From contig CANGYR010000007.1 of the NCBI GenBank assembly GCA_947458275.1, positions 62,001 to 126,000 of the forward strand: a stretch of 64,000 nucleotides of DNA, read 5' to 3'. Shown here in pieces: positions 1-64,000 of this stretch (positions are counted from its first letter, which is position 1; each line of letters begins with the position of its first letter). This DNA comes from Chitinophagaceae bacterium (GTDB lineage Bacteria > Bacteroidota > Bacteroidia > Chitinophagales > Chitinophagaceae). A program made the translations under genes and the position numbers. The notes beneath the pieces are model-generated. The model was not told the origin of the DNA and did not search any database. It saw only the letters and a program-made list of their open reading frames with translations.

Positions 1-1
1 G

Positions 2-244
2 GGAAAAAACAAAATAAAGTATGCCCTCCGGCAACAACAGGTGAGTGAGTATTGCATCCGTACGGGGATGAATTCCATCAATGAAGAAGAGTACGAAAAA
101 AAACTGCAACAATTGTTTGATCAAAAACTCAAAACGCAGAAAGCAGAAAAAAATATTTTCATTAAAAAAAGAAAGCTGCAGGACTTTCTGATGCAAAGAG
201 GATTTGAAACATCCTTAATCAATAAACTTTTAAAAGATGTCTGA
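2..244 (+). CDS. recX: Regulatory protein RecX, C-terminal part (5' end outside window)
   Basis: Frame stays open upstream of the listed GTG to the window edge (GKNKIKYALRQQQVSEYCI...). C-terminal pattern LxxFLMQRGFETSLINKLL is RecX-like. Confidence 0.8.
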   Translation, partial: GKNKIKYALRQQQVSEYCIRTGMNSINEEEYEKKLQQLFDQKLKTQKAEKNIFIKKRKLQDFLMQRGFETSLINKLLKDV

Positions 245-719
245 AGATATAATCTTATCACGCGGAACCAAAGAAGAGCAATATAAAAACCTGATTCCGC
301 AGATACAAGCCATCATTTCCGGCGAAACAGACCAAACTGCCAATCTGGCCAATATCGCCGCCTGTTTGAAACAGCAGTTTGGCTGGTGGTGGGTGGGGTT
401 TTATTTGGCGAAAAACGATGAGCTCGTTTTGGGACCTTTTCAGGGACCTGTTGCCTGCAACAGAATTAAAATGGGCAGGGGAGTATGCGGAACCGCCTGG
501 GAAAAAGGCACCACCATCATTGTTGAAGATGTAGAAAAATTCCCTGGACACATCGCCTGCAGCAGTCTTTCAAAATCAGAAATCGTAGTGCCGGTTATAA
601 TGAACAATCGTGTTATTGCCGTGCTGGATGCGGACAGCGAGCATTTATCGCATTTTGATGAAATTGATAAAACGTATTTGGAAATATTGGTTGATAAAAT
701 TGAAACGGTGTTTTCTTAA
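237..719 (+). CDS. GAF-domain free methionine-(R)-sulfoxide reductase (fRMsr-like)
   Basis: GAF fold with GWWWVGFYL, LGPFQGPVACNRIKMGRGVCGTAW and HIACSSLSKSEIVVPV, typical of the fRMsr/YebR family. Confidence 0.88.
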   Translation: MSEDIILSRGTKEEQYKNLIPQIQAIISGETDQTANLANIAACLKQQFGWWWVGFYLAKNDELVLGPFQGPVACNRIKMGRGVCGTAWEKGTTIIVEDVEKFPGHIACSSLSKSEIVVPVIMNNRVIAVLDADSEHLSHFDEIDKTYLEILVDKIETVFS

Positions 720-720
720 T

Positions 721-862
721 TACCTCACCCCCAACCCCTCTACTTTAGGAGAAATGGAATTTTTTTAGTAACTGGTATAAAGGATATTCATCTCAACGAT
801 TAAACGCCTATCCTAGAAAAACGATGTATTGTCCCCCTCCTTTGGAGGGGCTAGGGGAGGTC
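721..862. repeat. Fold-back element with ~30-bp imperfect terminal inverted repeats
   Basis: Left arm 722-752 acctcacccccaacccctctactttaggaga; right arm ~832-861 gtccccctcctttggaggggctaggggaggt is its imperfect reverse complement. Confidence 0.65.
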
Positions 863-920
863 AATATAAGCTGAGAATACGCCACATCTCGTTCCGTAGG
901 AACGACACATCTCTAACAAA

Positions 921-945
921 AAAGTGCCGGAAATTCCGGCACTTT
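921..945 (-). terminator. Intrinsic terminator hairpin downstream of the fasciclin gene
   Basis: AAAGTGCCGGAAATTCCGGCACTTT perfect inverted repeat with A-tract (U-tract on minus strand). Confidence 0.75.
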
Positions 946-969
946 CAAAAGAAATATAGAACCAATTAA

Positions 970-2220
970 CTATGGAAGTAGAATTCCAGAGATTTTGTGA
1001 ACCACTCCATTAAAGCAAGTGATGTCTTCTCTTGAAATATTAGCAGATGCACCTTGACCAATAAATGCATCATAGTTGCTTGTTACTTTTAATGGGGCGC
1101 TTGGTGTTAAAGTAGGAGTACCCGGAGCTCCTGTTTGAGATGCAATCAATGCATTTATGAAAAAAGTACGTCCAACAATTACATGTCCTTTCAATACATT
1201 GTACAAAGTAGCTGCAGGAACATCGTTGATTTGTTTAATAGTAGGATTGCCTGTTCCTAAAGCCTGAATTAACTGTGCAAAAGCCTCGTTAGATGGAGCA
1301 AATACTGTTACAATTGATGATTGCAACAGAGCCTTAACCTCAGGATAAGCTGCTTCAACTCTTTTAATAACCTTAGAAAGAGAATCTATTCCGGTTGATA
1401 TAGTTGGGTCTGTTACATAATCATATACATTGGATACCGGTGGCACCAAAATACCATTGATCTTGTATATATTACCATTAGAAGCATCAATTTTGTTCGT
1501 AGCTACAGAACCAACATATTGTTTACCATTTACAAAGAAACCGGGAACAACAGAAATTTTGGTGATGAACAAAGAATCCTGTGGTTGATTAGCAGTGAAT
1601 ACTTTAAAATTAGTTACATCAGCAGCTCCCGGCACATATTTGGTTGCTAATGTATGATAGCGAATTACCGCATCGTTTGTCTCCTGAGAAAAAGTTGCAA
1701 AATCAATTGAAGCGGGAATCGAAGCATTAGTAGGTGCAAAAACTGTATACTGTACATCAGGATTTTGCAGAACAGACTGAAGTTTTCCTTTGTCTATTCC
1801 AGCCTTTATTTTTGATAGGTCACTAGCACCACTAATCTTCGCATACAGATTGTTGGGATCTGGCACGAGATATGTGAATCCTGTTTTTTCACCAGTTCCA
1901 TTAGGAGTTGTGACAGAAACCGCTCCTGATGCACCGGTTCCAACTACAGCAGTGATAGATGTAGCGCTTACTACATTAAAACTTGCTGCAGCAGTACCGC
2001 CGAATTTAACAGCAGTAGCTCCAGTTAAATTTGTTCCAGTGATAGTTACAACTGTACCGGAAACTGCACGTTGAGGAGTGAATGACGTGATGGTTGGTTT
2101 GGTAGAAGTATTTCCTCCACCACCAGAATCAGATTTTTTACAAGAAGTAATCGTTGTGGTCAAAATGGCTCCTGAAAGCATCAACAGGAGGGCTCCATTC
2201 AATTTTCTTAAGATGTTCAT
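970..2220 (-). CDS. Fasciclin (FAS1) domain lipoprotein with N-terminal IPT/TIG domain
   Basis: Lipoprotein signal MNILRKLNGALLLMLSGAILTTTITSCKK, IPT/TIG segment PTITSFTPQRAVSGTVVTITGTNL, two FAS1 repeats (YTVFAPTNASIP; VTVFAPSNEAF). Start moved to MNIL at 2220. Confidence 0.88.
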   Translation of the reverse strand: MNILRKLNGALLLMLSGAILTTTITSCKKSDSGGGGNTSTKPTITSFTPQRAVSGTVVTITGTNLTGATAVKFGGTAAASFNVVSATSITAVVGTGASGAVSVTTPNGTGEKTGFTYLVPDPNNLYAKISGASDLSKIKAGIDKGKLQSVLQNPDVQYTVFAPTNASIPASIDFATFSQETNDAVIRYHTLATKYVPGAADVTNFKVFTANQPQDSLFITKISVVPGFFVNGKQYVGSVATNKIDASNGNIYKINGILVPPVSNVYDYVTDPTISTGIDSLSKVIKRVEAAYPEVKALLQSSIVTVFAPSNEAFAQLIQALGTGNPTIKQINDVPAATLYNVLKGHVIVGRTFFINALIASQTGAPGTPTLTPSAPLKVTSNYDAFIGQGASANISREDITCFNGVVHKISGILLP

Positions 2221-2373
2221 TGTTGTTTTTTTATGGTTTGTGAATAGTTTAAATTTTATTAAGCAATGTATTTCATGCACAGCTTAAAAAACGGAAAGCA
2301 ATATTATGAAAAATCTTTTATGGTTGCACTTATCGGAAGAAAAAGAAATATTTTTTTACAAAAAAATGATAAA

Positions 2374-3882
2374 TCAATCCAGATTCCAACTAGTCGAACC
2401 GTCTTTTTCGTCTTTCAGCAGTATCCCCAATTCAGTTAACTGTTTCCTTATTTTGTCTGATGTTGCGAAATCTTTTTTGGTTTTGGCCTCTTTCCTGATT
2501 TCTATCAACAATTGCATGACGGATTGCAACAGTTCACTATTACCTTCTTCCACTCCGCTCAAACCAAAAATATCCTCCAAAAACACTTTCCACTTGTCTT
2601 TCATCATTTGAAGTGTGGCACTGCTGATGCTTTCAGAAGGAATCAGCCGGTCCTTCAGTGAGTTGATGACGGGTGCCATTTCAAACAAATTGGCCAATAC
2701 CTTGGCAGAGTTAAAATCATCATCCATGAACTCCTCCAGCTCTCCTAGCCAATTAGTGATTTTTTCATCTAATGCGACATCCGAAGCTTGCTTATTATCT
2801 GTCACCGGAAGCTTAAGCAAAGTATTGTAGGCTTCCCATAATCTTTTAACTGCTTTTTCACTGGCCGCCAACGCCTCACTGCTGAAATCCAACGTACTGC
2901 GGTAATGGCTTTGCAAAATGAAAAACCTAACCGTCATCGGATGAAAAGGCTGCGTTAATAAAGGATGTTCGCCACTGAACAACTCAGTAAGCTTTATTAC
3001 ATTATTGTAACTCTTCCCCATCTTCCTGCCGTTGATGGTAATCATGTTGTTGTGCATCCAGTAATTTACCGGCGAGGTATGATTGCAAATGGTGCTTTGT
3101 GCTATCTCACTTTCATGATGGGGAAACTGTAAATCCATTCCGCCACCGTGTATGTCAAATTTTGTTCCAAGATATTTTGTCGCCATAGCAGAACACTCAA
3201 TATGCCATCCCGGGAAGCCCTCTCCCCATGGGCTTTTCCAGCGCATGATGTGTTCGGGTGGCGCGGACTTCCACAAAGCAAAATCAGCAGAATCTCTTTT
3301 TTCCTGTTGACCGTCTAATTCACGCACAGAATTTTCTCTTGATTCCGCATCAAGTAAATCCTCCAGTATCCTTCCGCTTAGTTTTCCGTAATCGTGAGCA
3401 GCAGCATATTTTTTTACATCAAAATATACAGAGCCATTTTTCTCATATGCATACCCCTGACGGATAATCTCCTCAATCATGTTGATCTGCTCCACAATAT
3501 GCCCGGTAGCGGTGGGCTCTATGCTTGGCTCTATGCAATTGAATTGCTTCATGGCCCAGTGAAACAAATTGGTGTATTTCTGCACCAGCTCCATTGGCTC
3601 CAGTTTTTCCAGCTGCGCTTTAGTACTTACTTTATCTTCCGCTTCTCTTCCTTCTTCTTCAAAATGTCCCGCATCCGTGATGTTCCTAACATAACGAACC
3701 TTCAATTTTTTGAATGTCAGATAACGATACACCACATCAAACGTGACATACGGCCGGGCGTGACCTAAATGACTTTCGCCACTCACCGTAGGGCCGCAAA
3801 CATACATTCCCACATGGCCGGGCGTGATGGGCGCAAAAAGTTCCTTTTTTCTGGTATATGAATTATAAATGTGCAGTGCCAT
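2374..3882 (-). CDS. cysS: Cysteinyl-tRNA synthetase
   Basis: MYVCGPTVSGESHLGHAR, GWHIECSAMA, KMGKSYNN motifs. Confidence 0.97.
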   Translation of the reverse strand: MALHIYNSYTRKKELFAPITPGHVGMYVCGPTVSGESHLGHARPYVTFDVVYRYLTFKKLKVRYVRNITDAGHFEEEGREAEDKVSTKAQLEKLEPMELVQKYTNLFHWAMKQFNCIEPSIEPTATGHIVEQINMIEEIIRQGYAYEKNGSVYFDVKKYAAAHDYGKLSGRILEDLLDAESRENSVRELDGQQEKRDSADFALWKSAPPEHIMRWKSPWGEGFPGWHIECSAMATKYLGTKFDIHGGGMDLQFPHHESEIAQSTICNHTSPVNYWMHNNMITINGRKMGKSYNNVIKLTELFSGEHPLLTQPFHPMTVRFFILQSHYRSTLDFSSEALAASEKAVKRLWEAYNTLLKLPVTDNKQASDVALDEKITNWLGELEEFMDDDFNSAKVLANLFEMAPVINSLKDRLIPSESISSATLQMMKDKWKVFLEDIFGLSGVEEGNSELLQSVMQLLIEIRKEAKTKKDFATSDKIRKQLTELGILLKDEKDGSTSWNLD

Positions 3883-3969
3883 TTTAGTTATAAGTTTTGG
3901 TCATCAACCGATTTATTGCTGCATTAGCAAAGATAGGTGCTTATAAAATAAATTATCAGAAGATATCTA

Positions 3970-5091
3970 TCAGGGAGTTTTTGAAAAAGCTAAATCAGCC
4001 ACAATCGGGAAGTGGTCGCTGAGTTTGTTTTTAAATCGATCATATTGTCTGACATCAAAAGACGGACTGCAAAAAATATTGTCAATCCTCAAAGTGGGAG
4101 AGATGCCGTTGAACGTGGCCCCGATTCCTATTCCCTTTTCTGCAAAAGCATTTTTGAGGTTCTCGCCAATTGTACGGTATGCGTAACTGTTAGGAACATC
4201 ATTAAAATCGCCACATAAAATAACAGGATAGGGACTCTGATCCAGATGTTTTTTAATGAAATCGCTTTGTGTGCGCCGCTCAATCAATCCCTTTTTATAT
4301 TTGGAAATGATGTTTTTCGAATTCTCAATATAAGCGTCATCACTCAGAGAAAAATCTTCCAGATATTTTCTGTTTATTTCACTAAAATGCAATGTCTGCA
4401 AATGAATATTAAAGACTCTGAAAGTGTCTTTTCCCTTGGCAATATCAGCATAAATAAAAGTAGCATTATACCTTTTTCTGTTGTAGCTCTCGCTTTCTTG
4501 TTTGATTATGGGATAACGGCTGGCAATTACCATTCCGAAATGATGGTCTCTGTCAAAATCATGGACGGGATTGTAGTAATAATAGTAATCAAATTTGCCC
4601 ATCCTTTTCATAATATCCGGCATGTAGTTGATTGCTTTAGGACTGTTGTCTGAGGCCGCCATCTCCTGCATGCAAAATATATCGGGCTTTAGCTCATGAA
4701 CCAAATCAATCATTTCAAATTTTTTGCCGGGAGCAGTTTTATAATTCAATAAATTAAACAACTCCACATTCCAGTTCATGACCCTGATCTGCGATTCTTC
4801 TTTCTTGTTATTAAATTCATCAAGCGGATGAATGCCAATAAGATTTTTCAAAGGCATCCAACAACATGCAATTGCAATTACTCCAATAAAAGCATATTTA
4901 GGCTTGACCAAAAGCCAGAAAAAAATGAAAATTATCAGGGCTAGTAAAAAATAGAGTGATGCAAGGGTGAACAATCCTAAAAACCAGTATTTACCTGACT
5001 TAAAGTCGCTACCGTAACAGCCGATGATAAAGGATATGGCTACTGCTATGTTGCAGGTAATCAGTAAAAATTTGGCAAAGCTTTTAGCCAT
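3970..5091 (-). CDS. Endonuclease/exonuclease/phosphatase family protein with N-terminal TM helices
   Basis: IRVMNWNVELF, DIFCMQEM, VILCGDFNDVPNSYAYR, LSDHFPIVADL. Confidence 0.9.
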   Translation of the reverse strand: MAKSFAKFLLITCNIAVAISFIIGCYGSDFKSGKYWFLGLFTLASLYFLLALIIFIFFWLLVKPKYAFIGVIAIACCWMPLKNLIGIHPLDEFNNKKEESQIRVMNWNVELFNLLNYKTAPGKKFEMIDLVHELKPDIFCMQEMAASDNSPKAINYMPDIMKRMGKFDYYYYYNPVHDFDRDHHFGMVIASRYPIIKQESESYNRKRYNATFIYADIAKGKDTFRVFNIHLQTLHFSEINRKYLEDFSLSDDAYIENSKNIISKYKKGLIERRTQSDFIKKHLDQSPYPVILCGDFNDVPNSYAYRTIGENLKNAFAEKGIGIGATFNGISPTLRIDNIFCSPSFDVRQYDRFKNKLSDHFPIVADLAFSKTP

Positions 5092-5132
5092 GTTGAAATT
5101 TGTGCGTCAAATAATCGCTTTGTTAAAAACAG

Positions 5133-6080
5133 CTAAACATCTTCTTCGGATGCTTTTTTCAAAAATTGCTTTTCTTCATCAGTTAAAAAATGATACCCTT
5201 TTTCGTTGATTTTATCCAGCAATTCATCAATCCGCTGTTGTGTTATATTGGGCTGTTTGTCAAACGGCTTTCTATCTCCTGTTTGGTAAAAAATTTTATC
5301 TTTCACCGATTCTTTATCAAATGTTTTTGCTGGAGTAAATAAATGAATAATTCTGAAATAGGCTTTATTCATCCAACGACTTCCATCGTGACCTTTACGC
5401 AATAAAACAACAAAAATAAATCCGGCCAGCGCTCCGCCAACATGGGAAGAAAGCAAAGGCAGATTACCTGATATACCGGCAAAATCAATCAACACAAAAA
5501 ATACAAACAACACCCAAACCGGCATTCCTTTTCGGATATGACGGAAAATGCGGTAGTCGGGAGATAATGTGGTGGTGGCTGTGGCTACTGACATCACGGC
5601 GGCATTCGCGCCAAGCAATGTTGATTGACTTGCAAACAGGCGTAAAGACGGGATGAAATAATTGGCTGCAATAAAAAAAACACCGCCCAATAATCCTCCA
5701 TACAGATATACGGGAATAATCTTCTCGTTGCCTGCCATCTCCTGCAGGATATAGCCAAAAGACCATAGCCATACCATATTTCCCAACAACCGAAACAGCA
5801 TGCCACTGGTATCGCTGAACATATAAGTCAATATAGTCCACGGACGCTCACTGAGTTTGGTTAGCGCTGCAGGTAAAGAAAACCACTGAACAATTTGCCG
5901 GTAAAATGATTCCGCACTCTGTTCCCCGAAATAGAATCCCACCTGAATGGTAAGCAACAACAAAAAGAAAACAACATTCAGCGCAAATAGCGCTACGATG
6001 GCGTTGTTGTCCTGACCAAGTGTAAATCTTCTTCTCGGTTTGTGATGCTTATATTCCAGATATCTTTCAGATTCACCCAT
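5133..6080 (-). CDS. Rhomboid-family membrane protein, predicted catalytically inactive
   Basis: Rhomboid TM topology and SHVGGALAGF, but the GxSG position reads GANAAVMS (Ser replaced by Asn). Confidence 0.82.
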   Translation of the reverse strand: MGESERYLEYKHHKPRRRFTLGQDNNAIVALFALNVVFFLLLLTIQVGFYFGEQSAESFYRQIVQWFSLPAALTKLSERPWTILTYMFSDTSGMLFRLLGNMVWLWSFGYILQEMAGNEKIIPVYLYGGLLGGVFFIAANYFIPSLRLFASQSTLLGANAAVMSVATATTTLSPDYRIFRHIRKGMPVWVLFVFFVLIDFAGISGNLPLLSSHVGGALAGFIFVVLLRKGHDGSRWMNKAYFRIIHLFTPAKTFDKESVKDKIFYQTGDRKPFDKQPNITQQRIDELLDKINEKGYHFLTDEEKQFLKKASEEDV

Positions 6081-6103
6081 TTTATAAAGTACTTCCGGTA
6101 TTA

Positions 6104-6799
6104 TTAAAATAAACTATTTCGGTTGGTTTTGTTCCAGTAAAGCACCAGCAAAAATCCCGCCAGCGCTCCTCCCACATGAGCAAAATGAGCAACATTATCA
6201 TTTGCCGTGTTAACCACCCCTCCAAAAATATCCAAAGCAATGATGCCCATAATCGCCCATTTAGCTTTTACAGGAAATGGAATAGGCATGATGAAAAGCT
6301 GTGTGTTGGGAAACAAATATCCGAATGCCGCTAAAATTCCCATCACCGCACCGGATGCGCCAATAGTACAATTTAAACGCATCGCCAGTTGATATTGTTC
6401 CATTGTTTCTGCGTCTAGCAGAACCCTGTCTATCTTATGATAATCCGCTACATAATTCAGCATTTGAGACACTCCTGCAACAAAACCGCAAATCAAAAAA
6501 AACAACAAGAATCTTTTGGAGCCCCAAACCTTTTCCAGCACATTTCCAAACATCCATAGCCCAAGCATATTAAACAGAAGATGAAAAAAACTGCCGTGCA
6601 TAAACATATGCGTAATCAGCTGATAAGGGCGGAATTCATTTGATTTGTAATGATGTAAAGCAAACAGGTCATTTACTGTATTGGGCTGATTTTCAGACAA
6701 ACCGCCAAAGGCCATCTGAGCAAAAAAAACCAACCCGTTGATAATGATGAGATTCAACACTATGGGGGAGGTTTGCTGAAACCTGTTTCTGAATTCCAT
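6104..6799 (-). CDS. Rhomboid family intramembrane serine protease
   Basis: HMFMHGSFFHLLFNMLGLWMFG, GASGAVMGILAAF (catalytic Ser), HFAHVGGALAGF (catalytic His). Confidence 0.93.
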   Translation of the reverse strand: MEFRNRFQQTSPIVLNLIIINGLVFFAQMAFGGLSENQPNTVNDLFALHHYKSNEFRPYQLITHMFMHGSFFHLLFNMLGLWMFGNVLEKVWGSKRFLLFFLICGFVAGVSQMLNYVADYHKIDRVLLDAETMEQYQLAMRLNCTIGASGAVMGILAAFGYLFPNTQLFIMPIPFPVKAKWAIMGIIALDIFGGVVNTANDNVAHFAHVGGALAGFLLVLYWNKTNRNSLF

Positions 6800-6823
6800 A
6801 AGGTAAAGTTAGGCGTTAATCAT

Positions 6824-8236
6824 CTATTTTTTTAAAACAAGCAACACCACACATTCAATGTGATGGGTATGAGGAAACATATCAACAGGCTGCACTTTCT
6901 CTATCATATATTTTTCCGAAAGCAAAGCGAGGTCTCTTGCCTGTGTGGCCGTATTACAACTTACATACACAATTTTGGGCGCCTCCATCTCCAGCAGTTT
7001 GACAACCAGCTTTTCGTGCATCCCCGCCCGCGGAGGATCAGTAATGACCACATCCGGCCGGCCATTCACGCGGAAAAACTCATCATTACATACCTTAATC
7101 ACATCTCCGGCAAAAAAATGCGCATGATGAATGTCATTCAGTGCAGCATTTTTCTTTGCATCTTCAATGGCATCTTCCACCACTTCAACTCCAATAATTT
7201 TTTTCGCACCGTGACTTAAAAATATTCCTATACTTCCCGTTCCGCAATACAAATCATACACCACTTCGTTTCCTGTAAGTCCTGCAAAGTCTCTGGTAAC
7301 CTGATACAGCTTTTCTGCCTGTCTGGTGTTTGTCTGGAAAAATGATTTCGGACTGATGATGAATTCAAAATCCTCCAGCTTTTCAATCACAAATCCTTTT
7401 CCATGATATACCTGCGGCACGAGATCATAAATACTGTCATTCCATTTGGGATTAATAGTATACAACAACGTTGTGATGGTAGGAACTTGTTGAAGCAAAT
7501 GATCAAGCAATAAAATGCGATTGCCTTCGTCTTCATAATTCAGACAAATATTTACCATCAACTCGCCGGTGGAGCAATACCTTATGATGATATTGCGCAG
7601 CCAGCCGGTATGTTCCTTGATATCATAAAAAGAAAATAAATGCTTTTTAGCAAAATCTCGAATCGTATTGCGTATGTCGTCATTTACAGGATCCATCAGA
7701 TGACACTCAAATATATCTATCACCTTGTCAAATACGCGGGGTACATGATAGCCGAGCGCGTCTTGTTGCGGTACAACTCCATCCGTGTTTATCTCATCAC
7801 TGGTCAAAAATCGTTTGTTGCTAAATGTAAACTCCAGTTTATTGCGGTATCGGGCAGTAGCTTCCGACCCAATAATGGGCATTATTTCCGGAATCTCTAA
7901 TTTGCCTATCCGGGTAAAATTGGCTTCTACTTCTTGTTGTTTGTACTGAAGTTGTTTTTGATAAGGCAACATTTGCCACTTACAACCGCCACAAATCCCA
8001 AAATGCCGGCAAAATGGAATTAGACGGTCTGGTGCCGGTTGAATAATTTTAATAACCCTGCCTTCGGCCCAGTCCTTTTTATTTTTAAACAATTGAATGT
8101 CGGCCACATCGCCCGGAACTGCTCCGGATACAAAAATGACCTTTCCCTCATGCCTGACGAGTGCCTTTCCCTCCGCCGCATAATCTGTAATCGTAATATT
8201 CTCCAGGATGACCCTGTTCTTTTGTTTTTTTCTCAC
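6824..8236 (-). CDS. rlmD: 23S rRNA (uracil-C5)-methyltransferase RlmD/RumA family
   Basis: TRAM domain, CRHFGICGGCKWQ Fe-S cysteines, VYDLYCGTGSIGIFL, DPPRAGMHEK, YVSCNTATQARDL. Confidence 0.93.
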   Translation of the reverse strand: MRKKQKNRVILENITITDYAAEGKALVRHEGKVIFVSGAVPGDVADIQLFKNKKDWAEGRVIKIIQPAPDRLIPFCRHFGICGGCKWQMLPYQKQLQYKQQEVEANFTRIGKLEIPEIMPIIGSEATARYRNKLEFTFSNKRFLTSDEINTDGVVPQQDALGYHVPRVFDKVIDIFECHLMDPVNDDIRNTIRDFAKKHLFSFYDIKEHTGWLRNIIIRYCSTGELMVNICLNYEDEGNRILLLDHLLQQVPTITTLLYTINPKWNDSIYDLVPQVYHGKGFVIEKLEDFEFIISPKSFFQTNTRQAEKLYQVTRDFAGLTGNEVVYDLYCGTGSIGIFLSHGAKKIIGVEVVEDAIEDAKKNAALNDIHHAHFFAGDVIKVCNDEFFRVNGRPDVVITDPPRAGMHEKLVVKLLEMEAPKIVYVSCNTATQARDLALLSEKYMIEKVQPVDMFPHTHHIECVVLLVLKK

Positions 8237-8357
8237 CCGGCAAATTTAACCTTTATTAAAGCAACTTGTTTTGTTAATGAATTGTAATTTTACCTGCTTA
8301 TATCAGTAAAGGCAGGTTTGCTTTCGACTGTTCACAATCGGTAAAAAAAATAATGGT

Positions 8358-9815
8358 ATGAAACATTTATCCCTTCTCGTATTTATTTTTTCATTGTTGA
8401 ACCTAGGGGCTTTTGCTCAAAAGAAAGAAAATTCAATGACTGACTCCGGTTTCGTTGTAAGGCTTACATGCAAAAACTTTAAAGAAGGCATTTCCTATTT
8501 CTGCTACCGTATGGGCGAAAAACTCAATGTGGAAGATTCTGCAGCCATGGAAAGCAACGGAACGGCTGTTTTTATAGGAAAAAGAAGACTTCCCGGAGGC
8601 ATTTACACCATTGTTTTCCCGGGCAAAAACATCAGTGCTGATTTTTTCATAGACAAAGAACAGGAAATTTCCATTGAAGCGGATACATCGGATTTGCTTA
8701 ATATGAAAGTCAACGGCTCGCCGGAAAACCTCCTTTTCAATCAATACCAAAAATTTGTCGGAGAAAAAGGCAGCTTGTTGCAAAAAGAAAGAAATGCTTA
8801 TACAAAAGCGACAAACAAAAAAGATTCTTTGCTTCATGAAGAAAATTATCTGCGCTACAATAAAGAACTTTCTGATTACAGAGAAAGCATTTTGACAAAT
8901 CAGTCTGAATCGATGATGGCCGTGATGCTGAAAGCAATGAAAGAACCAGAAATCCCCATTAAAAATGCTAAAACACGCCAGGATACCATTTACAATTATC
9001 ATTATTTCAAAAAACACTACTGGGATGGCATAACGTTTATGGATGAACGCGTCATCCGTACTCCGTTTTTTATGCCCCGAATGGAAAGATATTACAGAGA
9101 TATTTATCCTCAGATTCCCGATAGTCTGATACAGGATATTGACTACAAACTTTTGCTTGCGAGATCCTGTCCGGAAATGTATAAATTTCTCCTCAACTGG
9201 TTTACGGATGAATATCTGAATCCCAAAATCATGGGACTCGATGCGGTATTTGTTCATCTCTTTGAAAAATACCACAGCAAAGGTCTAAGCACCTGGCTGA
9301 ATGAAAAACAAATGGAGACCATCTCCAGAAGAGCATACATGCAGATGAGCAACCTGATTGGAGTAACGGCCGCTAATATGGAGATGACAGACTCTACGGG
9401 AAAGCCTGCGGAACTTTATGACGTTGCAGGAGATTATACGCTCGTTATTTTCTGGGATCCTACCTGTGGTCACTGTAAAGAAGAAATCCCTCGTATAGAT
9501 TCCATATACAGGGCATCCTGGAAAAATAAAAACGTAAAAATATATGCGGTGCTGACAGAGCCCGATAAAAAAACAGAGTGGGTAAATTATATTAAAGAGC
9601 ATAAAATTGGCGACTGGAAACATGTATATCAAACAAAAGAAAAAGAAAAAAGTATCACCGATTCCGGAAGGCCGGGCTTCAGACAGCTCTACGATGTGAT
9701 ATCAACCCCTTCTCTGTTTTTACTGGATAAAGAAAAAAGAATCATCGGTAAAAAACTGGGCTGGGAGCAATTGAACGATTTTTTACAGACGAAATGGAAA
9801 GAAAAGAAAGGCTAA
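8358..9815 (+). CDS. Thioredoxin/TlpA-like lipid- or periplasm-targeted protein (DUF5106-like middle, thioredoxin fold C-term)
   Basis: Signal peptide, DUF4369-like N-term, VIFWDPTCGHCKEEIPRID thioredoxin motif, TPSLFLLDKEKRIIGK. Confidence 0.88.
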   Translation: MKHLSLLVFIFSLLNLGAFAQKKENSMTDSGFVVRLTCKNFKEGISYFCYRMGEKLNVEDSAAMESNGTAVFIGKRRLPGGIYTIVFPGKNISADFFIDKEQEISIEADTSDLLNMKVNGSPENLLFNQYQKFVGEKGSLLQKERNAYTKATNKKDSLLHEENYLRYNKELSDYRESILTNQSESMMAVMLKAMKEPEIPIKNAKTRQDTIYNYHYFKKHYWDGITFMDERVIRTPFFMPRMERYYRDIYPQIPDSLIQDIDYKLLLARSCPEMYKFLLNWFTDEYLNPKIMGLDAVFVHLFEKYHSKGLSTWLNEKQMETISRRAYMQMSNLIGVTAANMEMTDSTGKPAELYDVAGDYTLVIFWDPTCGHCKEEIPRIDSIYRASWKNKNVKIYAVLTEPDKKTEWVNYIKEHKIGDWKHVYQTKEKEKSITDSGRPGFRQLYDVISTPSLFLLDKEKRIIGKKLGWEQLNDFLQTKWKEKKG

Positions 9816-9840
9816 TATTATTTAAAATACCCGAAACTAC

Positions 9841-11757
9841 ATGAAGAAATTTGCTTTTATTCTACTTCTCTTAGGTACTAACATCAATGCATACACGCAA
9901 TCACTGATTACCTACGGAAATAGTATCGTGAAAAAAGATGAATTTCTGCGTGCTTATAACAAAAACAATACCGTCGTTACAGACAAAGAAAAATCTGTGC
10001 GCGACTATGTGGAATTGTATACCAACTTCAAACTGAAAGTAAAGGCCGCTCAGGAATTAAAGCTGGATACTTCCGAACAGATGAAAGCAGATCTGATTAA
10101 TTTCAGGCAACAGATTGAAAACAATTACCTCGATGACCCTGAAACAATCAAAACACTACAGGAGCAGGCATTTGAAAGAAGTCAGCTTGATTTACATGTA
10201 TTGCATTTTTTTACTCCGGTCAGCGAAGGCGCCTCTCCGAAGGACACATTGAATGCATTTCAGCTTACAAAAGATTTATTTGCTCAACTAAAAACAGGCA
10301 ATGAAAAATATAATGAAATTGTTCCTGCAAATGACATAAAGCTATCTGATTTTGGTTTCATCACAGCATTCACACTTCCCTATCAATATGAAAACATTGT
10401 GTACGGATTAAAACCCGGACAGGCATCAGAACCCTATCGCACAAAAAAGGGGTGGCATATTTTTAAGGTGACCGAATCCCGCAAAAGCATCGGTAAATGG
10501 AAAGTAGCGCAAATACTTTTTTCTCTTCCTCCCGATGCCGATCAGCAATCCATCAGCATCATGAGACTCAAGGCTGATTCTGTGTATGATTTAATTTTAA
10601 AAGGAGGTGATTTTGCAGCTCTGGCTATGATTATCAGCGAAGACAAATTAACCTATCTCAATGGCGGAGAAATGGCGGAGTTTAGCACCGGAAAATATGA
10701 GCCCGCTTTCGAAAAAGAATTATTGGGACTTAAAAAAGATAATGATGTTTCAAAACCCTTTGTCACCTCTTTTGGCATTCACATCATTAAAAGACTATCG
10801 GTAACGCCTACCCCCTCCGACAAAAAAGACGAAGTATATCAGAATGAGCTCAGGAATAAAATATCACAAGATGATCGTGTAAAATTGAGCAAAGACAAAT
10901 TTGCCGAGGCTGCCGTTAAAAAAACCGCGTTAAAAATTCTGCCTGCAGTAAAAGAATCCGACTTGTTTAGATTTGCCGATTCGGTGAAAACCAATACTTC
11001 TTCTACAACTGAAGATTATCCCATCAGCAAAAAATCAATCTTACAATTTAAAAAAGAAACTGTAAAAGGTCTGGACTGGCTTAATTATGTAGTCAACTAT
11101 ACTGCCGATCCTGCTAATAATAAAGAAGAAAGCAACGCTGTTTTATGGAAGAATTTTCAGTCTGCCTCTGCGGTTGATTACTATCGCAAACATCTGGAAG
11201 ATTTCAGTCCGGAATTCAATTATCAGTTGCAGGAGTTCAAAGATGGCAATATGCTTTTTGAAATCATGGAAAAAAATGTGTGGGGTAAGGCGGGGGGTGA
11301 CAGTGCGGGATTGAAAAAATATTATGAAGCGAATAAAGAAAAATATCTGTGGACACCCAGTGCGGATGTAATTATCATAAATGCCCTTTCGGACTTTGCT
11401 GCTCAGGAGGCATTAGACAGTATGAAAGCTGGAGTGGACTGGAGGGTGCTTATAGAAAGCAGACAGGGGGAGTTGCAGGCCGACAGCGGGAGGTTTGAAA
11501 TTGCACAAATAAATGAAGGGAAAATCAACCCTGTTGCGCGAACTTATTCCGAAATTATAAATAATGAAGACGGCACTTTTACCTTTTATAAATTTTTACG
11601 CAAGTATGAAATGGGCCAGCAAAGAACCTTTGAAGACGCCAAGGGAATGGTTATTAATGACTACCAGAATGTGCTGGAAAAAGAATGGATTGCTCAACTG
11701 AGAAAAAAATATCCGGTTAAAGTGAATGAGATTGTGCTGAAAGAGATTTTGAGGTAA
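9841..11757 (+). CDS. Parvulin-type peptidylprolyl isomerase (PpiC/SurA-like)
   Basis: Signal peptide; two rotamase repeats (LKPGQASEPYRTKKGWHIFKV; GGDFAALAMIISED...GGEMAEFSTGKYEPAFEKELLGLKKDNDVSKPFVTSFGIHIIKR). Confidence 0.9.
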   Translation: MKKFAFILLLLGTNINAYTQSLITYGNSIVKKDEFLRAYNKNNTVVTDKEKSVRDYVELYTNFKLKVKAAQELKLDTSEQMKADLINFRQQIENNYLDDPETIKTLQEQAFERSQLDLHVLHFFTPVSEGASPKDTLNAFQLTKDLFAQLKTGNEKYNEIVPANDIKLSDFGFITAFTLPYQYENIVYGLKPGQASEPYRTKKGWHIFKVTESRKSIGKWKVAQILFSLPPDADQQSISIMRLKADSVYDLILKGGDFAALAMIISEDKLTYLNGGEMAEFSTGKYEPAFEKELLGLKKDNDVSKPFVTSFGIHIIKRLSVTPTPSDKKDEVYQNELRNKISQDDRVKLSKDKFAEAAVKKTALKILPAVKESDLFRFADSVKTNTSSTTEDYPISKKSILQFKKETVKGLDWLNYVVNYTADPANNKEESNAVLWKNFQSASAVDYYRKHLEDFSPEFNYQLQEFKDGNMLFEIMEKNVWGKAGGDSAGLKKYYEANKEKYLWTPSADVIIINALSDFAAQEALDSMKAGVDWRVLIESRQGELQADSGRFEIAQINEGKINPVARTYSEIINNEDGTFTFYKFLRKYEMGQQRTFEDAKGMVINDYQNVLEKEWIAQLRKKYPVKVNEIVLKEILR

Positions 11758-11933
11758 ATGAAAAATCTCCAATAAACAATCTTAAACTACATTCAACAAC
11801 GTTCAGCTGCTTTCTACATTGATTATTGAATAATCGTTATTCTACATTTTACATGCATTTCCTCTTATTTTTCCCGTTTTTTTCTCCCTAAAAGATGTAT
11901 AAAAAACTTAGCAATTTTGCTAAAATAATTAGT

Positions 11934-11960
11934 GTTTGTAAAAATATTCCCCTATCTTTG
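11934..11960 (+). promoter_or_regulatory. Bacteroidota-type recA promoter (TTTG ... TATCTTTG)
   Basis: TATCTTTG at 11953-11960 matches TAnnTTTG; TTTG at 11935-11938 lies about 20 bp upstream. Confidence 0.6.
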
Positions 11961-12012
11961 TATTCGATTATACATTTACAAGTATTCAGACACATCAATT
12001 AAAACTAAAAAC

Positions 12013-13011
12013 ATGAGTAACACAGAAAAGCTTAAAGCACTGAAACTGACTATCGACAAGATCGATAAAGACTTTGGAAAAGGATCGGTAATGATGATGA
12101 ACGAAAAAACCAATATTGAACAAGGGGTTATTTCTACCGGTTCAATTGGTTTGGATGTGGCGCTGGGAATCGGCGGTCTCCCCAAAGGACGTGTAGTTGA
12201 AATATATGGCCCGGAATCTTCCGGTAAAACAACGCTGGCCACTCATATTATTGCAGAGGCACAGAAAAAGGGAGGCATCTGCGCTTTCATAGATGCGGAA
12301 CATGCCTTCGATAGTGTTTACGCACAGAAACTGGGAGTAGACATTGACAATCTCCTGATTTCGCAACCTGATTATGGAGAGCAGGCTTTGGAAATAGCCG
12401 ACCGTCTTATTCTTTCGGGTGCATTGGATGTGGTGGTGATAGATTCTGTTGCCGCACTTGTACCAAAAGGCGAACTGGAGGGAGAAATGGGAGACAGCAA
12501 AATGGGACTGCATGCCAGATTGATGAGCCAGGCACTCAGAAAATTAACCGCAACCATTTCCAAAACCAATAGCTGCTGCATTTTTATCAACCAGCTCAGG
12601 GAAAAAATAGGTGTAATGTTCGGTAATCCCGAAACTACTACCGGCGGTAATGCCTTAAAGTTTTATGCATCTGTTCGTCTGGATATCAGAAGAATGGCTC
12701 AGATAAAAGACGGTGACGAAGTAGTTGGAAACCATGTTAAAGTAAAAGTGGTTAAAAACAAAGTGGCACCACCTTTCCGTCAGGCTGAATTTGACATCAT
12801 TTACGGAGAAGGTATTTCTAAAGCAGGCGAAATCATTGATATGGGTGTCGAATTAGGCATCGTACAAAAAAGCGGCAGTTGGTTCAGCTACAATAACGAT
12901 AAACTTGGTCAGGGAAGAGAGTCTGTAAAACAGTTGATGATAGATAATCCCGGGCTAGCTACTGAAATTGAAACTAAAATCAGAGAAAAAATAAAAGAAT
13001 CTCAGAGCTGA
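12013..13011 (+). CDS. recA: Recombinase RecA
   Basis: [73 protein letters not shown]. Start at MSNTEK (12013), downstream of the promoter, preferred over 11932. Confidence 0.98.
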
Positions 13012-13071
13012 TAATCTCTGCCAGGGTTCTGCTCGATTTAAACGATTTGTTTTGGGTTAGTTAAGTATTAC

Positions 13072-13098
13072 ACCGTCCTTTTCTAAGGACGGTTTTTA
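13072..13098 (+). terminator. recA intrinsic terminator
   Basis: ACCGTCCTT-TTCT-AAGGACGGT followed by TTTTATTTT. Confidence 0.85.
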
Positions 13099-13200
13099 TT
13101 TTAAAACAATAAAGCAAAACAAAGACTGTTTAGGATTGATTATAGAATAATTAAATTGCACTCAAATTTTTTATAACCTTCTGAAAACAGATTTGCAGTA

Positions 13201-14091
13201 TTGAGAAAAAATATACTTCCGCATCTCGCGCTTTTAGCAACGAATTTATTTTTCGGGATCAACCTAAGTGCTATAAAACATCTTGTTAATAACGGATTTG
13301 TACAAGCTTTCGGATTGAACTTAATAAGAATAGGCATAAGTTCTTTACTCCTTTGGATTTTATTTCTACTATATCCTTCAAAGATCAGGATTAAGAAAAA
13401 TGATATCCCTAGATTTATCTTGTGTTCAATTACAGGAATTGTAATTAATCAGCTACTTTTTGTCAAGGGATTGTCTCTGACGTTTTCAATTCACGCCGTA
13501 TTACTCATGTTGATTACCCCAATTCTAATTACAGTATTTGCAGCATGGGTTTTAAAAGAAAAACTTACTGCAAATAAAATAGTTGGTTTGTTTTTGGGTG
13601 TATTGGGTGCTACTATTTTAATCAGCTCAAGGACTTATTCCAAGACGGCCACAAATGTCTTACTTGGTGATACATTTATAATTATCAATGCTATTGCCTA
13701 TACTGTTTATTTTATTTTAGTAAAACCATTAATGGTCACTTACAGACCAATTGATGTAATAAGAATAATCTTTACCATAGGTTTATTCCTTGCTCTTCCA
13801 TTTTGCTGGAGCGAGTTTAAAGAAACTAAATGGGAATTGTTTGGTCTCACTGAATGGGTGTTACTTGGATTGGTTGTAATTGGAGGGACTTTTTTAGCTT
13901 ATCTTTTCAATATTTATGGGATTAAAAAACTGGGTGCCTCTATAGCAGGTGCTTATATCTACTCACAGCCGGCCTTTGGAACCATTATTGCTGTATTCTT
14001 TTTAAAAGAAAATATTGAGTTGTATAAAATAATCGCGGCTGTGTTTATTTTCTCCGGAGTATATCTGGCAAACAGAAAAACTATTGCATAA
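13201..14091 (+). CDS. EamA/DMT-superfamily transporter
   Basis: 10-TM pattern; NLFFGINLSAIKHLV, GLFLGVLGATILI, GAYIYSQPAFGTIIAVFFLKE. TTG start. Confidence 0.9.
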   Translation: MRKNILPHLALLATNLFFGINLSAIKHLVNNGFVQAFGLNLIRIGISSLLLWILFLLYPSKIRIKKNDIPRFILCSITGIVINQLLFVKGLSLTFSIHAVLLMLITPILITVFAAWVLKEKLTANKIVGLFLGVLGATILISSRTYSKTATNVLLGDTFIIINAIAYTVYFILVKPLMVTYRPIDVIRIIFTIGLFLALPFCWSEFKETKWELFGLTEWVLLGLVVIGGTFLAYLFNIYGIKKLGASIAGAYIYSQPAFGTIIAVFFLKENIELYKIIAAVFIFSGVYLANRKTIA

Positions 14092-14122
14092 TAGATTAAT
14101 GGATCTTACTCTCAATAATAAA

Positions 14123-14617
14123 TCAGCTTAATTTAGGATAATCAAAAAACTTAAACTTCTTTTCTGATTTTTCAAATTGCTTCCAGTCGATAATATTCGA
14201 CTCAACGCAAAATACTCCACAGGTTGGCATATTATCAATATTCATACCATCAATTAATCCATTCACAAAATCGGTAACGCCCGGATTGTGCGTAAAAATG
14301 GCAACACTTTGAAATCTGTTGTCCAGCATTCTGATTACATAATGAATCATATCGGAAGAGGCATGATAAAGAGAGTCATCAAGCACAATATCTTTTCTGT
14401 TTTTTCCTAATGTGTCAGAAAAATGCTCGCAGGTTTGACGGGCTCTTTTGGCAGTACTCGTCAGCAACAAGTCTATTTCTAATTTCTTTTTTAAAATTCT
14501 CTCCGCCATCATTGGGGCATCCCCATTACCTCGATCATTTAATGGACGCTCAAAATCAGAAAGGTCTCCAAAAGACCAGTTGCTTTTAGCGTGCCTGATG
14601 ATGAAAACTGTTTTCAT
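14123..14617 (-). CDS. SixA-like histidine phosphatase
   Basis: MKTVFIIRHAKSNW (RHG motif), LTSTAKRARQTCEHF, VAIFTHNPGVTDFVN. Confidence 0.9.
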   Translation of the reverse strand: MKTVFIIRHAKSNWSFGDLSDFERPLNDRGNGDAPMMAERILKKKLEIDLLLTSTAKRARQTCEHFSDTLGKNRKDIVLDDSLYHASSDMIHYVIRMLDNRFQSVAIFTHNPGVTDFVNGLIDGMNIDNMPTCGVFCVESNIIDWKQFEKSEKKFKFFDYPKLS

Positions 14618-14641
14618 GTGTTTATTTTTATTGTTTCTAGC

Positions 14642-14796
14642 CACATGTTATGCCCTAAATAATCATCCCCGGTTAGTATGAGCTGGCTCTTATGGGCATT
14701 TCATGTGTTTATTTAGTCTTTTAATTATTGTCACATGGTATGCCCTGAATAATCATTCCCTTTTTGTGTAAGCTCGCTCTTCTTGGCATTGCATGT
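14642..14796. repeat. Two tandem degenerate stem-loop repeat units (~90-bp period)
   Basis: Unit 1 CACATGTTATGCCC(14642-14655)...GGGCATTTCATGTG(14694-14707); unit 2 CACATGGTATGCCC(14732-)...GGCATTGCATGT(-14796). Confidence 0.6.
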
Positions 14797-14810
14797 TAAA
14801 AAAAAATTAC

Positions 14811-14838
14811 AAAAAAGTCGCCCTTAATTAAGGGCGAC
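14811..14838 (-). terminator. Terminator hairpin downstream of T9SS protein gene
   Basis: Palindrome GTCGCCCTTAATTAAGGGCGAC with adjacent A-tract (U-tract on minus). Confidence 0.8.
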
Positions 14839-14859
14839 TCATCAATATAATCAGATTGA

Positions 14860-16341
14860 TTAAAGCTTGTTAATCTTTCTTACGATTGTCTCTTCGCCGA
14901 GTTGCAGCGTTACAATATAAGAACCTCTTGATACATTGTTCATTGGAATATCAAGCATGTTAGGACCGGAAACAATATTCATCGTTCTAGTCATAACTTT
15001 TTTACCACTTAAGTCGGTAACAACCATTACCCCTCTTTCTGTTCTTTCAGCGTCTATTCTTACTTTCATATTTGAAGGAACGGGGTTTGGCGCTACAATC
15101 ATCTCAGCCACTCCGGTGTTTTTGATATTTCTCACCTGGCTGAATTTTTGAGCGGCTCCATTGTCCACTATGCGTATACGATAGTAGTTGGTTGCTTTAA
15201 CGGGCTCCATATCAGTAAAGAAGTAAGAACGGGTTGTATTGCTATTTCCGGTAGCAGCTACTTCACCAATTTGTTTGAAGTTTTTGCCGTCAATACTGCG
15301 CTCAACTATAAAGCTTTTTGCATTCAACTCGCGACCAGTATTCCACTGAAGGTTATTTATTGATCCGCTCTTCTTAGCACTAAAGCTTAATAAAGAAACC
15401 GGAAGAGGACCGCTAAAATTAATATTGATATCATCTATACCGATTACATTTCCATTTTTACTTACTCCTTCAAAACCAATTTGAATGGTTTGGTTGTTGT
15501 ATAGAGAAATATCTACTACCTCTATTTTCCAGCCGGGAGTGATGAATAATGGATCATATCTTTTTACTCCGTAAATTCTTTCCCATGTCACACCTTTATC
15601 GGTAGAAATTACCATATAAATACTGTCTTCTTTTTCCGGAAATAAATCATCGTGACTTGCATAAAAAGTTATAGTAGTAACAGGAGGATTAAGTGGGTCA
15701 ATTAAATCAGGCATATCAATACAGTTACTGTACAATCTGCTGATTGAACCTTCTGCTCCATTGTAACTGTCAAACAAATAAAAATTATTTTTTGCAGGAG
15801 CACCAAGAGGAGACAGAGGCTGCGCCTGATCGCCATTGGTATAATCTCCTATCTGTAAATTCCATAATTGATTAACCCCTGTTACTTTCTCTACATATGG
15901 AAGCACTGGAGGAATTGCTTCAAAGTCTTCAACTATCGGATAAAGACTGATGATGGTAGCCGTAATGGTTCCGCTGATAAGCGTATCATTGGTTGGATCA
16001 ATATCCCCGCTTAACTTAACTATTGCAGTATCAATGTTTGGTCCGTCATTATTCAAACCGATGCCTGCGAAAGTATACGTTACTTTAGCTCCCGGTGCAA
16101 TGGGGGATGAATTCTTAATAGTATTTACATAAGTATTTGAGCCGCCAATTTTCAATGTAACCGCAGCGCCATTTGTCAAAATATTTGAAGCACCATTGTT
16201 GATGATGTCAACATAAATAATCTGAGGGTTGCCGTAACAAGAGATGGGCGGATGTGTTATTGATACAACTCCCGCATCAATTTGAGCATAGGAAGAAAAG
16301 CTAAAAAAACTAAGTAATAAAAAGTAAAATACTTTTTTCAT
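14860..16341 (-). CDS. Secreted protein with CARDB-like repeat and T9SS type A sorting domain
   Basis: Signal peptide; C-term VAPNPVPSNMKVRIDAE...VTDLSGKKVMTRTMNI...GSYIVTLQLGEETIVRKINKL. Confidence 0.85.
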   Translation of the reverse strand: MKKVFYFLLLSFFSFSSYAQIDAGVVSITHPPISCYGNPQIIYVDIINNGASNILTNGAAVTLKIGGSNTYVNTIKNSSPIAPGAKVTYTFAGIGLNNDGPNIDTAIVKLSGDIDPTNDTLISGTITATIISLYPIVEDFEAIPPVLPYVEKVTGVNQLWNLQIGDYTNGDQAQPLSPLGAPAKNNFYLFDSYNGAEGSISRLYSNCIDMPDLIDPLNPPVTTITFYASHDDLFPEKEDSIYMVISTDKGVTWERIYGVKRYDPLFITPGWKIEVVDISLYNNQTIQIGFEGVSKNGNVIGIDDININFSGPLPVSLLSFSAKKSGSINNLQWNTGRELNAKSFIVERSIDGKNFKQIGEVAATGNSNTTRSYFFTDMEPVKATNYYRIRIVDNGAAQKFSQVRNIKNTGVAEMIVAPNPVPSNMKVRIDAERTERGVMVVTDLSGKKVMTRTMNIVSGPNMLDIPMNNVSRGSYIVTLQLGEETIVRKINKL

Positions 16342-16566
16342 AAAAAATTAATTTGGTTAATAGATCTTTAACGGTTAAATCGTTGGTAAATCAGCGGAGA
16401 ATGGATTGAAATGTTCCCACAATTTAGATAAAAAACAGGTGTTTTTCAAAATATTATATAGATATTAATAAATAAACACATGCCTTTCTTTTAATTTTTT
16501 ATTAAATAAAACAAATTGATGAACATTGCATTCGCTTTATAAAACAAAAAATATAATTTAGAAGAA

Positions 16567-17295
16567 ATGAAAAAAATAGCTGTAATCCCAGCCCGATATG
16601 CTGCGGTGAGATTTCCTTACAAACTGATGCAGCCCCTGGGAAATAAAACCGTCATTCGTCATACTTATGATAATACAGTTGCAACCGGTTTATTTGACGA
16701 AGTGTTTGTGGTTACCGACAGTGAAATAATTCTGACTGAAATCATCTCCAATGGAGGCAAAGCCATTATGAGTAAGCGGCAACACGAAAGCGGTTCCGAC
16801 AGGATTGCTGAAGCGGTGGAAAACCTTGATGCCGACATCATCCTGAATGTACAGGGCGACGAGCCTTTTGTAAACAAGGAAGCTTTAAGTAAACTCCTGA
16901 ATGCTTTTGAAGATTCCGAGGTGGAAGTGGCTTCCATCATGAAGGCTTTCACAGACTCCTCACTGGTGAATAACACAAACTATGTAAAAGTCGTTGTAGA
17001 TAAAAACAACTATTCATTGCTATTTAGCAGAAGCGTCATTCCCTATCTGAGGGAAGAATCTTATTCCCCGACATACTATGAACACATCGGCGTATACGCA
17101 TTCAGAAAATCAATACTTCTGCAATTCACTCAATGGGAGATGACTCCATTGGAAATCAGCGAAAAAATTGAATGTCTTCGTTACCTGGAAAACGGTATCC
17201 GGTTAAAAATGGTAGTTACTGATGAATCGGGAATTAAAATTGATGTGCCGGAAGATCTGGCTAAAGCGGAAGCGTATTTACAATCAAAACAATAA
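16567..17295 (+). CDS. kdsB: 3-deoxy-manno-octulosonate cytidylyltransferase
   Basis: IPARYAAVRFPYKLMQPLGNKTVIRHTYD, ILNVQGDEPFV, KIECLRYLENG. Confidence 0.95.
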   Translation: MKKIAVIPARYAAVRFPYKLMQPLGNKTVIRHTYDNTVATGLFDEVFVVTDSEIILTEIISNGGKAIMSKRQHESGSDRIAEAVENLDADIILNVQGDEPFVNKEALSKLLNAFEDSEVEVASIMKAFTDSSLVNNTNYVKVVVDKNNYSLLFSRSVIPYLREESYSPTYYEHIGVYAFRKSILLQFTQWEMTPLEISEKIECLRYLENGIRLKMVVTDESGIKIDVPEDLAKAEAYLQSKQ

Positions 17296-17301
17296 CATTT
17301 T

Positions 17302-18456
17302 CTACCCGAAATATTTGACAAGCCGGTTAACTGCTTCCTCCAGCGTTGATTCCTTTTTTGCAAAACAAAAACGAAGGACTTTATTGTCAACCGGCGTTTT
17401 ATAAAAGGCATTCACCGGAATGGTGGCCACACCTGCCTCTTTGGTTAGCCGAATCGCAAATTCACTTTCGCTTTCATCGCTGATGGCTGCATAACTGTAC
17501 AACTGAAAATAGCTTCCATAAGAAGGAAGCGGTTCAAATTTTGTGTCACGCATAATCGACCTGAAATAATCTCTTTTTTGCTGCAAAAAATTTCCAAGTT
17601 GTAAATAATGTGCCGGCTCCTCCAAAAATTCGGCAAGCGCATATTGAGCAGGACTGTTACAGGTAAAACAATTGAACTGGTGTACTTTTCTGAACTCTGT
17701 CATCAGTTTGGCCGGAGCTATACAATAACCCATCTTCCAGCCGGTACAGTGGTACACTTTTCCAAAAGAAAAACAAACAAAACTTCTTTCAAATAACTCT
17801 GGATAGCGCAGTATAGACAAGTGCTCTTTCTGATCAAATATCAAATGCTCATACACTTCATCACTGATGATAAAAATTCCCGTTCCTTCCACAATTGATT
17901 TGAGTTGATCTATGTCAGATTGAGTCAACACCGACCCCGTAGGGTTATGTGGCGAATTGATTACAATTGCTTTGGTACTCGGATTTATTTTTTCTCTTAC
18001 TACATCCCAGTCGATACTGTAATCAGGGTATCTTAATGAAACAGCTACCGGAACCGCTCCATTAATCTCAATATTGGGAATATAGGAATCGTATGACGGG
18101 TCAAATACAATCACCTCATCTCCCGGACGCAAAATAGCAGTAAGAGCAGTGTAAATAGCATAAGTGCCGCCGGGAGTAATCGTTATATCAGTATCCACAT
18201 TTACGTTTGATTGATACGCCCTATTTACCTTTTCGGCTATTCGTTCCCGTAATAATGGCAGGCCGCACATATGCACATACTGATTGTTTCCATCCTTCAT
18301 GGTTTTGTTCACCAAGGCAATCAGTTCATCATTCATTGTATAATCTGGAAACCCCTGTCCTAAATTGATGGCTTTATGTGACGCAGCCAGTGAGCTCATC
18401 ACTGTAAAAATAGTCGTACCCACATTGGGCAACTTGCTTTCTATGTTAATGCTCAA
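17302..18456 (-). CDS. PLP-dependent aminotransferase (methionine aminotransferase/YbdL-like)
   Basis: INLGQGFPDYTMNDEL, NSPHNPTGSVL, SFGKVYHCTGWKMGY. Confidence 0.92.
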   Translation of the reverse strand: MSINIESKLPNVGTTIFTVMSSLAASHKAINLGQGFPDYTMNDELIALVNKTMKDGNNQYVHMCGLPLLRERIAEKVNRAYQSNVNVDTDITITPGGTYAIYTALTAILRPGDEVIVFDPSYDSYIPNIEINGAVPVAVSLRYPDYSIDWDVVREKINPSTKAIVINSPHNPTGSVLTQSDIDQLKSIVEGTGIFIISDEVYEHLIFDQKEHLSILRYPELFERSFVCFSFGKVYHCTGWKMGYCIAPAKLMTEFRKVHQFNCFTCNSPAQYALAEFLEEPAHYLQLGNFLQQKRDYFRSIMRDTKFEPLPSYGSYFQLYSYAAISDESESEFAIRLTKEAGVATIPVNAFYKTPVDNKVLRFCFAKKESTLEEAVNRLVKYFG

Positions 18457-18485
18457 AAGATACTTTTTTATGTGAAAGCCTTCAA

Positions 18486-19568
18486 TTAAATGAATTTATC
18501 TCCTTTGTTGCGCTTTACCTCAGCAACATATTCTTTGATTTCCTGCTCCTTGTCTTTTTTGCAGATCAGCAACACATCTTTAGTATCTACTACGATAAAA
18601 TCTTCCAGCCCTTGAATTAAAACCAGTTTTTTATTATCGGCATGTACCATGTTTTTGGTGGCATCAATGATCATCACATTCTTTCCGGCTACTGCATTAT
18701 CGAGATAGTCTTTTTCCAGCGTATCATACGCACTTGCCCAGGTTCCCAAATCACTCCAGCCAAAAGAGGAAGGTATTACATACACATTGTCTGCCTTCTC
18801 CATAATTCCATAGTCAATAGAAATATTTACGCACTGAGGATAAATGCGTTCGATTGCTTCTTTCTCTTTGTTTGTATTTAAAGCACCCCGCTCCGCATCA
18901 AAAACCTCATGTATTTCCGGCAGCAATTTCTCAAATGCCTTTACAATATTTTTTATCTGCCATACAAAGATGCCGGCATTCCAAAGAAAATCACCACTCG
19001 CCACAAATGTCTTCGCCAGCTCACGATCGGGCTTTTCAGTAAATGTCTTTACCTTATATACACTGTCACTCACCGGCATTTGCTGGAATTGTATGTATCC
19101 ATAACCCGTATTCGGATTGGTTGGTTTTACCCCCAGCGTTACCAACGCTTTTATGTTTGAGGTGAAATGCAGTGCCTTTAAACAAATATCTTCAAAAGAA
19201 GGCTCATCCAAAATCAAATGGTCAGCAGGCGCACAAATCAAATTGGCATCCGGATTAAGCTGGTCTATTTTATAGGAAACATAGGCAATACAGGGAGCGG
19301 TATTCTTCCTCGATGGCTCACACAAAATGTTTTCCTCGGGTATCGCCGGTAATTGCTCTTTTACAATATGCCTGTATGATTCAGAAGTAACAACATATAT
19401 ATTATCAGCAGGAATAAAACGCGCAAATCTGTCGTATGTTGATTGAATAAGCGTTTTGCCAATATTTAAAATATCCAAAAACTGTTTGGGATAATCCGTT
19501 CTGCTCATCGGCCAGAAGCGACTTCCAATACCACCGGCCATTATCGCCACGTAATTGTTTTTGTTCAT
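18486..19568 (-). CDS. manC: Mannose-1-phosphate guanylyltransferase
   Basis: MAGGIGSRFWPMSRTDYPKQFLDI, CEPSRKNTAPCIAY, FTEKPDRELA. Start at MNKNNYV. Confidence 0.93.
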   Translation of the reverse strand: MNKNNYVAIMAGGIGSRFWPMSRTDYPKQFLDILNIGKTLIQSTYDRFARFIPADNIYVVTSESYRHIVKEQLPAIPEENILCEPSRKNTAPCIAYVSYKIDQLNPDANLICAPADHLILDEPSFEDICLKALHFTSNIKALVTLGVKPTNPNTGYGYIQFQQMPVSDSVYKVKTFTEKPDRELAKTFVASGDFLWNAGIFVWQIKNIVKAFEKLLPEIHEVFDAERGALNTNKEKEAIERIYPQCVNISIDYGIMEKADNVYVIPSSFGWSDLGTWASAYDTLEKDYLDNAVAGKNVMIIDATKNMVHADNKKLVLIQGLEDFIVVDTKDVLLICKKDKEQEIKEYVAEVKRNKGDKFI

Positions 19569-19659
19569 GAATGTTGTTTTTATCGTTAAATACAAATCGT
19601 CACTACAGGACGAGACATCGGTTATTACTTTTTACTTTGTACTTTTAACTTTCTACTTT

Positions 19660-20625
19660 CTATATAATCCCCTCTCTTATCAAATCCTGTATATGTACAA
19701 TTCCTGAATAGACGCCTTTTTCTGTAACAAGCAAATGGTTAATGTTGTATTGTCTCATCAATTGAAGTGCCTCTGCAGCCAATGCATCCGCTTCAATCAA
19801 TTTGGGTGAACAACCCATGATATCCGCTGCTTTGAGTGTAATGAAATGATCATACTTTTCCAGCATTCTTCGTATATCCCCATCCGTTATGATGCCGCCG
19901 ATTTCCCCATTTTCATCTGCAACCGCAACGGCCCCAAGTCTGTTTTGTGTTATATGTATGATAACCTCCCTGACATCCATATTACGACTCACCGCAGGTG
20001 CATTCTTTTTGCTTAATATATCCGACACCCGGATATACAGTTTTTTACCCAATGACCCTCCGGGATGAAAACGAGCAAAATCGCTGCTGTTGAATCCCCT
20101 GAGCTCCATCAGACAAACCGCCAACGCATCCCCCATTACCATTTGTGCAGTAGTGCTGCTCGTAGGAGCGAGATTATTGGGACAAGCTTCCTGCAAAACA
20201 GTAGTATTAATTAATATGTCGCATTGCTGCGCAAGATAAGATTCCACATTCCCCGCCATGCCAATGAGAAGATTTCCGAATCCTTTTATCAGGGGTAGTA
20301 ATACCTTTATTTCCGGACTGTCGCCACTCTTGCTGATGACCATTACCACATCTTCTTTTTGAATCATTCCCAGATCGCCGTGAATGGCGTCTGCAGCATG
20401 CATAAATATGGAAGGCGTGCCCGTACTGTTCAGCGTTGCCGCTATTTTTTGAGCCACAATCGCACTTTTGCCAATGCCACTCAAAACGAGGCGACCTTTT
20501 GCGGCAGCAATGCTGCTCACCGCATGGGCAAAGTCATCATTAATAAAGGCTCCCAAATCCGCAACCGAAGATGCCTGAATCTTAATTACGCGCTGCGCTG
20601 CTGATATAATAAGGCTTTTGTCCAT
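19660..20625 (-). CDS. kdsD: Arabinose-5-phosphate isomerase (KpsF/GutQ family; SIS + 2 CBS)
   Basis: SGIGKSAIVAQKIAATLNSTGTPSIFMHAADAIHGDLG; CBS domains at C-term. Confidence 0.94.
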   Translation of the reverse strand: MDKSLIISAAQRVIKIQASSVADLGAFINDDFAHAVSSIAAAKGRLVLSGIGKSAIVAQKIAATLNSTGTPSIFMHAADAIHGDLGMIQKEDVVMVISKSGDSPEIKVLLPLIKGFGNLLIGMAGNVESYLAQQCDILINTTVLQEACPNNLAPTSSTTAQMVMGDALAVCLMELRGFNSSDFARFHPGGSLGKKLYIRVSDILSKKNAPAVSRNMDVREVIIHITQNRLGAVAVADENGEIGGIITDGDIRRMLEKYDHFITLKAADIMGCSPKLIEADALAAEALQLMRQYNINHLLVTEKGVYSGIVHIQDLIREGII

Positions 20626-20872
20626 TTATGAAAGGGCAAACCTACTTTAATTAGCGGAAAATACAAAGTGTAAGTAAATTAGAACCACAAAAAATAGGCA
20701 GTATCACTAAATTAATTTAATTTAAAAAGAGAACGCCCTATGCAGAATGAAAACCAGATGTTAATTTATTTTAACGACTTTGTATTTGAAAAGATTTTAA
20801 ACTAATTTCGTTCACCTTTCAAATTATCAAGAAGGTAAATGAACATAGATGATTAGTGATAATTAAAAAGTA

Positions 20873-23131
20873 ATGGCCGCCAAAAAAACAACCTCAAAGA
20901 CCTCTGAAAAAAATACAGGCAACATAAAAAATGCCCCCTCTGATCTGGTAGTCCATTTGCAGAAACATTTCGGTTTTGATCAGTTCAAAGGACCGCAGGA
21001 AAAAATCATAGAAACCATCTTATCCGGAAAAGATACTTTTGTCATCATGCCCACGGGCGGAGGAAAAAGTCTTTGTTATCAGCTTCCTGCCATGATGAGC
21101 AATGGGGTGGCCATCATCGTTTCTCCATTGATTGCCCTGATGAAAAACCAGGTAGATCTGGTCAGAAGTTACAGCAGCAAAGACAATGTGGCGCACTTTC
21201 TCAACAGCACACTCAATAAAAGTCAACAAAAAAAGGTAAAGGACGACGTTACCGATGGCACCACAAAAATGCTCTATGTGGCACCAGAAACAATGACCAA
21301 GGAAGAAAATATTGCTTTCTTCAAATCTATTTCAATTTCATTTTTTGCTGTCGATGAAGCGCACTGTATTTCAGAGTGGGGACATGATTTCAGACCGGAA
21401 TACAGAAGACTGAAAGAAGTAAAAGAACTGATAAACCCCGATGTGCCCATCATTGCACTGACAGCAACGGCCACTCCGAAAGTGCAGAATGATATTGTAA
21501 AAAATCTTGGTCTAAACAACCCAAGCATCTTCTTATCGTCATTCAACAGACCAAATTTATATTACGAAATACTGCCTAAAGTAAATGTTGATCAAACCAA
21601 TAAAAGCATAGTGAGGTTTATCCAGTCTCACAAAAACAAAAGCGGTATTATTTACACCCTCAACAGAAAAACTACGGAAGAACTGGCTAAAATGCTTATG
21701 GCTAACGGCATTAAGGCTGTTGCCTATCATGCCGGATTAGACAGTAAGTTAAGAGCAGAACGGCAGGATCAGTTTTTGAATGAAGATGTAAATGTAATCG
21801 TTGCTACCATCGCATTCGGTATGGGCATCGACAAGCCCGATGTTCGGTTTGTAATCCACTACAACATTCCCAAATCAATTGAAAACTATTATCAGGAAAC
21901 TGGAAGGGCCGGCAGAGATGGACTAGAAGGAAAATGTATTTTATACTATTCGCATAAAGACATTGCCAAGCTGGAACATTTCATGAAAGATAAGCCACTC
22001 AGCGAAAGAGAAGTAGGCGCTCAGTTAATAAACGAAACGCTTGCCTATGCAGAAAGCAGCGTGTGCAGAAGAAAAACACTGTTATACTACTTCGGTGAGG
22101 AATACAACGATGCTAAAAGCTGCGGCAGTTGCGACAACTGTCTTCATCCAAAAGAAAAAATTGAAGCCAAACAGGAAGCTGCTATTGTACTTAAAACCAT
22201 TGCTGCTCTCGGAGAGCATTTTATCATTGATTATATCCTTCAGATACTTACAGGTAAAGCAAGTAATCAGGTGAAAATGTACCGGCATGAAACGCTGGAT
22301 GTGTTTGGTAGCGGCGGAGATCATGATATGCATTTTTGGAGCAGTCTAATCAGACAAATGTTACTAAGCGGTTTACTGGAAAAAGATATTGTGGAATATG
22401 GTGTTCTTAAAATAACGAAGAAGGGTTCTGCGTTCGCGAAAAAACCTACTTCATTTAAAATTGCACTTAATAATCTTTTTGAAGATGCCAATGCAGATGA
22501 AGATGAAGCAGGAGGCACTCCCGATGCTTCCGGAGCGGCAGATCCTGTATTGCTGGAACAATTAAAAGAACTCAGAAAAAAAGTATCCAAAGAAAAAAAT
22601 CTTCCGCCATTTGTCATTTTTCTGGAAACCTCGCTGGAAGATATGGCAACCATGTATCCCACGAATACCGCCGAGCTTGAAAAAATCAGTGGCGTAAGCA
22701 AAGGAAAAGCTGTTCGTTACGGAAAACCTTTTATAGATATTATTGCCGCTTACGTAGAAGAAAACGATATCATCAAGCCGGATGATTTTGTAATGAAAAG
22801 TGTTGTCAACCGCAACAACAATAAAATCTTCATCATACAAAATGTAGATAAAAAAATTCCGCTGGAAACCATCGCCAAAAATAAAGACCTCCGACTCGAT
22901 GAATTACTCGAAGAAATGGAAACCATCGTAGCCAGTGGCACCAAGCTCAATTTGAATTACGCCATCAACGACATGGTAGATGAATACGAACAGGAAGAAA
23001 TTATGGAGTACTTCAAACAATGCGAAACATCCTCATTACAAGTAGCCCAGGAAGAACTGTCTGAAGGCAATTTCAACTGGGAGCAACTCAAACTGATGCG
23101 CATTAAATTTTTGTGTGAGTACGGTAATTAA
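20873..23131 (+). CDS. recQ: ATP-dependent DNA helicase RecQ
   Basis: MPTGGGKSLCYQLPA, DEAHCISEWGHDFRPEY, YYQETGRAGRDG, RQC Zn motif and HRDC region. Confidence 0.96.
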   Translation: MAAKKTTSKTSEKNTGNIKNAPSDLVVHLQKHFGFDQFKGPQEKIIETILSGKDTFVIMPTGGGKSLCYQLPAMMSNGVAIIVSPLIALMKNQVDLVRSYSSKDNVAHFLNSTLNKSQQKKVKDDVTDGTTKMLYVAPETMTKEENIAFFKSISISFFAVDEAHCISEWGHDFRPEYRRLKEVKELINPDVPIIALTATATPKVQNDIVKNLGLNNPSIFLSSFNRPNLYYEILPKVNVDQTNKSIVRFIQSHKNKSGIIYTLNRKTTEELAKMLMANGIKAVAYHAGLDSKLRAERQDQFLNEDVNVIVATIAFGMGIDKPDVRFVIHYNIPKSIENYYQETGRAGRDGLEGKCILYYSHKDIAKLEHFMKDKPLSEREVGAQLINETLAYAESSVCRRKTLLYYFGEEYNDAKSCGSCDNCLHPKEKIEAKQEAAIVLKTIAALGEHFIIDYILQILTGKASNQVKMYRHETLDVFGSGGDHDMHFWSSLIRQMLLSGLLEKDIVEYGVLKITKKGSAFAKKPTSFKIALNNLFEDANADEDEAGGTPDASGAADPVLLEQLKELRKKVSKEKNLPPFVIFLETSLEDMATMYPTNTAELEKISGVSKGKAVRYGKPFIDIIAAYVEENDIIKPDDFVMKSVVNRNNNKIFIIQNVDKKIPLETIAKNKDLRLDELLEEMETIVASGTKLNLNYAINDMVDEYEQEEIMEYFKQCETSSLQVAQEELSEGNFNWEQLKLMRIKFLCEYGN

Positions 23132-23132
23132 A

Positions 23133-23927
23133 CTATCCCTTTACAATTTTCTCGTAACTCGTTGCAATACCTTTTATTAATGAAGAGCTGAAGCCCTGGT
23201 GTTCCATCTCGTTCAAACCCGCTATGGTACAGCCTTTGGGAGTAGTTACCTTATCTATTTCCTGCTCGGGGTGAGTGCCTTTTTGCAACAACAATTCCGC
23301 TGCGCCTTTCACCGTCTGTGCTGCAATTAAATTGGCTGTGGCCGCATCAAAACCAATTTCTATACCGCCCTGTATATTGGCGCGGATATATCTCATGGCA
23401 TAAGCCGTTCCGCACGCACCCAGTACTGTAGCGGCATCCATGTATTTTTCATCTATCACCACCACTTTCCCCAAATTGGAAAACAACTCTTTTACAAAAT
23501 CAATCTGTGCATTGGTGGCGTGAGAAAAACTCAGACAAGTCATGCTCTGCTGAATAGATATAGCCGTATTGGGCATTACCCTGCATACAGGAATTTTCTT
23601 TTTCAGCATATCCAGAATATCATTAATCAGCACCCCGGTAATGACAGACGCGACGATATGCTTAGGGTTGAGTCCACTTTTAATCGAAGCGAGGACTTCC
23701 TTCACCTGAAATGGCTTGATGGCTAAAATAACCAGCTCACTTTTTTTGACTGCAGAAAGATTATCGGAAGTAACATTCACGCCTTTATCCTGTAAAGATT
23801 TTAGCGTGGCAATATTTCTTTTTGTAATGGTAATATCCTGAGGTTTGCAATATTTACTTTTTATCAGTCCCTCGGCTATCGCCGTACCTAAATTTCCTCC
23901 TCCGATTATAGCTATTTTTTTACTCAT
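23133..23927 (-). CDS. proC: Pyrroline-5-carboxylate reductase
   Basis: IAIIGGGNLGTAIAEGL, RVMPNTAISI, TTPKGCTIAGLNEMEHQGF. Confidence 0.94.
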   Translation of the reverse strand: MSKKIAIIGGGNLGTAIAEGLIKSKYCKPQDITITKRNIATLKSLQDKGVNVTSDNLSAVKKSELVILAIKPFQVKEVLASIKSGLNPKHIVASVITGVLINDILDMLKKKIPVCRVMPNTAISIQQSMTCLSFSHATNAQIDFVKELFSNLGKVVVIDEKYMDAATVLGACGTAYAMRYIRANIQGGIEIGFDAATANLIAAQTVKGAAELLLQKGTHPEQEIDKVTTPKGCTIAGLNEMEHQGFSSSLIKGIATSYEKIVKG

Positions 23928-24168
23928 GATATGGTGGTTTTGTACTGAACCGGGCTCAATACATATTAATTTGTCTTAATTATTCTGAAAATTTTTTTCT
24001 AAGATAGTTGATTTTGACAATTTGTACCTAATTAGGGCAAGCTAAACCCTCTAATTGGCTGTTTTTACGTCACGAAAAAAGAAATAAAATCATAATTTCG
24101 TGTCCTGTCGTTTCACGATAATTATCTGAATTAATACGGATATACTATAATTAAAACCAAACTGACTG

Positions 24169-25281
24169 ATGAAAGTTGCATTGATTACCGGGGTAACCGG
24201 ACAAGACGGAGCGTATCTGACGGAGTTTTTGCTCAAAAAAAATTATATCGTTCACGGTATAAAACGCAGAAGTTCTTCTTTAAATACAGAAAGGATTGAT
24301 CATCTTTATGAAGACCCTCATGTAAACAATCGTCATTTTGTTTTGCATTATGGCGATCTCACCGACAGTACCAACCTGATCAGAATTATCCAGGAAGTAC
24401 AGCCCGATGAAATCTACAACCTTGGTGCGATGAGCCATGTTAAAGTGAGCTTTGATACGCCCGAATATACTGCCAATGCCGATGGTATCGGAACACTTCG
24501 CATCCTGGAAGCATTGCGCCTATTGGGTCTTACCAAAAAAACCCGCATCTATCAGGCATCCACCTCCGAATTGTACGGATTGGTTCAAGAAGTTCCTCAG
24601 TCTGAAACAACGCCTTTCTACCCACGTTCTCCGTATGGTGTAGCCAAATTATATGCTTACTGGATTACAGTAAACTACAGAGAAGCCTACGATATATATG
24701 CTTGTAATGGCATTCTTTTCAACCACGAATCACCCTTACGCGGGGAGACTTTCGTAACCAGAAAAATTACCAGAGCCGCATCTAAAATTTCTCTTGGACT
24801 TCAGGAAAAATTGTGGCTGGGTAATCTCGATGCCAAGCGCGACTGGGGTCATGCAAAAGATTATGTAGAAGCAATGTGGCTGATATTGCAACAGGAAAAA
24901 GCCGAAGATTATGTAATTGCCACCGGTATCACTACCACCGTAAGAGATTTTGTGAAAATGGCTTTCAGAGAAGCCGGCATCGAAGTGGAATTCAAAGGAA
25001 AAGAAGAAAATGAAATTGGTTACGTAGTATCAACTGCTAGCCATATAGAGCACCTCAGTCCCGGAACAGAAATCGTGTCCGTAGATCCACGCTATTACAG
25101 ACCTACGGAAGTTGAGTTGCTCATCGGTGATCCCACTAAATCAAATGAAAAACTGGGCTGGAAACCAAAATACGATTTGAATATGCTGGTTAAGGAAATG
25201 GTGGAATCGGATCTGAAATTGTTCAAAAAAGCGAAGTTTTTAAAAGACAATGGATTTGATGTAAAAAATCAATTCGATTAA
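24169..25281 (+). CDS. gmd: GDP-mannose 4,6-dehydratase
   Basis: [68 protein letters not shown]. Confidence 0.97.
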
Positions 25282-25283
25282 AA

Positions 25284-26234
25284 ATGAATACACAATCAAA
25301 AATATTTGTAGCAGGTCATAACGGAATGGTGGGTTCTGCCATTGTGAGAAATCTGAAAACTAAAGGATACAACAATATTATTGTTCGCTCTTCAAAAGAA
25401 CTGGATTTAAGAAACCAGCAGGCGGTAAATGATTTTATCAAAACTGAAAAACCTGAGGTGGTTTTTGATGCAGCTGCAAGAGTAGGCGGTATTTTAGCCA
25501 ACAACAATTATCCTTATCAGTTTTTGATGGAGAACATGCAGATTCAAAACAATCTGATTGATGCCTCACTTCAGAATGATGTGAAAAAATTTATTTTTTT
25601 AGGCAGCTCCTGCATTTATCCCAAACTGGCGCCACAACCGCTGAAAGAAGAATATCTGCTGACCTCCTCACTTGAACCTACCAACGAGTGGTATGCCATT
25701 GCAAAGATATCCGGCGTAAAAGCATGTGAAGCCATCAGAAAGCAATTCAATAAAGATTTTCTTTCGCTTATGCCGACCAATGTATATGGGCCCGGCGACA
25801 ATTTTGATTTACAAACTTCTCATGTTTTGCCGGCAATGATCAGGAAGTTTCATGAGGCAAAACAAAACAACCATGCTCCTGTTACTTTGTGGGGCAACGG
25901 GTCTGCCATGCGTGAGTTTATTCATGTAGATGACCTGGCAGATGCGGCGGTGTTTGCATTTGAAAATAATCTCAGTGAACATTTATACAATACCGGAACT
26001 GGCGTTGATTTGACCATTAAAGAACTCGCGCTTGCCATTCAGGAAATTGTTGGTCATACCGGCGATATTCTTTGGGATGAAACCAAACCCAACGGCACTC
26101 CAAGAAAATTACTTGATGTATCCAAATTGAGCAATGCCGGCTGGAAAGCAAAAATCGAACTCAAAGAAGGAATCAGAGAAACCTATCAGTGGTTTACTCA
26201 ACATGTAGAACAAATCAGACTCGTACAAATATAA
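25284..26234 (+). CDS. fcl: GDP-L-fucose synthase
   Basis: FVAGHNGMVGSAIVR, AARVGGILANNNYP, FLGSSCIYPKLAPQPLKEEYLL, NVYGPGDNFD. Confidence 0.97.
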   Translation: MNTQSKIFVAGHNGMVGSAIVRNLKTKGYNNIIVRSSKELDLRNQQAVNDFIKTEKPEVVFDAAARVGGILANNNYPYQFLMENMQIQNNLIDASLQNDVKKFIFLGSSCIYPKLAPQPLKEEYLLTSSLEPTNEWYAIAKISGVKACEAIRKQFNKDFLSLMPTNVYGPGDNFDLQTSHVLPAMIRKFHEAKQNNHAPVTLWGNGSAMREFIHVDDLADAAVFAFENNLSEHLYNTGTGVDLTIKELALAIQEIVGHTGDILWDETKPNGTPRKLLDVSKLSNAGWKAKIELKEGIRETYQWFTQHVEQIRLVQI

Positions 26235-26237
26235 AAA

Positions 26238-26268
26238 GAAGGCGGAATCATTATAGATGTCCGCCTTC
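26238..26268 (+). terminator. Hairpin terminator after fcl
   Basis: GAAGGCGGA ... TCCGCCTTC perfect inverted repeat just after the fcl stop. Confidence 0.7.
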
Positions 26269-26811
26269 AAAACGAATCTGCAGTTTTACAATCTTTTGCA
26301 ATTGCTATTCTGCATTACTCTTAGTTAAGCGTCAAGCATCAAAGAACAACAACATTTTTTCTTCTGTCTTTTCGGTCGGTAAGTTTAGTGTCTGTTATAA
26401 CGTTTATTTCTTACTTCCTATCGTTCCAATGTTTGATCAATTAATCTGAAACAAAAATACACCGCGTTTACTCCGATAAAAATAACGTTCATCAATCAAT
26501 AAAATGATCTTAGTTGAAATACCTGTTTTATTTCATATTAAGTATGTACACGTATGAATTACAAGTGAAAAAACCGAAATTAAAAAACAATCAGCGCAAT
26601 CAGTTTGTGGGTAAAAAACAGCAGACTATTTTTACATCATAAAGCAAGAGCAAATCCAATATCACTGAAACCAACCAATATCCTAACCTAAAGATTTCTG
26701 TTGTTGTAAGAGGAAGTTTTCCAAATACATACAATATAAATCTTACGAAAAACAATCCGGCTTCCAATTCCTATACTCAATGTAAACTTATAAGAAGCCC
26801 AATATATTAAA

Positions 26812-26838
26812 CCCCGATTTTTATCGGGGCTTTTTATT
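26812..26838 (+). terminator. Orphan intrinsic terminator
   Basis: CCCCGATTTTTATCGGGG followed by CTTTTTATTTA. Confidence 0.65.
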
Positions 26839-26873
26839 TATTATTAAAAATGAATAGCAAAGGTTTGTTTATC

Positions 26874-27209
26874 TCAATTATAGGCCTGTAATTCCATGAA
26901 ACAATAAGGATCTATTGAAGCGCTGAAATCCATTTCTCTGGGCTCTTCTGCCATTTCTAGTGTGAGTGTATTCTTACAGGTTCTCATTTGCCATAAAAAA
27001 AGCTGGGTATCAGAATGGTGCTGGATAAATAATTCGGGCAACATATCTTTAAGCATGCCATTCCAGCAGGCGTTCATGAATTTCTCTTCTTGGTCAGCGT
27101 TGTTTTCCTGCCCTTTCTCATTTTTCTCGCAATACTGGCGACGGGCGAATTGACTATTGGTAGCTAAAACAACTTCTTGCTGAATCGTAGGGTTGGATAT
27201 TCGTTTCAT
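26874..27209 (-). CDS. Hypothetical protein (111 aa)
   Basis: Good coding texture, no competing ORF; no family recognised. Confidence 0.55.
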   Translation of the reverse strand: MKRISNPTIQQEVVLATNSQFARRQYCEKNEKGQENNADQEEKFMNACWNGMLKDMLPELFIQHHSDTQLFLWQMRTCKNTLTLEMAEEPREMDFSASIDPYCFMELQAYN

Positions 27210-27280
27210 CGTCTTTGAGGTTTATAATACAAAAACGAAGAAAATGGGAGATTATTATACGAAAGCTAAAAATTCCCCCC

Positions 27281-27300
27281 TTGTTGGTGTTATCACCAAC
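27281..27300. repeat. Palindromic GTTGGTG-TTAT-CACCAAC element, copy 1
   Basis: ttgttggtgttatcaccaac; same palindrome at three further sites. Confidence 0.75.
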
Positions 27301-27311
27301 AGCGGTGTAAA

Positions 27312-27440
27312 TTTTTACCGCAAAGAAAGAAGAGCGCAGAGGTTACGCTGAGAATCCAGCCTCTGCGTAAACTTCGTTTTCTCTGGTTCTCTGCGGTAAA
27401 ACCATATAAATGTTGAAAACAAATGGAAAATGGCTGAAAC
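27312..27440. repeat. 129-bp direct repeat, copy 1 (nested inverted repeats)
   Basis: tttttaccgcaaagaaa...ctctgcggtaaaacc..ggctgaaac; same-length near-identical copy at 27496-27624. Confidence 0.85.
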
Positions 27441-27447
27441 GCTTCGC

Positions 27448-27467
27448 TTGTTGGTGTTATCACCAAC
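27448..27467. repeat. Palindromic GTTGGTG-TTAT-CACCAAC element, copy 2
   Basis: ttgttggtgttatcaccaac. Confidence 0.75.
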
Positions 27468-27495
27468 AAGAAAAATGATTGTGGTGCCAATTTGA

Positions 27496-27624
27496 TTTTT
27501 ACCGCAAAGAAACAAGAGCGCAGAGGATACGCTGAGAATCCAGCCTCTGCGTAAACTTCGTTTTCTCTGGTTCTCTGCGGTAAAACCTTATAAATGTTGA
27601 AAACAAATGGAAAATGGCTGAAAC
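27496..27624. repeat. 129-bp direct repeat, copy 2
   Basis: See copy 1; only scattered substitutions. Confidence 0.85.
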
Positions 27625-27683
27625 TTTTTGAAATTCAAACCGTTAAACCCTTAAACCAGCGTCAGCGACTTAAACCTTTAACC

Positions 27684-28637
27684 CTACACCAACTCCCTCA
27701 CCACATTCGCCACCAACTGCGGTCTGCCAAGTGTATAATAATGTAGCACCGGAACGCCGGCTTTTTTCAATTCTTTTGATTGCTCCAGCAACCACTCCTG
27801 TCCGATTTTCTCCACATCAAGATCATTTTTGCAGGCCGCTATCGCTTCGGAAAGAGGAGTGGGCAAATCTATATGGAAAGTCTTCGGTAAAATGGTAAGC
27901 TGTTTTTTAGTATAAATTGGCTTTAATCCCGGAATGATAGGCACGTTGATGCCAACTTCTCGGCAGGCATTTACGAAAGAGAAGTATTTAGCATTGTCAA
28001 AAAACATCTGCGTCACAATGTAATCGGCTCCGGCATCCACCTTTGCCTTTAGATTTTTTAAATCCGTTTCCATATTGGGCGCCTCAAAATGCTTTTCCGG
28101 ATAACCCGCTACACCGATGCAAAATTTTGTTTTGGAACTGTCTTTCAAATCTTCCTCCAGATAAATTCCTGAATTCAAATCAGTGACCTGTTTCAACAAG
28201 TCTATTGCATATTTATGTCCCCCCGGCTCCGGTTCAAAGTTGGCTTCATTTTTAGCCGCATCGCCCCTCAATACCAATACATTGTCAATACCCAGATAAT
28301 GAAGATTGATTAATGCATCTTCCGTTTCATTGATATTGAAACCGCCACAAATCAGGTGTGGTACAGTATCTACATTATACTTATTCATGATCGCCGCACA
28401 AATCGACTCTGTGCCCGGTCTTTTTCTAACCACCACCTTCTCAAATATTCCATCTGCACGCTTTTTGAAAACATGCTCACTGCGGTGATAGGTAACATTT
28501 ATAAAAGCCGGCTTAAACTCCGCAAGCACATCCAGGTGGTTGTACAATGATTGAATGCCCTTGCCTTTCAAAGGTGGCAATATTTCAAAAGAAATCAACG
28601 TCTGTTTGGCATTATTAAGGTGGTCAATTACCCTCAT
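27684..28637 (-). CDS. metF: Methylenetetrahydrofolate reductase
   Basis: ISFEILPPLKGKG, NVTYHRSEH, PHLICGGFN, VLRGD, DYIVTQMFFDNAKYFSFV, IIPGLKPI. Confidence 0.95.
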   Translation of the reverse strand: MRVIDHLNNAKQTLISFEILPPLKGKGIQSLYNHLDVLAEFKPAFINVTYHRSEHVFKKRADGIFEKVVVRKRPGTESICAAIMNKYNVDTVPHLICGGFNINETEDALINLHYLGIDNVLVLRGDAAKNEANFEPEPGGHKYAIDLLKQVTDLNSGIYLEEDLKDSSKTKFCIGVAGYPEKHFEAPNMETDLKNLKAKVDAGADYIVTQMFFDNAKYFSFVNACREVGINVPIIPGLKPIYTKKQLTILPKTFHIDLPTPLSEAIAACKNDLDVEKIGQEWLLEQSKELKKAGVPVLHYYTLGRPQLVANVVRELV

Positions 28638-28852
28638 GAGTCTGTTTGTTTTGAATGAAATTTTGCCGAAGAGAATAACTTTCCTTTGAAAAGTACCTAT
28701 TGAAAGACTGATACCCGGATAATTAACCTTTTCGATTTAGCCCGTAAAGATAACCCCAATTTGAAAAATACTGCAGGTTTGTAGAGGTTAATCAACAAAA
28801 TAGAGTCCCTTAGCTTGATTTAATGTAATTTTGAAATGTAATACAACTAAAA

Positions 28853-29626
28853 TTGGGACTAACCATACATACTCAAAATCTGGTAAAAATTTACGGCAGC
28901 CGTACCGTCGTAAATAACGTGTCTTTTAATGTCAGCCAGGGTGAAATTGTTGGATTGCTCGGACCAAACGGAGCCGGGAAAACTACTTCTTTTTATCAGG
29001 TGGTGGGACTCGTAAAGCCAGATAGCGGAGAGGTTTTTCTCAACGACCTCAATATTACCAAGCTTCCTATGTATAAAAGGGCAAAAATGGGCATTGGTTA
29101 TCTTCCCCAGGAAGCAAGTGTTTTCAGAAAACTGAGTGTGGAAGACAACATAACTGCTGTTCTGGAAATGACGGATTTATCAAAATCGGCACAGAAAGAA
29201 AAACTAGAGGCCCTACTTGAAGAATTTAATCTGGGGCATGTGCGTAAAAACAACGGTGACACATTGAGTGGGGGAGAGCGCAGAAGAACGGAAATTGCCC
29301 GCGCTTTGGCCGTAGATCCGAAGTTTATCCTGTTAGATGAGCCCTTCGCCGGGGTTGACCCCATTGCTGTAGAAGACATTCAGGAGGTTATAGCACGCTT
29401 AAGATACAGAAATATAGGAATTCTTATTACCGATCACAACGTAAACGAAACCCTTTCGATTTGCGACAGAGCCTACCTGCTGATTGACGGTAAAATATTC
29501 AAACACGGAACCGCGGAAGAGCTGGCTGAAGATGAAAAAGTACGACAGCTTTATCTGGGTCGGAATTTTGAACTCAAAAGAAAAGATTATTTGCACAAAG
29601 CAGCTGAAGAACATGAAAATTCATAA
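28853..29626 (+). CDS. lptB: LPS export ABC transporter ATP-binding protein
   Basis: [79 protein letters not shown] start. Confidence 0.95.
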
Positions 29627-29681
29627 TAGCGTAAGACGGCTGTTTGATTTTCGTATAAAATTTTTCTTTACCTTTCTCTAA

Positions 29682-31193
29682 ATGAAACTGCTATCTCCCG
29701 CTATATCAAGACTGGCCAGGATGAGGTTTTGGCGTATAGAAAACTGGACCAGGCATCCGGTGGAGATTCAAAGGGCAGTTTTACAAGACCTGGTTACAAC
29801 AGCTCAGTACACAGCATTCGGTAAGAAATATAATTTTTCAAGCCTTTTTACACTGAAAGAATTCAAGCTCAATGTTCCTATACATGAATATGAAGACCTT
29901 CGTCCCTATATTCAAAGAATGATGGATGGAGAGGAAAATGTATTGTGGAATTCTCCGATTAACTGGTTTGCCAAAAGCAGCGGAACATCAAGTGATAAAA
30001 GCAAGTTTATTCCTGTTAGCGAAGAAAGTTTGCAGGAAAACCATTTCAAAGCCAGCAAAGATGTGCTCACCGGATATTACAACTACTTCCCTTCCAGCGA
30101 TTTGCTTACCGGAAAGGGATTGGTGGTGGGAGGTTCACATCAAATCAATCATATCAATGAAGACATACACTATGGCGACCTCAGTGCCGTATTAATGCAA
30201 AATGCGCCATTTTGGGGACAATGGCTGAGAACACCTGAACTCAGCGTGGCGCTGCTGGATGAATGGGAAGATAAAATTGAAAAACTGGCACAAACCACCT
30301 CTAACGAAAATGTCACCTCAATTGCCGGAGTGCCTACATGGACGTTGTTGTTATTGAAAAGAATTCTGGAAATTAAAAACAAAAAGACCATAAAAGAAGT
30401 TTGGCCCAATTTAGAATTATATATCAATGGCGGCGTTTCGTTTATTCCTTACCGTGAGCAGTTTGAAAAAATCATCGGCGCGCCAATTAACTATCTTGAA
30501 ATTTACAACGCCAGTGAAGGTTTTTTTGCCGCTCAGGAAAAACCCGAAGATGAAGGAATGACGTTGTTTACAGAGCACGGTATATTTTATGAATTCATGC
30601 CGGTGGAAGAATACGGAAAACCTAACCCAATAACAGTCGGGTTGGATAAAGTACAGCTCGATAAAAACTATGCTTTGGTGATTAGCACTACCGGGGGGGT
30701 GTGGAGATATCTGGTAGGAGATACGATTAAGTTCTGCTCACTTCATCCATATAAAATAAAAGTAACCGGAAGGCTGAAACATTATATGAATGCCTTTGGA
30801 GAAGAAGTGATTGTGGACAATGCTGACAAAGCCATTGCTATCGCTTCTCAACAAACCGGTGCCATTGTAAATGACTATACCGCAGCTCCGATATATTTTA
30901 CCGAAAAACACAATGGCGCTCACGAATGGTTGATTGAATTTGAAAAACTTCCGGATAATCATGAACTATTTGCAGTTGCTCTTGATGAAGCATTAAAAAG
31001 CGTAAACAGTGATTACGAAGCCAAAAGACAAAAAGACATTGCACTTAGTCCGCCAAAAATACACTTCCTGCAACCCGGTGTTTTTAAAAAATGGCTACAG
31101 CTCAAAAATAAATTAGGCGGCCAGCATAAAGTACCACGGTTGAGCAATGAGAGAAAGATTGTGGAGGAGATTTTGGGAATGATGAATGTATAA
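29682..31193 (+). CDS. GH3-family (auxin-responsive promoter GH3-like) acyl-adenylate protein
   Basis: WFAKSSGTSSDKSKFIPVSEE, YNASEGFFAAQ, TTGGVWRYLVGDTIKF, FGEEVIVDNAD typical of GH3. Confidence 0.9.
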   Translation: MKLLSPAISRLARMRFWRIENWTRHPVEIQRAVLQDLVTTAQYTAFGKKYNFSSLFTLKEFKLNVPIHEYEDLRPYIQRMMDGEENVLWNSPINWFAKSSGTSSDKSKFIPVSEESLQENHFKASKDVLTGYYNYFPSSDLLTGKGLVVGGSHQINHINEDIHYGDLSAVLMQNAPFWGQWLRTPELSVALLDEWEDKIEKLAQTTSNENVTSIAGVPTWTLLLLKRILEIKNKKTIKEVWPNLELYINGGVSFIPYREQFEKIIGAPINYLEIYNASEGFFAAQEKPEDEGMTLFTEHGIFYEFMPVEEYGKPNPITVGLDKVQLDKNYALVISTTGGVWRYLVGDTIKFCSLHPYKIKVTGRLKHYMNAFGEEVIVDNADKAIAIASQQTGAIVNDYTAAPIYFTEKHNGAHEWLIEFEKLPDNHELFAVALDEALKSVNSDYEAKRQKDIALSPPKIHFLQPGVFKKWLQLKNKLGGQHKVPRLSNERKIVEEILGMMNV

Positions 31194-31207
31194 TGTGGAT
31201 TTCTCCG

Positions 31208-31229
31208 CTGTTGGTGTTATCACCAACAG
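31208..31229. repeat. Palindromic CTGTTGGTG-TTAT-CACCAACAG element, copy 3
   Basis: ctgttggtgttatcaccaacag. Confidence 0.75.
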
Positions 31230-31253
31230 CTATTAAGAGGAGCATTCCAAAAA

Positions 31254-31277
31254 CTTGTTGGTGATAACACCAACAAG
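31254..31277. repeat. Palindromic CTTGTTGGTG-ATAA-CACCAACAAG element, copy 4 (inverted loop orientation)
   Basis: cttgttggtgataacaccaacaag. Confidence 0.75.
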
Positions 31278-31419
31278 GGAGGAAATATCCAATATAGATG
31301 TTTGTTTATTATTGTTTAAAATCGTTGAATGTAGTTGAACTTCAACCAACTAAAACTATTTTCAACAACCTTCAACTACTTTCTACATTGATTATTCAAT
31401 ATTCTACATTTTTTCTTTC

Positions 31420-33174
31420 TCACCTACAACTCTCCAAAAAATCCTTCACCCCCTGCACTATCTTTTCTGCCATCTGTTGCTGAAATGACTCATCCAGCAT
31501 TTTCATCTCTTCCTCAGGATTGCTGAGAAAAAGTGTTTCTATCAAAGCATTGGGATATTCAGTGGGACTGTTGAGCATAAAATTAAATGAGCCGTTATTG
31601 CCATACTCATCTAATCCTAGTTCAAGCATGCGCTGATAGATAGCCTTGCTCAAAGGCCTGAAACCTATGTACCGATAAAAGGTACTCGTCCCTTTTGATC
31701 TGATAGGATCTGAAGATGAATTTAAATGTATACTCAGTAATAAATCGGGAAGACTGTCACGGTAAAATAGTATTCGCTGTTTATTATCAAAAAATGTTTC
31801 TGTCTCCCTTGTCATAATGACTTTGGCTCCTTCTTTTTCAAGCAACTTTTTCAACTTTAATGAAAGGGCCAAAGTGAGTGTTTTCTCAGCAACGCCCGTT
31901 GGACCGCCCGCTCCTGTATTGGTGCCACCATGACCCGCATCTATAGCTATCGTCAGTTTGTTGAGAAATAAATTTTTCGGTTGTTGTTTTACTTTTACCA
32001 CCAGCGCATTCCCTTCATAATATATTTGATGTCCCCAATGTTGTTGGTGACTTAGAAAGATGACCACTCTATATATATCATCTGCAATCTGTTCGTATTG
32101 AACATTTTTTATTTCTTTTGTTGAATTGAGCTGATTAATCCAATTGGTATTATTGGTAGCGCCAAAAAGATCTACAACAATACGCGAGGGTTCTGTCAGT
32201 TGAAAAGACTGATAAGGTAATCTGCCGGTCAATCCAATTTTTACATAATCATACACCGAGTCGCCATAAACTCTCCATTTATCAGTCAATACATACGGAA
32301 CTAAACTTCCTTTAGGCATCACCGTTACATGCTCATCGGGAATAAAGGCGCTCCTATTATTGCTTAGTCTGACTTTAAAATGAGTATCTACTTTTCCAAT
32401 GACTTTTAATGGAATCATACTGTCAATATAACCAACTTTTGCTCCGCCCAATCTGTCATCTCCCAGACCATATTCCAGATGCGCGAGTCTTCCCTTTGTA
32501 ATAACAACATCCGAATCGGAATCATTCATTACTGTAAAAACATTTTTCGTTGGGCGTGTTTGTGTTTTTCCCGAATTATCTTTAATCTCTACGTTCAAAG
32601 ATTTTTTTCTCAGGGTATCATTCGGTTGAATCAAATATTCCCCCTGGTATATACCCGGCATGGAATCTGATAAAGAAAGCGGCAGCTCATTAAGCGGATT
32701 ACCTGCAACGAATACACCACAACCCGGAAAAGCCTTTACTTTAAACTGAATTATATCGCCCGGCAATAAGACTACATCTCCTTCCGGAAAAGTTTTAATG
32801 GATTCAATTCCAAAAGTTTTCATCGGCTTCGCCGGTAATGGAGGTGTATAAGTATATGTAATGGTTTTGGATGTTTTATTGTTGTTCACAACTGCTTCAA
32901 TCTGAATCACATTTTCTTTTTCCGAAAGTTTCAATTCATGAGCAAACGCTCCAGTGACGTATACTTTTACGGGTTGGTTATTGACGGATAAAGAACATCC
33001 TTTACAGGTGCTGCCGATAATGAATTGCTGTGGTTTTGATACCTGGTTGGCAGATTTAAGCGGCTCTACCAATTTGATGAAAGGTATATTCTGCGCTTTT
33101 GGTAATAATGGATTAAAGAAACAAAATAACAGTAAATATAAAAATGACTTCTTCAGAAATAAATTCGTGTTCAT
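31420..33174 (-). CDS. N-acetylmuramoyl-L-alanine amidase (Amidase_3, AMIN/SH3-like N-terminal regions)
   Basis: IAIDAGHGGTNTGAGGPTGVAEKTLTLALSLKL, SIHLNSSSDPIRSKGTSTFYRY, ETLFLSNPEEE. Confidence 0.92.
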   Translation of the reverse strand: MNTNLFLKKSFLYLLLFCFFNPLLPKAQNIPFIKLVEPLKSANQVSKPQQFIIGSTCKGCSLSVNNQPVKVYVTGAFAHELKLSEKENVIQIEAVVNNNKTSKTITYTYTPPLPAKPMKTFGIESIKTFPEGDVVLLPGDIIQFKVKAFPGCGVFVAGNPLNELPLSLSDSMPGIYQGEYLIQPNDTLRKKSLNVEIKDNSGKTQTRPTKNVFTVMNDSDSDVVITKGRLAHLEYGLGDDRLGGAKVGYIDSMIPLKVIGKVDTHFKVRLSNNRSAFIPDEHVTVMPKGSLVPYVLTDKWRVYGDSVYDYVKIGLTGRLPYQSFQLTEPSRIVVDLFGATNNTNWINQLNSTKEIKNVQYEQIADDIYRVVIFLSHQQHWGHQIYYEGNALVVKVKQQPKNLFLNKLTIAIDAGHGGTNTGAGGPTGVAEKTLTLALSLKLKKLLEKEGAKVIMTRETETFFDNKQRILFYRDSLPDLLLSIHLNSSSDPIRSKGTSTFYRYIGFRPLSKAIYQRMLELGLDEYGNNGSFNFMLNSPTEYPNALIETLFLSNPEEEMKMLDESFQQQMAEKIVQGVKDFLESCR

Positions 33175-33212
33175 TAGATAAAACTACACAAATTGTTGAT
33201 TGGTATTATCAT

Positions 33213-35006
33213 TCAGAGGTAATACTTATTTTCTGCAATCATTTTATCTGCAATCCTTCGCCTTGCCTCTTTAGTGTTATATGGAGTTGTTTTTGTAAAT
33301 CTTTTCAATCCAAGCAACAACATTTTTTGTTCATCTCCGTCGGAAAAAGCACAGACTGCGTCTTTTCCGTATTTATGAATTCTATCAGCAGCGTCAAACA
33401 AATAACAATAGGTCATATCCTGTTGAACCGAAAAATCAGTAATAGATTTATTTTCCGATAATTTAATCAACCTCAGCAATGCGCTCTCTGCATGATAAAC
33501 GGTTATGGCCATATCTGCTATGTTCATTAAAATTTCCTGCTCTTGTTGAAGTTTCATCATCAGCTTTTGCACCGCCGCTCCGGCAACAAGCAGAACGGAT
33601 TTTTTCATGTTGTGCACCGCTTTTAGTTCAGCAGCAAATGCTTGTCCGTGTTCATCGCCAAACTCCGGAATGCTCATCAATTCAGAAGCCACTTTGGTGG
33701 CAGCATTAAGTAAATCAAGCTTGCCTTTCATGGCTCTTTTCAATACCATGTCCACCGCAAGCAATCTATTGATTTCATTGGTGCCTTCAAAAATTCGGTT
33801 GATTCTGCTATCACGATAAGAGCGGCTGATATTATACTCATCGCTGAATCCGTTGCCTCCATAGATTTGTACGCCTTCATCCGCAACAAAATCCATCATC
33901 TCACTTCCCTCCACTTTCAGCATGGCACATTCCACCGCGTATTCTTCTGCAGCGCCTAATAATGCTTCTCCGAAAGGCTTACTCGCTTTGAGCAAATCAT
34001 CCTCCTTGGCGGCAATCCAATCTGCAGTGCGATACAATGCGGTTTCGGATACCCATATCCGTATGGCCATCTGCGCAAGCTTATGTTTGATGGCACCAAA
34101 GCTTGATATGGGAACTTTAAACTGTTCTCTCGTATTGGCATATTCAATGGTTTCATTCAAAGTTTGTTTCGCTCCACCCAGCACCGCTGCACATAATTTC
34201 AGTCTGCCGATGTTTAATATATTGAATGCAATCACATGTCCTTTGCCAATTTCTCCCAGCACATTTTCAACCGGCACTTTACAATCCTGAAAATATAGCT
34301 GTACGGTGGAAGAGCCCTTGATGCCCATCTTATGTTCTTCCGGACCTTGGGTAAACCCTTCCATGCCGCGCTCAATGATAAAGGCAGTAAACTTATCTCC
34401 GTCAATTTTGGCAAACACGGTATAGATATCAGCAAAACCGCCATTGGTAATCCAGCATTTTTGTCCGTTGAGTATATAATTTTTACCATCTTCCGATAAT
34501 CGGGCACTGGTCTTGGCTGACAGTGCATCACTGCCACTATGCGGCTCCGTTAGTCCATATGCACCCTTCCATTCACCGGAAATTAATTTTGGTATGTATT
34601 TTTCTTTTTGAGCAGTAGTTCCAAAATATAAAATAGGCAATGTTCCTATTCCGGTATGTGCTGCTACTGCTACGCTGAAGGAATGGCCGCTGCCAAGGCC
34701 TTCGTTGACCAGCGTGGCTGTGATAAAATCTTTTCCCAAACCACCATAGGTTTCCGGTATGCTCACACCCAGCAGACCCTGTGCACCCGCTTTCATCAGC
34801 AAAGCCGGCATTAGTCCTTCTTCCAGTTTATCAATACGGTCCAAAATGGGTTTTACCTCATTACTAACAAAATCAATACACATGTCCTTTGTCATGCGCT
34901 GTTCCTCATTAAAATCTTCCGGAATAAAGGTGTCCTCAGGTAATGAAGGTTTAATAAGCCATTCGGCTCCTGATAATGTTTTGTGAGTGGCGGAAGCATC
35001 TTTCAT
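33213..35006 (-). CDS. Acyl-CoA dehydrogenase family protein
   Basis: YGLTEPHSGSDALSAKT, NGQKCWITNGGFADIYTVFAK, VQIYGGNGFSDEYNISRSYRDSRINRIFEGTNEINR. Confidence 0.95.
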   Translation of the reverse strand: MKDASATHKTLSGAEWLIKPSLPEDTFIPEDFNEEQRMTKDMCIDFVSNEVKPILDRIDKLEEGLMPALLMKAGAQGLLGVSIPETYGGLGKDFITATLVNEGLGSGHSFSVAVAAHTGIGTLPILYFGTTAQKEKYIPKLISGEWKGAYGLTEPHSGSDALSAKTSARLSEDGKNYILNGQKCWITNGGFADIYTVFAKIDGDKFTAFIIERGMEGFTQGPEEHKMGIKGSSTVQLYFQDCKVPVENVLGEIGKGHVIAFNILNIGRLKLCAAVLGGAKQTLNETIEYANTREQFKVPISSFGAIKHKLAQMAIRIWVSETALYRTADWIAAKEDDLLKASKPFGEALLGAAEEYAVECAMLKVEGSEMMDFVADEGVQIYGGNGFSDEYNISRSYRDSRINRIFEGTNEINRLLAVDMVLKRAMKGKLDLLNAATKVASELMSIPEFGDEHGQAFAAELKAVHNMKKSVLLVAGAAVQKLMMKLQQEQEILMNIADMAITVYHAESALLRLIKLSENKSITDFSVQQDMTYCYLFDAADRIHKYGKDAVCAFSDGDEQKMLLLGLKRFTKTTPYNTKEARRRIADKMIAENKYYL

Positions 35007-35090
35007 ACAAGCAAAATTTTGGTTCGAGGGAGACTATATAAATTTATACATTTGCTTCGTTACCAAAAAATTAACTTTGTTAATTCCCGC

Positions 35091-36233
35091 ATGATAATCG
35101 TCACCACGATACTGCTTTTTCTCTTTATAGTTTATGCCGCGCTGCTGGTATACTATCGTTTGTCCTGGCAATCGATTCCAAATCTTATATCGGAAAATGT
35201 CTCTGCTGATTTGAACATTTCGATAAGTGTCATCATTCCTGCGCGCAACGAAGAAAAGAATATAACTGCATTGCTGAATTCGCTGAGAGGGCAGTCTTAT
35301 CCGGCTTCATTGTTTGAAGTGATTGTGGTGGATGATTACTCTACCGACCGGACAGCTGATTGGGTGAAGAATTGCGGGATTTCAAATGTTCGTTTGATTT
35401 CTCTTAAAGATATTCTTGGCGTTACTGCTATCAACTCTTACAAAAAAAAGGCAATTGAGGTGGGGATTAGTACGAGCAAAGGAGCACTTATTGTCACGAC
35501 CGATGCAGATTGTATGGTTCCTGAAAAATGGCTGGAGAAAATCTCAGCAGCATACAATCAAACAAACGCCTCTTTGCTGGTGATGCCCGTGGCCATCAAG
35601 TATAAAAACAGATTTATTGAAATTTTTCAGGCGCTGGATTTTATGACGTTACAGGGAATCACCGGTGCGGCTGTACATAAAAAACTGCATAGTATGTGTA
35701 ATGGGGCGAATCTGGCTTATACCAGAAAAGCATTTGAAGAAGTGGATGGGTTTAAAGAGATAGACCATATTGCAAGTGGCGATGACATGCTGCTGATGCA
35801 TAAGATGGTGATGAGGCGGATGAAGGTTTGTTATCTCAAATCCGAAGATGTCATCGTCAGTACTGAAGCAGTTGGCTCGGTAAAAGAATTTTTCCAGCAA
35901 CGCATCAGATGGGCAAGCAAGGCCGACAAATACCAGGATAAAACATTGTTTCCCGTTTTGTTGATGGTTTATCTCTTCAATATAGCGTTGCTGTTTATCG
36001 GAATCATCGCAATTTTTGTAAACCCAATCATCTCTTATTTAGTTGCAGGTGTTTTAATTTTAAAAACTTTGACAGAGTTATTATTTCTTTACCCGGTAGC
36101 TGATTTCTTTAAGATGAAAAAACTATTGTGGTATTTCCCGTTGATGCAGCCATTGCATATCATATATACCGTCATTGCAGGTTGGCTGGGAAAATTCGGG
36201 AGTTATCAGTGGAAAGAAAGAAAAGTACAATAG
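35091..36233 (+). CDS. Glycosyltransferase family 2 (membrane)
   Basis: SVIIPARNEEKNITALLNSLRGQSYP, VVDDYSTDRTADWV, TTDADCMVPEKWL, QQRIRWASKADKYQ. Start at MIIVTT (35091), not the overlapping 34983. Confidence 0.9.
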   Translation: MIIVTTILLFLFIVYAALLVYYRLSWQSIPNLISENVSADLNISISVIIPARNEEKNITALLNSLRGQSYPASLFEVIVVDDYSTDRTADWVKNCGISNVRLISLKDILGVTAINSYKKKAIEVGISTSKGALIVTTDADCMVPEKWLEKISAAYNQTNASLLVMPVAIKYKNRFIEIFQALDFMTLQGITGAAVHKKLHSMCNGANLAYTRKAFEEVDGFKEIDHIASGDDMLLMHKMVMRRMKVCYLKSEDVIVSTEAVGSVKEFFQQRIRWASKADKYQDKTLFPVLLMVYLFNIALLFIGIIAIFVNPIISYLVAGVLILKTLTELLFLYPVADFFKMKKLLWYFPLMQPLHIIYTVIAGWLGKFGSYQWKERKVQ

Positions 36234-36271
36234 CTTTTGATTGAATTGCCCGATGATTAATTATCTTCATA

Positions 36272-37372
36272 TTGATGAATCAGTCTGAATCATTTGGTTT
36301 TAATGTATGGAGACGGTTGCGTAAAAACAAAACTGCAGTGTTTGGGCTTTCCATTATTGCTGTATCATTAGTAGTGGCGCTGTTTGGTTATGTAATTGCT
36401 CCGGATAACTCACCCAATGCTGATTTTCAAACAATTGAAATACAGGCAAAAAAGCCCGGATATGATCAGCTTTTTCTGACTATTCCTTTACAAAACACCG
36501 AGCAGGTTTCATTTTTTCATCAACTATTTTTCGGAAAGCCGGTACAAGAAAAATATATTCCTGTGACAGGATACAGGATTAATGGAGGTGCATTAATAAT
36601 TAACAAGTTTGTTGATGAAGACACTTCTGTCGCCGAACAATACAGCGTAAAAGAAATTACTCAAAATCATCCTGAAAGAATCCACCGTTTATTTGTAAGA
36701 AAGAAATATTATCTCGGGACGGATGTGTTGGGAAGAGATATTTTAAGCCGGCTTATTATTGGCACTAGGGTTAGTCTGGCAGTAGGGTTTATTGCTGTAG
36801 TGATTTCTTTATTGTTAGGTGTATTTCTTGGTGCCATTGCCGGATACTACCGTGGACGAATAGACGCGGTGGTGATGTGGCTGGTGAATGTGGTCTGGAG
36901 TATTCCTACCTTATTGCTTGTTTTTGCATTTACCATTGCCATGGGTAAAGGTTTCTGGCAGATTTTCATTGCGGTGGGACTTACCATGTGGGTGAATGTG
37001 GCGAGGTTGGTGCGCGGACAGGTGATGGGCATTAGAGAGCTGGAGTATATCAAAGCTGCGGAGTTGATGGGGTTTAGTACAACAAGAATTATCGTGAAAC
37101 ATATACTCCCAAATATCGCAGGTCCACTGATAGTAATTGCGGCAGGCAACTTCGCTTCAGCAATGATCATCGAAGCGGGGCTGAGCTTTCTGGGCATCGG
37201 CATACAACCACCACAACCGAGCTGGGGATTGATGATAAAAGAAAATTACAATTTTATCATTACCAATAATGCCACGCTTGCTCTTGTTCCGGGAATAGCG
37301 ATTATGTTGCTGGTGCTGTCGTTTAACTTATTGGGCAATGGATTGAGAGATGCGATGGAGGAAGGGGGTTAA
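36272..37372 (+). CDS. ABC transporter permease (DppC/OppC-like)
   Basis: YYLGTDVLGRDILSRLIIGTRVSLAVG; EAA loop ELEYIKAAELMGFSTTRIIVKHILPN. Confidence 0.93.
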   Translation: MMNQSESFGFNVWRRLRKNKTAVFGLSIIAVSLVVALFGYVIAPDNSPNADFQTIEIQAKKPGYDQLFLTIPLQNTEQVSFFHQLFFGKPVQEKYIPVTGYRINGGALIINKFVDEDTSVAEQYSVKEITQNHPERIHRLFVRKKYYLGTDVLGRDILSRLIIGTRVSLAVGFIAVVISLLLGVFLGAIAGYYRGRIDAVVMWLVNVVWSIPTLLLVFAFTIAMGKGFWQIFIAVGLTMWVNVARLVRGQVMGIRELEYIKAAELMGFSTTRIIVKHILPNIAGPLIVIAAGNFASAMIIEAGLSFLGIGIQPPQPSWGLMIKENYNFIITNNATLALVPGIAIMLLVLSFNLLGNGLRDAMEEGG

Positions 37373-37465
37373 GGGTTATATGTCAATTTCACCAAAAGCA
37401 AAAAAGCAGCACAATCTCAATTCTTAATGGTGATAACAGCAACCAGGGCGGAAGAGCTAAAATTC

Positions 37466-37486
37466 CTTATTTCTTATTTCTTATTT
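37466..37486. repeat. Heptanucleotide tandem repeat (CTTATTT)x3
   Basis: cttatttcttatttcttattt. Confidence 0.7.
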
Positions 37487-37527
37487 CCCAGGGCTATTGA
37501 CTATTTTTACTTCCAAATATTTATTCA

Positions 37528-38376
37528 TTGCAATTCTCCATCGTCATCGTCAATTACAACGTAAAGCATTTGCTGGAAGGATGCCTGACTTCGGTGGAGG
37601 CGGCATGTAAAAATATTTCCGCGGAAATCTTCGTCGTGGACAATGCCTCCACCGATGGAAGCAAAGAATATTTTAATGGAAAATTTTCGAACGTACATTT
37701 TTTATGGAATAAAGAAAATGTTGGTTTTGCAAAAGCCAACAACAGTGTATTGCGTGAAACAAAAGGCGATTATACTCTGTTTCTCAACCCCGACACTGTT
37801 TTGCCGGCTGACTGTCTGGAAAAATGTCTTCAATTCTTTTCAACCCATCCGGATTGTGGAGGACTCGGCGTAAGAATGACTGATGAAAACGGCATTTACA
37901 GAAAAGAAAGCAAGCGTGGCTTTCCGGGTGCCACCACCTCTTTGTTTAAAATGCTCGGCTTGCACAAATTATTCCCCCGCACCGAAATATTTGCCCGCTA
38001 CTATCTCGGTCATCTTTCTGAAAATGAAACCAATGAGATTGAAGTGCTGTCCGGCGCATTTATGATGCTGAGCAGAAACGCATTGGAAAATGTAAAAGGT
38101 TTTGATGAGGACTTTTTTATGTATGCTGAAGATATTGATCTGAGTTGCAGAATCATCAAAGCGGGATTTAAAAATTATTATTTCCCCGGCACTTCAATCA
38201 TTCACTTCAAAGGTAAAAGCACCAAAAAGAAAAGCAACAAGTACATAAATGATTTCTATGGCGCAATGAAAATTTTTGTAAACAAGTACTATCCACAAAA
38301 ATCAATAGGTAAAATCTTTTTACTACTAGGTATTGAAATCCGCAAGCACATTGCCCTAATCATTCGTCTTTTTTGA
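37528..38376 (+). CDS. Glycosyltransferase family 2
   Basis: SIVIVNYNVKHLLEGCLTSVE, VVDNASTDGSKEYF, FLNPDTVLP, FFMYAEDIDLSCRI. TTG start. Confidence 0.92.
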   Translation: MQFSIVIVNYNVKHLLEGCLTSVEAACKNISAEIFVVDNASTDGSKEYFNGKFSNVHFLWNKENVGFAKANNSVLRETKGDYTLFLNPDTVLPADCLEKCLQFFSTHPDCGGLGVRMTDENGIYRKESKRGFPGATTSLFKMLGLHKLFPRTEIFARYYLGHLSENETNEIEVLSGAFMMLSRNALENVKGFDEDFFMYAEDIDLSCRIIKAGFKNYYFPGTSIIHFKGKSTKKKSNKYINDFYGAMKIFVNKYYPQKSIGKIFLLLGIEIRKHIALIIRLF

Positions 38377-39430
38377 GACCGGCAATCCATTCTCTTATGA
38401 CGGATTCATTAGTACTCGCTTTTTCAGGAAAATTATATTCAAATGATAAGGCTAGAGACAGTGCTTCACTTAACAGGAATGCATCCTGACTAACGTGAAT
38501 GCATAACTGCTTTTTTGACAGATATTGTGCAAGATATTCCTGTTCAGTCTGCCCGGGCGTAGGGATCAATATTGATTTTGTTCCGGTTGCCATCAAATCC
38601 ATAACAGTAGAATATCCGGAACGGGCAATCACAACTTGAGACTGCTGCATTATTTGACTTAATTCATCCGCATTCAAATGATTGAAAATGGTCAGATTAG
38701 AATTTTCGGTTTTCATCGGATTTTTTTCATCCGGCAATCCTCTTACCACAACGACCTGCTTTTCAAATCCGTTTAATTGTTCAAGAATGATTTTCTCAAA
38801 AATTGATCGCTGGGGTTCAGGTCCGGATATTATAATTGCTGCGGCATATTTTACTGGCTGATTTAATTTTTTAAATCGGGATAATATTCCAAGATATTTT
38901 ACTGGAACCGACGGCAGCAATCCGGGGTGAGACAAATCGCCTGCAAAATTATTATTGCCTTCAACATCCGGTACCCAGCATTCTGTGAAGCGGTTGATGA
39001 AGCCATAGTTTAGTTTTTGAATTACGGAATCCAGAAAACCGGAGCCGGATTGAATTTGCAATTGATGTGTAATAAAAATACAGGGAATTTTATTGCTGTA
39101 TAGCCCAAACCTGTTGTCGCTGATGACTCCACTTATCTGATACTGCTCTATCACGCTTTCCAGCCATTTTCTTTCGCGGCGGATGGAATATAAAATTTTG
39201 GGCAACTGCAATAATATCTTAAACGAAAAGAATCTTTTATTCCTGGAATATTGAATTCGATAACCCTTCAGAGGCAGTATCGTTATTCCGGGAAATGCCT
39301 CGGACAAAATAAGGGCAATTTTTCCTTCAGCGGCAACAATTACGTCTACTTGTTGTTGTTGCAGATGACGAATAACAGGAATACATCTTGTCGCATGTCC
39401 AAGTCCCCAGTCCAGCGGAGCAATCAGCAC
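38360..39430 (-). CDS. MurG-like / GT28-type glycosyltransferase
   Basis: APLDWGLGHATRCIPVIRHL, QVVIARSGYSTVMDLMATGTKSILIPTPGQTEQEYLA. Confidence 0.85.
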   Translation of the reverse strand: MLIAPLDWGLGHATRCIPVIRHLQQQQVDVIVAAEGKIALILSEAFPGITILPLKGYRIQYSRNKRFFSFKILLQLPKILYSIRRERKWLESVIEQYQISGVISDNRFGLYSNKIPCIFITHQLQIQSGSGFLDSVIQKLNYGFINRFTECWVPDVEGNNNFAGDLSHPGLLPSVPVKYLGILSRFKKLNQPVKYAAAIIISGPEPQRSIFEKIILEQLNGFEKQVVVVRGLPDEKNPMKTENSNLTIFNHLNADELSQIMQQSQVVIARSGYSTVMDLMATGTKSILIPTPGQTEQEYLAQYLSKKQLCIHVSQDAFLLSEALSLALSFEYNFPEKASTNESVIREWIAGLKKDE

Positions 39431-39526
39431 TTTGGGAAATGTGGATAGGCTGTTAATATGATTAAAATTTGTTAAAATAGGACAATATTTTTCGGTGAAT
39501 TTAGTTTAAATTGTAAATTGTTCTTT

Positions 39527-39655
39527 ATGAAACATTCAACAAAAATTATTGCGCTCGTATTTATTGTCCTAATTGCGGTGTCTTCAGGATGTGCTTCAGG
39601 TAAAAGACCTTTCTGCGGCTGTCCAAACGAACGCGGTTTTGTTGGCTATAAATAA
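39527..39655 (+). CDS. Small lipoprotein (42 aa)
   Basis: MKHSTKIIALVFIVLIAVSSGCASGKRPFCGCPNERGFVGYK*, lipobox-like SSGC; absent from ORF track because it is short. Confidence 0.6.
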   Translation: MKHSTKIIALVFIVLIAVSSGCASGKRPFCGCPNERGFVGYK

Positions 39656-39665
39656 TACTAATATC

Positions 39666-39914
39666 ATGAACAAATCAAACAGGGACATCTTGGTGTTGTA
39701 CAATGAAAACATCACGACACCCCAGTCACTGGAACATGAAGTGGAATGGTTGCATGAGTTGTTGTTCAATGTTGAACGAATGGACAATTTTGCATCCGCC
39801 CACGAAATCATAAATCTGAATAACTACAAGGTCTACCACAACAAAGTAGAAATCAAAAAATACATTCGCAGAAAAAAAGAGCAGGCATTTGTCTTTTTAA
39901 ACAACAGAAACTAA
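39666..39914 (+). CDS. Hypothetical protein (82 aa)
   Basis: MNKSNRDILVLYNENITTPQSLEHEVEWLHELL...; start chosen downstream of the small lipoprotein ORF. Confidence 0.6.
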   Translation: MNKSNRDILVLYNENITTPQSLEHEVEWLHELLFNVERMDNFASAHEIINLNNYKVYHNKVEIKKYIRRKKEQAFVFLNNRN

Positions 39915-41180
39915 TTACGACAACTGCTGCAAAGCCTCTCTCAGCTTGCTTATCACCGTATCAATCTCTTCTTTTTTACAACACCCTACACTCACTCTGT
40001 ACCAGCTGCTTTCCTTGTCATATCCAAAAGAACCGAATGGAACAATGGCCAGTTTTGCTTCGCTTAAAATATAATCAGTTACCCGTTCCTGTGAGTCGAG
40101 GACAATACCCGAAGATGTTTTTTTCCCTTTAAGATCTATCTGAACAGATAAATATATTGCTGCTTTGGGTTCTATTACATCAACATTAAATCCTTCTTTT
40201 TTCAGCTGAATAAATCCGTTGTAAAGATTATTCAGTCTGTATTCCACTTCAGATTTGAAATGTTGTAAATAAGCATCCACTTCAGCTTCATTGCTCAAAA
40301 ACCTTGCGGTTGCTTTTTGTTCTGCCATAGGCGCCCAAGATCCAATATGACTGTTGATGCCCCGCATTTTTGCAATGAGCTCCTGAGGACCCATAGACCA
40401 GCCTACCCTTACTCCGGTGGCGGCAAATGCCTTGCTGATACCATCAACAAAAACAGTGTATTCTTTCATTTTGGGTCTGAGCGATACCGGATTGTAGTGA
40501 TGGGCGTCTCCAAAAGTAAGCGTCCAGTATATTTGGTCATACATTAAATAGAGCTTCTTTGCTCCGGCAGGGCGACTTTCATTCTCCGCAATCACCAGGT
40601 CGCAGATGGCCTCCAGCTCTTCTTTACTGAAAATTGTTCCTGTTGGGTTCAGAGGAGAACACAGTGCCAGTAATGTGGCGCCTTTTACATGTGGAGCGAT
40701 CTGCGCGGCAGTGGGTAAAAAATTATTTTCGGCGGTTGAGGAAATCTGAACATGAACAGCCTCGGTGAAATGAGAATAATGATTATTGTTCCAGCTCGGA
40801 ACAGGATAAATAACCCTATCCCCTTTATCCACAATACTTCTGAAAATTGAATAAATCAATGGTCTGCCACCACAGGCTATCAAAATTTCCTGCGGAGAAT
40901 AATAAATCCCTTCTTTTTTTTCCAAAAAACCGGAGAGTGCAATACGCAAATCCAACTCTCCCTCAGCAGAGGGGTAATTGGTGTAACCCTCTTTGTAGGC
41001 ATTGATAATTTCTTTCAATAAACTATCCGGAATGGGAAACAATGCAGAATCAAAGTCACCAATAGTATAATTGTAAATATGCTCCCCGGCTTTGATTTTT
41101 TCTTTAATGGCCGCTCCTAATTTCACAATTTCAGACGGAATCAGCGTTTCAGCCAGATTACTAAGGGGATAGGCATTCAT
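39915..41180 (-). CDS. Class I/II PLP aminotransferase
   Basis: YTNYPSAEGELDLRIALSGFL, CSPLNPTGTIFSKEEL, DGISKAFAATGVRVGW. Start at MNAYPLSN. Confidence 0.9.
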   Translation of the reverse strand: MNAYPLSNLAETLIPSEIVKLGAAIKEKIKAGEHIYNYTIGDFDSALFPIPDSLLKEIINAYKEGYTNYPSAEGELDLRIALSGFLEKKEGIYYSPQEILIACGGRPLIYSIFRSIVDKGDRVIYPVPSWNNNHYSHFTEAVHVQISSTAENNFLPTAAQIAPHVKGATLLALCSPLNPTGTIFSKEELEAICDLVIAENESRPAGAKKLYLMYDQIYWTLTFGDAHHYNPVSLRPKMKEYTVFVDGISKAFAATGVRVGWSMGPQELIAKMRGINSHIGSWAPMAEQKATARFLSNEAEVDAYLQHFKSEVEYRLNNLYNGFIQLKKEGFNVDVIEPKAAIYLSVQIDLKGKKTSSGIVLDSQERVTDYILSEAKLAIVPFGSFGYDKESSWYRVSVGCCKKEEIDTVISKLREALQQLS

Positions 41181-41435
41181 ATAAGTGTGTTTAATATGTT
41201 CTCTCGCGGGGAACAAAATTAGAAATTAGGTATTGGAATACAAAAAATAGAATTCCATTTGCATCAGTATTTTAAAATACTCATATCAGCCTGTTTTGTG
41301 CAAAGTTTATGAAAAATATTCGTTAGATAAGGAGAATGATTAAATAAATTCTAATGAAAACGGTTTTTTGTTAAATAATAAATTGATTTTAATAAAATTT
41401 GGCTTAAAAACGGGTAAGAATTGGCTTAAAAATTG

Positions 41436-41443
41436 TATATTTG
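41436..41443 (+). promoter_or_regulatory. TAnnTTTG-type -7 element upstream of adk
   Basis: TATATTTG. Confidence 0.45.
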
Positions 41444-41522
41444 AAGAAATTAAGGTTAATTATCCATTTATCATTAATCGAATAGATTTTTTAAAATCAT
41501 TTCGCAGAATTTATTGTTTACC

Positions 41523-42098
41523 ATGTTCAATGTTATACTTTTTGGTCCTCCCGGCAGTGGAAAAGGTACTCAAAGTGAAAAACTTATCGCCAAATATGGC
41601 CTTAAGCACCTAAGTACCGGCGATTTGCTGCGGTCTGAAATTTCCGGACAAACCGCATTGGGTCTGGAAGCAAAAAAATTTATGGACAAAGGTCAGCTGG
41701 TTCCCGATGAGGTGGTGATTGGTATGATCAGCTCGGCTATCGATCACAATGATAAAATCACCGGGTTTTTATTTGACGGATTTCCCCGAACAGCCGCACA
41801 GGCAGAGGCTTTGGATAAGTTGCTTGATTTGAAAAACGCCTCCATCGCCATCATGCTGGCTTTAGATGTAAGCGAAGAAGAACTGGTAAAACGATTGATG
41901 AAAAGAGGTGAGACCAGTGGACGCAGTGATGATACAAACGAAAGCGTCATTCGCGCGCGTATTGATGAATATCATGCAAAAACCACTTCCGTTGCAGATT
42001 ATTATCATCAGTTTGATAAAGTGAAAATGATAAAAGGTGAAGGCAGCATCGATGATATCTTCCTGGCCCTCTGCCAAGAGATTGATACCCGCCTTTAA
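41523..42098 (+). CDS. adk: Adenylate kinase
   Basis: MFNVILFGPPGSGKGTQSEKLIAKYGLKHLSTGDLLR, FLFDGFPRTAAQA, GRSDD. Confidence 0.96.
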   Translation: MFNVILFGPPGSGKGTQSEKLIAKYGLKHLSTGDLLRSEISGQTALGLEAKKFMDKGQLVPDEVVIGMISSAIDHNDKITGFLFDGFPRTAAQAEALDKLLDLKNASIAIMLALDVSEEELVKRLMKRGETSGRSDDTNESVIRARIDEYHAKTTSVADYYHQFDKVKMIKGEGSIDDIFLALCQEIDTRL

Positions 42099-42202
42099 TG
42101 TACTCTTTCGGCGCTTCTTTACCCCACCCGTTTTTTTGGTAATTAAAGTATCTTTACACGCTATCTTATACAAAAAACAAACGATAACTATTCCTTATTA
42201 AT

Positions 42203-42973
42203 ATGATCAAAGAATTTCAGGAAGGATATGTAAAATCCGAAACGCATCGCGGCATAACAACGATTGAATTTTTTCATCCCCAAAGCAATTCTCTTCCCGG
42301 GAAAATCCTGGAATCGCTTGCGCAGGAAATACATTTTGCCGGCACTCATGCAGAAACCAAGGTTATTGTGCTGAAAAGCGGTGGTGAAAAAGCATTTTGT
42401 GCGGGTGCTTCTTTTGATGAACTGTTGTCCATTACCACGGCAGAGCAAGGTCTCGCCTTCTTCAGCGGTTTTGCTCAGGTAATCAACGCAATGAGACGCT
42501 GTCCAAAATTTATCATAGCAAGAGTACAAGGTAAATGTGTGGGAGGAGGTGTTGGACTGGTGGCAGCAGCGGATTATACCATAGCTGTAGAGCCGGCCGA
42601 TATAAAACTCAGTGAATTGTCCATTGGTATCGGACCGTTTGTGGTAGGACCTGCCATCGAAAGAAAAATTGGAATAGGTGCTTTCAGCGCGCTGGCCATC
42701 GATGCCAATATGTGGAGAAACAGCGACTGGGCAAAAAAGAAAAGTCTCTTTGCTGAAGTTCATCCTTCCGTTGAAAGTATGGACGAATCAGTAAGCCGCC
42801 TTGCCAATTCTTTGTCTCACTCCAATCCGGAGGCAATGGCCGAAATAAAAAAAATGAACTGGAAAGGGACAGAAAACTGGGATACACTTCTACCGGAAAG
42901 AGCAGCCATCAGCGGAAGGCTTGTATTGACTGATTTTACAAAAAATGCCATTGATAAATTAAAGAAAAAATAA
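42203..42973 (+). CDS. Enoyl-CoA hydratase/isomerase family protein
   Basis: AFCAGASFDELL, RVQGKCVGGGVGLVAAADYTIA, LSELSIGIGPFVVGP. Confidence 0.92.
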   Translation: MIKEFQEGYVKSETHRGITTIEFFHPQSNSLPGKILESLAQEIHFAGTHAETKVIVLKSGGEKAFCAGASFDELLSITTAEQGLAFFSGFAQVINAMRRCPKFIIARVQGKCVGGGVGLVAAADYTIAVEPADIKLSELSIGIGPFVVGPAIERKIGIGAFSALAIDANMWRNSDWAKKKSLFAEVHPSVESMDESVSRLANSLSHSNPEAMAEIKKMNWKGTENWDTLLPERAAISGRLVLTDFTKNAIDKLKKK

Positions 42974-43113
42974 ACCTTCCATTATTTTTATCTGATTGAG
43001 CAGTACAAAAAACATCATCAGGAAAAATTGAACACTAAGATTTCAATCGGCGAGGTGGATGATTTGTTAAGAAAGTTTAATACCCGAATTTATTATAAAC
43101 GTTTGTCTGCTTT

Positions 43114-43455
43114 CTAATACATCAGCGCTCTCTTTGAAGAGTTTCTCCAACCTGCATAACTTTCCCTGTCGACAAAATAAATTTTTAAATCCGCGTACGA
43201 CTCTCTGTCAACGAAATAAATCTTTTTTTTAGCGTAAGATTCACGATCCACAAAAAACCATTTCCCATCGTTATTTCCCGCATAGCTTTCTCTGTCTACC
43301 TTATAGACCAGTAAATCGGCATAGCTTTCACGATCAACTACAAAGACCTTTACATCTGCGTAACTCTCTCTATCTACCGAATATACCTTTTGTGCCTTAA
43401 GTTCGTTTAGGCTTAATAGAATGATTGAGATTAATAATAACTTTTTCATTTTCAC
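43114..43455 (-). CDS. Secreted six-repeat (VDRESYA) protein, DUF6150 / 7(1) septoil-knot-like
   Basis: Signal peptide MKMKKLLLISIILLSLNELKAQ then six VDRESYA units separated by VKVFV/LLVYK/KWFF/KKIYF/LKIYF. Confidence 0.75.
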   Translation of the reverse strand: MKMKKLLLISIILLSLNELKAQKVYSVDRESYADVKVFVVDRESYADLLVYKVDRESYAGNNDGKWFFVDRESYAKKKIYFVDRESYADLKIYFVDRESYAGWRNSSKRALMY

Positions 43456-43506
43456 TCTTTTATTGTTTTTAAACCTCGATACCTTGTTCTTTTATTAGAA
43501 TCACTC

Positions 43507-44535
43507 TTAGGCAATAGTCCAGGTTTCGCTTCCTCTCAATAATTTATCCAAATCACCTTTACCTTTCTGTGCAATGATTTCTTCAATTTGCATGGTCATG
43601 ATGTCTTCATAACAAGCTCTTTCGGTTTCGTAGAAAACGCCGAATGGACGGGGAAGATGCCCTTGTATGGTGGGATCGTCAAACATTCTGACCAGTATCT
43701 GTGCTTTATAAAAATCTCTTTCATCGTGTACCCATAAATCGTCGGTACTTGCTCCTTCGGTTAAATCAACCACAACGGGTTTGAATCCGTCAAGCTTGAT
43801 GCCCTTGCTTTGATTGGCTCCGAAAATAAGGGGTTTGCCCTGCTCCAGGAAAATAGCCTCATCAACCTTGGTTCCTTTTTCGGTAAATATTTCAAAAGCT
43901 CCATCATTGAAGATGTTGCAATTCTGATAGATTTCTAAAAATGAGGCACCCTTGTGTGCATTAGCTCTTAACAACATTGCCTGCAAATGCTTGGGGTCTC
44001 TGTCCATAGACCTGGCTATGAAACTGGCATCTGCACCCATTGCGAGCGCAAGCGGATTAAAAGGATGATCAATGCTTCCAAAGGGAGTGCTCTTGGTAAT
44101 TTTATGCTCCTCTGATGTGGGAGAATACTGTCCTTTAGTCAGACCATAAATCTGATTGTTGAACAACAATATGTTTACATCAAAATTTCTTCTTAATAAA
44201 TGGATGGTGTGATTACCGCCAATGCTCAATCCATCGCCATCTCCCGTTACTATCCAAACACTCAGTTCGGGACGTGCTGCTTTCAAACCGCTCGCAACAG
44301 CCGTAGCTCTTCCGTGGATGCTGTGCATTCCATAGGTATTCATATAATATGGAAAGCGGCTACTGCAACCAATACCCGATATGATGACGATGTTCTCTCT
44401 GGGAATGCCTATGGTGGGCATCACTTTTTGTACCTGTGCAAGAATGGAATAATCACCACAACCCGGACACCAGCGAACTTCCTGGTCGGTTGCGAAATCT
44501 TTTGCCGTTAATGCCGGAGCAACTGTCTCACTCAT
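43507..44535 (-). CDS. korB: 2-oxoacid:ferredoxin oxidoreductase, beta (TPP) subunit
   Basis: WCPGCGDYSILAQ, ISGIGCSSRFPYYMNTYGMHSIHGRA, VTGDGDGLSIGGNH, GQYSPTS. Confidence 0.94.
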   Translation of the reverse strand: MSETVAPALTAKDFATDQEVRWCPGCGDYSILAQVQKVMPTIGIPRENIVIISGIGCSSRFPYYMNTYGMHSIHGRATAVASGLKAARPELSVWIVTGDGDGLSIGGNHTIHLLRRNFDVNILLFNNQIYGLTKGQYSPTSEEHKITKSTPFGSIDHPFNPLALAMGADASFIARSMDRDPKHLQAMLLRANAHKGASFLEIYQNCNIFNDGAFEIFTEKGTKVDEAIFLEQGKPLIFGANQSKGIKLDGFKPVVVDLTEGASTDDLWVHDERDFYKAQILVRMFDDPTIQGHLPRPFGVFYETERACYEDIMTMQIEEIIAQKGKGDLDKLLRGSETWTIA

Positions 44536-44639
44536 ATTTCAGCGTTTTTGAAGGTGTAAAGTTAATACATAATTGGGAGATTGGCTTATACTGGCCCATC
44601 TCATCTGCTATTTGATTTTTCTTGTTTATATTTAGTTAT

Positions 44640-46118
44640 ATGAAAATGAATAGAATAAAAAATTTCTTCTCTGGGTATAAAAAATTATTGGCCCTAGGTG
44701 CTGGTTTGTCGGTTTTCCTTTTTTTTATGCTGGTAAACCCTTTTTCACTCCATATAAAAGCAAATCTTGTTTTATCCATAGCTACTTTAATGATTAGTTG
44801 GTGGATTTTTGATGCACTGCCTCTCGCCGCCGTAGCGCTGCTGCCCATTGTACTTTTTCCTATACTAAATATCAGCAGCATTAAAGATGTAACTAAATCC
44901 TATTCCGACTCCATCATATTTTTATTCATGGGTGGATTTTTTATCGGTATTGCCGTTGAGAAATGGAATCTGCATAAAAGAATTGCACTGAACATAATCC
45001 GCGTTACCGGAACTAATGGCAACCGCATTATTCTTGGCTTTATCATTGCTACCGGTTTTTTGAGCATGTGGCTCAGCAATACAGCTACCACCATGATGAT
45101 GTTTCCCATTGCCGCCTCCGTGATTCATGTAATTTCGGGCCACCGCAACGAGGACGGGAATTTGAACAATTTTTCTCTGGTGCTGATGTTGTCCATCGCT
45201 TATGCTTCCAACTTTGCGCTGGGAACCATTATAGGAACGCCACCCAATGTTGCTTACGTTAACTACATAGCTGAAGAGTTTAATTACACAATAGGATTTA
45301 CAGAATGGATGATTGTATTCACACCGCTAACCATTGTACTGTTGCTGGCATTGTATTTTGTCACAGTAAAAATTCTTTATCCTAATCACATCAAACACAG
45401 CGAACAGGGGAAAAAGTTTATTGAAGATTCTTTAAATGAAATGGGAAAACTCACCACTCCGGAAAAAAGAGTGTTGGCGGTATTTTTCAGCGTCGTTCTT
45501 TGTTGGATTTTAAAAGACCTGATTAATAAATGGCAAAGCCAGCTGGTACTCGATGATACCATTATTGCGCTGGCGGGTGCAATTGTTTTGTTCATGATTC
45601 CTTCAGGAAGAAAAAATTCAATCAATGAAGAGCGTTTATTGGAGTGGGATGATACAAAAAAAATGGCCTGGGGAATTCTGATATTGTTTGGTGGAGGACT
45701 AGCCCTTGCCAAAGCTTTGGAGGAAGTAAAACTGATGGAACAATTCGGTGCGTTTATTGCTTCTTATTCCACCAACAATGTGTTGCTGATGATGTTGATT
45801 GTTACAACGATTTCTGTTTTTCTCAGCGAAGTCATGAGCAATGTGGCGCAGGTAATCGTGATGGCGCCCGTCATTACTTCTGTTGCAACCGCACTTCATA
45901 TGGACCCATTGATTCTCGGTATTCCAATGACATTGGGCGCCAGTTGCGCTAGTATGCTTCCGATGGGAACGCCTCCCAATGCTATCGTCTTCTCAAGCGG
46001 ACATATCAAAATGAAGGACATGGTCAAAACCGGTTTTGTACTAAATCTAATCTCAATCGTTTTAATATCACTGTTTTGTTATTTTCTACAACCGATGTTT
46101 ATACAGTTGATAAAATAG
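44640..46118 (+). CDS. SLC13/DASS-family sodium:anion (dicarboxylate) symporter
   Basis: WLSNTATTMMMFPIAASV, GTIIGTPPNVAYV, LSEVMSNVAQVIVMAPVI, LPMGTPPNAIVFSSGHI. Confidence 0.93.
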   Translation: MKMNRIKNFFSGYKKLLALGAGLSVFLFFMLVNPFSLHIKANLVLSIATLMISWWIFDALPLAAVALLPIVLFPILNISSIKDVTKSYSDSIIFLFMGGFFIGIAVEKWNLHKRIALNIIRVTGTNGNRIILGFIIATGFLSMWLSNTATTMMMFPIAASVIHVISGHRNEDGNLNNFSLVLMLSIAYASNFALGTIIGTPPNVAYVNYIAEEFNYTIGFTEWMIVFTPLTIVLLLALYFVTVKILYPNHIKHSEQGKKFIEDSLNEMGKLTTPEKRVLAVFFSVVLCWILKDLINKWQSQLVLDDTIIALAGAIVLFMIPSGRKNSINEERLLEWDDTKKMAWGILILFGGGLALAKALEEVKLMEQFGAFIASYSTNNVLLMMLIVTTISVFLSEVMSNVAQVIVMAPVITSVATALHMDPLILGIPMTLGASCASMLPMGTPPNAIVFSSGHIKMKDMVKTGFVLNLISIVLISLFCYFLQPMFIQLIK

Positions 46119-46146
46119 AGATCGCGGCGTTTAATGGTGTAAAGGT

Positions 46147-46614
46147 TTACGCTCCCACCTGCACATTTCTCACAAACCCTTCCTCCAGGGAGATGAACGT
46201 TTCTGTTCTTTCAATGCCTTTGATTTTTTGCAGGTCATCGTGAAGAACATTTCTTAATTGTGTGATGTCTTTACAAACGATTTCGATGAACATACTATAG
46301 TTACCAGTGATATAATTCAAACGAACTATTTCGGGAATTTTCATCAACTCTTTGGCTACTACATCGTAGAGCGAGCTTTTTTCAAGATAGATACCCACGA
46401 AGGCGGTAATGTCGTATCCGAGTAATTTCAGATTTACGTTTAGCCGAGTGCCCTTTACGATATTATACTCCTGCAATTTCTTGATGCGCACGTGGATGGT
46501 GCCTCCGCTGACAAAAAGTTTCTTACCCAGTTCGGCATAGGATATCTCTGCATTGTCCATCATGGCATCTATAATCTGAAGATCCAGTTTGTCAAGATTC
46601 AATTTTGCGGGCAT
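46147..46614 (-). CDS. Lrp/AsnC family transcriptional regulator
   Basis: LDKLDLQIIDAMMDNAEISYAELGKKLFVSGGTIHVRIKKL HTH and RAM-type C-terminal domain. Confidence 0.93.
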   Translation of the reverse strand: MPAKLNLDKLDLQIIDAMMDNAEISYAELGKKLFVSGGTIHVRIKKLQEYNIVKGTRLNVNLKLLGYDITAFVGIYLEKSSLYDVVAKELMKIPEIVRLNYITGNYSMFIEIVCKDITQLRNVLHDDLQKIKGIERTETFISLEEGFVRNVQVGA

Positions 46615-46722
46615 TTTAGAGGAGTGTTTTAGATTTTTTTAAAATTATTATACAAATATTTAGATTTATTCTATAATTTCAAAAAATTACTTAAAATATT
46701 TTTAAATAACAGGCCCGTTCCT

Positions 46723-46730
46723 TAGTTTTG
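46723..46730 (+). promoter_or_regulatory. TAnnTTTG-type -7 element upstream of tRNA-like RNA
   Basis: TAGTTTTG, about 44 bp before the cloverleaf; no clear -33 box. Confidence 0.4.
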
Positions 46731-46773
46731 TGTCATCAAGTTCTTAACTGGTAGTTGATTTTACCGGAAAAAT

Positions 46774-46945
46774 TGTGGGGTGATGAAATTTTTGGCAGAC
46801 ATGCCCTCTTGTCTCGGGGGTGGGGGTTACAGGATAAATATAGCATAGAGCCGCTTGTGCAGCAATGCATTTGCGACCAGGGTCGACCACTGAACTTTGT
46901 GCTACAACTAACTGCCCCGTGGAGGTTCGACCCCTCCCCCTACAG
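46774..46945 (+). ncRNA. tRNA-like non-coding RNA with a 100-nt variable-region insertion (anticodon-position GUC)
   Basis: Acceptor TGTGGGG(46774-46780)/CCCTACA(46938-46944) with one G-U; T8; D arm ATG-AAATTTTTGGCAGA-CAT; anticodon stem CCCTC/GGGGG, loop TTGTCTC; T arm GGAGG-TTCGACC-CCTCC; G73. Insert 46821-46920 forms its own helices. Confidence 0.65.
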
Positions 46946-46966
46946 CGATACTTTTTTCATAAGAGT

Positions 46967-46995
46967 CCTTGCAGCGTGAGTTGTGAGGGTTTTTT
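46967..46995 (+). terminator. Intrinsic terminator downstream of tRNA-like RNA
   Basis: CCTTGCAGC-GTGA-GTTGTGAGG (some G-U pairs, GNRA loop) followed by GTTTTTT. Confidence 0.6.
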
Positions 46996-47053
46996 GTTGG
47001 AGGAATAATTAAAGAATAACTATGTTGAATTAAGAACAAACGAATTGTATATA

Positions 47054-47088
47054 AAAGCCCCTCTGTAATTGAATTAGAGAGGGGCTTT
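47054..47088. terminator. Bidirectional terminator hairpin
   Basis: AAAGCCCCTCT ... AGAGGGGCTTT inverted repeat between the ncRNA and the minus-strand PID-CTERM-like gene. Confidence 0.75.
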
Positions 47089-47115
47089 ATATCGTTTGGA
47101 GTAAGTTTAATTGCA

Positions 47116-47391
47116 TCAGGAATCGGTATCGACTCCTCTCTTCTTCCTGTATTCCCTTAGTTTCTTTGCTCCGTATCCCGCGCCAACTGCGAGCACAATG
47201 GATAATCCACCATCTACAGGCACTTCAGGAGGGCCCTCAAGACCTGTACCACTTGGACCTCCTCCCATTGGTCTTGGTAATATTAGCTGAGCATAAGACA
47301 CAACCGATATGCACATCAACAGAAAAGTCAACGTCACATTCAAGAGGAAATATTTCATAGTTTTGAATAAGCTAGATTGCATAAAATTCAT
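47116..47391 (-). CDS. Small secreted protein with PID-CTERM-like C-terminal sorting signal
   Basis: N-terminal signal peptide ...SVVSYAQ; C-term VPVDGGLSIVLAVGAGYGAKKLREYRKKR (short motif + TM + basic cluster). Confidence 0.7.
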   Translation of the reverse strand: MNFMQSSLFKTMKYFLLNVTLTFLLMCISVVSYAQLILPRPMGGGPSGTGLEGPPEVPVDGGLSIVLAVGAGYGAKKLREYRKKRGVDTDS

Positions 47392-47400
47392 TTATTCTTT

Positions 47401-50400
47401 TTACTGAATAACTACTTTTTCTGTTTGTTTGATCTCATTGTTTGAATAAACTACAAGAATATATTCACCACCACTGAGACGTTTCTTGCCTTTCAACTCC
47501 AGCGAGTAGGATGATGTCCCTCCGGCATGTTGTAACACATTGCTGTATACTCTTTGTCCTGATACTGTTGTCAATACTACCTGGTATCTGCCGGACTGCT
47601 GGTCTTGCAATTGTAGATTAATTTTTCCATTTGCAATAACATTAGGATACACCCGAATCTGCGCATTTCCCAACCATTGTGCCTTAACCACGCTGCTGTA
47701 TGTGTAACTTCCGCTCACATCATTGCTGCGGATACGATAGTAATTCCAGCCGGTTAATGGTTGGTTATCCATTATTGCATAATCACGCAGACCGGAAGTA
47801 TTTACCGCTGCAACACTGTTCACTTTAGCAAAAGACACGCCGTCCGCACTTCTCTCCACATCAAAATCTTTCACTCCGCTCACATTCGCTGTCTGCCAGC
47901 TTACGGCTATGCCATCGGCTTTTTTCTGTGCAGCTACTTTGGTGAAGCGTACAGGTAATGTAACAGCATTTTTAAATACTAGGATAAATCTGTCTGAACT
48001 GATACCCATTCCTGCATTGTCTATAGAGAAATTATAGTCTGTAGTAGCACCGCTCATATCAATTGGAGTAGATTTTTTGGTCAGACGATCTATCAATACC
48101 GCTGACTCTATTTTCGCATCCCAATCTGTTGTATTGATTCTTAACGTATAACTACGAACACCCAGATTCCAGAATGAGAAGTAAACCGTATCCGTTGTGG
48201 TAGGTATTGGGCGACTTTCAATACTTAAGTATCGATTATCACGTAAAATACTCAGATTCTCAGCAAACGCATTTAGCTTGGCTACATCAAAAGTCTCATC
48301 GGATGCCTTATCATAATAATCATTCAATCTCACTTTAACCCCATCGAGTAATAGACTGCCGGCGGCACCATCATGAAGATTCACATTGATTTTTGTTATC
48401 GCACCTGTAAGGCCTCCTGTAGGATACGTTCTTAAAGCATAGCCATTAGAGCTAACCTTATTGCTTTCTTTAATGGTAATAGATCCGCCGCCACTCTTTT
48501 CAACAAAGAAGGCCTGGCCGGATTGTACTTTGAGGTAATCCAATGGCGATCCAGGGCCTCCGGTCATATCATAAGAAGACGATCCATCCCAACCTATTGA
48601 ACGATAACCACCAAATGTACCCATTGTAGCATCCCATATCCAGAAATTACGTTCAATCTTAGCGCTATTGCCGGAATTGAGGTACATCGAATTTAAATCA
48701 ATTGCTGATGCATACGGATTACCCACAACCTCAAATGGATTGCTCACTGTAACTGTCCTATCTCCAGTTTTAAGTGTTCCGGTTGGACGTAAAGTAGTAT
48801 TTGCATTACCAAAGAAAGTAACAGTTCGATCTCCTCTTACAAACAACATGTATCCTTGTTTGTCAGGAGCTGCTGTTGTGGTTGGCGTGTTGGTAGCAGA
48901 ATACCAGTTATCATTTTCATAGAATCTTATAGAAGATGTTGCAACGTTACTCAATCCGCTAAACCAATCGAAGCCCGCTGCTGCTGCTGCCGTACCATTA
49001 GGATATGTAGCTCCGTGTCCTGTAATCAACGTTCCAGATCCTGCACTTTCTCCTGTGGGTGCATTGGCATTGGCATTAGCTCCTGCCCACGCCTGACGGA
49101 TAGTTGGTCCTGTTACAGGTATCGTTAGCAATCTCCAAGCGCGTCTGCCGCTACCTATATAACGCTCTACTGTAACACTGGTAGCACCATTTAAAGTACC
49201 GGTAATCTGACCAATGGCAGCAGTACCTGCAGCAGTTGATTTTAGTGTAACAGGAAGGCCACCGAAATTGGCGGTACCGGCAACAGTGAAGGTAATGCCC
49301 GGGTTGATTGTAAGAGATCCGGCAGCTACTGTGAACGTTTTACCCGATCCAACAGTAAAATCATCATCTATTGTCGTTGGGTGTGATATTGTTATGTTGT
49401 TGGTACTAACCGGTGGCTGAACCGCCTGAACCCATCCGTTACCATTGTTATACTCCCAGCCTGAACCGCTGCTAAAGTTTGCTGATGATGCTCTGGTACG
49501 GAAGCTGGCAAGGCCTATGTCTTCCCACTTCGCGTATAGGGTAACATTAGATGCGGTGCTCATCGTATAACTTGCCTGGTTTGCATAGGCTACTGAACCG
49601 CCGCTGCTTGTTGCCCATCCAGTAAAAACATAACTGGTACGGGTAAACGAATTGGTTGTTAGGTTGGCTGACGTGCCAAATGTAATTGATTGAACTGACA
49701 TAGATCCGCCATCAGAACCATTACCATTAAAAGTAATTGTATAGTCATTTGTCGTCCACTGAGCATACAAAGTTACATTTGAAGTAATGGGGAATGTAGA
49801 GGCCACAGCGCGCGAAGTACCGCTGCCATCTGCTGCCGTATTCCAGCCGGCAAATTCAGAGCCTGCTTTAGCTATGGTGCCTTCATTCTTAACAGTTACT
49901 GTGGTGTTATAGTTATAGGGGCTGCTTGCGTCAGATTGAGAACCCGAACCGCCGTTGGCATTATAAGTAACTGTAAAAGTATTTATTGTCCATTGAGCAT
50001 ACAATGTTACATCTGAAGTAATAGAGAAGGTTGAGGCTACAGCTCGAGATGTACCGCTGCCATTCTGAGCTGTATTCCATCCGGCAAAGGTATAACCTGT
50101 TTTAGCTATGGTGCCCGCATTCTTCACTGTTACCGTTTGATTATAAGTATAATTTGTTGCGTCACTTTGACTGCCTGTACCCGTATTCTCATCATAGGTA
50201 ACGTTGTAATTAATAGCCGTCCATTTAGCATACAAGATTACATTAGCTGTACCCATATTGAAGGTCTCTCCGGGATTATAGCTTGTTCCACTACCATCTG
50301 CAGCTGTATTCCATCCGTTAAATATATAGCCGACTCTTGCAACTGTTCCCGCATTTTTTACTGTTACTGTTGAATCGTAATCGTATGGGCTATCGGAATC

Positions 50401-53400
50401 TGACTGAGAGCCACTGCCGCCGTTAGCATTATAAGTTACCGTGTAGCTGTTAATCACCCACTTCGCAAATAGTGTGGTGTTTTCAGCAGGAATGGTAAAG
50501 GACGCGCTGCCAGTTGCTGCATAATTATTACCGGATCCGTCAGCTTCTGTATTCCAGCCCGAGAAGGTATAACCAGTCCTTGCCAAATTGCCTGTATTTG
50601 CACTTACGGTTTGAGATGAGCCAAAACTGTATGTGCCACCGGCTGGAGCCGTTCCTGTGCTATTGAGATTTCCACTGTAGTTCAACGTATAAGAACCGGT
50701 AGACCACTGAGCATACAAAGTGATATTATTTGCCGGCATATTAAAGTTGTCTCCTGTACCATAGTTATTACCACTACCGTTTGCTGCTGTATTCCAGCCG
50801 GCAAAGGTGTTTCCTGTTTTAGCAAGGGTATTCGGTCCGCTGACGGTTACTGTTGTGTTATAATCATAGTCAGCCTGATTGGGCGCAGATCCACCTGTAC
50901 TTCCGTTGCCATTATAAGTAATTCTATAGCTGTTGATTGACCATTCCGCATATAGAATTACGTTAGATGCATCCATAGTAAAGGACCCCGTTCCTGCGGG
51001 AAGATTTGTACCACCACCATTAGCTTGTGTATTCCAACCCAAAAATGTGTACCCGGCTCTAACTAAACTTCCTGAGTTAGACGACACAGTAACATTTGTA
51101 TTATAATTATGATTGGTTGTGGATGGCTCTGTTCCTCCTGTTGCGCCATTACCGTCATATGTAACAGAATAGCTGTTGATCGTCCACTTAGCATAAAGCG
51201 TAACATTGGAAGAAATAACAAAGGTTTCTGTTGCATTGTATGTTGAACCGGTTCCATTCGCTGCAGTATTCCAGCCGGCAAATGTGTAACCGATTCTGGC
51301 AATAGTTCCGGAATCCTTTACTGTTACTGTTGAGTTGTAGTTATAAGGACTGCTGGCATCTGGCTGAGATCCTGTGCCACCGTTATTATTGTATGTAACC
51401 GTGTAGGTGTTGATAGTCCACTGTGCATATAATGTAACATCAGAAGCGATGGAAAATGTTTCTCCCGCCTCTCGAGATGTACCACTTCCGTTAGCTGCAG
51501 TATTCCATCCGGCAAAGGTATATCCGGTTCTTATCATTGAGCCCGCACTCTTAACTGTTACCGTTGAATTATAGTTGTAAGGACTGCTGCCATCTGATTG
51601 AGAGCCGGTGCCCCCGTTATTGTCGTAAGATAGGGTATACGTATTAATTGTCCATTGAGCATAAAGGGTAACATCAGATGTTCCAATAGCAAAAGTTTGG
51701 TTGGCAGTATAGGTTGTCCCGCTGCCGTTAGCTGCCGTATTCCATCCGGCAAAAGTATAGCCGGTTTTGACTATTGTACTTTGATTTTTAACCGTTACTG
51801 TTTGATTATAAATATAATTTGTAGCGTCTGACTGACTTCCCGAAGTAGCTCCGTTATCATCATAAAAAACATTGTATGGTATGGCAGTCCATTTTGCGTA
51901 AAGGGTTACATCGGCTGCGCCCAGGTTAAACGTTTCTCCGGCAGTATAGGTTGTACCGCTGCCATTCGCTGCCGTATTCCATCCGGCAAAAGTATAGCCG
52001 GTTTTGGTGAGCGATCCTGAATTAGAAGCCGCCGTAATCTCAGTATTGTAATTGTAGTTAGTTGAAAGCTGTGGTATATCCCCTCCTGTATTTCCGTTGC
52101 CATTGTAAGCAAAGGTGTATTGATTAATTGTCCATTTAGCAAATAACGTGGTGTTTTCAGCAGGTATGATAAAGCTGGCACTTCCTGTCGCGGCATAATC
52201 AGTACCAGACCCGTCAGATTCTGTATTCCAGCCAGCGAAGGTATAACCAGTCCTTGCCAAATTGCCTGTATTTGCACTTACGGTTTGAGATGAGCCAAAA
52301 CTGTATGTGCCACCGGCTGGAGCCGTTCCTGTGCTATTGGAATTTCCACTGTAGTTCAACGTATAAGAACCGGTAGACCACTGAGCATACAAAGTGATAT
52401 TATTTGCCGGCATATTAAAGTTGTCTCCTGTACCATAGCTGGAACCGCTGCCATTCGCAGCAGTATTCCATCCGGCAAATGTGTTTCCTGTTTTAGCAAG
52501 GGAACCTGGTCCGCTCACAGTAACAGATGCATTGTAATTATAGTTCGCTGATGCGGGAGCCGATCCACTTGAATTGCCATTTCCATTATAAGTGATGGTG
52601 TAGCTATTGATGTTCCATTTCGCATATAATATTACATTGCCAGCACCCATTGTAAAGGTTCCCGTACCTGCAGTATAATTGGTGCCGGTTCCATCTTCGG
52701 CTGTATTCCATCCACCAAAAGTATATCCGGTTCTAACAAGAGTTCCAGAGTTGGCTGATACGGTAACCGTTGAATTGTAATTATGATTAGTGGAAGACGG
52801 CTCTGTTCCTCCTGTTGCGCTATTACCATCATACGTTACTGAATAACTATTGATTGTCCATTGTGCATATATGGTAACATCTGAGGTAAATGTAAAATTT
52901 TCGGCAACCAAATAAGGAGTACCACTTCCGTTGGCTGCGGTGTTCCATCCGGCAAATGAATAGCCAGTTTTCGCGAGCGAGCCGGAATCAGATATCGCTA
53001 CTGAAGTATTATAGTTCTGCGTAACAGCAGTTGGGGCAGAACCTCCTGTGTTTGTATTGCCATTATACGTTAGTGTGTAAGAGTTGATTGTCCACTGTGC
53101 ATATAATGTTACGTTTGATGTTACAGAGAAAGTAGAGGATACCGCACGTGCTGTGCCACTTCCATTAGCAGCTGTGTTCCAACCGGCAAATGTATATCCG
53201 GTTTTAGTCATAGTTCCTGCATTCTTCACCGTCACGGTTGCGTTGTACTCATAATCTGTGGCATCTGTTTGACTGCCGCTTCCTGTATTTTCATCGTAGG
53301 TTACTGTGTAGGTTTGTATTTCACCGATTGCATAATAGCCAACACCCTGTCCGGCTGGAGAGGTGATTGCTCCGGATGCAACCGTCTGCGGTGTTCCAAC

Positions 53401-56400
53401 AGACACATAAGTTCCGGCTTGATTATTGTTTGACTTGGCAATCACATGTGTGCCATTTGTCATGTCTGTTTCAGTAATGGCAAGAGTGGCTGAAGTGAAT
53501 AATGCGGTTGTAATCTCCTCAATTCTCCAGTTTCTTGCACTGAATAAAGTAGTTTTAATGGTAGTATTGTTTCCCGTTGTTGCACCAGTTGATGCAAATG
53601 TTGCGCGCACAACCGGGTTTCCTGGAGCCACTACTGATTGAAGTGTTACAGGACGATAGAAAGAAGACCCCCCGATAGGATATGTATAACTGGTTGCATT
53701 AGCAAGGGTTCTGTCCAGTGGTCCATTTACATAACTGGATGTACTACCACCGGAAATTGCACCCGTTGCTGAACTATTGATGGTTAATTTGTTTGTTGAG
53801 GTAGTGGTAAGAATACCTGAAGTTAGCGTCAGTGTACCAGCAACCGTTGTGGCTGAACCAAGGGTAACACCACCTGTACCGTTCATGGTAAGGTTATTCA
53901 CATTACCACTGAATACAGAAGCGGGCAAGGTAAGCGGGTCTGTATTGGTAAAGGTAATAGTTGAACCGGTGCTGGCATCAATCGTACCACTGGTACGCGC
54001 TATGGAGCTGCCCGAGTATGTCAATGTGTTTGTGCCTACTGTAAACGTACCATTCGTTAATGTTAATATACCGGTTACTTTTAACGCATTACCCAAAGTA
54101 ACCGTGCCTGTGGATGTACGATTGATTGTCAGGTTATTTAATACATTGGTAGTGCCGGGTGTGGTTTGATCAAACCTAACAGTACCCAATGCCCCTGTGC
54201 CTAATATAGTAAGCGAAGAACTACTGCTGCCTTTGATAAAACCGGAGCCTGTTATTCCTGATCCCACAGAGCCTTTTCCAAGAGTAAGTGTGAAATCGTT
54301 TAGATTCAGGGTGTCTGTTGTGTTGGTAAGTGTGATGGCATTACCTCCATTAGGACCTTCCACCAATAAATTGCAAAGCATGCGGATAGACCCTGAAGCT
54401 TTATCCGATACGATATAATCAATATTAAATGTGCCGGATCCGCTTACATCCTGGGTGCCTGTTCCTGTAAAGAATACAGCCCGGTTATTGGAGTTGAATG
54501 TTGCATTATCCACCAAACTGCCCGTGATTTCAAGATCACCACCACCAACTGTTGATAAAGTGACCGTGCCAGAGCTGTTGGTAAAATTAGCGCAACGCAA
54601 ACGTCCGTTGGCATCTCCCATAGAAAGTGTGCCACTATTGGTAACATTACCGGTTACCACCACCACTTGTGTGATTGGCGCTGTATTGATTTTAGCTGCG
54701 ATGGTAAGCGTACCGCTATTGCTTATATTGCCTCCAATGTACAACACAGCATCTTCTTTCGCACCCGTTGCGAAAGTAGCTCCGGATGCAATGGTAAGAG
54801 AACCATTGATAGCTCTGTTTGTGGTCGCATCACCGTTTAGTAATGTATAGAAGCCGGAGTTAATAGTTACATTATTTGGATAACCTACGGTCGATCCTAT
54901 TGTGCCTATCCCGCTGGCGCTCCACTCCGTTGAGCGGTTATAATTTGAATTATAGAGTAGGGTTGAATTAGCAGAATATCTTGGAGCGGCTGAAACAAAG
55001 CCACCATTAATTCTCAGTGTACCATCTATTGTCGGAATAGTAGTTAATGTTACCGCACCTGTATTGATGGTGAAATTATTGAAGGTAATAGCAGCACTAC
55101 CATCCACTGTTGCCGCGCCGGCAAAATTGACAGTTCCAGCTCCACGCGTAAATGTTGAATTATTGGTAAGCGTACCAGATGCTGCAATTGTTAATGTACC
55201 ACCTGCTGTCATCACAACGGATCCATTGTTAGTAACGGTAGTAGCCGTAAGCGCACCACTGGCAACGAAGGTGAGTGATTTTGTGCTGTTAATGGTTACA
55301 GATGAAGGCGCATTTGTTACAGTGCCATCCACAGTTACAGCGTGATCAATCGTCACCGTAGCTCCGGCAGTAGGCAAGGCGTTGCCTGCCCATGTACCGG
55401 TAGTATTCCAGTCACCTGTGCCTGCGGTAATATGACCCAGGAAGTTAAAGGCACTGCTGGCACTTGAACTCGCGGTCGGGTTGTTCACCACCACGGTAGT
55501 ACCACTAACGGCAGCGCCGGTATTGGCTATAGTAGCGGTAATAGACGTACTACTTTGAGCGGTTATTGTTGCACTTACGCTGTTTATACTTACAGTAGCA
55601 TTTGAAGCAAAACTGGTTCCGTTAATTGTAATCGATTGTCCGGAGTAACCTGAAGCCGCGCTGAGTGATGCAATAGACGGACTAAGCAAAGTACTCATCA
55701 CAAAGAAGTTGGAATTTCCTAATGAAATAGCACCAATTGCATTGGCCGTACCATTGATAGTTGTTCCGCTGGCGGATCCTCCGATAGATGCGTATGCGCC
55801 GCTCTGAGCGGTACTTCTTCCTATTACATTCAGAGAACCTAAAGCCGATTGGCGGGTGATATCTGCTCCACCATTTGAAAAGTTTCCTGATACAACATTC
55901 AGTTGCCAGTACTCGGATGTGCTTATTGATGAAAGAACATTTGGATTATCAATAGATCCACCGGCACTACCCGAATTAGCAGTTACCTGCAGTACCGGAC
56001 CTGTTGCTCCGGTAGTAGGATTATTCAAAGTAAATGGAAGATACGTTGAACCTGATCCTACTGGGAATGAGAAGACATTAGATGCTCCAGTCAAATTTGG
56101 AGCCAATGTTCTTCTCAACGGACCATTAACAAATGTTGTTGTAGATCCGCCTGTGACGGCATTAGTTGCTGTATTGGTTACGGTTAATGTATTTGATCCC
56201 GTGGTTAGGTTACCAGAGTTCAGATTTAAAGTGTTCGTAACAATGACTGGGGTTGAAGCAGCCAAAGAAACTCCTCCACTTGTGTTACTGATTTTAAGGA
56301 TGGCAAAGTTGTTAGATGAACCTTCCGTACCAAAAGATCCGGTGATGGTTTGCGCAGCGCCTCCCAAAAATTCCACCATTCTTGATGAAGGCGTGAAAGT

Positions 56401-59400
56401 ACCATTATTAGTAAAATTACTGCCCACATACAGATCCCCTCCGGAAGCACTTGAAAGTGTCAAACCACTGGATGCACTGATAGTGACATTTCCGTTTGCA
56501 CGTCTATACGATCCACTGGATCCAAATGACAATGTAGTATTTACTCCATTACCAATGGTTACATTTCTGGGCACACCGACTCCTGAGGCAGCATTGGCTG
56601 TCCACTCAAATCCGGCGGTATAAGTTCCTCCTGAATTATAAATCAAGGTAGAAGAAGATCCATAAGTAGGTAATTTAATATCAGCCGTTGAGCCGCCGGA
56701 CATCGTACCATTTCCACGCACATAACCATTGGAGTTAATCTGCAACGTACCATCTACTGTGAATGTGCCATATTTTACCAGAATACCTCTTTGAAGAATG
56801 AGCGTACCTCCGCTATTAACATTCACCGATACGAATTTTTTCTCATCATCATCTGTCGTTGTAGCATCACCCGTAAAAGTGGTAGTAGAACCACTTGCAA
56901 TGGCTAATGTCAAATCATTGCCAAATTCATTATCTGTTCCATAAACTCCACCTCCAGATGTAGTGCTGACAGTAAATGTTTGTGTGCTTCCGGCCATTGT
57001 AAGTGTATTTCCTCCGGTAGATTGTAAACCTCCGCTAGTAATTGTTACGTTACCGGTCAGACTTCTTGCTCCCGCAAGTTGTATCCAAGACCCATTAGTA
57101 AGCGTCAGATTAGCCGGACCACTTGTGGAAGGCCATTCCAGCGCCTGAGTTCTTCTGCTTGCAAAATTACCACCATGGTTATACTGTAAAGTAGAAGATG
57201 AACCGAATAAAGGACTTCTCGTTGCAATAGAAGAACCGCTATTAACTTGTAGCGTTCCATTGATAGTAGTACCTGTACTTGGTGTGAGTGCTCCATTAAT
57301 AGTTACGTTGTTGAATGCAACTGTACCGGTTACAGAACCTGTACCTGCAAAGGAGAAAGTACCGGCATCTGTACCAGAGGCCAGCGCACCTGATGTTTGA
57401 GCAACTAATGTATTAATGGTAACTGTATTTGCACTACCTACTGTAAGTGTACCGGATGTAAGGTTTAGGGTACCCATCGTGGTATTACCGCCCAGCGTTA
57501 CACCGCCTGATCCGTTAACGGTAAATGTAGATACTGTACCGCTGAATAAAGATGCAGGTAATGATAAAGATGACCCCGTATTTGTAAATGCAACAACAGC
57601 CGATGCGTTGCTTGCATCAATATTTCCATTGGTTCTTGAAATAGATGAACCGGAGTAAGTGAGTGTATTGGCTCCGGTAGTAAGTGTACCGTTGATAAGT
57701 GTAAGATTACCGCTGATGGTTATTGCGCTACCAAGAGTTGCAGTACCTGAACTTGTCCTGTTGAGTGTAAAGTCTGCAATTCTGTTGGTGGTACCACCAG
57801 CAGTAGCATCCAAAAACAAAGTACCCAATGCACCAGTTCCGGTGATGTTCAAATTGGAACTTGCAGAACCTGTAATGTTGTTTGTAATACTCATAGAAGC
57901 CACCGTACCGGCTAGGTTCAATGTGTTAGAACCGATACTTAATCTACCTGCAGTAAATGTTAGTGCACCATTAATAGTAGGTGAACCGGTCAAGCTAAAT
58001 CCACTTCCGTTTAAAGTCAGGTTTTGTAAAGTAGCACCTGAAATGGTTTTTGTTGTTCCTGTCATTGTGATACTTCCCGCACCAGTATGTGTAGCTGTAC
58101 CGGCGATGTTACCTCCTACAGACAAAATATTTCCGGCATCGGCAAGTGTACCAGCTGTAAGTGTAAGGTTTCCTGTTAATGATCTATTGGCCGATCCGAG
58201 CATAGTTACCGTACTACCACTGTTGTCAACGATCAGATTAGCAGGTCCACTACTAGCAGGCCATTCAATAGCGTTGGTAGTTCTTGTTCCAACATTTTTA
58301 TATTCCAACGTACTGGTTGATCCATAAGTTGGAGCTGTGGATGCAAGTGTAGCGGTACCTTGAAGTGAAAGCGTACCACTAACCGAATAAGCACCATCCG
58401 GCGTTTTTGTATTTGTACCAGTTCCGGATAAAGTTAAGTTTGTATATGCAGCTGCTCTTATAGGCTGCGCACCGGACCTTGAATACTCTACCGTTGCACT
58501 AGTACCATTTAGAGTAATGGTATTTGTTCCATCTGTATCCAGCGTAAATGGTGTAGTTCCTGTTAATCTCAGAGTACCAGTTTGAGCTCCGGATAGCAAC
58601 GAAACAGTCGCGACAGTAACAGGAGATACTACAGGATGTACAGTGGTAATATCCGTAGCAGTAACTGTACCGCTTTGGATATTAAAAGTGGGATTGATAT
58701 TACTAGTAGACTTCCTTGCTGTTAATGTTATTGTTCCTGAACAAGTAAGCGCATTAATTGAACTGGTTAGTGTGGCCGTTCTTGTAGCAGCTGCGCTTGT
58801 AGCTGACGTTGTTCCAATTCCTACGGTTGCACACGTTAAAGTTCCGCCTCCTGAAATTGTACCCGCATTATTTTGAGAAGCTGACTGTTCTACTTCCACA
58901 GATGATGAAACGGATAATTGTTGTCCGGCATCAACAGATAAAACTCCTCCTGTGCCCGTAAATGACACTTTTTTACAAGAAGCACTTGCAGTCACAGTAA
59001 CCTCATGTGTTGACGCAATAACCACATTATCAAAACTTGTCGGCACAATACCTCCCACCCACGTACCGGCACTGTTCCAGAACCCGGAAGCATTGGAAGT
59101 AATTGTTGTAGAATTCACTGGTGTTATCTCTCCTGAAGAACCGCTTGACACAAACTCTGCGCCAGTATTTGCGTAGCCGCTGAATGTGAATGCATCTAAT
59201 TGAGTTTGTCCTAACCCCGTGTTATTTGTAAAGAAAATTCTACCGGCAGTTCCCGCATTTCCTGCAGTCGTTGCCCAATTACTTACTGTAATTGTTTTTG
59301 ATCCGGTCCATGATTCTAATGCACTTGATGCAAATGTAATTGAATGACTAGTTGATGCAGCTAATGCAATGGTTGAATTTTCCTGAACCAATAATGTTGA

Positions 59401-62400
59401 AGAACTAGTGAATGTTCTGGTTGCTGTTATTCCTGTAGTTCCCAATCTACCTCCGTTTAATACTATTTTTGAAGCGAAAGTGGCATTAGCTGAAGGATTC
59501 AATCTGAGTTCACCGCTGGTGATGGTGGTGTTACCTGTATATGTGTTAGCAGAGTTTGTGAGAATGAGTGCAGCTGTAGAGAGGGTGCTATTAACAATAA
59601 TTCCTCCCGTACCGGAGATAACTCCGGAAAGAGTTAGTCCACTACCGGAAGCGGCAGTACTCGTAAAAGTAAGGTTGCCGTTTAGAGTTATGTTGGAAGA
59701 AATAGTTGGACTTGAGGTGCTTTGATTTTCAATTGTACCACCACCAGCAGCAACACTGGTCAGTGACGAGGACAATGTTCCTCCAACGCCGGTCCAATTA
59801 AATTTACCTGATGTCGTTGCTGTGCCCAAACTAAATGATCTACTTCCTAATCTTACAGAACTAGAAGTAGTCAAAGCTCCTTGAGCTATAACCCAACTTC
59901 CAGTATTGAACGAAGCTGTATTATCTGAAAATGCAATAGTAAGATTGCCGATACCAACTTTAGTAAATATAAATCCACCTGAGTTTGTTATTTGATTAGA
60001 TGTCACAGCGCTTGTACCAATAGTCAAGTCTCCACCACCACCAACACTGACATCTGAGCCGAGTGTTAATGTACCACTCCAAGTAGCACTACCTGTTGAG
60101 TTTATGAATGCACCTACGGAGGAAATTCCCGTTCCATTGATGGTAAGTGCTTCTTGCGTGGCTAAAGAATAACCATTTAAATCAAGCACCCCTCCCGAGT
60201 TTACTGTGGTTGCACCTCCAGTAGTTCCCAAAGGCGTATTTGAACCCGAACCTGCTGCTCCTAATTGTAAAGTACCTGCACTGATGGTTGTGGCGCCTGT
60301 ATAGGTACTCGCGCCCGATAAAGTAGCAGTTCCGTTTCCGTCCTTTGTAATTGTACCAGTTCCGATATTGGTTGTACCGGAAATGGCAATATTACCTGCA
60401 CCGCCAAGGGTCAGTGCAATATTCGTTGAAGCAATTGATGCTGCATTACTCAGCGTAAGAGTGCCTGCATCAGAATTAATTCTAGTAGCATTGGTGGAAA
60501 GTGTAATAGCACCGCCCCATGTATTATTACCGGAAATATTACGCAAAGAACCACCGCTTGAAATACCCGTATTATTAATCGTTAATGTTTCCGCACCAAC
60601 AGTAATCCCCCCTTGCAATTCTATTGCAGCACCGGAAGAAACCACCACACCACCGGCTGTAGTACCCGTACCCTGAGCGTTTTGAACATTGAGAATACCC
60701 GCTGTTACGTTTGTTTGACCAGTGTAAGTATTGGTTCCGCTGGCAACCATTTTACCAGCACCAGCTTTATCGAGTGTAAACGCACCACTTATCACGCCAC
60801 TCACCGTTAAGTCAGTAGCCGCATTTGTATCATCAGCAACCGTTATGGTTCTGTTGGTACCCAATGCTACCGGACAAGAAATAGTTGCGCCATTTGCTCC
60901 GAAGCCTGAGTTGACTGTAATATTTCCACCAAGTGTAAGCGTGCCGGATGATCCACTTATAGTAGAACCAGTTGCACCGGTTTCAACAACAACAGAAGAT
61001 GGAGAGCCGATATTGAAAGTTGATAAAGCTAAAGTAGTACCGGCACGAACTGTAAGTGTGCTATTCACAGTTTTATTGCTGTTCAATGTAACATTGGTGC
61101 CGCTATTTTGGATAGTTACGTTGGGCACATTTGTTGTTGGCCATTCAATACTTGATGCAGTATAATTACCTCCATTATTATAAACAAGTGTGCCACTAGC
61201 TCCGTAAGTAGCTGCAGCACTTCCGGAATTCATATAGCCATTAGCATTAATTTGAAGAGTACCATTAACAGTAAAGGTTCCGTAACGACAAAACAAACCT
61301 CTACTCAGGCCTAATGTAGCACCTGAATTTACATTTACGGTAATGAATTTTTTATCAGCATCTGAAGTTGTAGTTGCATTTCCATCTAATGTGATAATTC
61401 CGCCGGAGACAGTTAGCGTCAAATCATTACCTGAACCGGCATCTGTTCCCGTTACCGTACCTCCGTTCGTATTATTAATTTGTAAGGTTCCGGTACCATC
61501 AGCGCCACTCATAGTAAGCGTCTGTGCTCCTGAAGTTCTAAAGTCACCATTGTTAACTACAAGGTTTCTCCTAACTGTAATTCCGGTGCTTAAAGTAGTT
61601 GTTGTACTTCCACCATTTACGGTATAATCATATAAAGTTGTCGGTTGAGTATTATTATAACCAAAAGTTGCTCTGGTTTCAAAAGACTGGTAGTTAGAAC
61701 TGAAAGGGTTTGTTGTTCCTGAGTTTGTCGTATTAACAACTGTTTGATAAAAATAAAAACGAGGAGATGCGGCATTACCACTTGGATTACCTGTTGCTGG
61801 TCTTACATCATAAATACCCGTAGAATAAGCACAAAATCCTACCCAGTTAAATGCAGTTGGTCTACCAGGTAAAAGTGAACCTGTAGTCCAGGGAAATCTA
61901 ATTGTACGTGTAGGACTTCCACTTGTACCCACATTTCCTGATGAAATATCTACCTCTGTATTCCATCCACCAGATCCATTTCTTGTTGAATAACCTAAAT
62001 AAGTTGGAGTAATAACCAATCGTATATCTGCTCTGAAGGGTAATGTTCCCGTAACACCATAATCGGTTGTTGTCGTAAGGTTACCATTGCTGTTGGTCCC
62101 TCCGGAAACACCCCCATTTGCAGGTGATAAGGGATCAATATCAAGATATACAAAACACGCCTCACCTGCAGCACCTCCGGTTTTTCCAATGTATAGATAA
62201 GTATTATCCCAGCCCATAAACCATGGAGTTGAGTTACCGTACGAACCAAAAGTAGCATCTGTTGGTGTACTTGTTAATGTTGGGGCGGATGATAAAAACT
62301 GAGCACTTGCAAATCTTGAAAAGAAACTAAAAATAACGAGAACTAAAATAAATTTCACATTTAATTTCTTCAAAGTATTTGCCTTAAAACCAGCATTCAC

Positions 62401-62430
62401 AATCATTTCAGAGCGTGTAAAAATATTCAT
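47401..62430 (-). CDS. Giant (~5000 aa) T9SS-secreted surface protein: autotransporter-type beta-strand repeats, TIG/IPT-like domain, 16 InlB/Listeria-Bacteroides repeats, T9SS type A sorting domain
   Basis: Single ORF to 62622; signal-like KKLNVKFILVLVIFSFFSRFASAQ suggests ATG at 62430 (MNIFTRSE). Repeats and C-term IRVYPNVIANGKINLQL...LSGGEYILVVYSNNEIKQTEKVVIQ are clear. Confidence 0.93.
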   Translation of the reverse strand: MNIFTRSEMIVNAGFKANTLKKLNVKFILVLVIFSFFSRFASAQFLSSAPTLTSTPTDATFGSYGNSTPWFMGWDNTYLYIGKTGGAAGEACFVYLDIDPLSPANGGVSGGTNSNGNLTTTTDYGVTGTLPFRADIRLVITPTYLGYSTRNGSGGWNTEVDISSGNVGTSGSPTRTIRFPWTTGSLLPGRPTAFNWVGFCAYSTGIYDVRPATGNPSGNAASPRFYFYQTVVNTTNSGTTNPFSSNYQSFETRATFGYNNTQPTTLYDYTVNGGSTTTTLSTGITVRRNLVVNNGDFRTSGAQTLTMSGADGTGTLQINNTNGGTVTGTDAGSGNDLTLTVSGGIITLDGNATTTSDADKKFITVNVNSGATLGLSRGLFCRYGTFTVNGTLQINANGYMNSGSAAATYGASGTLVYNNGGNYTASSIEWPTTNVPNVTIQNSGTNVTLNSNKTVNSTLTVRAGTTLALSTFNIGSPSSVVVETGATGSTISGSSGTLTLGGNITVNSGFGANGATISCPVALGTNRTITVADDTNAATDLTVSGVISGAFTLDKAGAGKMVASGTNTYTGQTNVTAGILNVQNAQGTGTTAGGVVVSSGAAIELQGGITVGAETLTINNTGISSGGSLRNISGNNTWGGAITLSTNATRINSDAGTLTLSNAASIASTNIALTLGGAGNIAISGTTNIGTGTITKDGNGTATLSGASTYTGATTISAGTLQLGAAGSGSNTPLGTTGGATTVNSGGVLDLNGYSLATQEALTINGTGISSVGAFINSTGSATWSGTLTLGSDVSVGGGGDLTIGTSAVTSNQITNSGGFIFTKVGIGNLTIAFSDNTASFNTGSWVIAQGALTTSSSVRLGSRSFSLGTATTSGKFNWTGVGGTLSSSLTSVAAGGGTIENQSTSSPTISSNITLNGNLTFTSTAASGSGLTLSGVISGTGGIIVNSTLSTAALILTNSANTYTGNTTITSGELRLNPSANATFASKIVLNGGRLGTTGITATRTFTSSSTLLVQENSTIALAASTSHSITFASSALESWTGSKTITVSNWATTAGNAGTAGRIFFTNNTGLGQTQLDAFTFSGYANTGAEFVSSGSSGEITPVNSTTITSNASGFWNSAGTWVGGIVPTSFDNVVIASTHEVTVTASASCKKVSFTGTGGVLSVDAGQQLSVSSSVEVEQSASQNNAGTISGGGTLTCATVGIGTTSATSAAATRTATLTSSINALTCSGTITLTARKSTSNINPTFNIQSGTVTATDITTVHPVVSPVTVATVSLLSGAQTGTLRLTGTTPFTLDTDGTNTITLNGTSATVEYSRSGAQPIRAAAYTNLTLSGTGTNTKTPDGAYSVSGTLSLQGTATLASTAPTYGSTSTLEYKNVGTRTTNAIEWPASSGPANLIVDNSGSTVTMLGSANRSLTGNLTLTAGTLADAGNILSVGGNIAGTATHTGAGSITMTGTTKTISGATLQNLTLNGSGFSLTGSPTINGALTFTAGRLSIGSNTLNLAGTVASMSITNNITGSASSNLNITGTGALGTLFLDATAGGTTNRIADFTLNRTSSGTATLGSAITISGNLTLINGTLTTGANTLTYSGSSISRTNGNIDASNASAVVAFTNTGSSLSLPASLFSGTVSTFTVNGSGGVTLGGNTTMGTLNLTSGTLTVGSANTVTINTLVAQTSGALASGTDAGTFSFAGTGSVTGTVAFNNVTINGALTPSTGTTINGTLQVNSGSSIATRSPLFGSSSTLQYNHGGNFASRRTQALEWPSTSGPANLTLTNGSWIQLAGARSLTGNVTITSGGLQSTGGNTLTMAGSTQTFTVSTTSGGGVYGTDNEFGNDLTLAIASGSTTTFTGDATTTDDDEKKFVSVNVNSGGTLILQRGILVKYGTFTVDGTLQINSNGYVRGNGTMSGGSTADIKLPTYGSSSTLIYNSGGTYTAGFEWTANAASGVGVPRNVTIGNGVNTTLSFGSSGSYRRANGNVTISASSGLTLSSASGGDLYVGSNFTNNGTFTPSSRMVEFLGGAAQTITGSFGTEGSSNNFAILKISNTSGGVSLAASTPVIVTNTLNLNSGNLTTGSNTLTVTNTATNAVTGGSTTTFVNGPLRRTLAPNLTGASNVFSFPVGSGSTYLPFTLNNPTTGATGPVLQVTANSGSAGGSIDNPNVLSSISTSEYWQLNVVSGNFSNGGADITRQSALGSLNVIGRSTAQSGAYASIGGSASGTTINGTANAIGAISLGNSNFFVMSTLLSPSIASLSAASGYSGQSITINGTSFASNATVSINSVSATITAQSSTSITATIANTGAAVSGTTVVVNNPTASSSASSAFNFLGHITAGTGDWNTTGTWAGNALPTAGATVTIDHAVTVDGTVTNAPSSVTINSTKSLTFVASGALTATTVTNNGSVVMTAGGTLTIAASGTLTNNSTFTRGAGTVNFAGAATVDGSAAITFNNFTINTGAVTLTTIPTIDGTLRINGGFVSAAPRYSANSTLLYNSNYNRSTEWSASGIGTIGSTVGYPNNVTINSGFYTLLNGDATTNRAINGSLTIASGATFATGAKEDAVLYIGGNISNSGTLTIAAKINTAPITQVVVVTGNVTNSGTLSMGDANGRLRCANFTNSSGTVTLSTVGGGDLEITGSLVDNATFNSNNRAVFFTGTGTQDVSGSGTFNIDYIVSDKASGSIRMLCNLLVEGPNGGNAITLTNTTDTLNLNDFTLTLGKGSVGSGITGSGFIKGSSSSSLTILGTGALGTVRFDQTTPGTTNVLNNLTINRTSTGTVTLGNALKVTGILTLTNGTFTVGTNTLTYSGSSIARTSGTIDASTGSTITFTNTDPLTLPASVFSGNVNNLTMNGTGGVTLGSATTVAGTLTLTSGILTTTSTNKLTINSSATGAISGGSTSSYVNGPLDRTLANATSYTYPIGGSSFYRPVTLQSVVAPGNPVVRATFASTGATTGNNTTIKTTLFSARNWRIEEITTALFTSATLAITETDMTNGTHVIAKSNNNQAGTYVSVGTPQTVASGAITSPAGQGVGYYAIGEIQTYTVTYDENTGSGSQTDATDYEYNATVTVKNAGTMTKTGYTFAGWNTAANGSGTARAVSSTFSVTSNVTLYAQWTINSYTLTYNGNTNTGGSAPTAVTQNYNTSVAISDSGSLAKTGYSFAGWNTAANGSGTPYLVAENFTFTSDVTIYAQWTINSYSVTYDGNSATGGTEPSSTNHNYNSTVTVSANSGTLVRTGYTFGGWNTAEDGTGTNYTAGTGTFTMGAGNVILYAKWNINSYTITYNGNGNSSGSAPASANYNYNASVTVSGPGSLAKTGNTFAGWNTAANGSGSSYGTGDNFNMPANNITLYAQWSTGSYTLNYSGNSNSTGTAPAGGTYSFGSSQTVSANTGNLARTGYTFAGWNTESDGSGTDYAATGSASFIIPAENTTLFAKWTINQYTFAYNGNGNTGGDIPQLSTNYNYNTEITAASNSGSLTKTGYTFAGWNTAANGSGTTYTAGETFNLGAADVTLYAKWTAIPYNVFYDDNGATSGSQSDATNYIYNQTVTVKNQSTIVKTGYTFAGWNTAANGSGTTYTANQTFAIGTSDVTLYAQWTINTYTLSYDNNGGTGSQSDGSSPYNYNSTVTVKSAGSMIRTGYTFAGWNTAANGSGTSREAGETFSIASDVTLYAQWTINTYTVTYNNNGGTGSQPDASSPYNYNSTVTVKDSGTIARIGYTFAGWNTAANGTGSTYNATETFVISSNVTLYAKWTINSYSVTYDGNGATGGTEPSTTNHNYNTNVTVSSNSGSLVRAGYTFLGWNTQANGGGTNLPAGTGSFTMDASNVILYAEWSINSYRITYNGNGSTGGSAPNQADYDYNTTVTVSGPNTLAKTGNTFAGWNTAANGSGNNYGTGDNFNMPANNITLYAQWSTGSYTLNYSGNLNSTGTAPAGGTYSFGSSQTVSANTGNLARTGYTFSGWNTEADGSGNNYAATGSASFTIPAENTTLFAKWVINSYTVTYNANGGSGSQSDSDSPYDYDSTVTVKNAGTVARVGYIFNGWNTAADGSGTSYNPGETFNMGTANVILYAKWTAINYNVTYDENTGTGSQSDATNYTYNQTVTVKNAGTIAKTGYTFAGWNTAQNGSGTSRAVASTFSITSDVTLYAQWTINTFTVTYNANGGSGSQSDASSPYNYNTTVTVKNEGTIAKAGSEFAGWNTAADGSGTSRAVASTFPITSNVTLYAQWTTNDYTITFNGNGSDGGSMSVQSITFGTSANLTTNSFTRTSYVFTGWATSSGGSVAYANQASYTMSTASNVTLYAKWEDIGLASFRTRASSANFSSGSGWEYNNGNGWVQAVQPPVSTNNITISHPTTIDDDFTVGSGKTFTVAAGSLTINPGITFTVAGTANFGGLPVTLKSTAAGTAAIGQITGTLNGATSVTVERYIGSGRRAWRLLTIPVTGPTIRQAWAGANANANAPTGESAGSGTLITGHGATYPNGTAAAAAGFDWFSGLSNVATSSIRFYENDNWYSATNTPTTTAAPDKQGYMLFVRGDRTVTFFGNANTTLRPTGTLKTGDRTVTVSNPFEVVGNPYASAIDLNSMYLNSGNSAKIERNFWIWDATMGTFGGYRSIGWDGSSSYDMTGGPGSPLDYLKVQSGQAFFVEKSGGGSITIKESNKVSSNGYALRTYPTGGLTGAITKINVNLHDGAAGSLLLDGVKVRLNDYYDKASDETFDVAKLNAFAENLSILRDNRYLSIESRPIPTTTDTVYFSFWNLGVRSYTLRINTTDWDAKIESAVLIDRLTKKSTPIDMSGATTDYNFSIDNAGMGISSDRFILVFKNAVTLPVRFTKVAAQKKADGIAVSWQTANVSGVKDFDVERSADGVSFAKVNSVAAVNTSGLRDYAIMDNQPLTGWNYYRIRSNDVSGSYTYSSVVKAQWLGNAQIRVYPNVIANGKINLQLQDQQSGRYQVVLTTVSGQRVYSNVLQHAGGTSSYSLELKGKKRLSGGEYILVVYSNNEIKQTEKVVIQ
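50567..50764. repeat. 198-bp near-identical tract, copy A (repeat 12 region)
   Basis: Identical to 52241-52438 except two adjacent-region differences (attgagattt vs attggaattt). Confidence 0.88.
52241..52438. repeat. 198-bp near-identical tract, copy B (repeat 5 region)
   Basis: Offset exactly 1674 bp from copy A. Confidence 0.88.
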
Positions 62431-62971
62431 AAAAGATTTTTTATTTTTTTCTGCACAAGAATTTTTAATCGCAAGATTGTTGATAACATTGTTAACAACG
62501 ACACACGAATCGTTTAAAATCTGTCCGAGATTTTGCATAAAACAAGCATGTTTTGATAAAAAATAAATTAATCTGTGATGATTAATTGGGTGTTTTCGGA
62601 AGGATATGTGGTTGAATTCCAACGTTAAATTACAGTTAATTTTGAAAAAAAAAACTTTTTACCACTTTTTTTTAAAAATATGTGTTAATTGTTTAATCTT
62701 TTCGAGTGGTTTTGACAAAAGATGTGTTGAAAAATGGATTAAGAATATCATAAATATTAGAAACCATATCAATGCATCGCTACGGAGTGATTCATTTAAA
62801 CAATATTAAGATTGTATATATGTAATGGTCTAATGAAATTGTTCCAAACAGGTAAAACATAGGCATTTTACCAGAAAATAGTGGAATAATTTGTAATGAA
62901 AATTGGTAAAAGAAGGTGATAAACGCAGAAAATAGACTAAAGCTTATACATCAATAGTGAAAATAACTCAA

Positions 62972-63961
62972 CTATCTGGCCACCCTCATCAAATCCGCCA
63001 GCACCATCGCCGTCACTGATTCCAGCACAACCGGCACGCGCAAGGCGATGCACAAATCATGGCGACCTTTTACAGAGAAAGACTCTACGTTGCCGGTCTC
63101 AAGGTTTAATGTTTGTTGTTCTTTAGGTGTTGAGGAAGTTGGTTTGATGGCTATGCGAAATACCAATTCATTGCCGTTGGTGATACCGCCCACAATACCC
63201 CCGCTGTGATTGGTACGAGTCTGCCCTTCTGTATTCAACAATGCATCGTTGTGCTGACTGCCAAACATAGACGCTGCCGCAAATCCGCTGCCAAACTCAA
63301 TACCTTTTACTGCAGGAATGGCAAAAACTGCATGACTCAGCAAAGATTCTGCAGAATCGAAGAACGGCTCTCCCAATCCTATCGGCAATCCGTTTACACT
63401 GCACTCTACAATTCCGCCAACTGTATCTTTTGCCTCAATGGCTTTTTGCAATCCTTTTTCGGGATCCGACTCTCCCGCAATAGAGAGAATTTTTGCATTG
63501 ACTTCAATCTTATTTTCTTTACTCAAATGCTGCAATACTTTTTTCGCTACCACTCCGGCAGCAACAATGCACACAGTCAGCCTTCCGCTGAAATGTCCGC
63601 CACCACGAAAATCTTCAAAGCCCAAAAACTTTTTTGAAGCCACAAAATCAGCATGACCTGGACGTGGAGTTGCACGTTGCTTTTCATAATCACCGCTTCG
63701 TGTATTGCTGTTGGTAAATAATATAGTAATAGGCGCACCGGTAGTATGATCATTGAACACTCCATTTTGGATAATAGGCAAATCGTCTTCTTTTCTCGGC
63801 GTAGTTCCTTTTGCACCGGGCTTGCGACGCTCAATGTCTTCTTTAAAATCATCTACCGTAAGTCTGATGCCGGAAGGACAACCATCAATATTGATACCAA
63901 CGATTGGTCCGTGTGATTCTCCGAAAACATGCACCCTGAAAATGCGTCCAAATGTGTTCAT
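62972..63961 (-). CDS. aroC: Chorismate synthase
   Basis: MNTFGRIFRVHVFGESHGPIVGINIDGCPSGI, RPGHADFVASKKFLGFEDFRGGGHFSGRLT. Confidence 0.96.
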   Translation of the reverse strand: MNTFGRIFRVHVFGESHGPIVGINIDGCPSGIRLTVDDFKEDIERRKPGAKGTTPRKEDDLPIIQNGVFNDHTTGAPITILFTNSNTRSGDYEKQRATPRPGHADFVASKKFLGFEDFRGGGHFSGRLTVCIVAAGVVAKKVLQHLSKENKIEVNAKILSIAGESDPEKGLQKAIEAKDTVGGIVECSVNGLPIGLGEPFFDSAESLLSHAVFAIPAVKGIEFGSGFAAASMFGSQHNDALLNTEGQTRTNHSGGIVGGITNGNELVFRIAIKPTSSTPKEQQTLNLETGNVESFSVKGRHDLCIALRVPVVLESVTAMVLADLMRVAR

Positions 63962-64000
63962 TGTTTTTGATTATTTTTTTATCACGCTGTTGATGTGTTC

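Follow-up and report, generated by a model that had tools for sequence, protein, structure and literature searches.

The locus and its tRNA-like RNA

The window is a stretch of 64,000 nucleotides from a bacterium of the Chitinophagaceae (contig CANGYR010000007.1, positions 62,001 to 126,000 of the forward strand). It contains a conserved non-coding tRNA-like RNA, a classification that is practically certain. The features of the locus, in window positions, are the following:

46147..46614, minus strand: AsnC-type regulator of the Lrp/AsnC family, divergent neighbour; closest NCBIfam model AsnC
46723..46730, plus strand: probable Bacteroidetes -7 promoter box TAGTTTTG (TAnnTTTG), recurring upstream of homologues
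46774..46946, plus strand: tRNA-like RNA, positions 1-74, 173 nt; class-wide family with covariation
46774..46780, plus strand: 5' strand of the acceptor stem, U1 and G2 invariant (U1-A72 and G2-C71 in 105/105 copies)
46783..46802, plus strand: D arm of Leu type, 3-bp stem 46783-46785/46800-46802; stem pairs covary
46804..46820, plus strand: anticodon arm, stem 46804-46808/46816-46820, loop UUGUCUC; identity counts from 105 copies
46811-46813, plus strand: anticodon GUC, followed by U37 (46814) and C38 (46815); residue 37 never A in 105 copies
46821..46920, plus strand: structured variable region, 100 nt; covariation in 27 and 105 copies, family range 35-121 nt
46822..46918, plus strand: base of the variable arm, covarying stems 46822-46825/46915-46918 and 46830-46832/46912-46914
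46833-46838/46908-46911, plus strand: internal loop GAUAAA/CUAA, near-invariant in the family
46841..46904, plus strand: upper stem 46841-46850/46895-46904 with two hairpins, in the 27- and 105-copy alignments
46853-46874 and 46878-46892, plus strand: hairpins of the upper stem, the first variable and the second with a GGUCGACC loop, in both alignments
46921..46937, plus strand: T arm, in both alignments
46938..46946, plus strand: 3' strand of the acceptor stem with G73 (46945; 104/105) and encoded C74 (46946; 105/105)
46967..46995, plus strand: probable intrinsic terminator (CCTTGCA...TGTGAGG + T6), the same element being found behind homologues

Two further features were identified in the window, both on the minus strand: a 113-aa DUF6150 protein with seven near-identical VDRESYA repeats (43114-43455) and an ORF of 5073 aa containing numerous T/G-rich repeats and extended tracts of the GYTFAGWNTAANGSGT repeat (47401-62622), whose product is probably a giant surface protein.

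The layout of the RNA is that of a type II tRNA with a Leu-like D arm, and its acceptor stem is formed by 46774-46780/46938-46944. The complete cloverleaf given in the preliminary description, made from the sequence alone, can be laid out as it was described there, with exactly 100 nt (46821-46920) separating the anticodon and T stems. The Leu-type D arm is supported as well, and its stem pairs covary among homologues. The structured arm proposed for the insert also stands, but the GTTA/TAAC helix included in it is peculiar to the copy of the window; the conserved base is GNNG/CNNC, followed by CAG/CUG and then by the internal loop GAUAAA/CUAA. The full CCA is absent as had been stated, although C74 is encoded in every copy; in the host genome ordinary tRNA genes, too, frequently terminate in C, CC or CCA.

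ARAGORN called no tRNA anywhere in the window. Rfam 15 gave no match in the window at the gathering score, Rfam tRNA not being reported at the locus either, and no match spanning the body of the RNA at E<=10. The folding energy is unremarkable (z -1.3) and notable structure is absent from the opposite strand (z 0.0). Since the folding energy alone is not significant, the proof of the RNA rests on comparison. An alternative obtained with RNAalifold, with a GGCA/UGCC pairing and a shifted anticodon stem, was rejected and the canonical register was kept because pair 30-40 covaries (UG, CG, GC, UA). A tmRNA, which likewise has tRNA-like ends on a longer RNA, was also rejected: the RNA of the window has a full anticodon arm and lacks a tag reading frame, in agreement with the earlier statement that no ssrA-like tag is readable, and neither Rfam nor ARAGORN gives a tmRNA match.

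Conservation, spread and gene neighbourhood

When 60 related genomes were searched with the DNA sequence, most genomes of the same genus gave long matches (E<1e-30). Aligned with MAFFT, 27 copies have 95.5% of their cells paired, and 25 of the 49 pairs are changed on both sides; 0 of 500 shuffles equalled the observed pairing, and slid controls were 42-54% paired. The alignment of 105 copies, fitted to a covariance model and drawn from 84 loci of the class Bacteroidia, has 96.9% of its cells paired and 41 of the 49 pairs changed on both sides. Among homologues the tRNA-like core is unchanging, and the hairpins of the variable arm swap their sequence yet keep their pairs. Homologues with covarying helices, which the preliminary description suggested looking for, were found class-wide with covariation in core and insert, and a chance fold is ruled out by this homology and covariation.

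With the covariance model the RNA was identified in 172 of 299 genomes of the order of the window (matches at E<1e-20 plus one cut-off copy), and it is also spread through the class Bacteroidia. Counted copies are the stronger matches and the partial copies at contig ends that were checked by eye (G018, G240, G277 and G327); the weaker matches in the raw tallies, mostly ordinary tRNA-Leu genes of about 83-90 nt that score below 58 bits, were left out. These ordinary tRNA-Leu genes are the next-best matches of the model and resemble the RNA in D-arm layout and long variable arm, whereas the GUC anticodon, G73, U1-A72 and a self-folding arm of 35-121 nt set the RNA apart. Hosts among the matches listed in a pattern scan are Chitinophaga, Niabella, Terrimonas, Flavihumibacter, Dyadobacter, Spirosoma, Cyclobacterium, Algoriphagus, Echinicola, Belliella, Fulvivirga, Neolewinella and Portibacter; cultured carriers include Chitinophaga pinensis, Dyadobacter fermentans and Spirosoma.

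In the family the RNA measures 108-197 nt and its variable region 35-121 nt. The copies frequently stand in tandem, in arrays of 2-5; loci L194, L195, L196 and L152 have 3-4 in a row, and some genomes give as many as 5 matches. Owing to this arrangement and to a frequent position at contig ends (e.g. G240, G277 and G327), draft genomes undercount the RNA. Residue 34 is U or C, not G, in L169:8149-8259, L184:10071-10186 and L187:4936-5043, which are possibly decaying or re-specialised members of the family.

In two relatives a second copy of the RNA's 3' end and terminator lies downstream, at about 13 kb in G012 (L063:2015-15320) and at 2.4 kb in G030 (L076); in G012, immediately inside the repeat, are genes for a tyrosine integrase and an AbiEii-type toxin. 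From the repeated 3' end with an integrase, the RNA gene seems to be an integration site, like tRNA genes. Such use in two relatives and an insert of about 100 nt interrupting a tRNA could be taken as signs of a decayed or intron-split tRNA, or of a mobile-element relic; this is hardly credible given the class-wide covariation in insert and core, the retained identity positions and the lack of any intron family match in Rfam. The intron-bearing tRNA offered in the preliminary description is likewise rejected, the insert being conserved with covariation across families, variable in length (35-121 nt) and without an intron family match.

The RNA gene looks free-standing, because both the upstream TAnnTTTG box (63 of 105 copies, against 8 expected after shuffling) and a downstream T-run (79 of 105) recur. 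A cis-regulatory leader was discarded, as there is no conserved downstream gene and the RNA has a probable promoter and terminator of its own. Besides the AsnC-type regulator, no conserved neighbour was identified class-wide in the 84 loci. The regulator is divergent in 57 of them, from 21 families, 36 being outside the family of the window; where present, its orientation is always opposite and its distance about 50-270 nt. The NCBIfam AsnC model matches the protein of the window much better than Lrp and other models do, though its score does not reach the equivalog cut-off. The relative AsnC of E. coli responds to asparagine, and transcription of the RNA is likely to be under AsnC control.

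Identity elements and co-occurrence with GatCAB

Aspartate identity comprises G73, G34, U35, C36 and C38, G2-C71 being a minor element (reviewed in PMC9976931). Asp-tRNA-Asn owes its amidation to U1-A72; in tRNA-Asp the reaction is blocked by U20a and G1-C72, the latter strictly conserved in bacterial tRNA-Asp (PMC9976931); U1-A72 is given as the GatCAB amidation determinant in PMC4206432 also. The aspartate elements, already recognised in the copy of the window, are kept at 102-105 of 105 across the family (G34 in 102, U35 in 105, C36 in 105, C38 in 103, G73 in 104 and G2-C71 in 105). U1-A72 is present in 105 of 105 copies, so that the G1-C72 of tRNA-Asp is missing throughout the family, and the fixation of pairs 1-72 and 2-71 is specific because the other acceptor pairs vary. 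The host tRNA-Asp genes that were readable have G1-C72 and the loop CUGUCAC, and host tRNA-Asn has U1-A72. Judged by its sequence, the RNA is very probably a substrate of AspRS and quite probably one of GatCAB.

The decoding features are relaxed. Position 33 is U in 93 copies, G in 10 and C in 2, U33 thus being lost in 12 of 105, and position 37, whose residue had rightly been called unusual, is U in 95, C in 6, G in 4 and A in none, a purine being mostly missing there. The RNA is probably not a decoding tRNA; with the Asp and GatCAB positions kept, it would retain the signals for AspRS and GatCAB and drop the needs of the ribosome. The earlier idea of a tRNA with an extreme variable arm holds for the shape and fails for the decoding role (U33 changed in 12/105, A37 in none). 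An odd but real tRNA-Asp/Asn isoacceptor, decoding GAC/GAU or placing Asn at Asp codons, would fit the GUC anticodon, the complete cloverleaf and U33 in 93 of 105 copies. It is very improbable, since A37 is found in 0/105 copies, U33 is lost in 12, the arm reaches 121 nt, normal tRNA-Asp genes are present in the host and reading Asp codons as Asn would be deleterious.

The co-occurrence sample comprises 64 genomes picked solely by RNA status, where GatCAB was scored through gatB alone. In this sample asnS was above the cut-off in 63 genomes and glnS in 41, and gatB was identified in all 41 genomes with the RNA. The 23 genomes without glnS all carry gatB, RNA present or not, as expected because GatCAB is then needed for tRNA-Gln. 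Among the 41 genomes with glnS, gatB is found in 27/27 with the RNA and in 0/14 without it (0/13 when G361, in which AsnRS was not found, is removed), a split of probability 1/C(41,14) = 2.8e-11 with relatedness ignored.

At the level of the order, 167 genomes have RNA and gatB, 5 the RNA only, 57 gatB only and 70 neither, gatB being thus present in 167 of the 172 with the RNA. The five with the RNA only are four incomplete assemblies and G249. The 57 with gatB only comprise 41 without glnS above the cut-off, one without any match and 15 others, of which G240, G277 and G327 carry an RNA cut by a contig end. In the family of the window the corrected count is 70 with both, 15 with neither and 0 discordant. 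Both states occur inside three genera (g1, g28 and g51), which implies at least three separate joint changes, and the pattern is read as enzyme and substrate being lost together. U1-A72 together with the co-occurrence of GatCAB, and the AsnC neighbour, are the strongest clues, and both were missed in the preliminary description.

A possible carrier for asparagine formation

The best explanation, with a probability of about 0.6, is an RNA without a decoding role that AspRS would charge with aspartate and GatCAB would then amidate, for the supply or sensing of asparagine under the control of AsnC. Transcription of the free-standing gene would be adjusted by the divergent regulator, and the transcript would be processed and completed with CCA as for a tRNA. 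The ordinary AspRS would load it with aspartate through the GUC anticodon, C38, G73 and G2-C71, and U1-A72, instead of the G1-C72 of tRNA-Asp, would make the Asp-RNA a substrate of GatCAB, giving Asn-RNA. Since the RNA would not decode properly, its charged form would take no part in reading codons; free Asn would be released, or handed to an acceptor, or the RNA would report the Asp/Asn state. Through the long arm and its conserved GAUAAA/CUAA loop the RNA may be excluded from EF-Tu or the ribosome, or a partner may be bound. The main purpose of the RNA is more likely asparagine supply than sensing or donation.

A sensor or regulator, charged in small amounts, would signal asparagine or nitrogen status through its charging state or long arm, for example by titrating AspRS or GatCAB or by binding a protein, instead of supplying Asn. 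In agreement with this, the arm is large and conserved, its internal loop hardly varies, AsnC is the neighbour and most genomes have AsnB-type genes, and the mimic with regulatory function of the preliminary description is possible. However, the strict association with gatB suggests that the RNA is a substrate in catalysis, and its occurrence in tandem arrays of 2-5 suggests that quantity matters, which leaves a sensor rather unlikely. Less likely still is a non-ribosomal donor, from which Asn (or Asp) would pass to a lipid, peptide or cell-wall precursor by an aminoacyl-tRNA-dependent transferase. Non-translating charged tRNAs with donor roles are established, but a transferase gene is never a conserved neighbour here, and AsnC as sole partner points to asparagine homeostasis.

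In the 64 genomes asnA was identified in 4 and asnB-type matches in most, AsnB-type genes being found in most of those with the RNA; many of these matches, of 600-650 aa, may be other amidotransferases instead. Four genomes with the RNA (G036, G257, G309 and G331) contain neither AsnA nor AsnB above the cut-off while AsnRS, GlnRS and GatB are present, and there the AspRS/GatCAB route is the sole recognised one to Asn. Alperstein et al. placed Bacteroidetes among the genera with AsnRS, GlnRS and GatCAB and without Asn synthetase, and proposed that in such genera Asn is made on tRNA-Asn (PMC4206432).

Several observations count against an amidated RNA carrier. Roughly one locus in three has no AsnC gene, and the family has not retained G10, which is characteristic of Asp tRNAs. 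In 12 genomes of the order, mostly fragmented, gatB and glnS are present and the RNA was not detected, and in G249 the RNA is present without detected gatB. Asparagine supply through the RNA may be redundant beside AsnB, and a relaxed AspRS, if that of the host were one, could use tRNA-Asn. The host AspRS found is of the bacterial type with a GAD domain.

The same two enzymes predicted here, AspRS and GatCAB, act on tRNA-Asn in the tRNA-dependent Asn synthesis of Deinococcus, Thermus and Bdellovibrio, with U1-A72 as a common amidation determinant and GatCAB beside AsnRS and GlnRS as the same genomic puzzle (PMC4206432). The carrier of that route is the decoding tRNA-Asn and a non-discriminating AspRS is required, whereas the Bacteroidia RNA is separate and bears the Asp anticodon, so that an ordinary AspRS would suffice. 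The tRNA-Other of Bacillus cereus is also tRNA-like outside translation and a possible integration site, with a Trp anticodon, poor lysylation and a presence in few bacilli (PMC3399842, where pseudo-tRNAs are reviewed); the Bacteroidia RNA differs in its class-wide spread, its long arm and its fixed Asp/GatCAB identity. Both the synthesis of Asn on a carrier tRNA and tRNA-like RNAs outside translation, such as tRNA-Other (PMC3399842), are already known. Their combination in a dedicated RNA family of mixed Asp/Asn identity is absent from the open-access literature searched, where no description of such an RNA was found, an earlier one being possible in subscription papers and preprints, which lie outside that search.

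Many bacteria have GatCAB beside AsnRS and GlnRS, which has been put down to a relaxed AspRS that uses tRNA-Asn as substrate; otherwise GatCAB has been called vestigial (PMC4206432). The RNA family provides an alternative and testable answer for Bacteroidia, where GatCAB would serve a separate RNA. The chances are about even that much of this class has dedicated non-decoding carriers on which GatCAB converts Asp to Asn with AsnC feedback, which would explain the retained GatCAB. If so, amino acid synthesis on an RNA carrier can be uncoupled from the genetic code, a new class of RNA, unrecognised by Rfam and devoted to the synthesis or sensing of an amino acid, would be present in cultured organisms, and predictions of asparagine auxotrophy for Bacteroidia would need revising.
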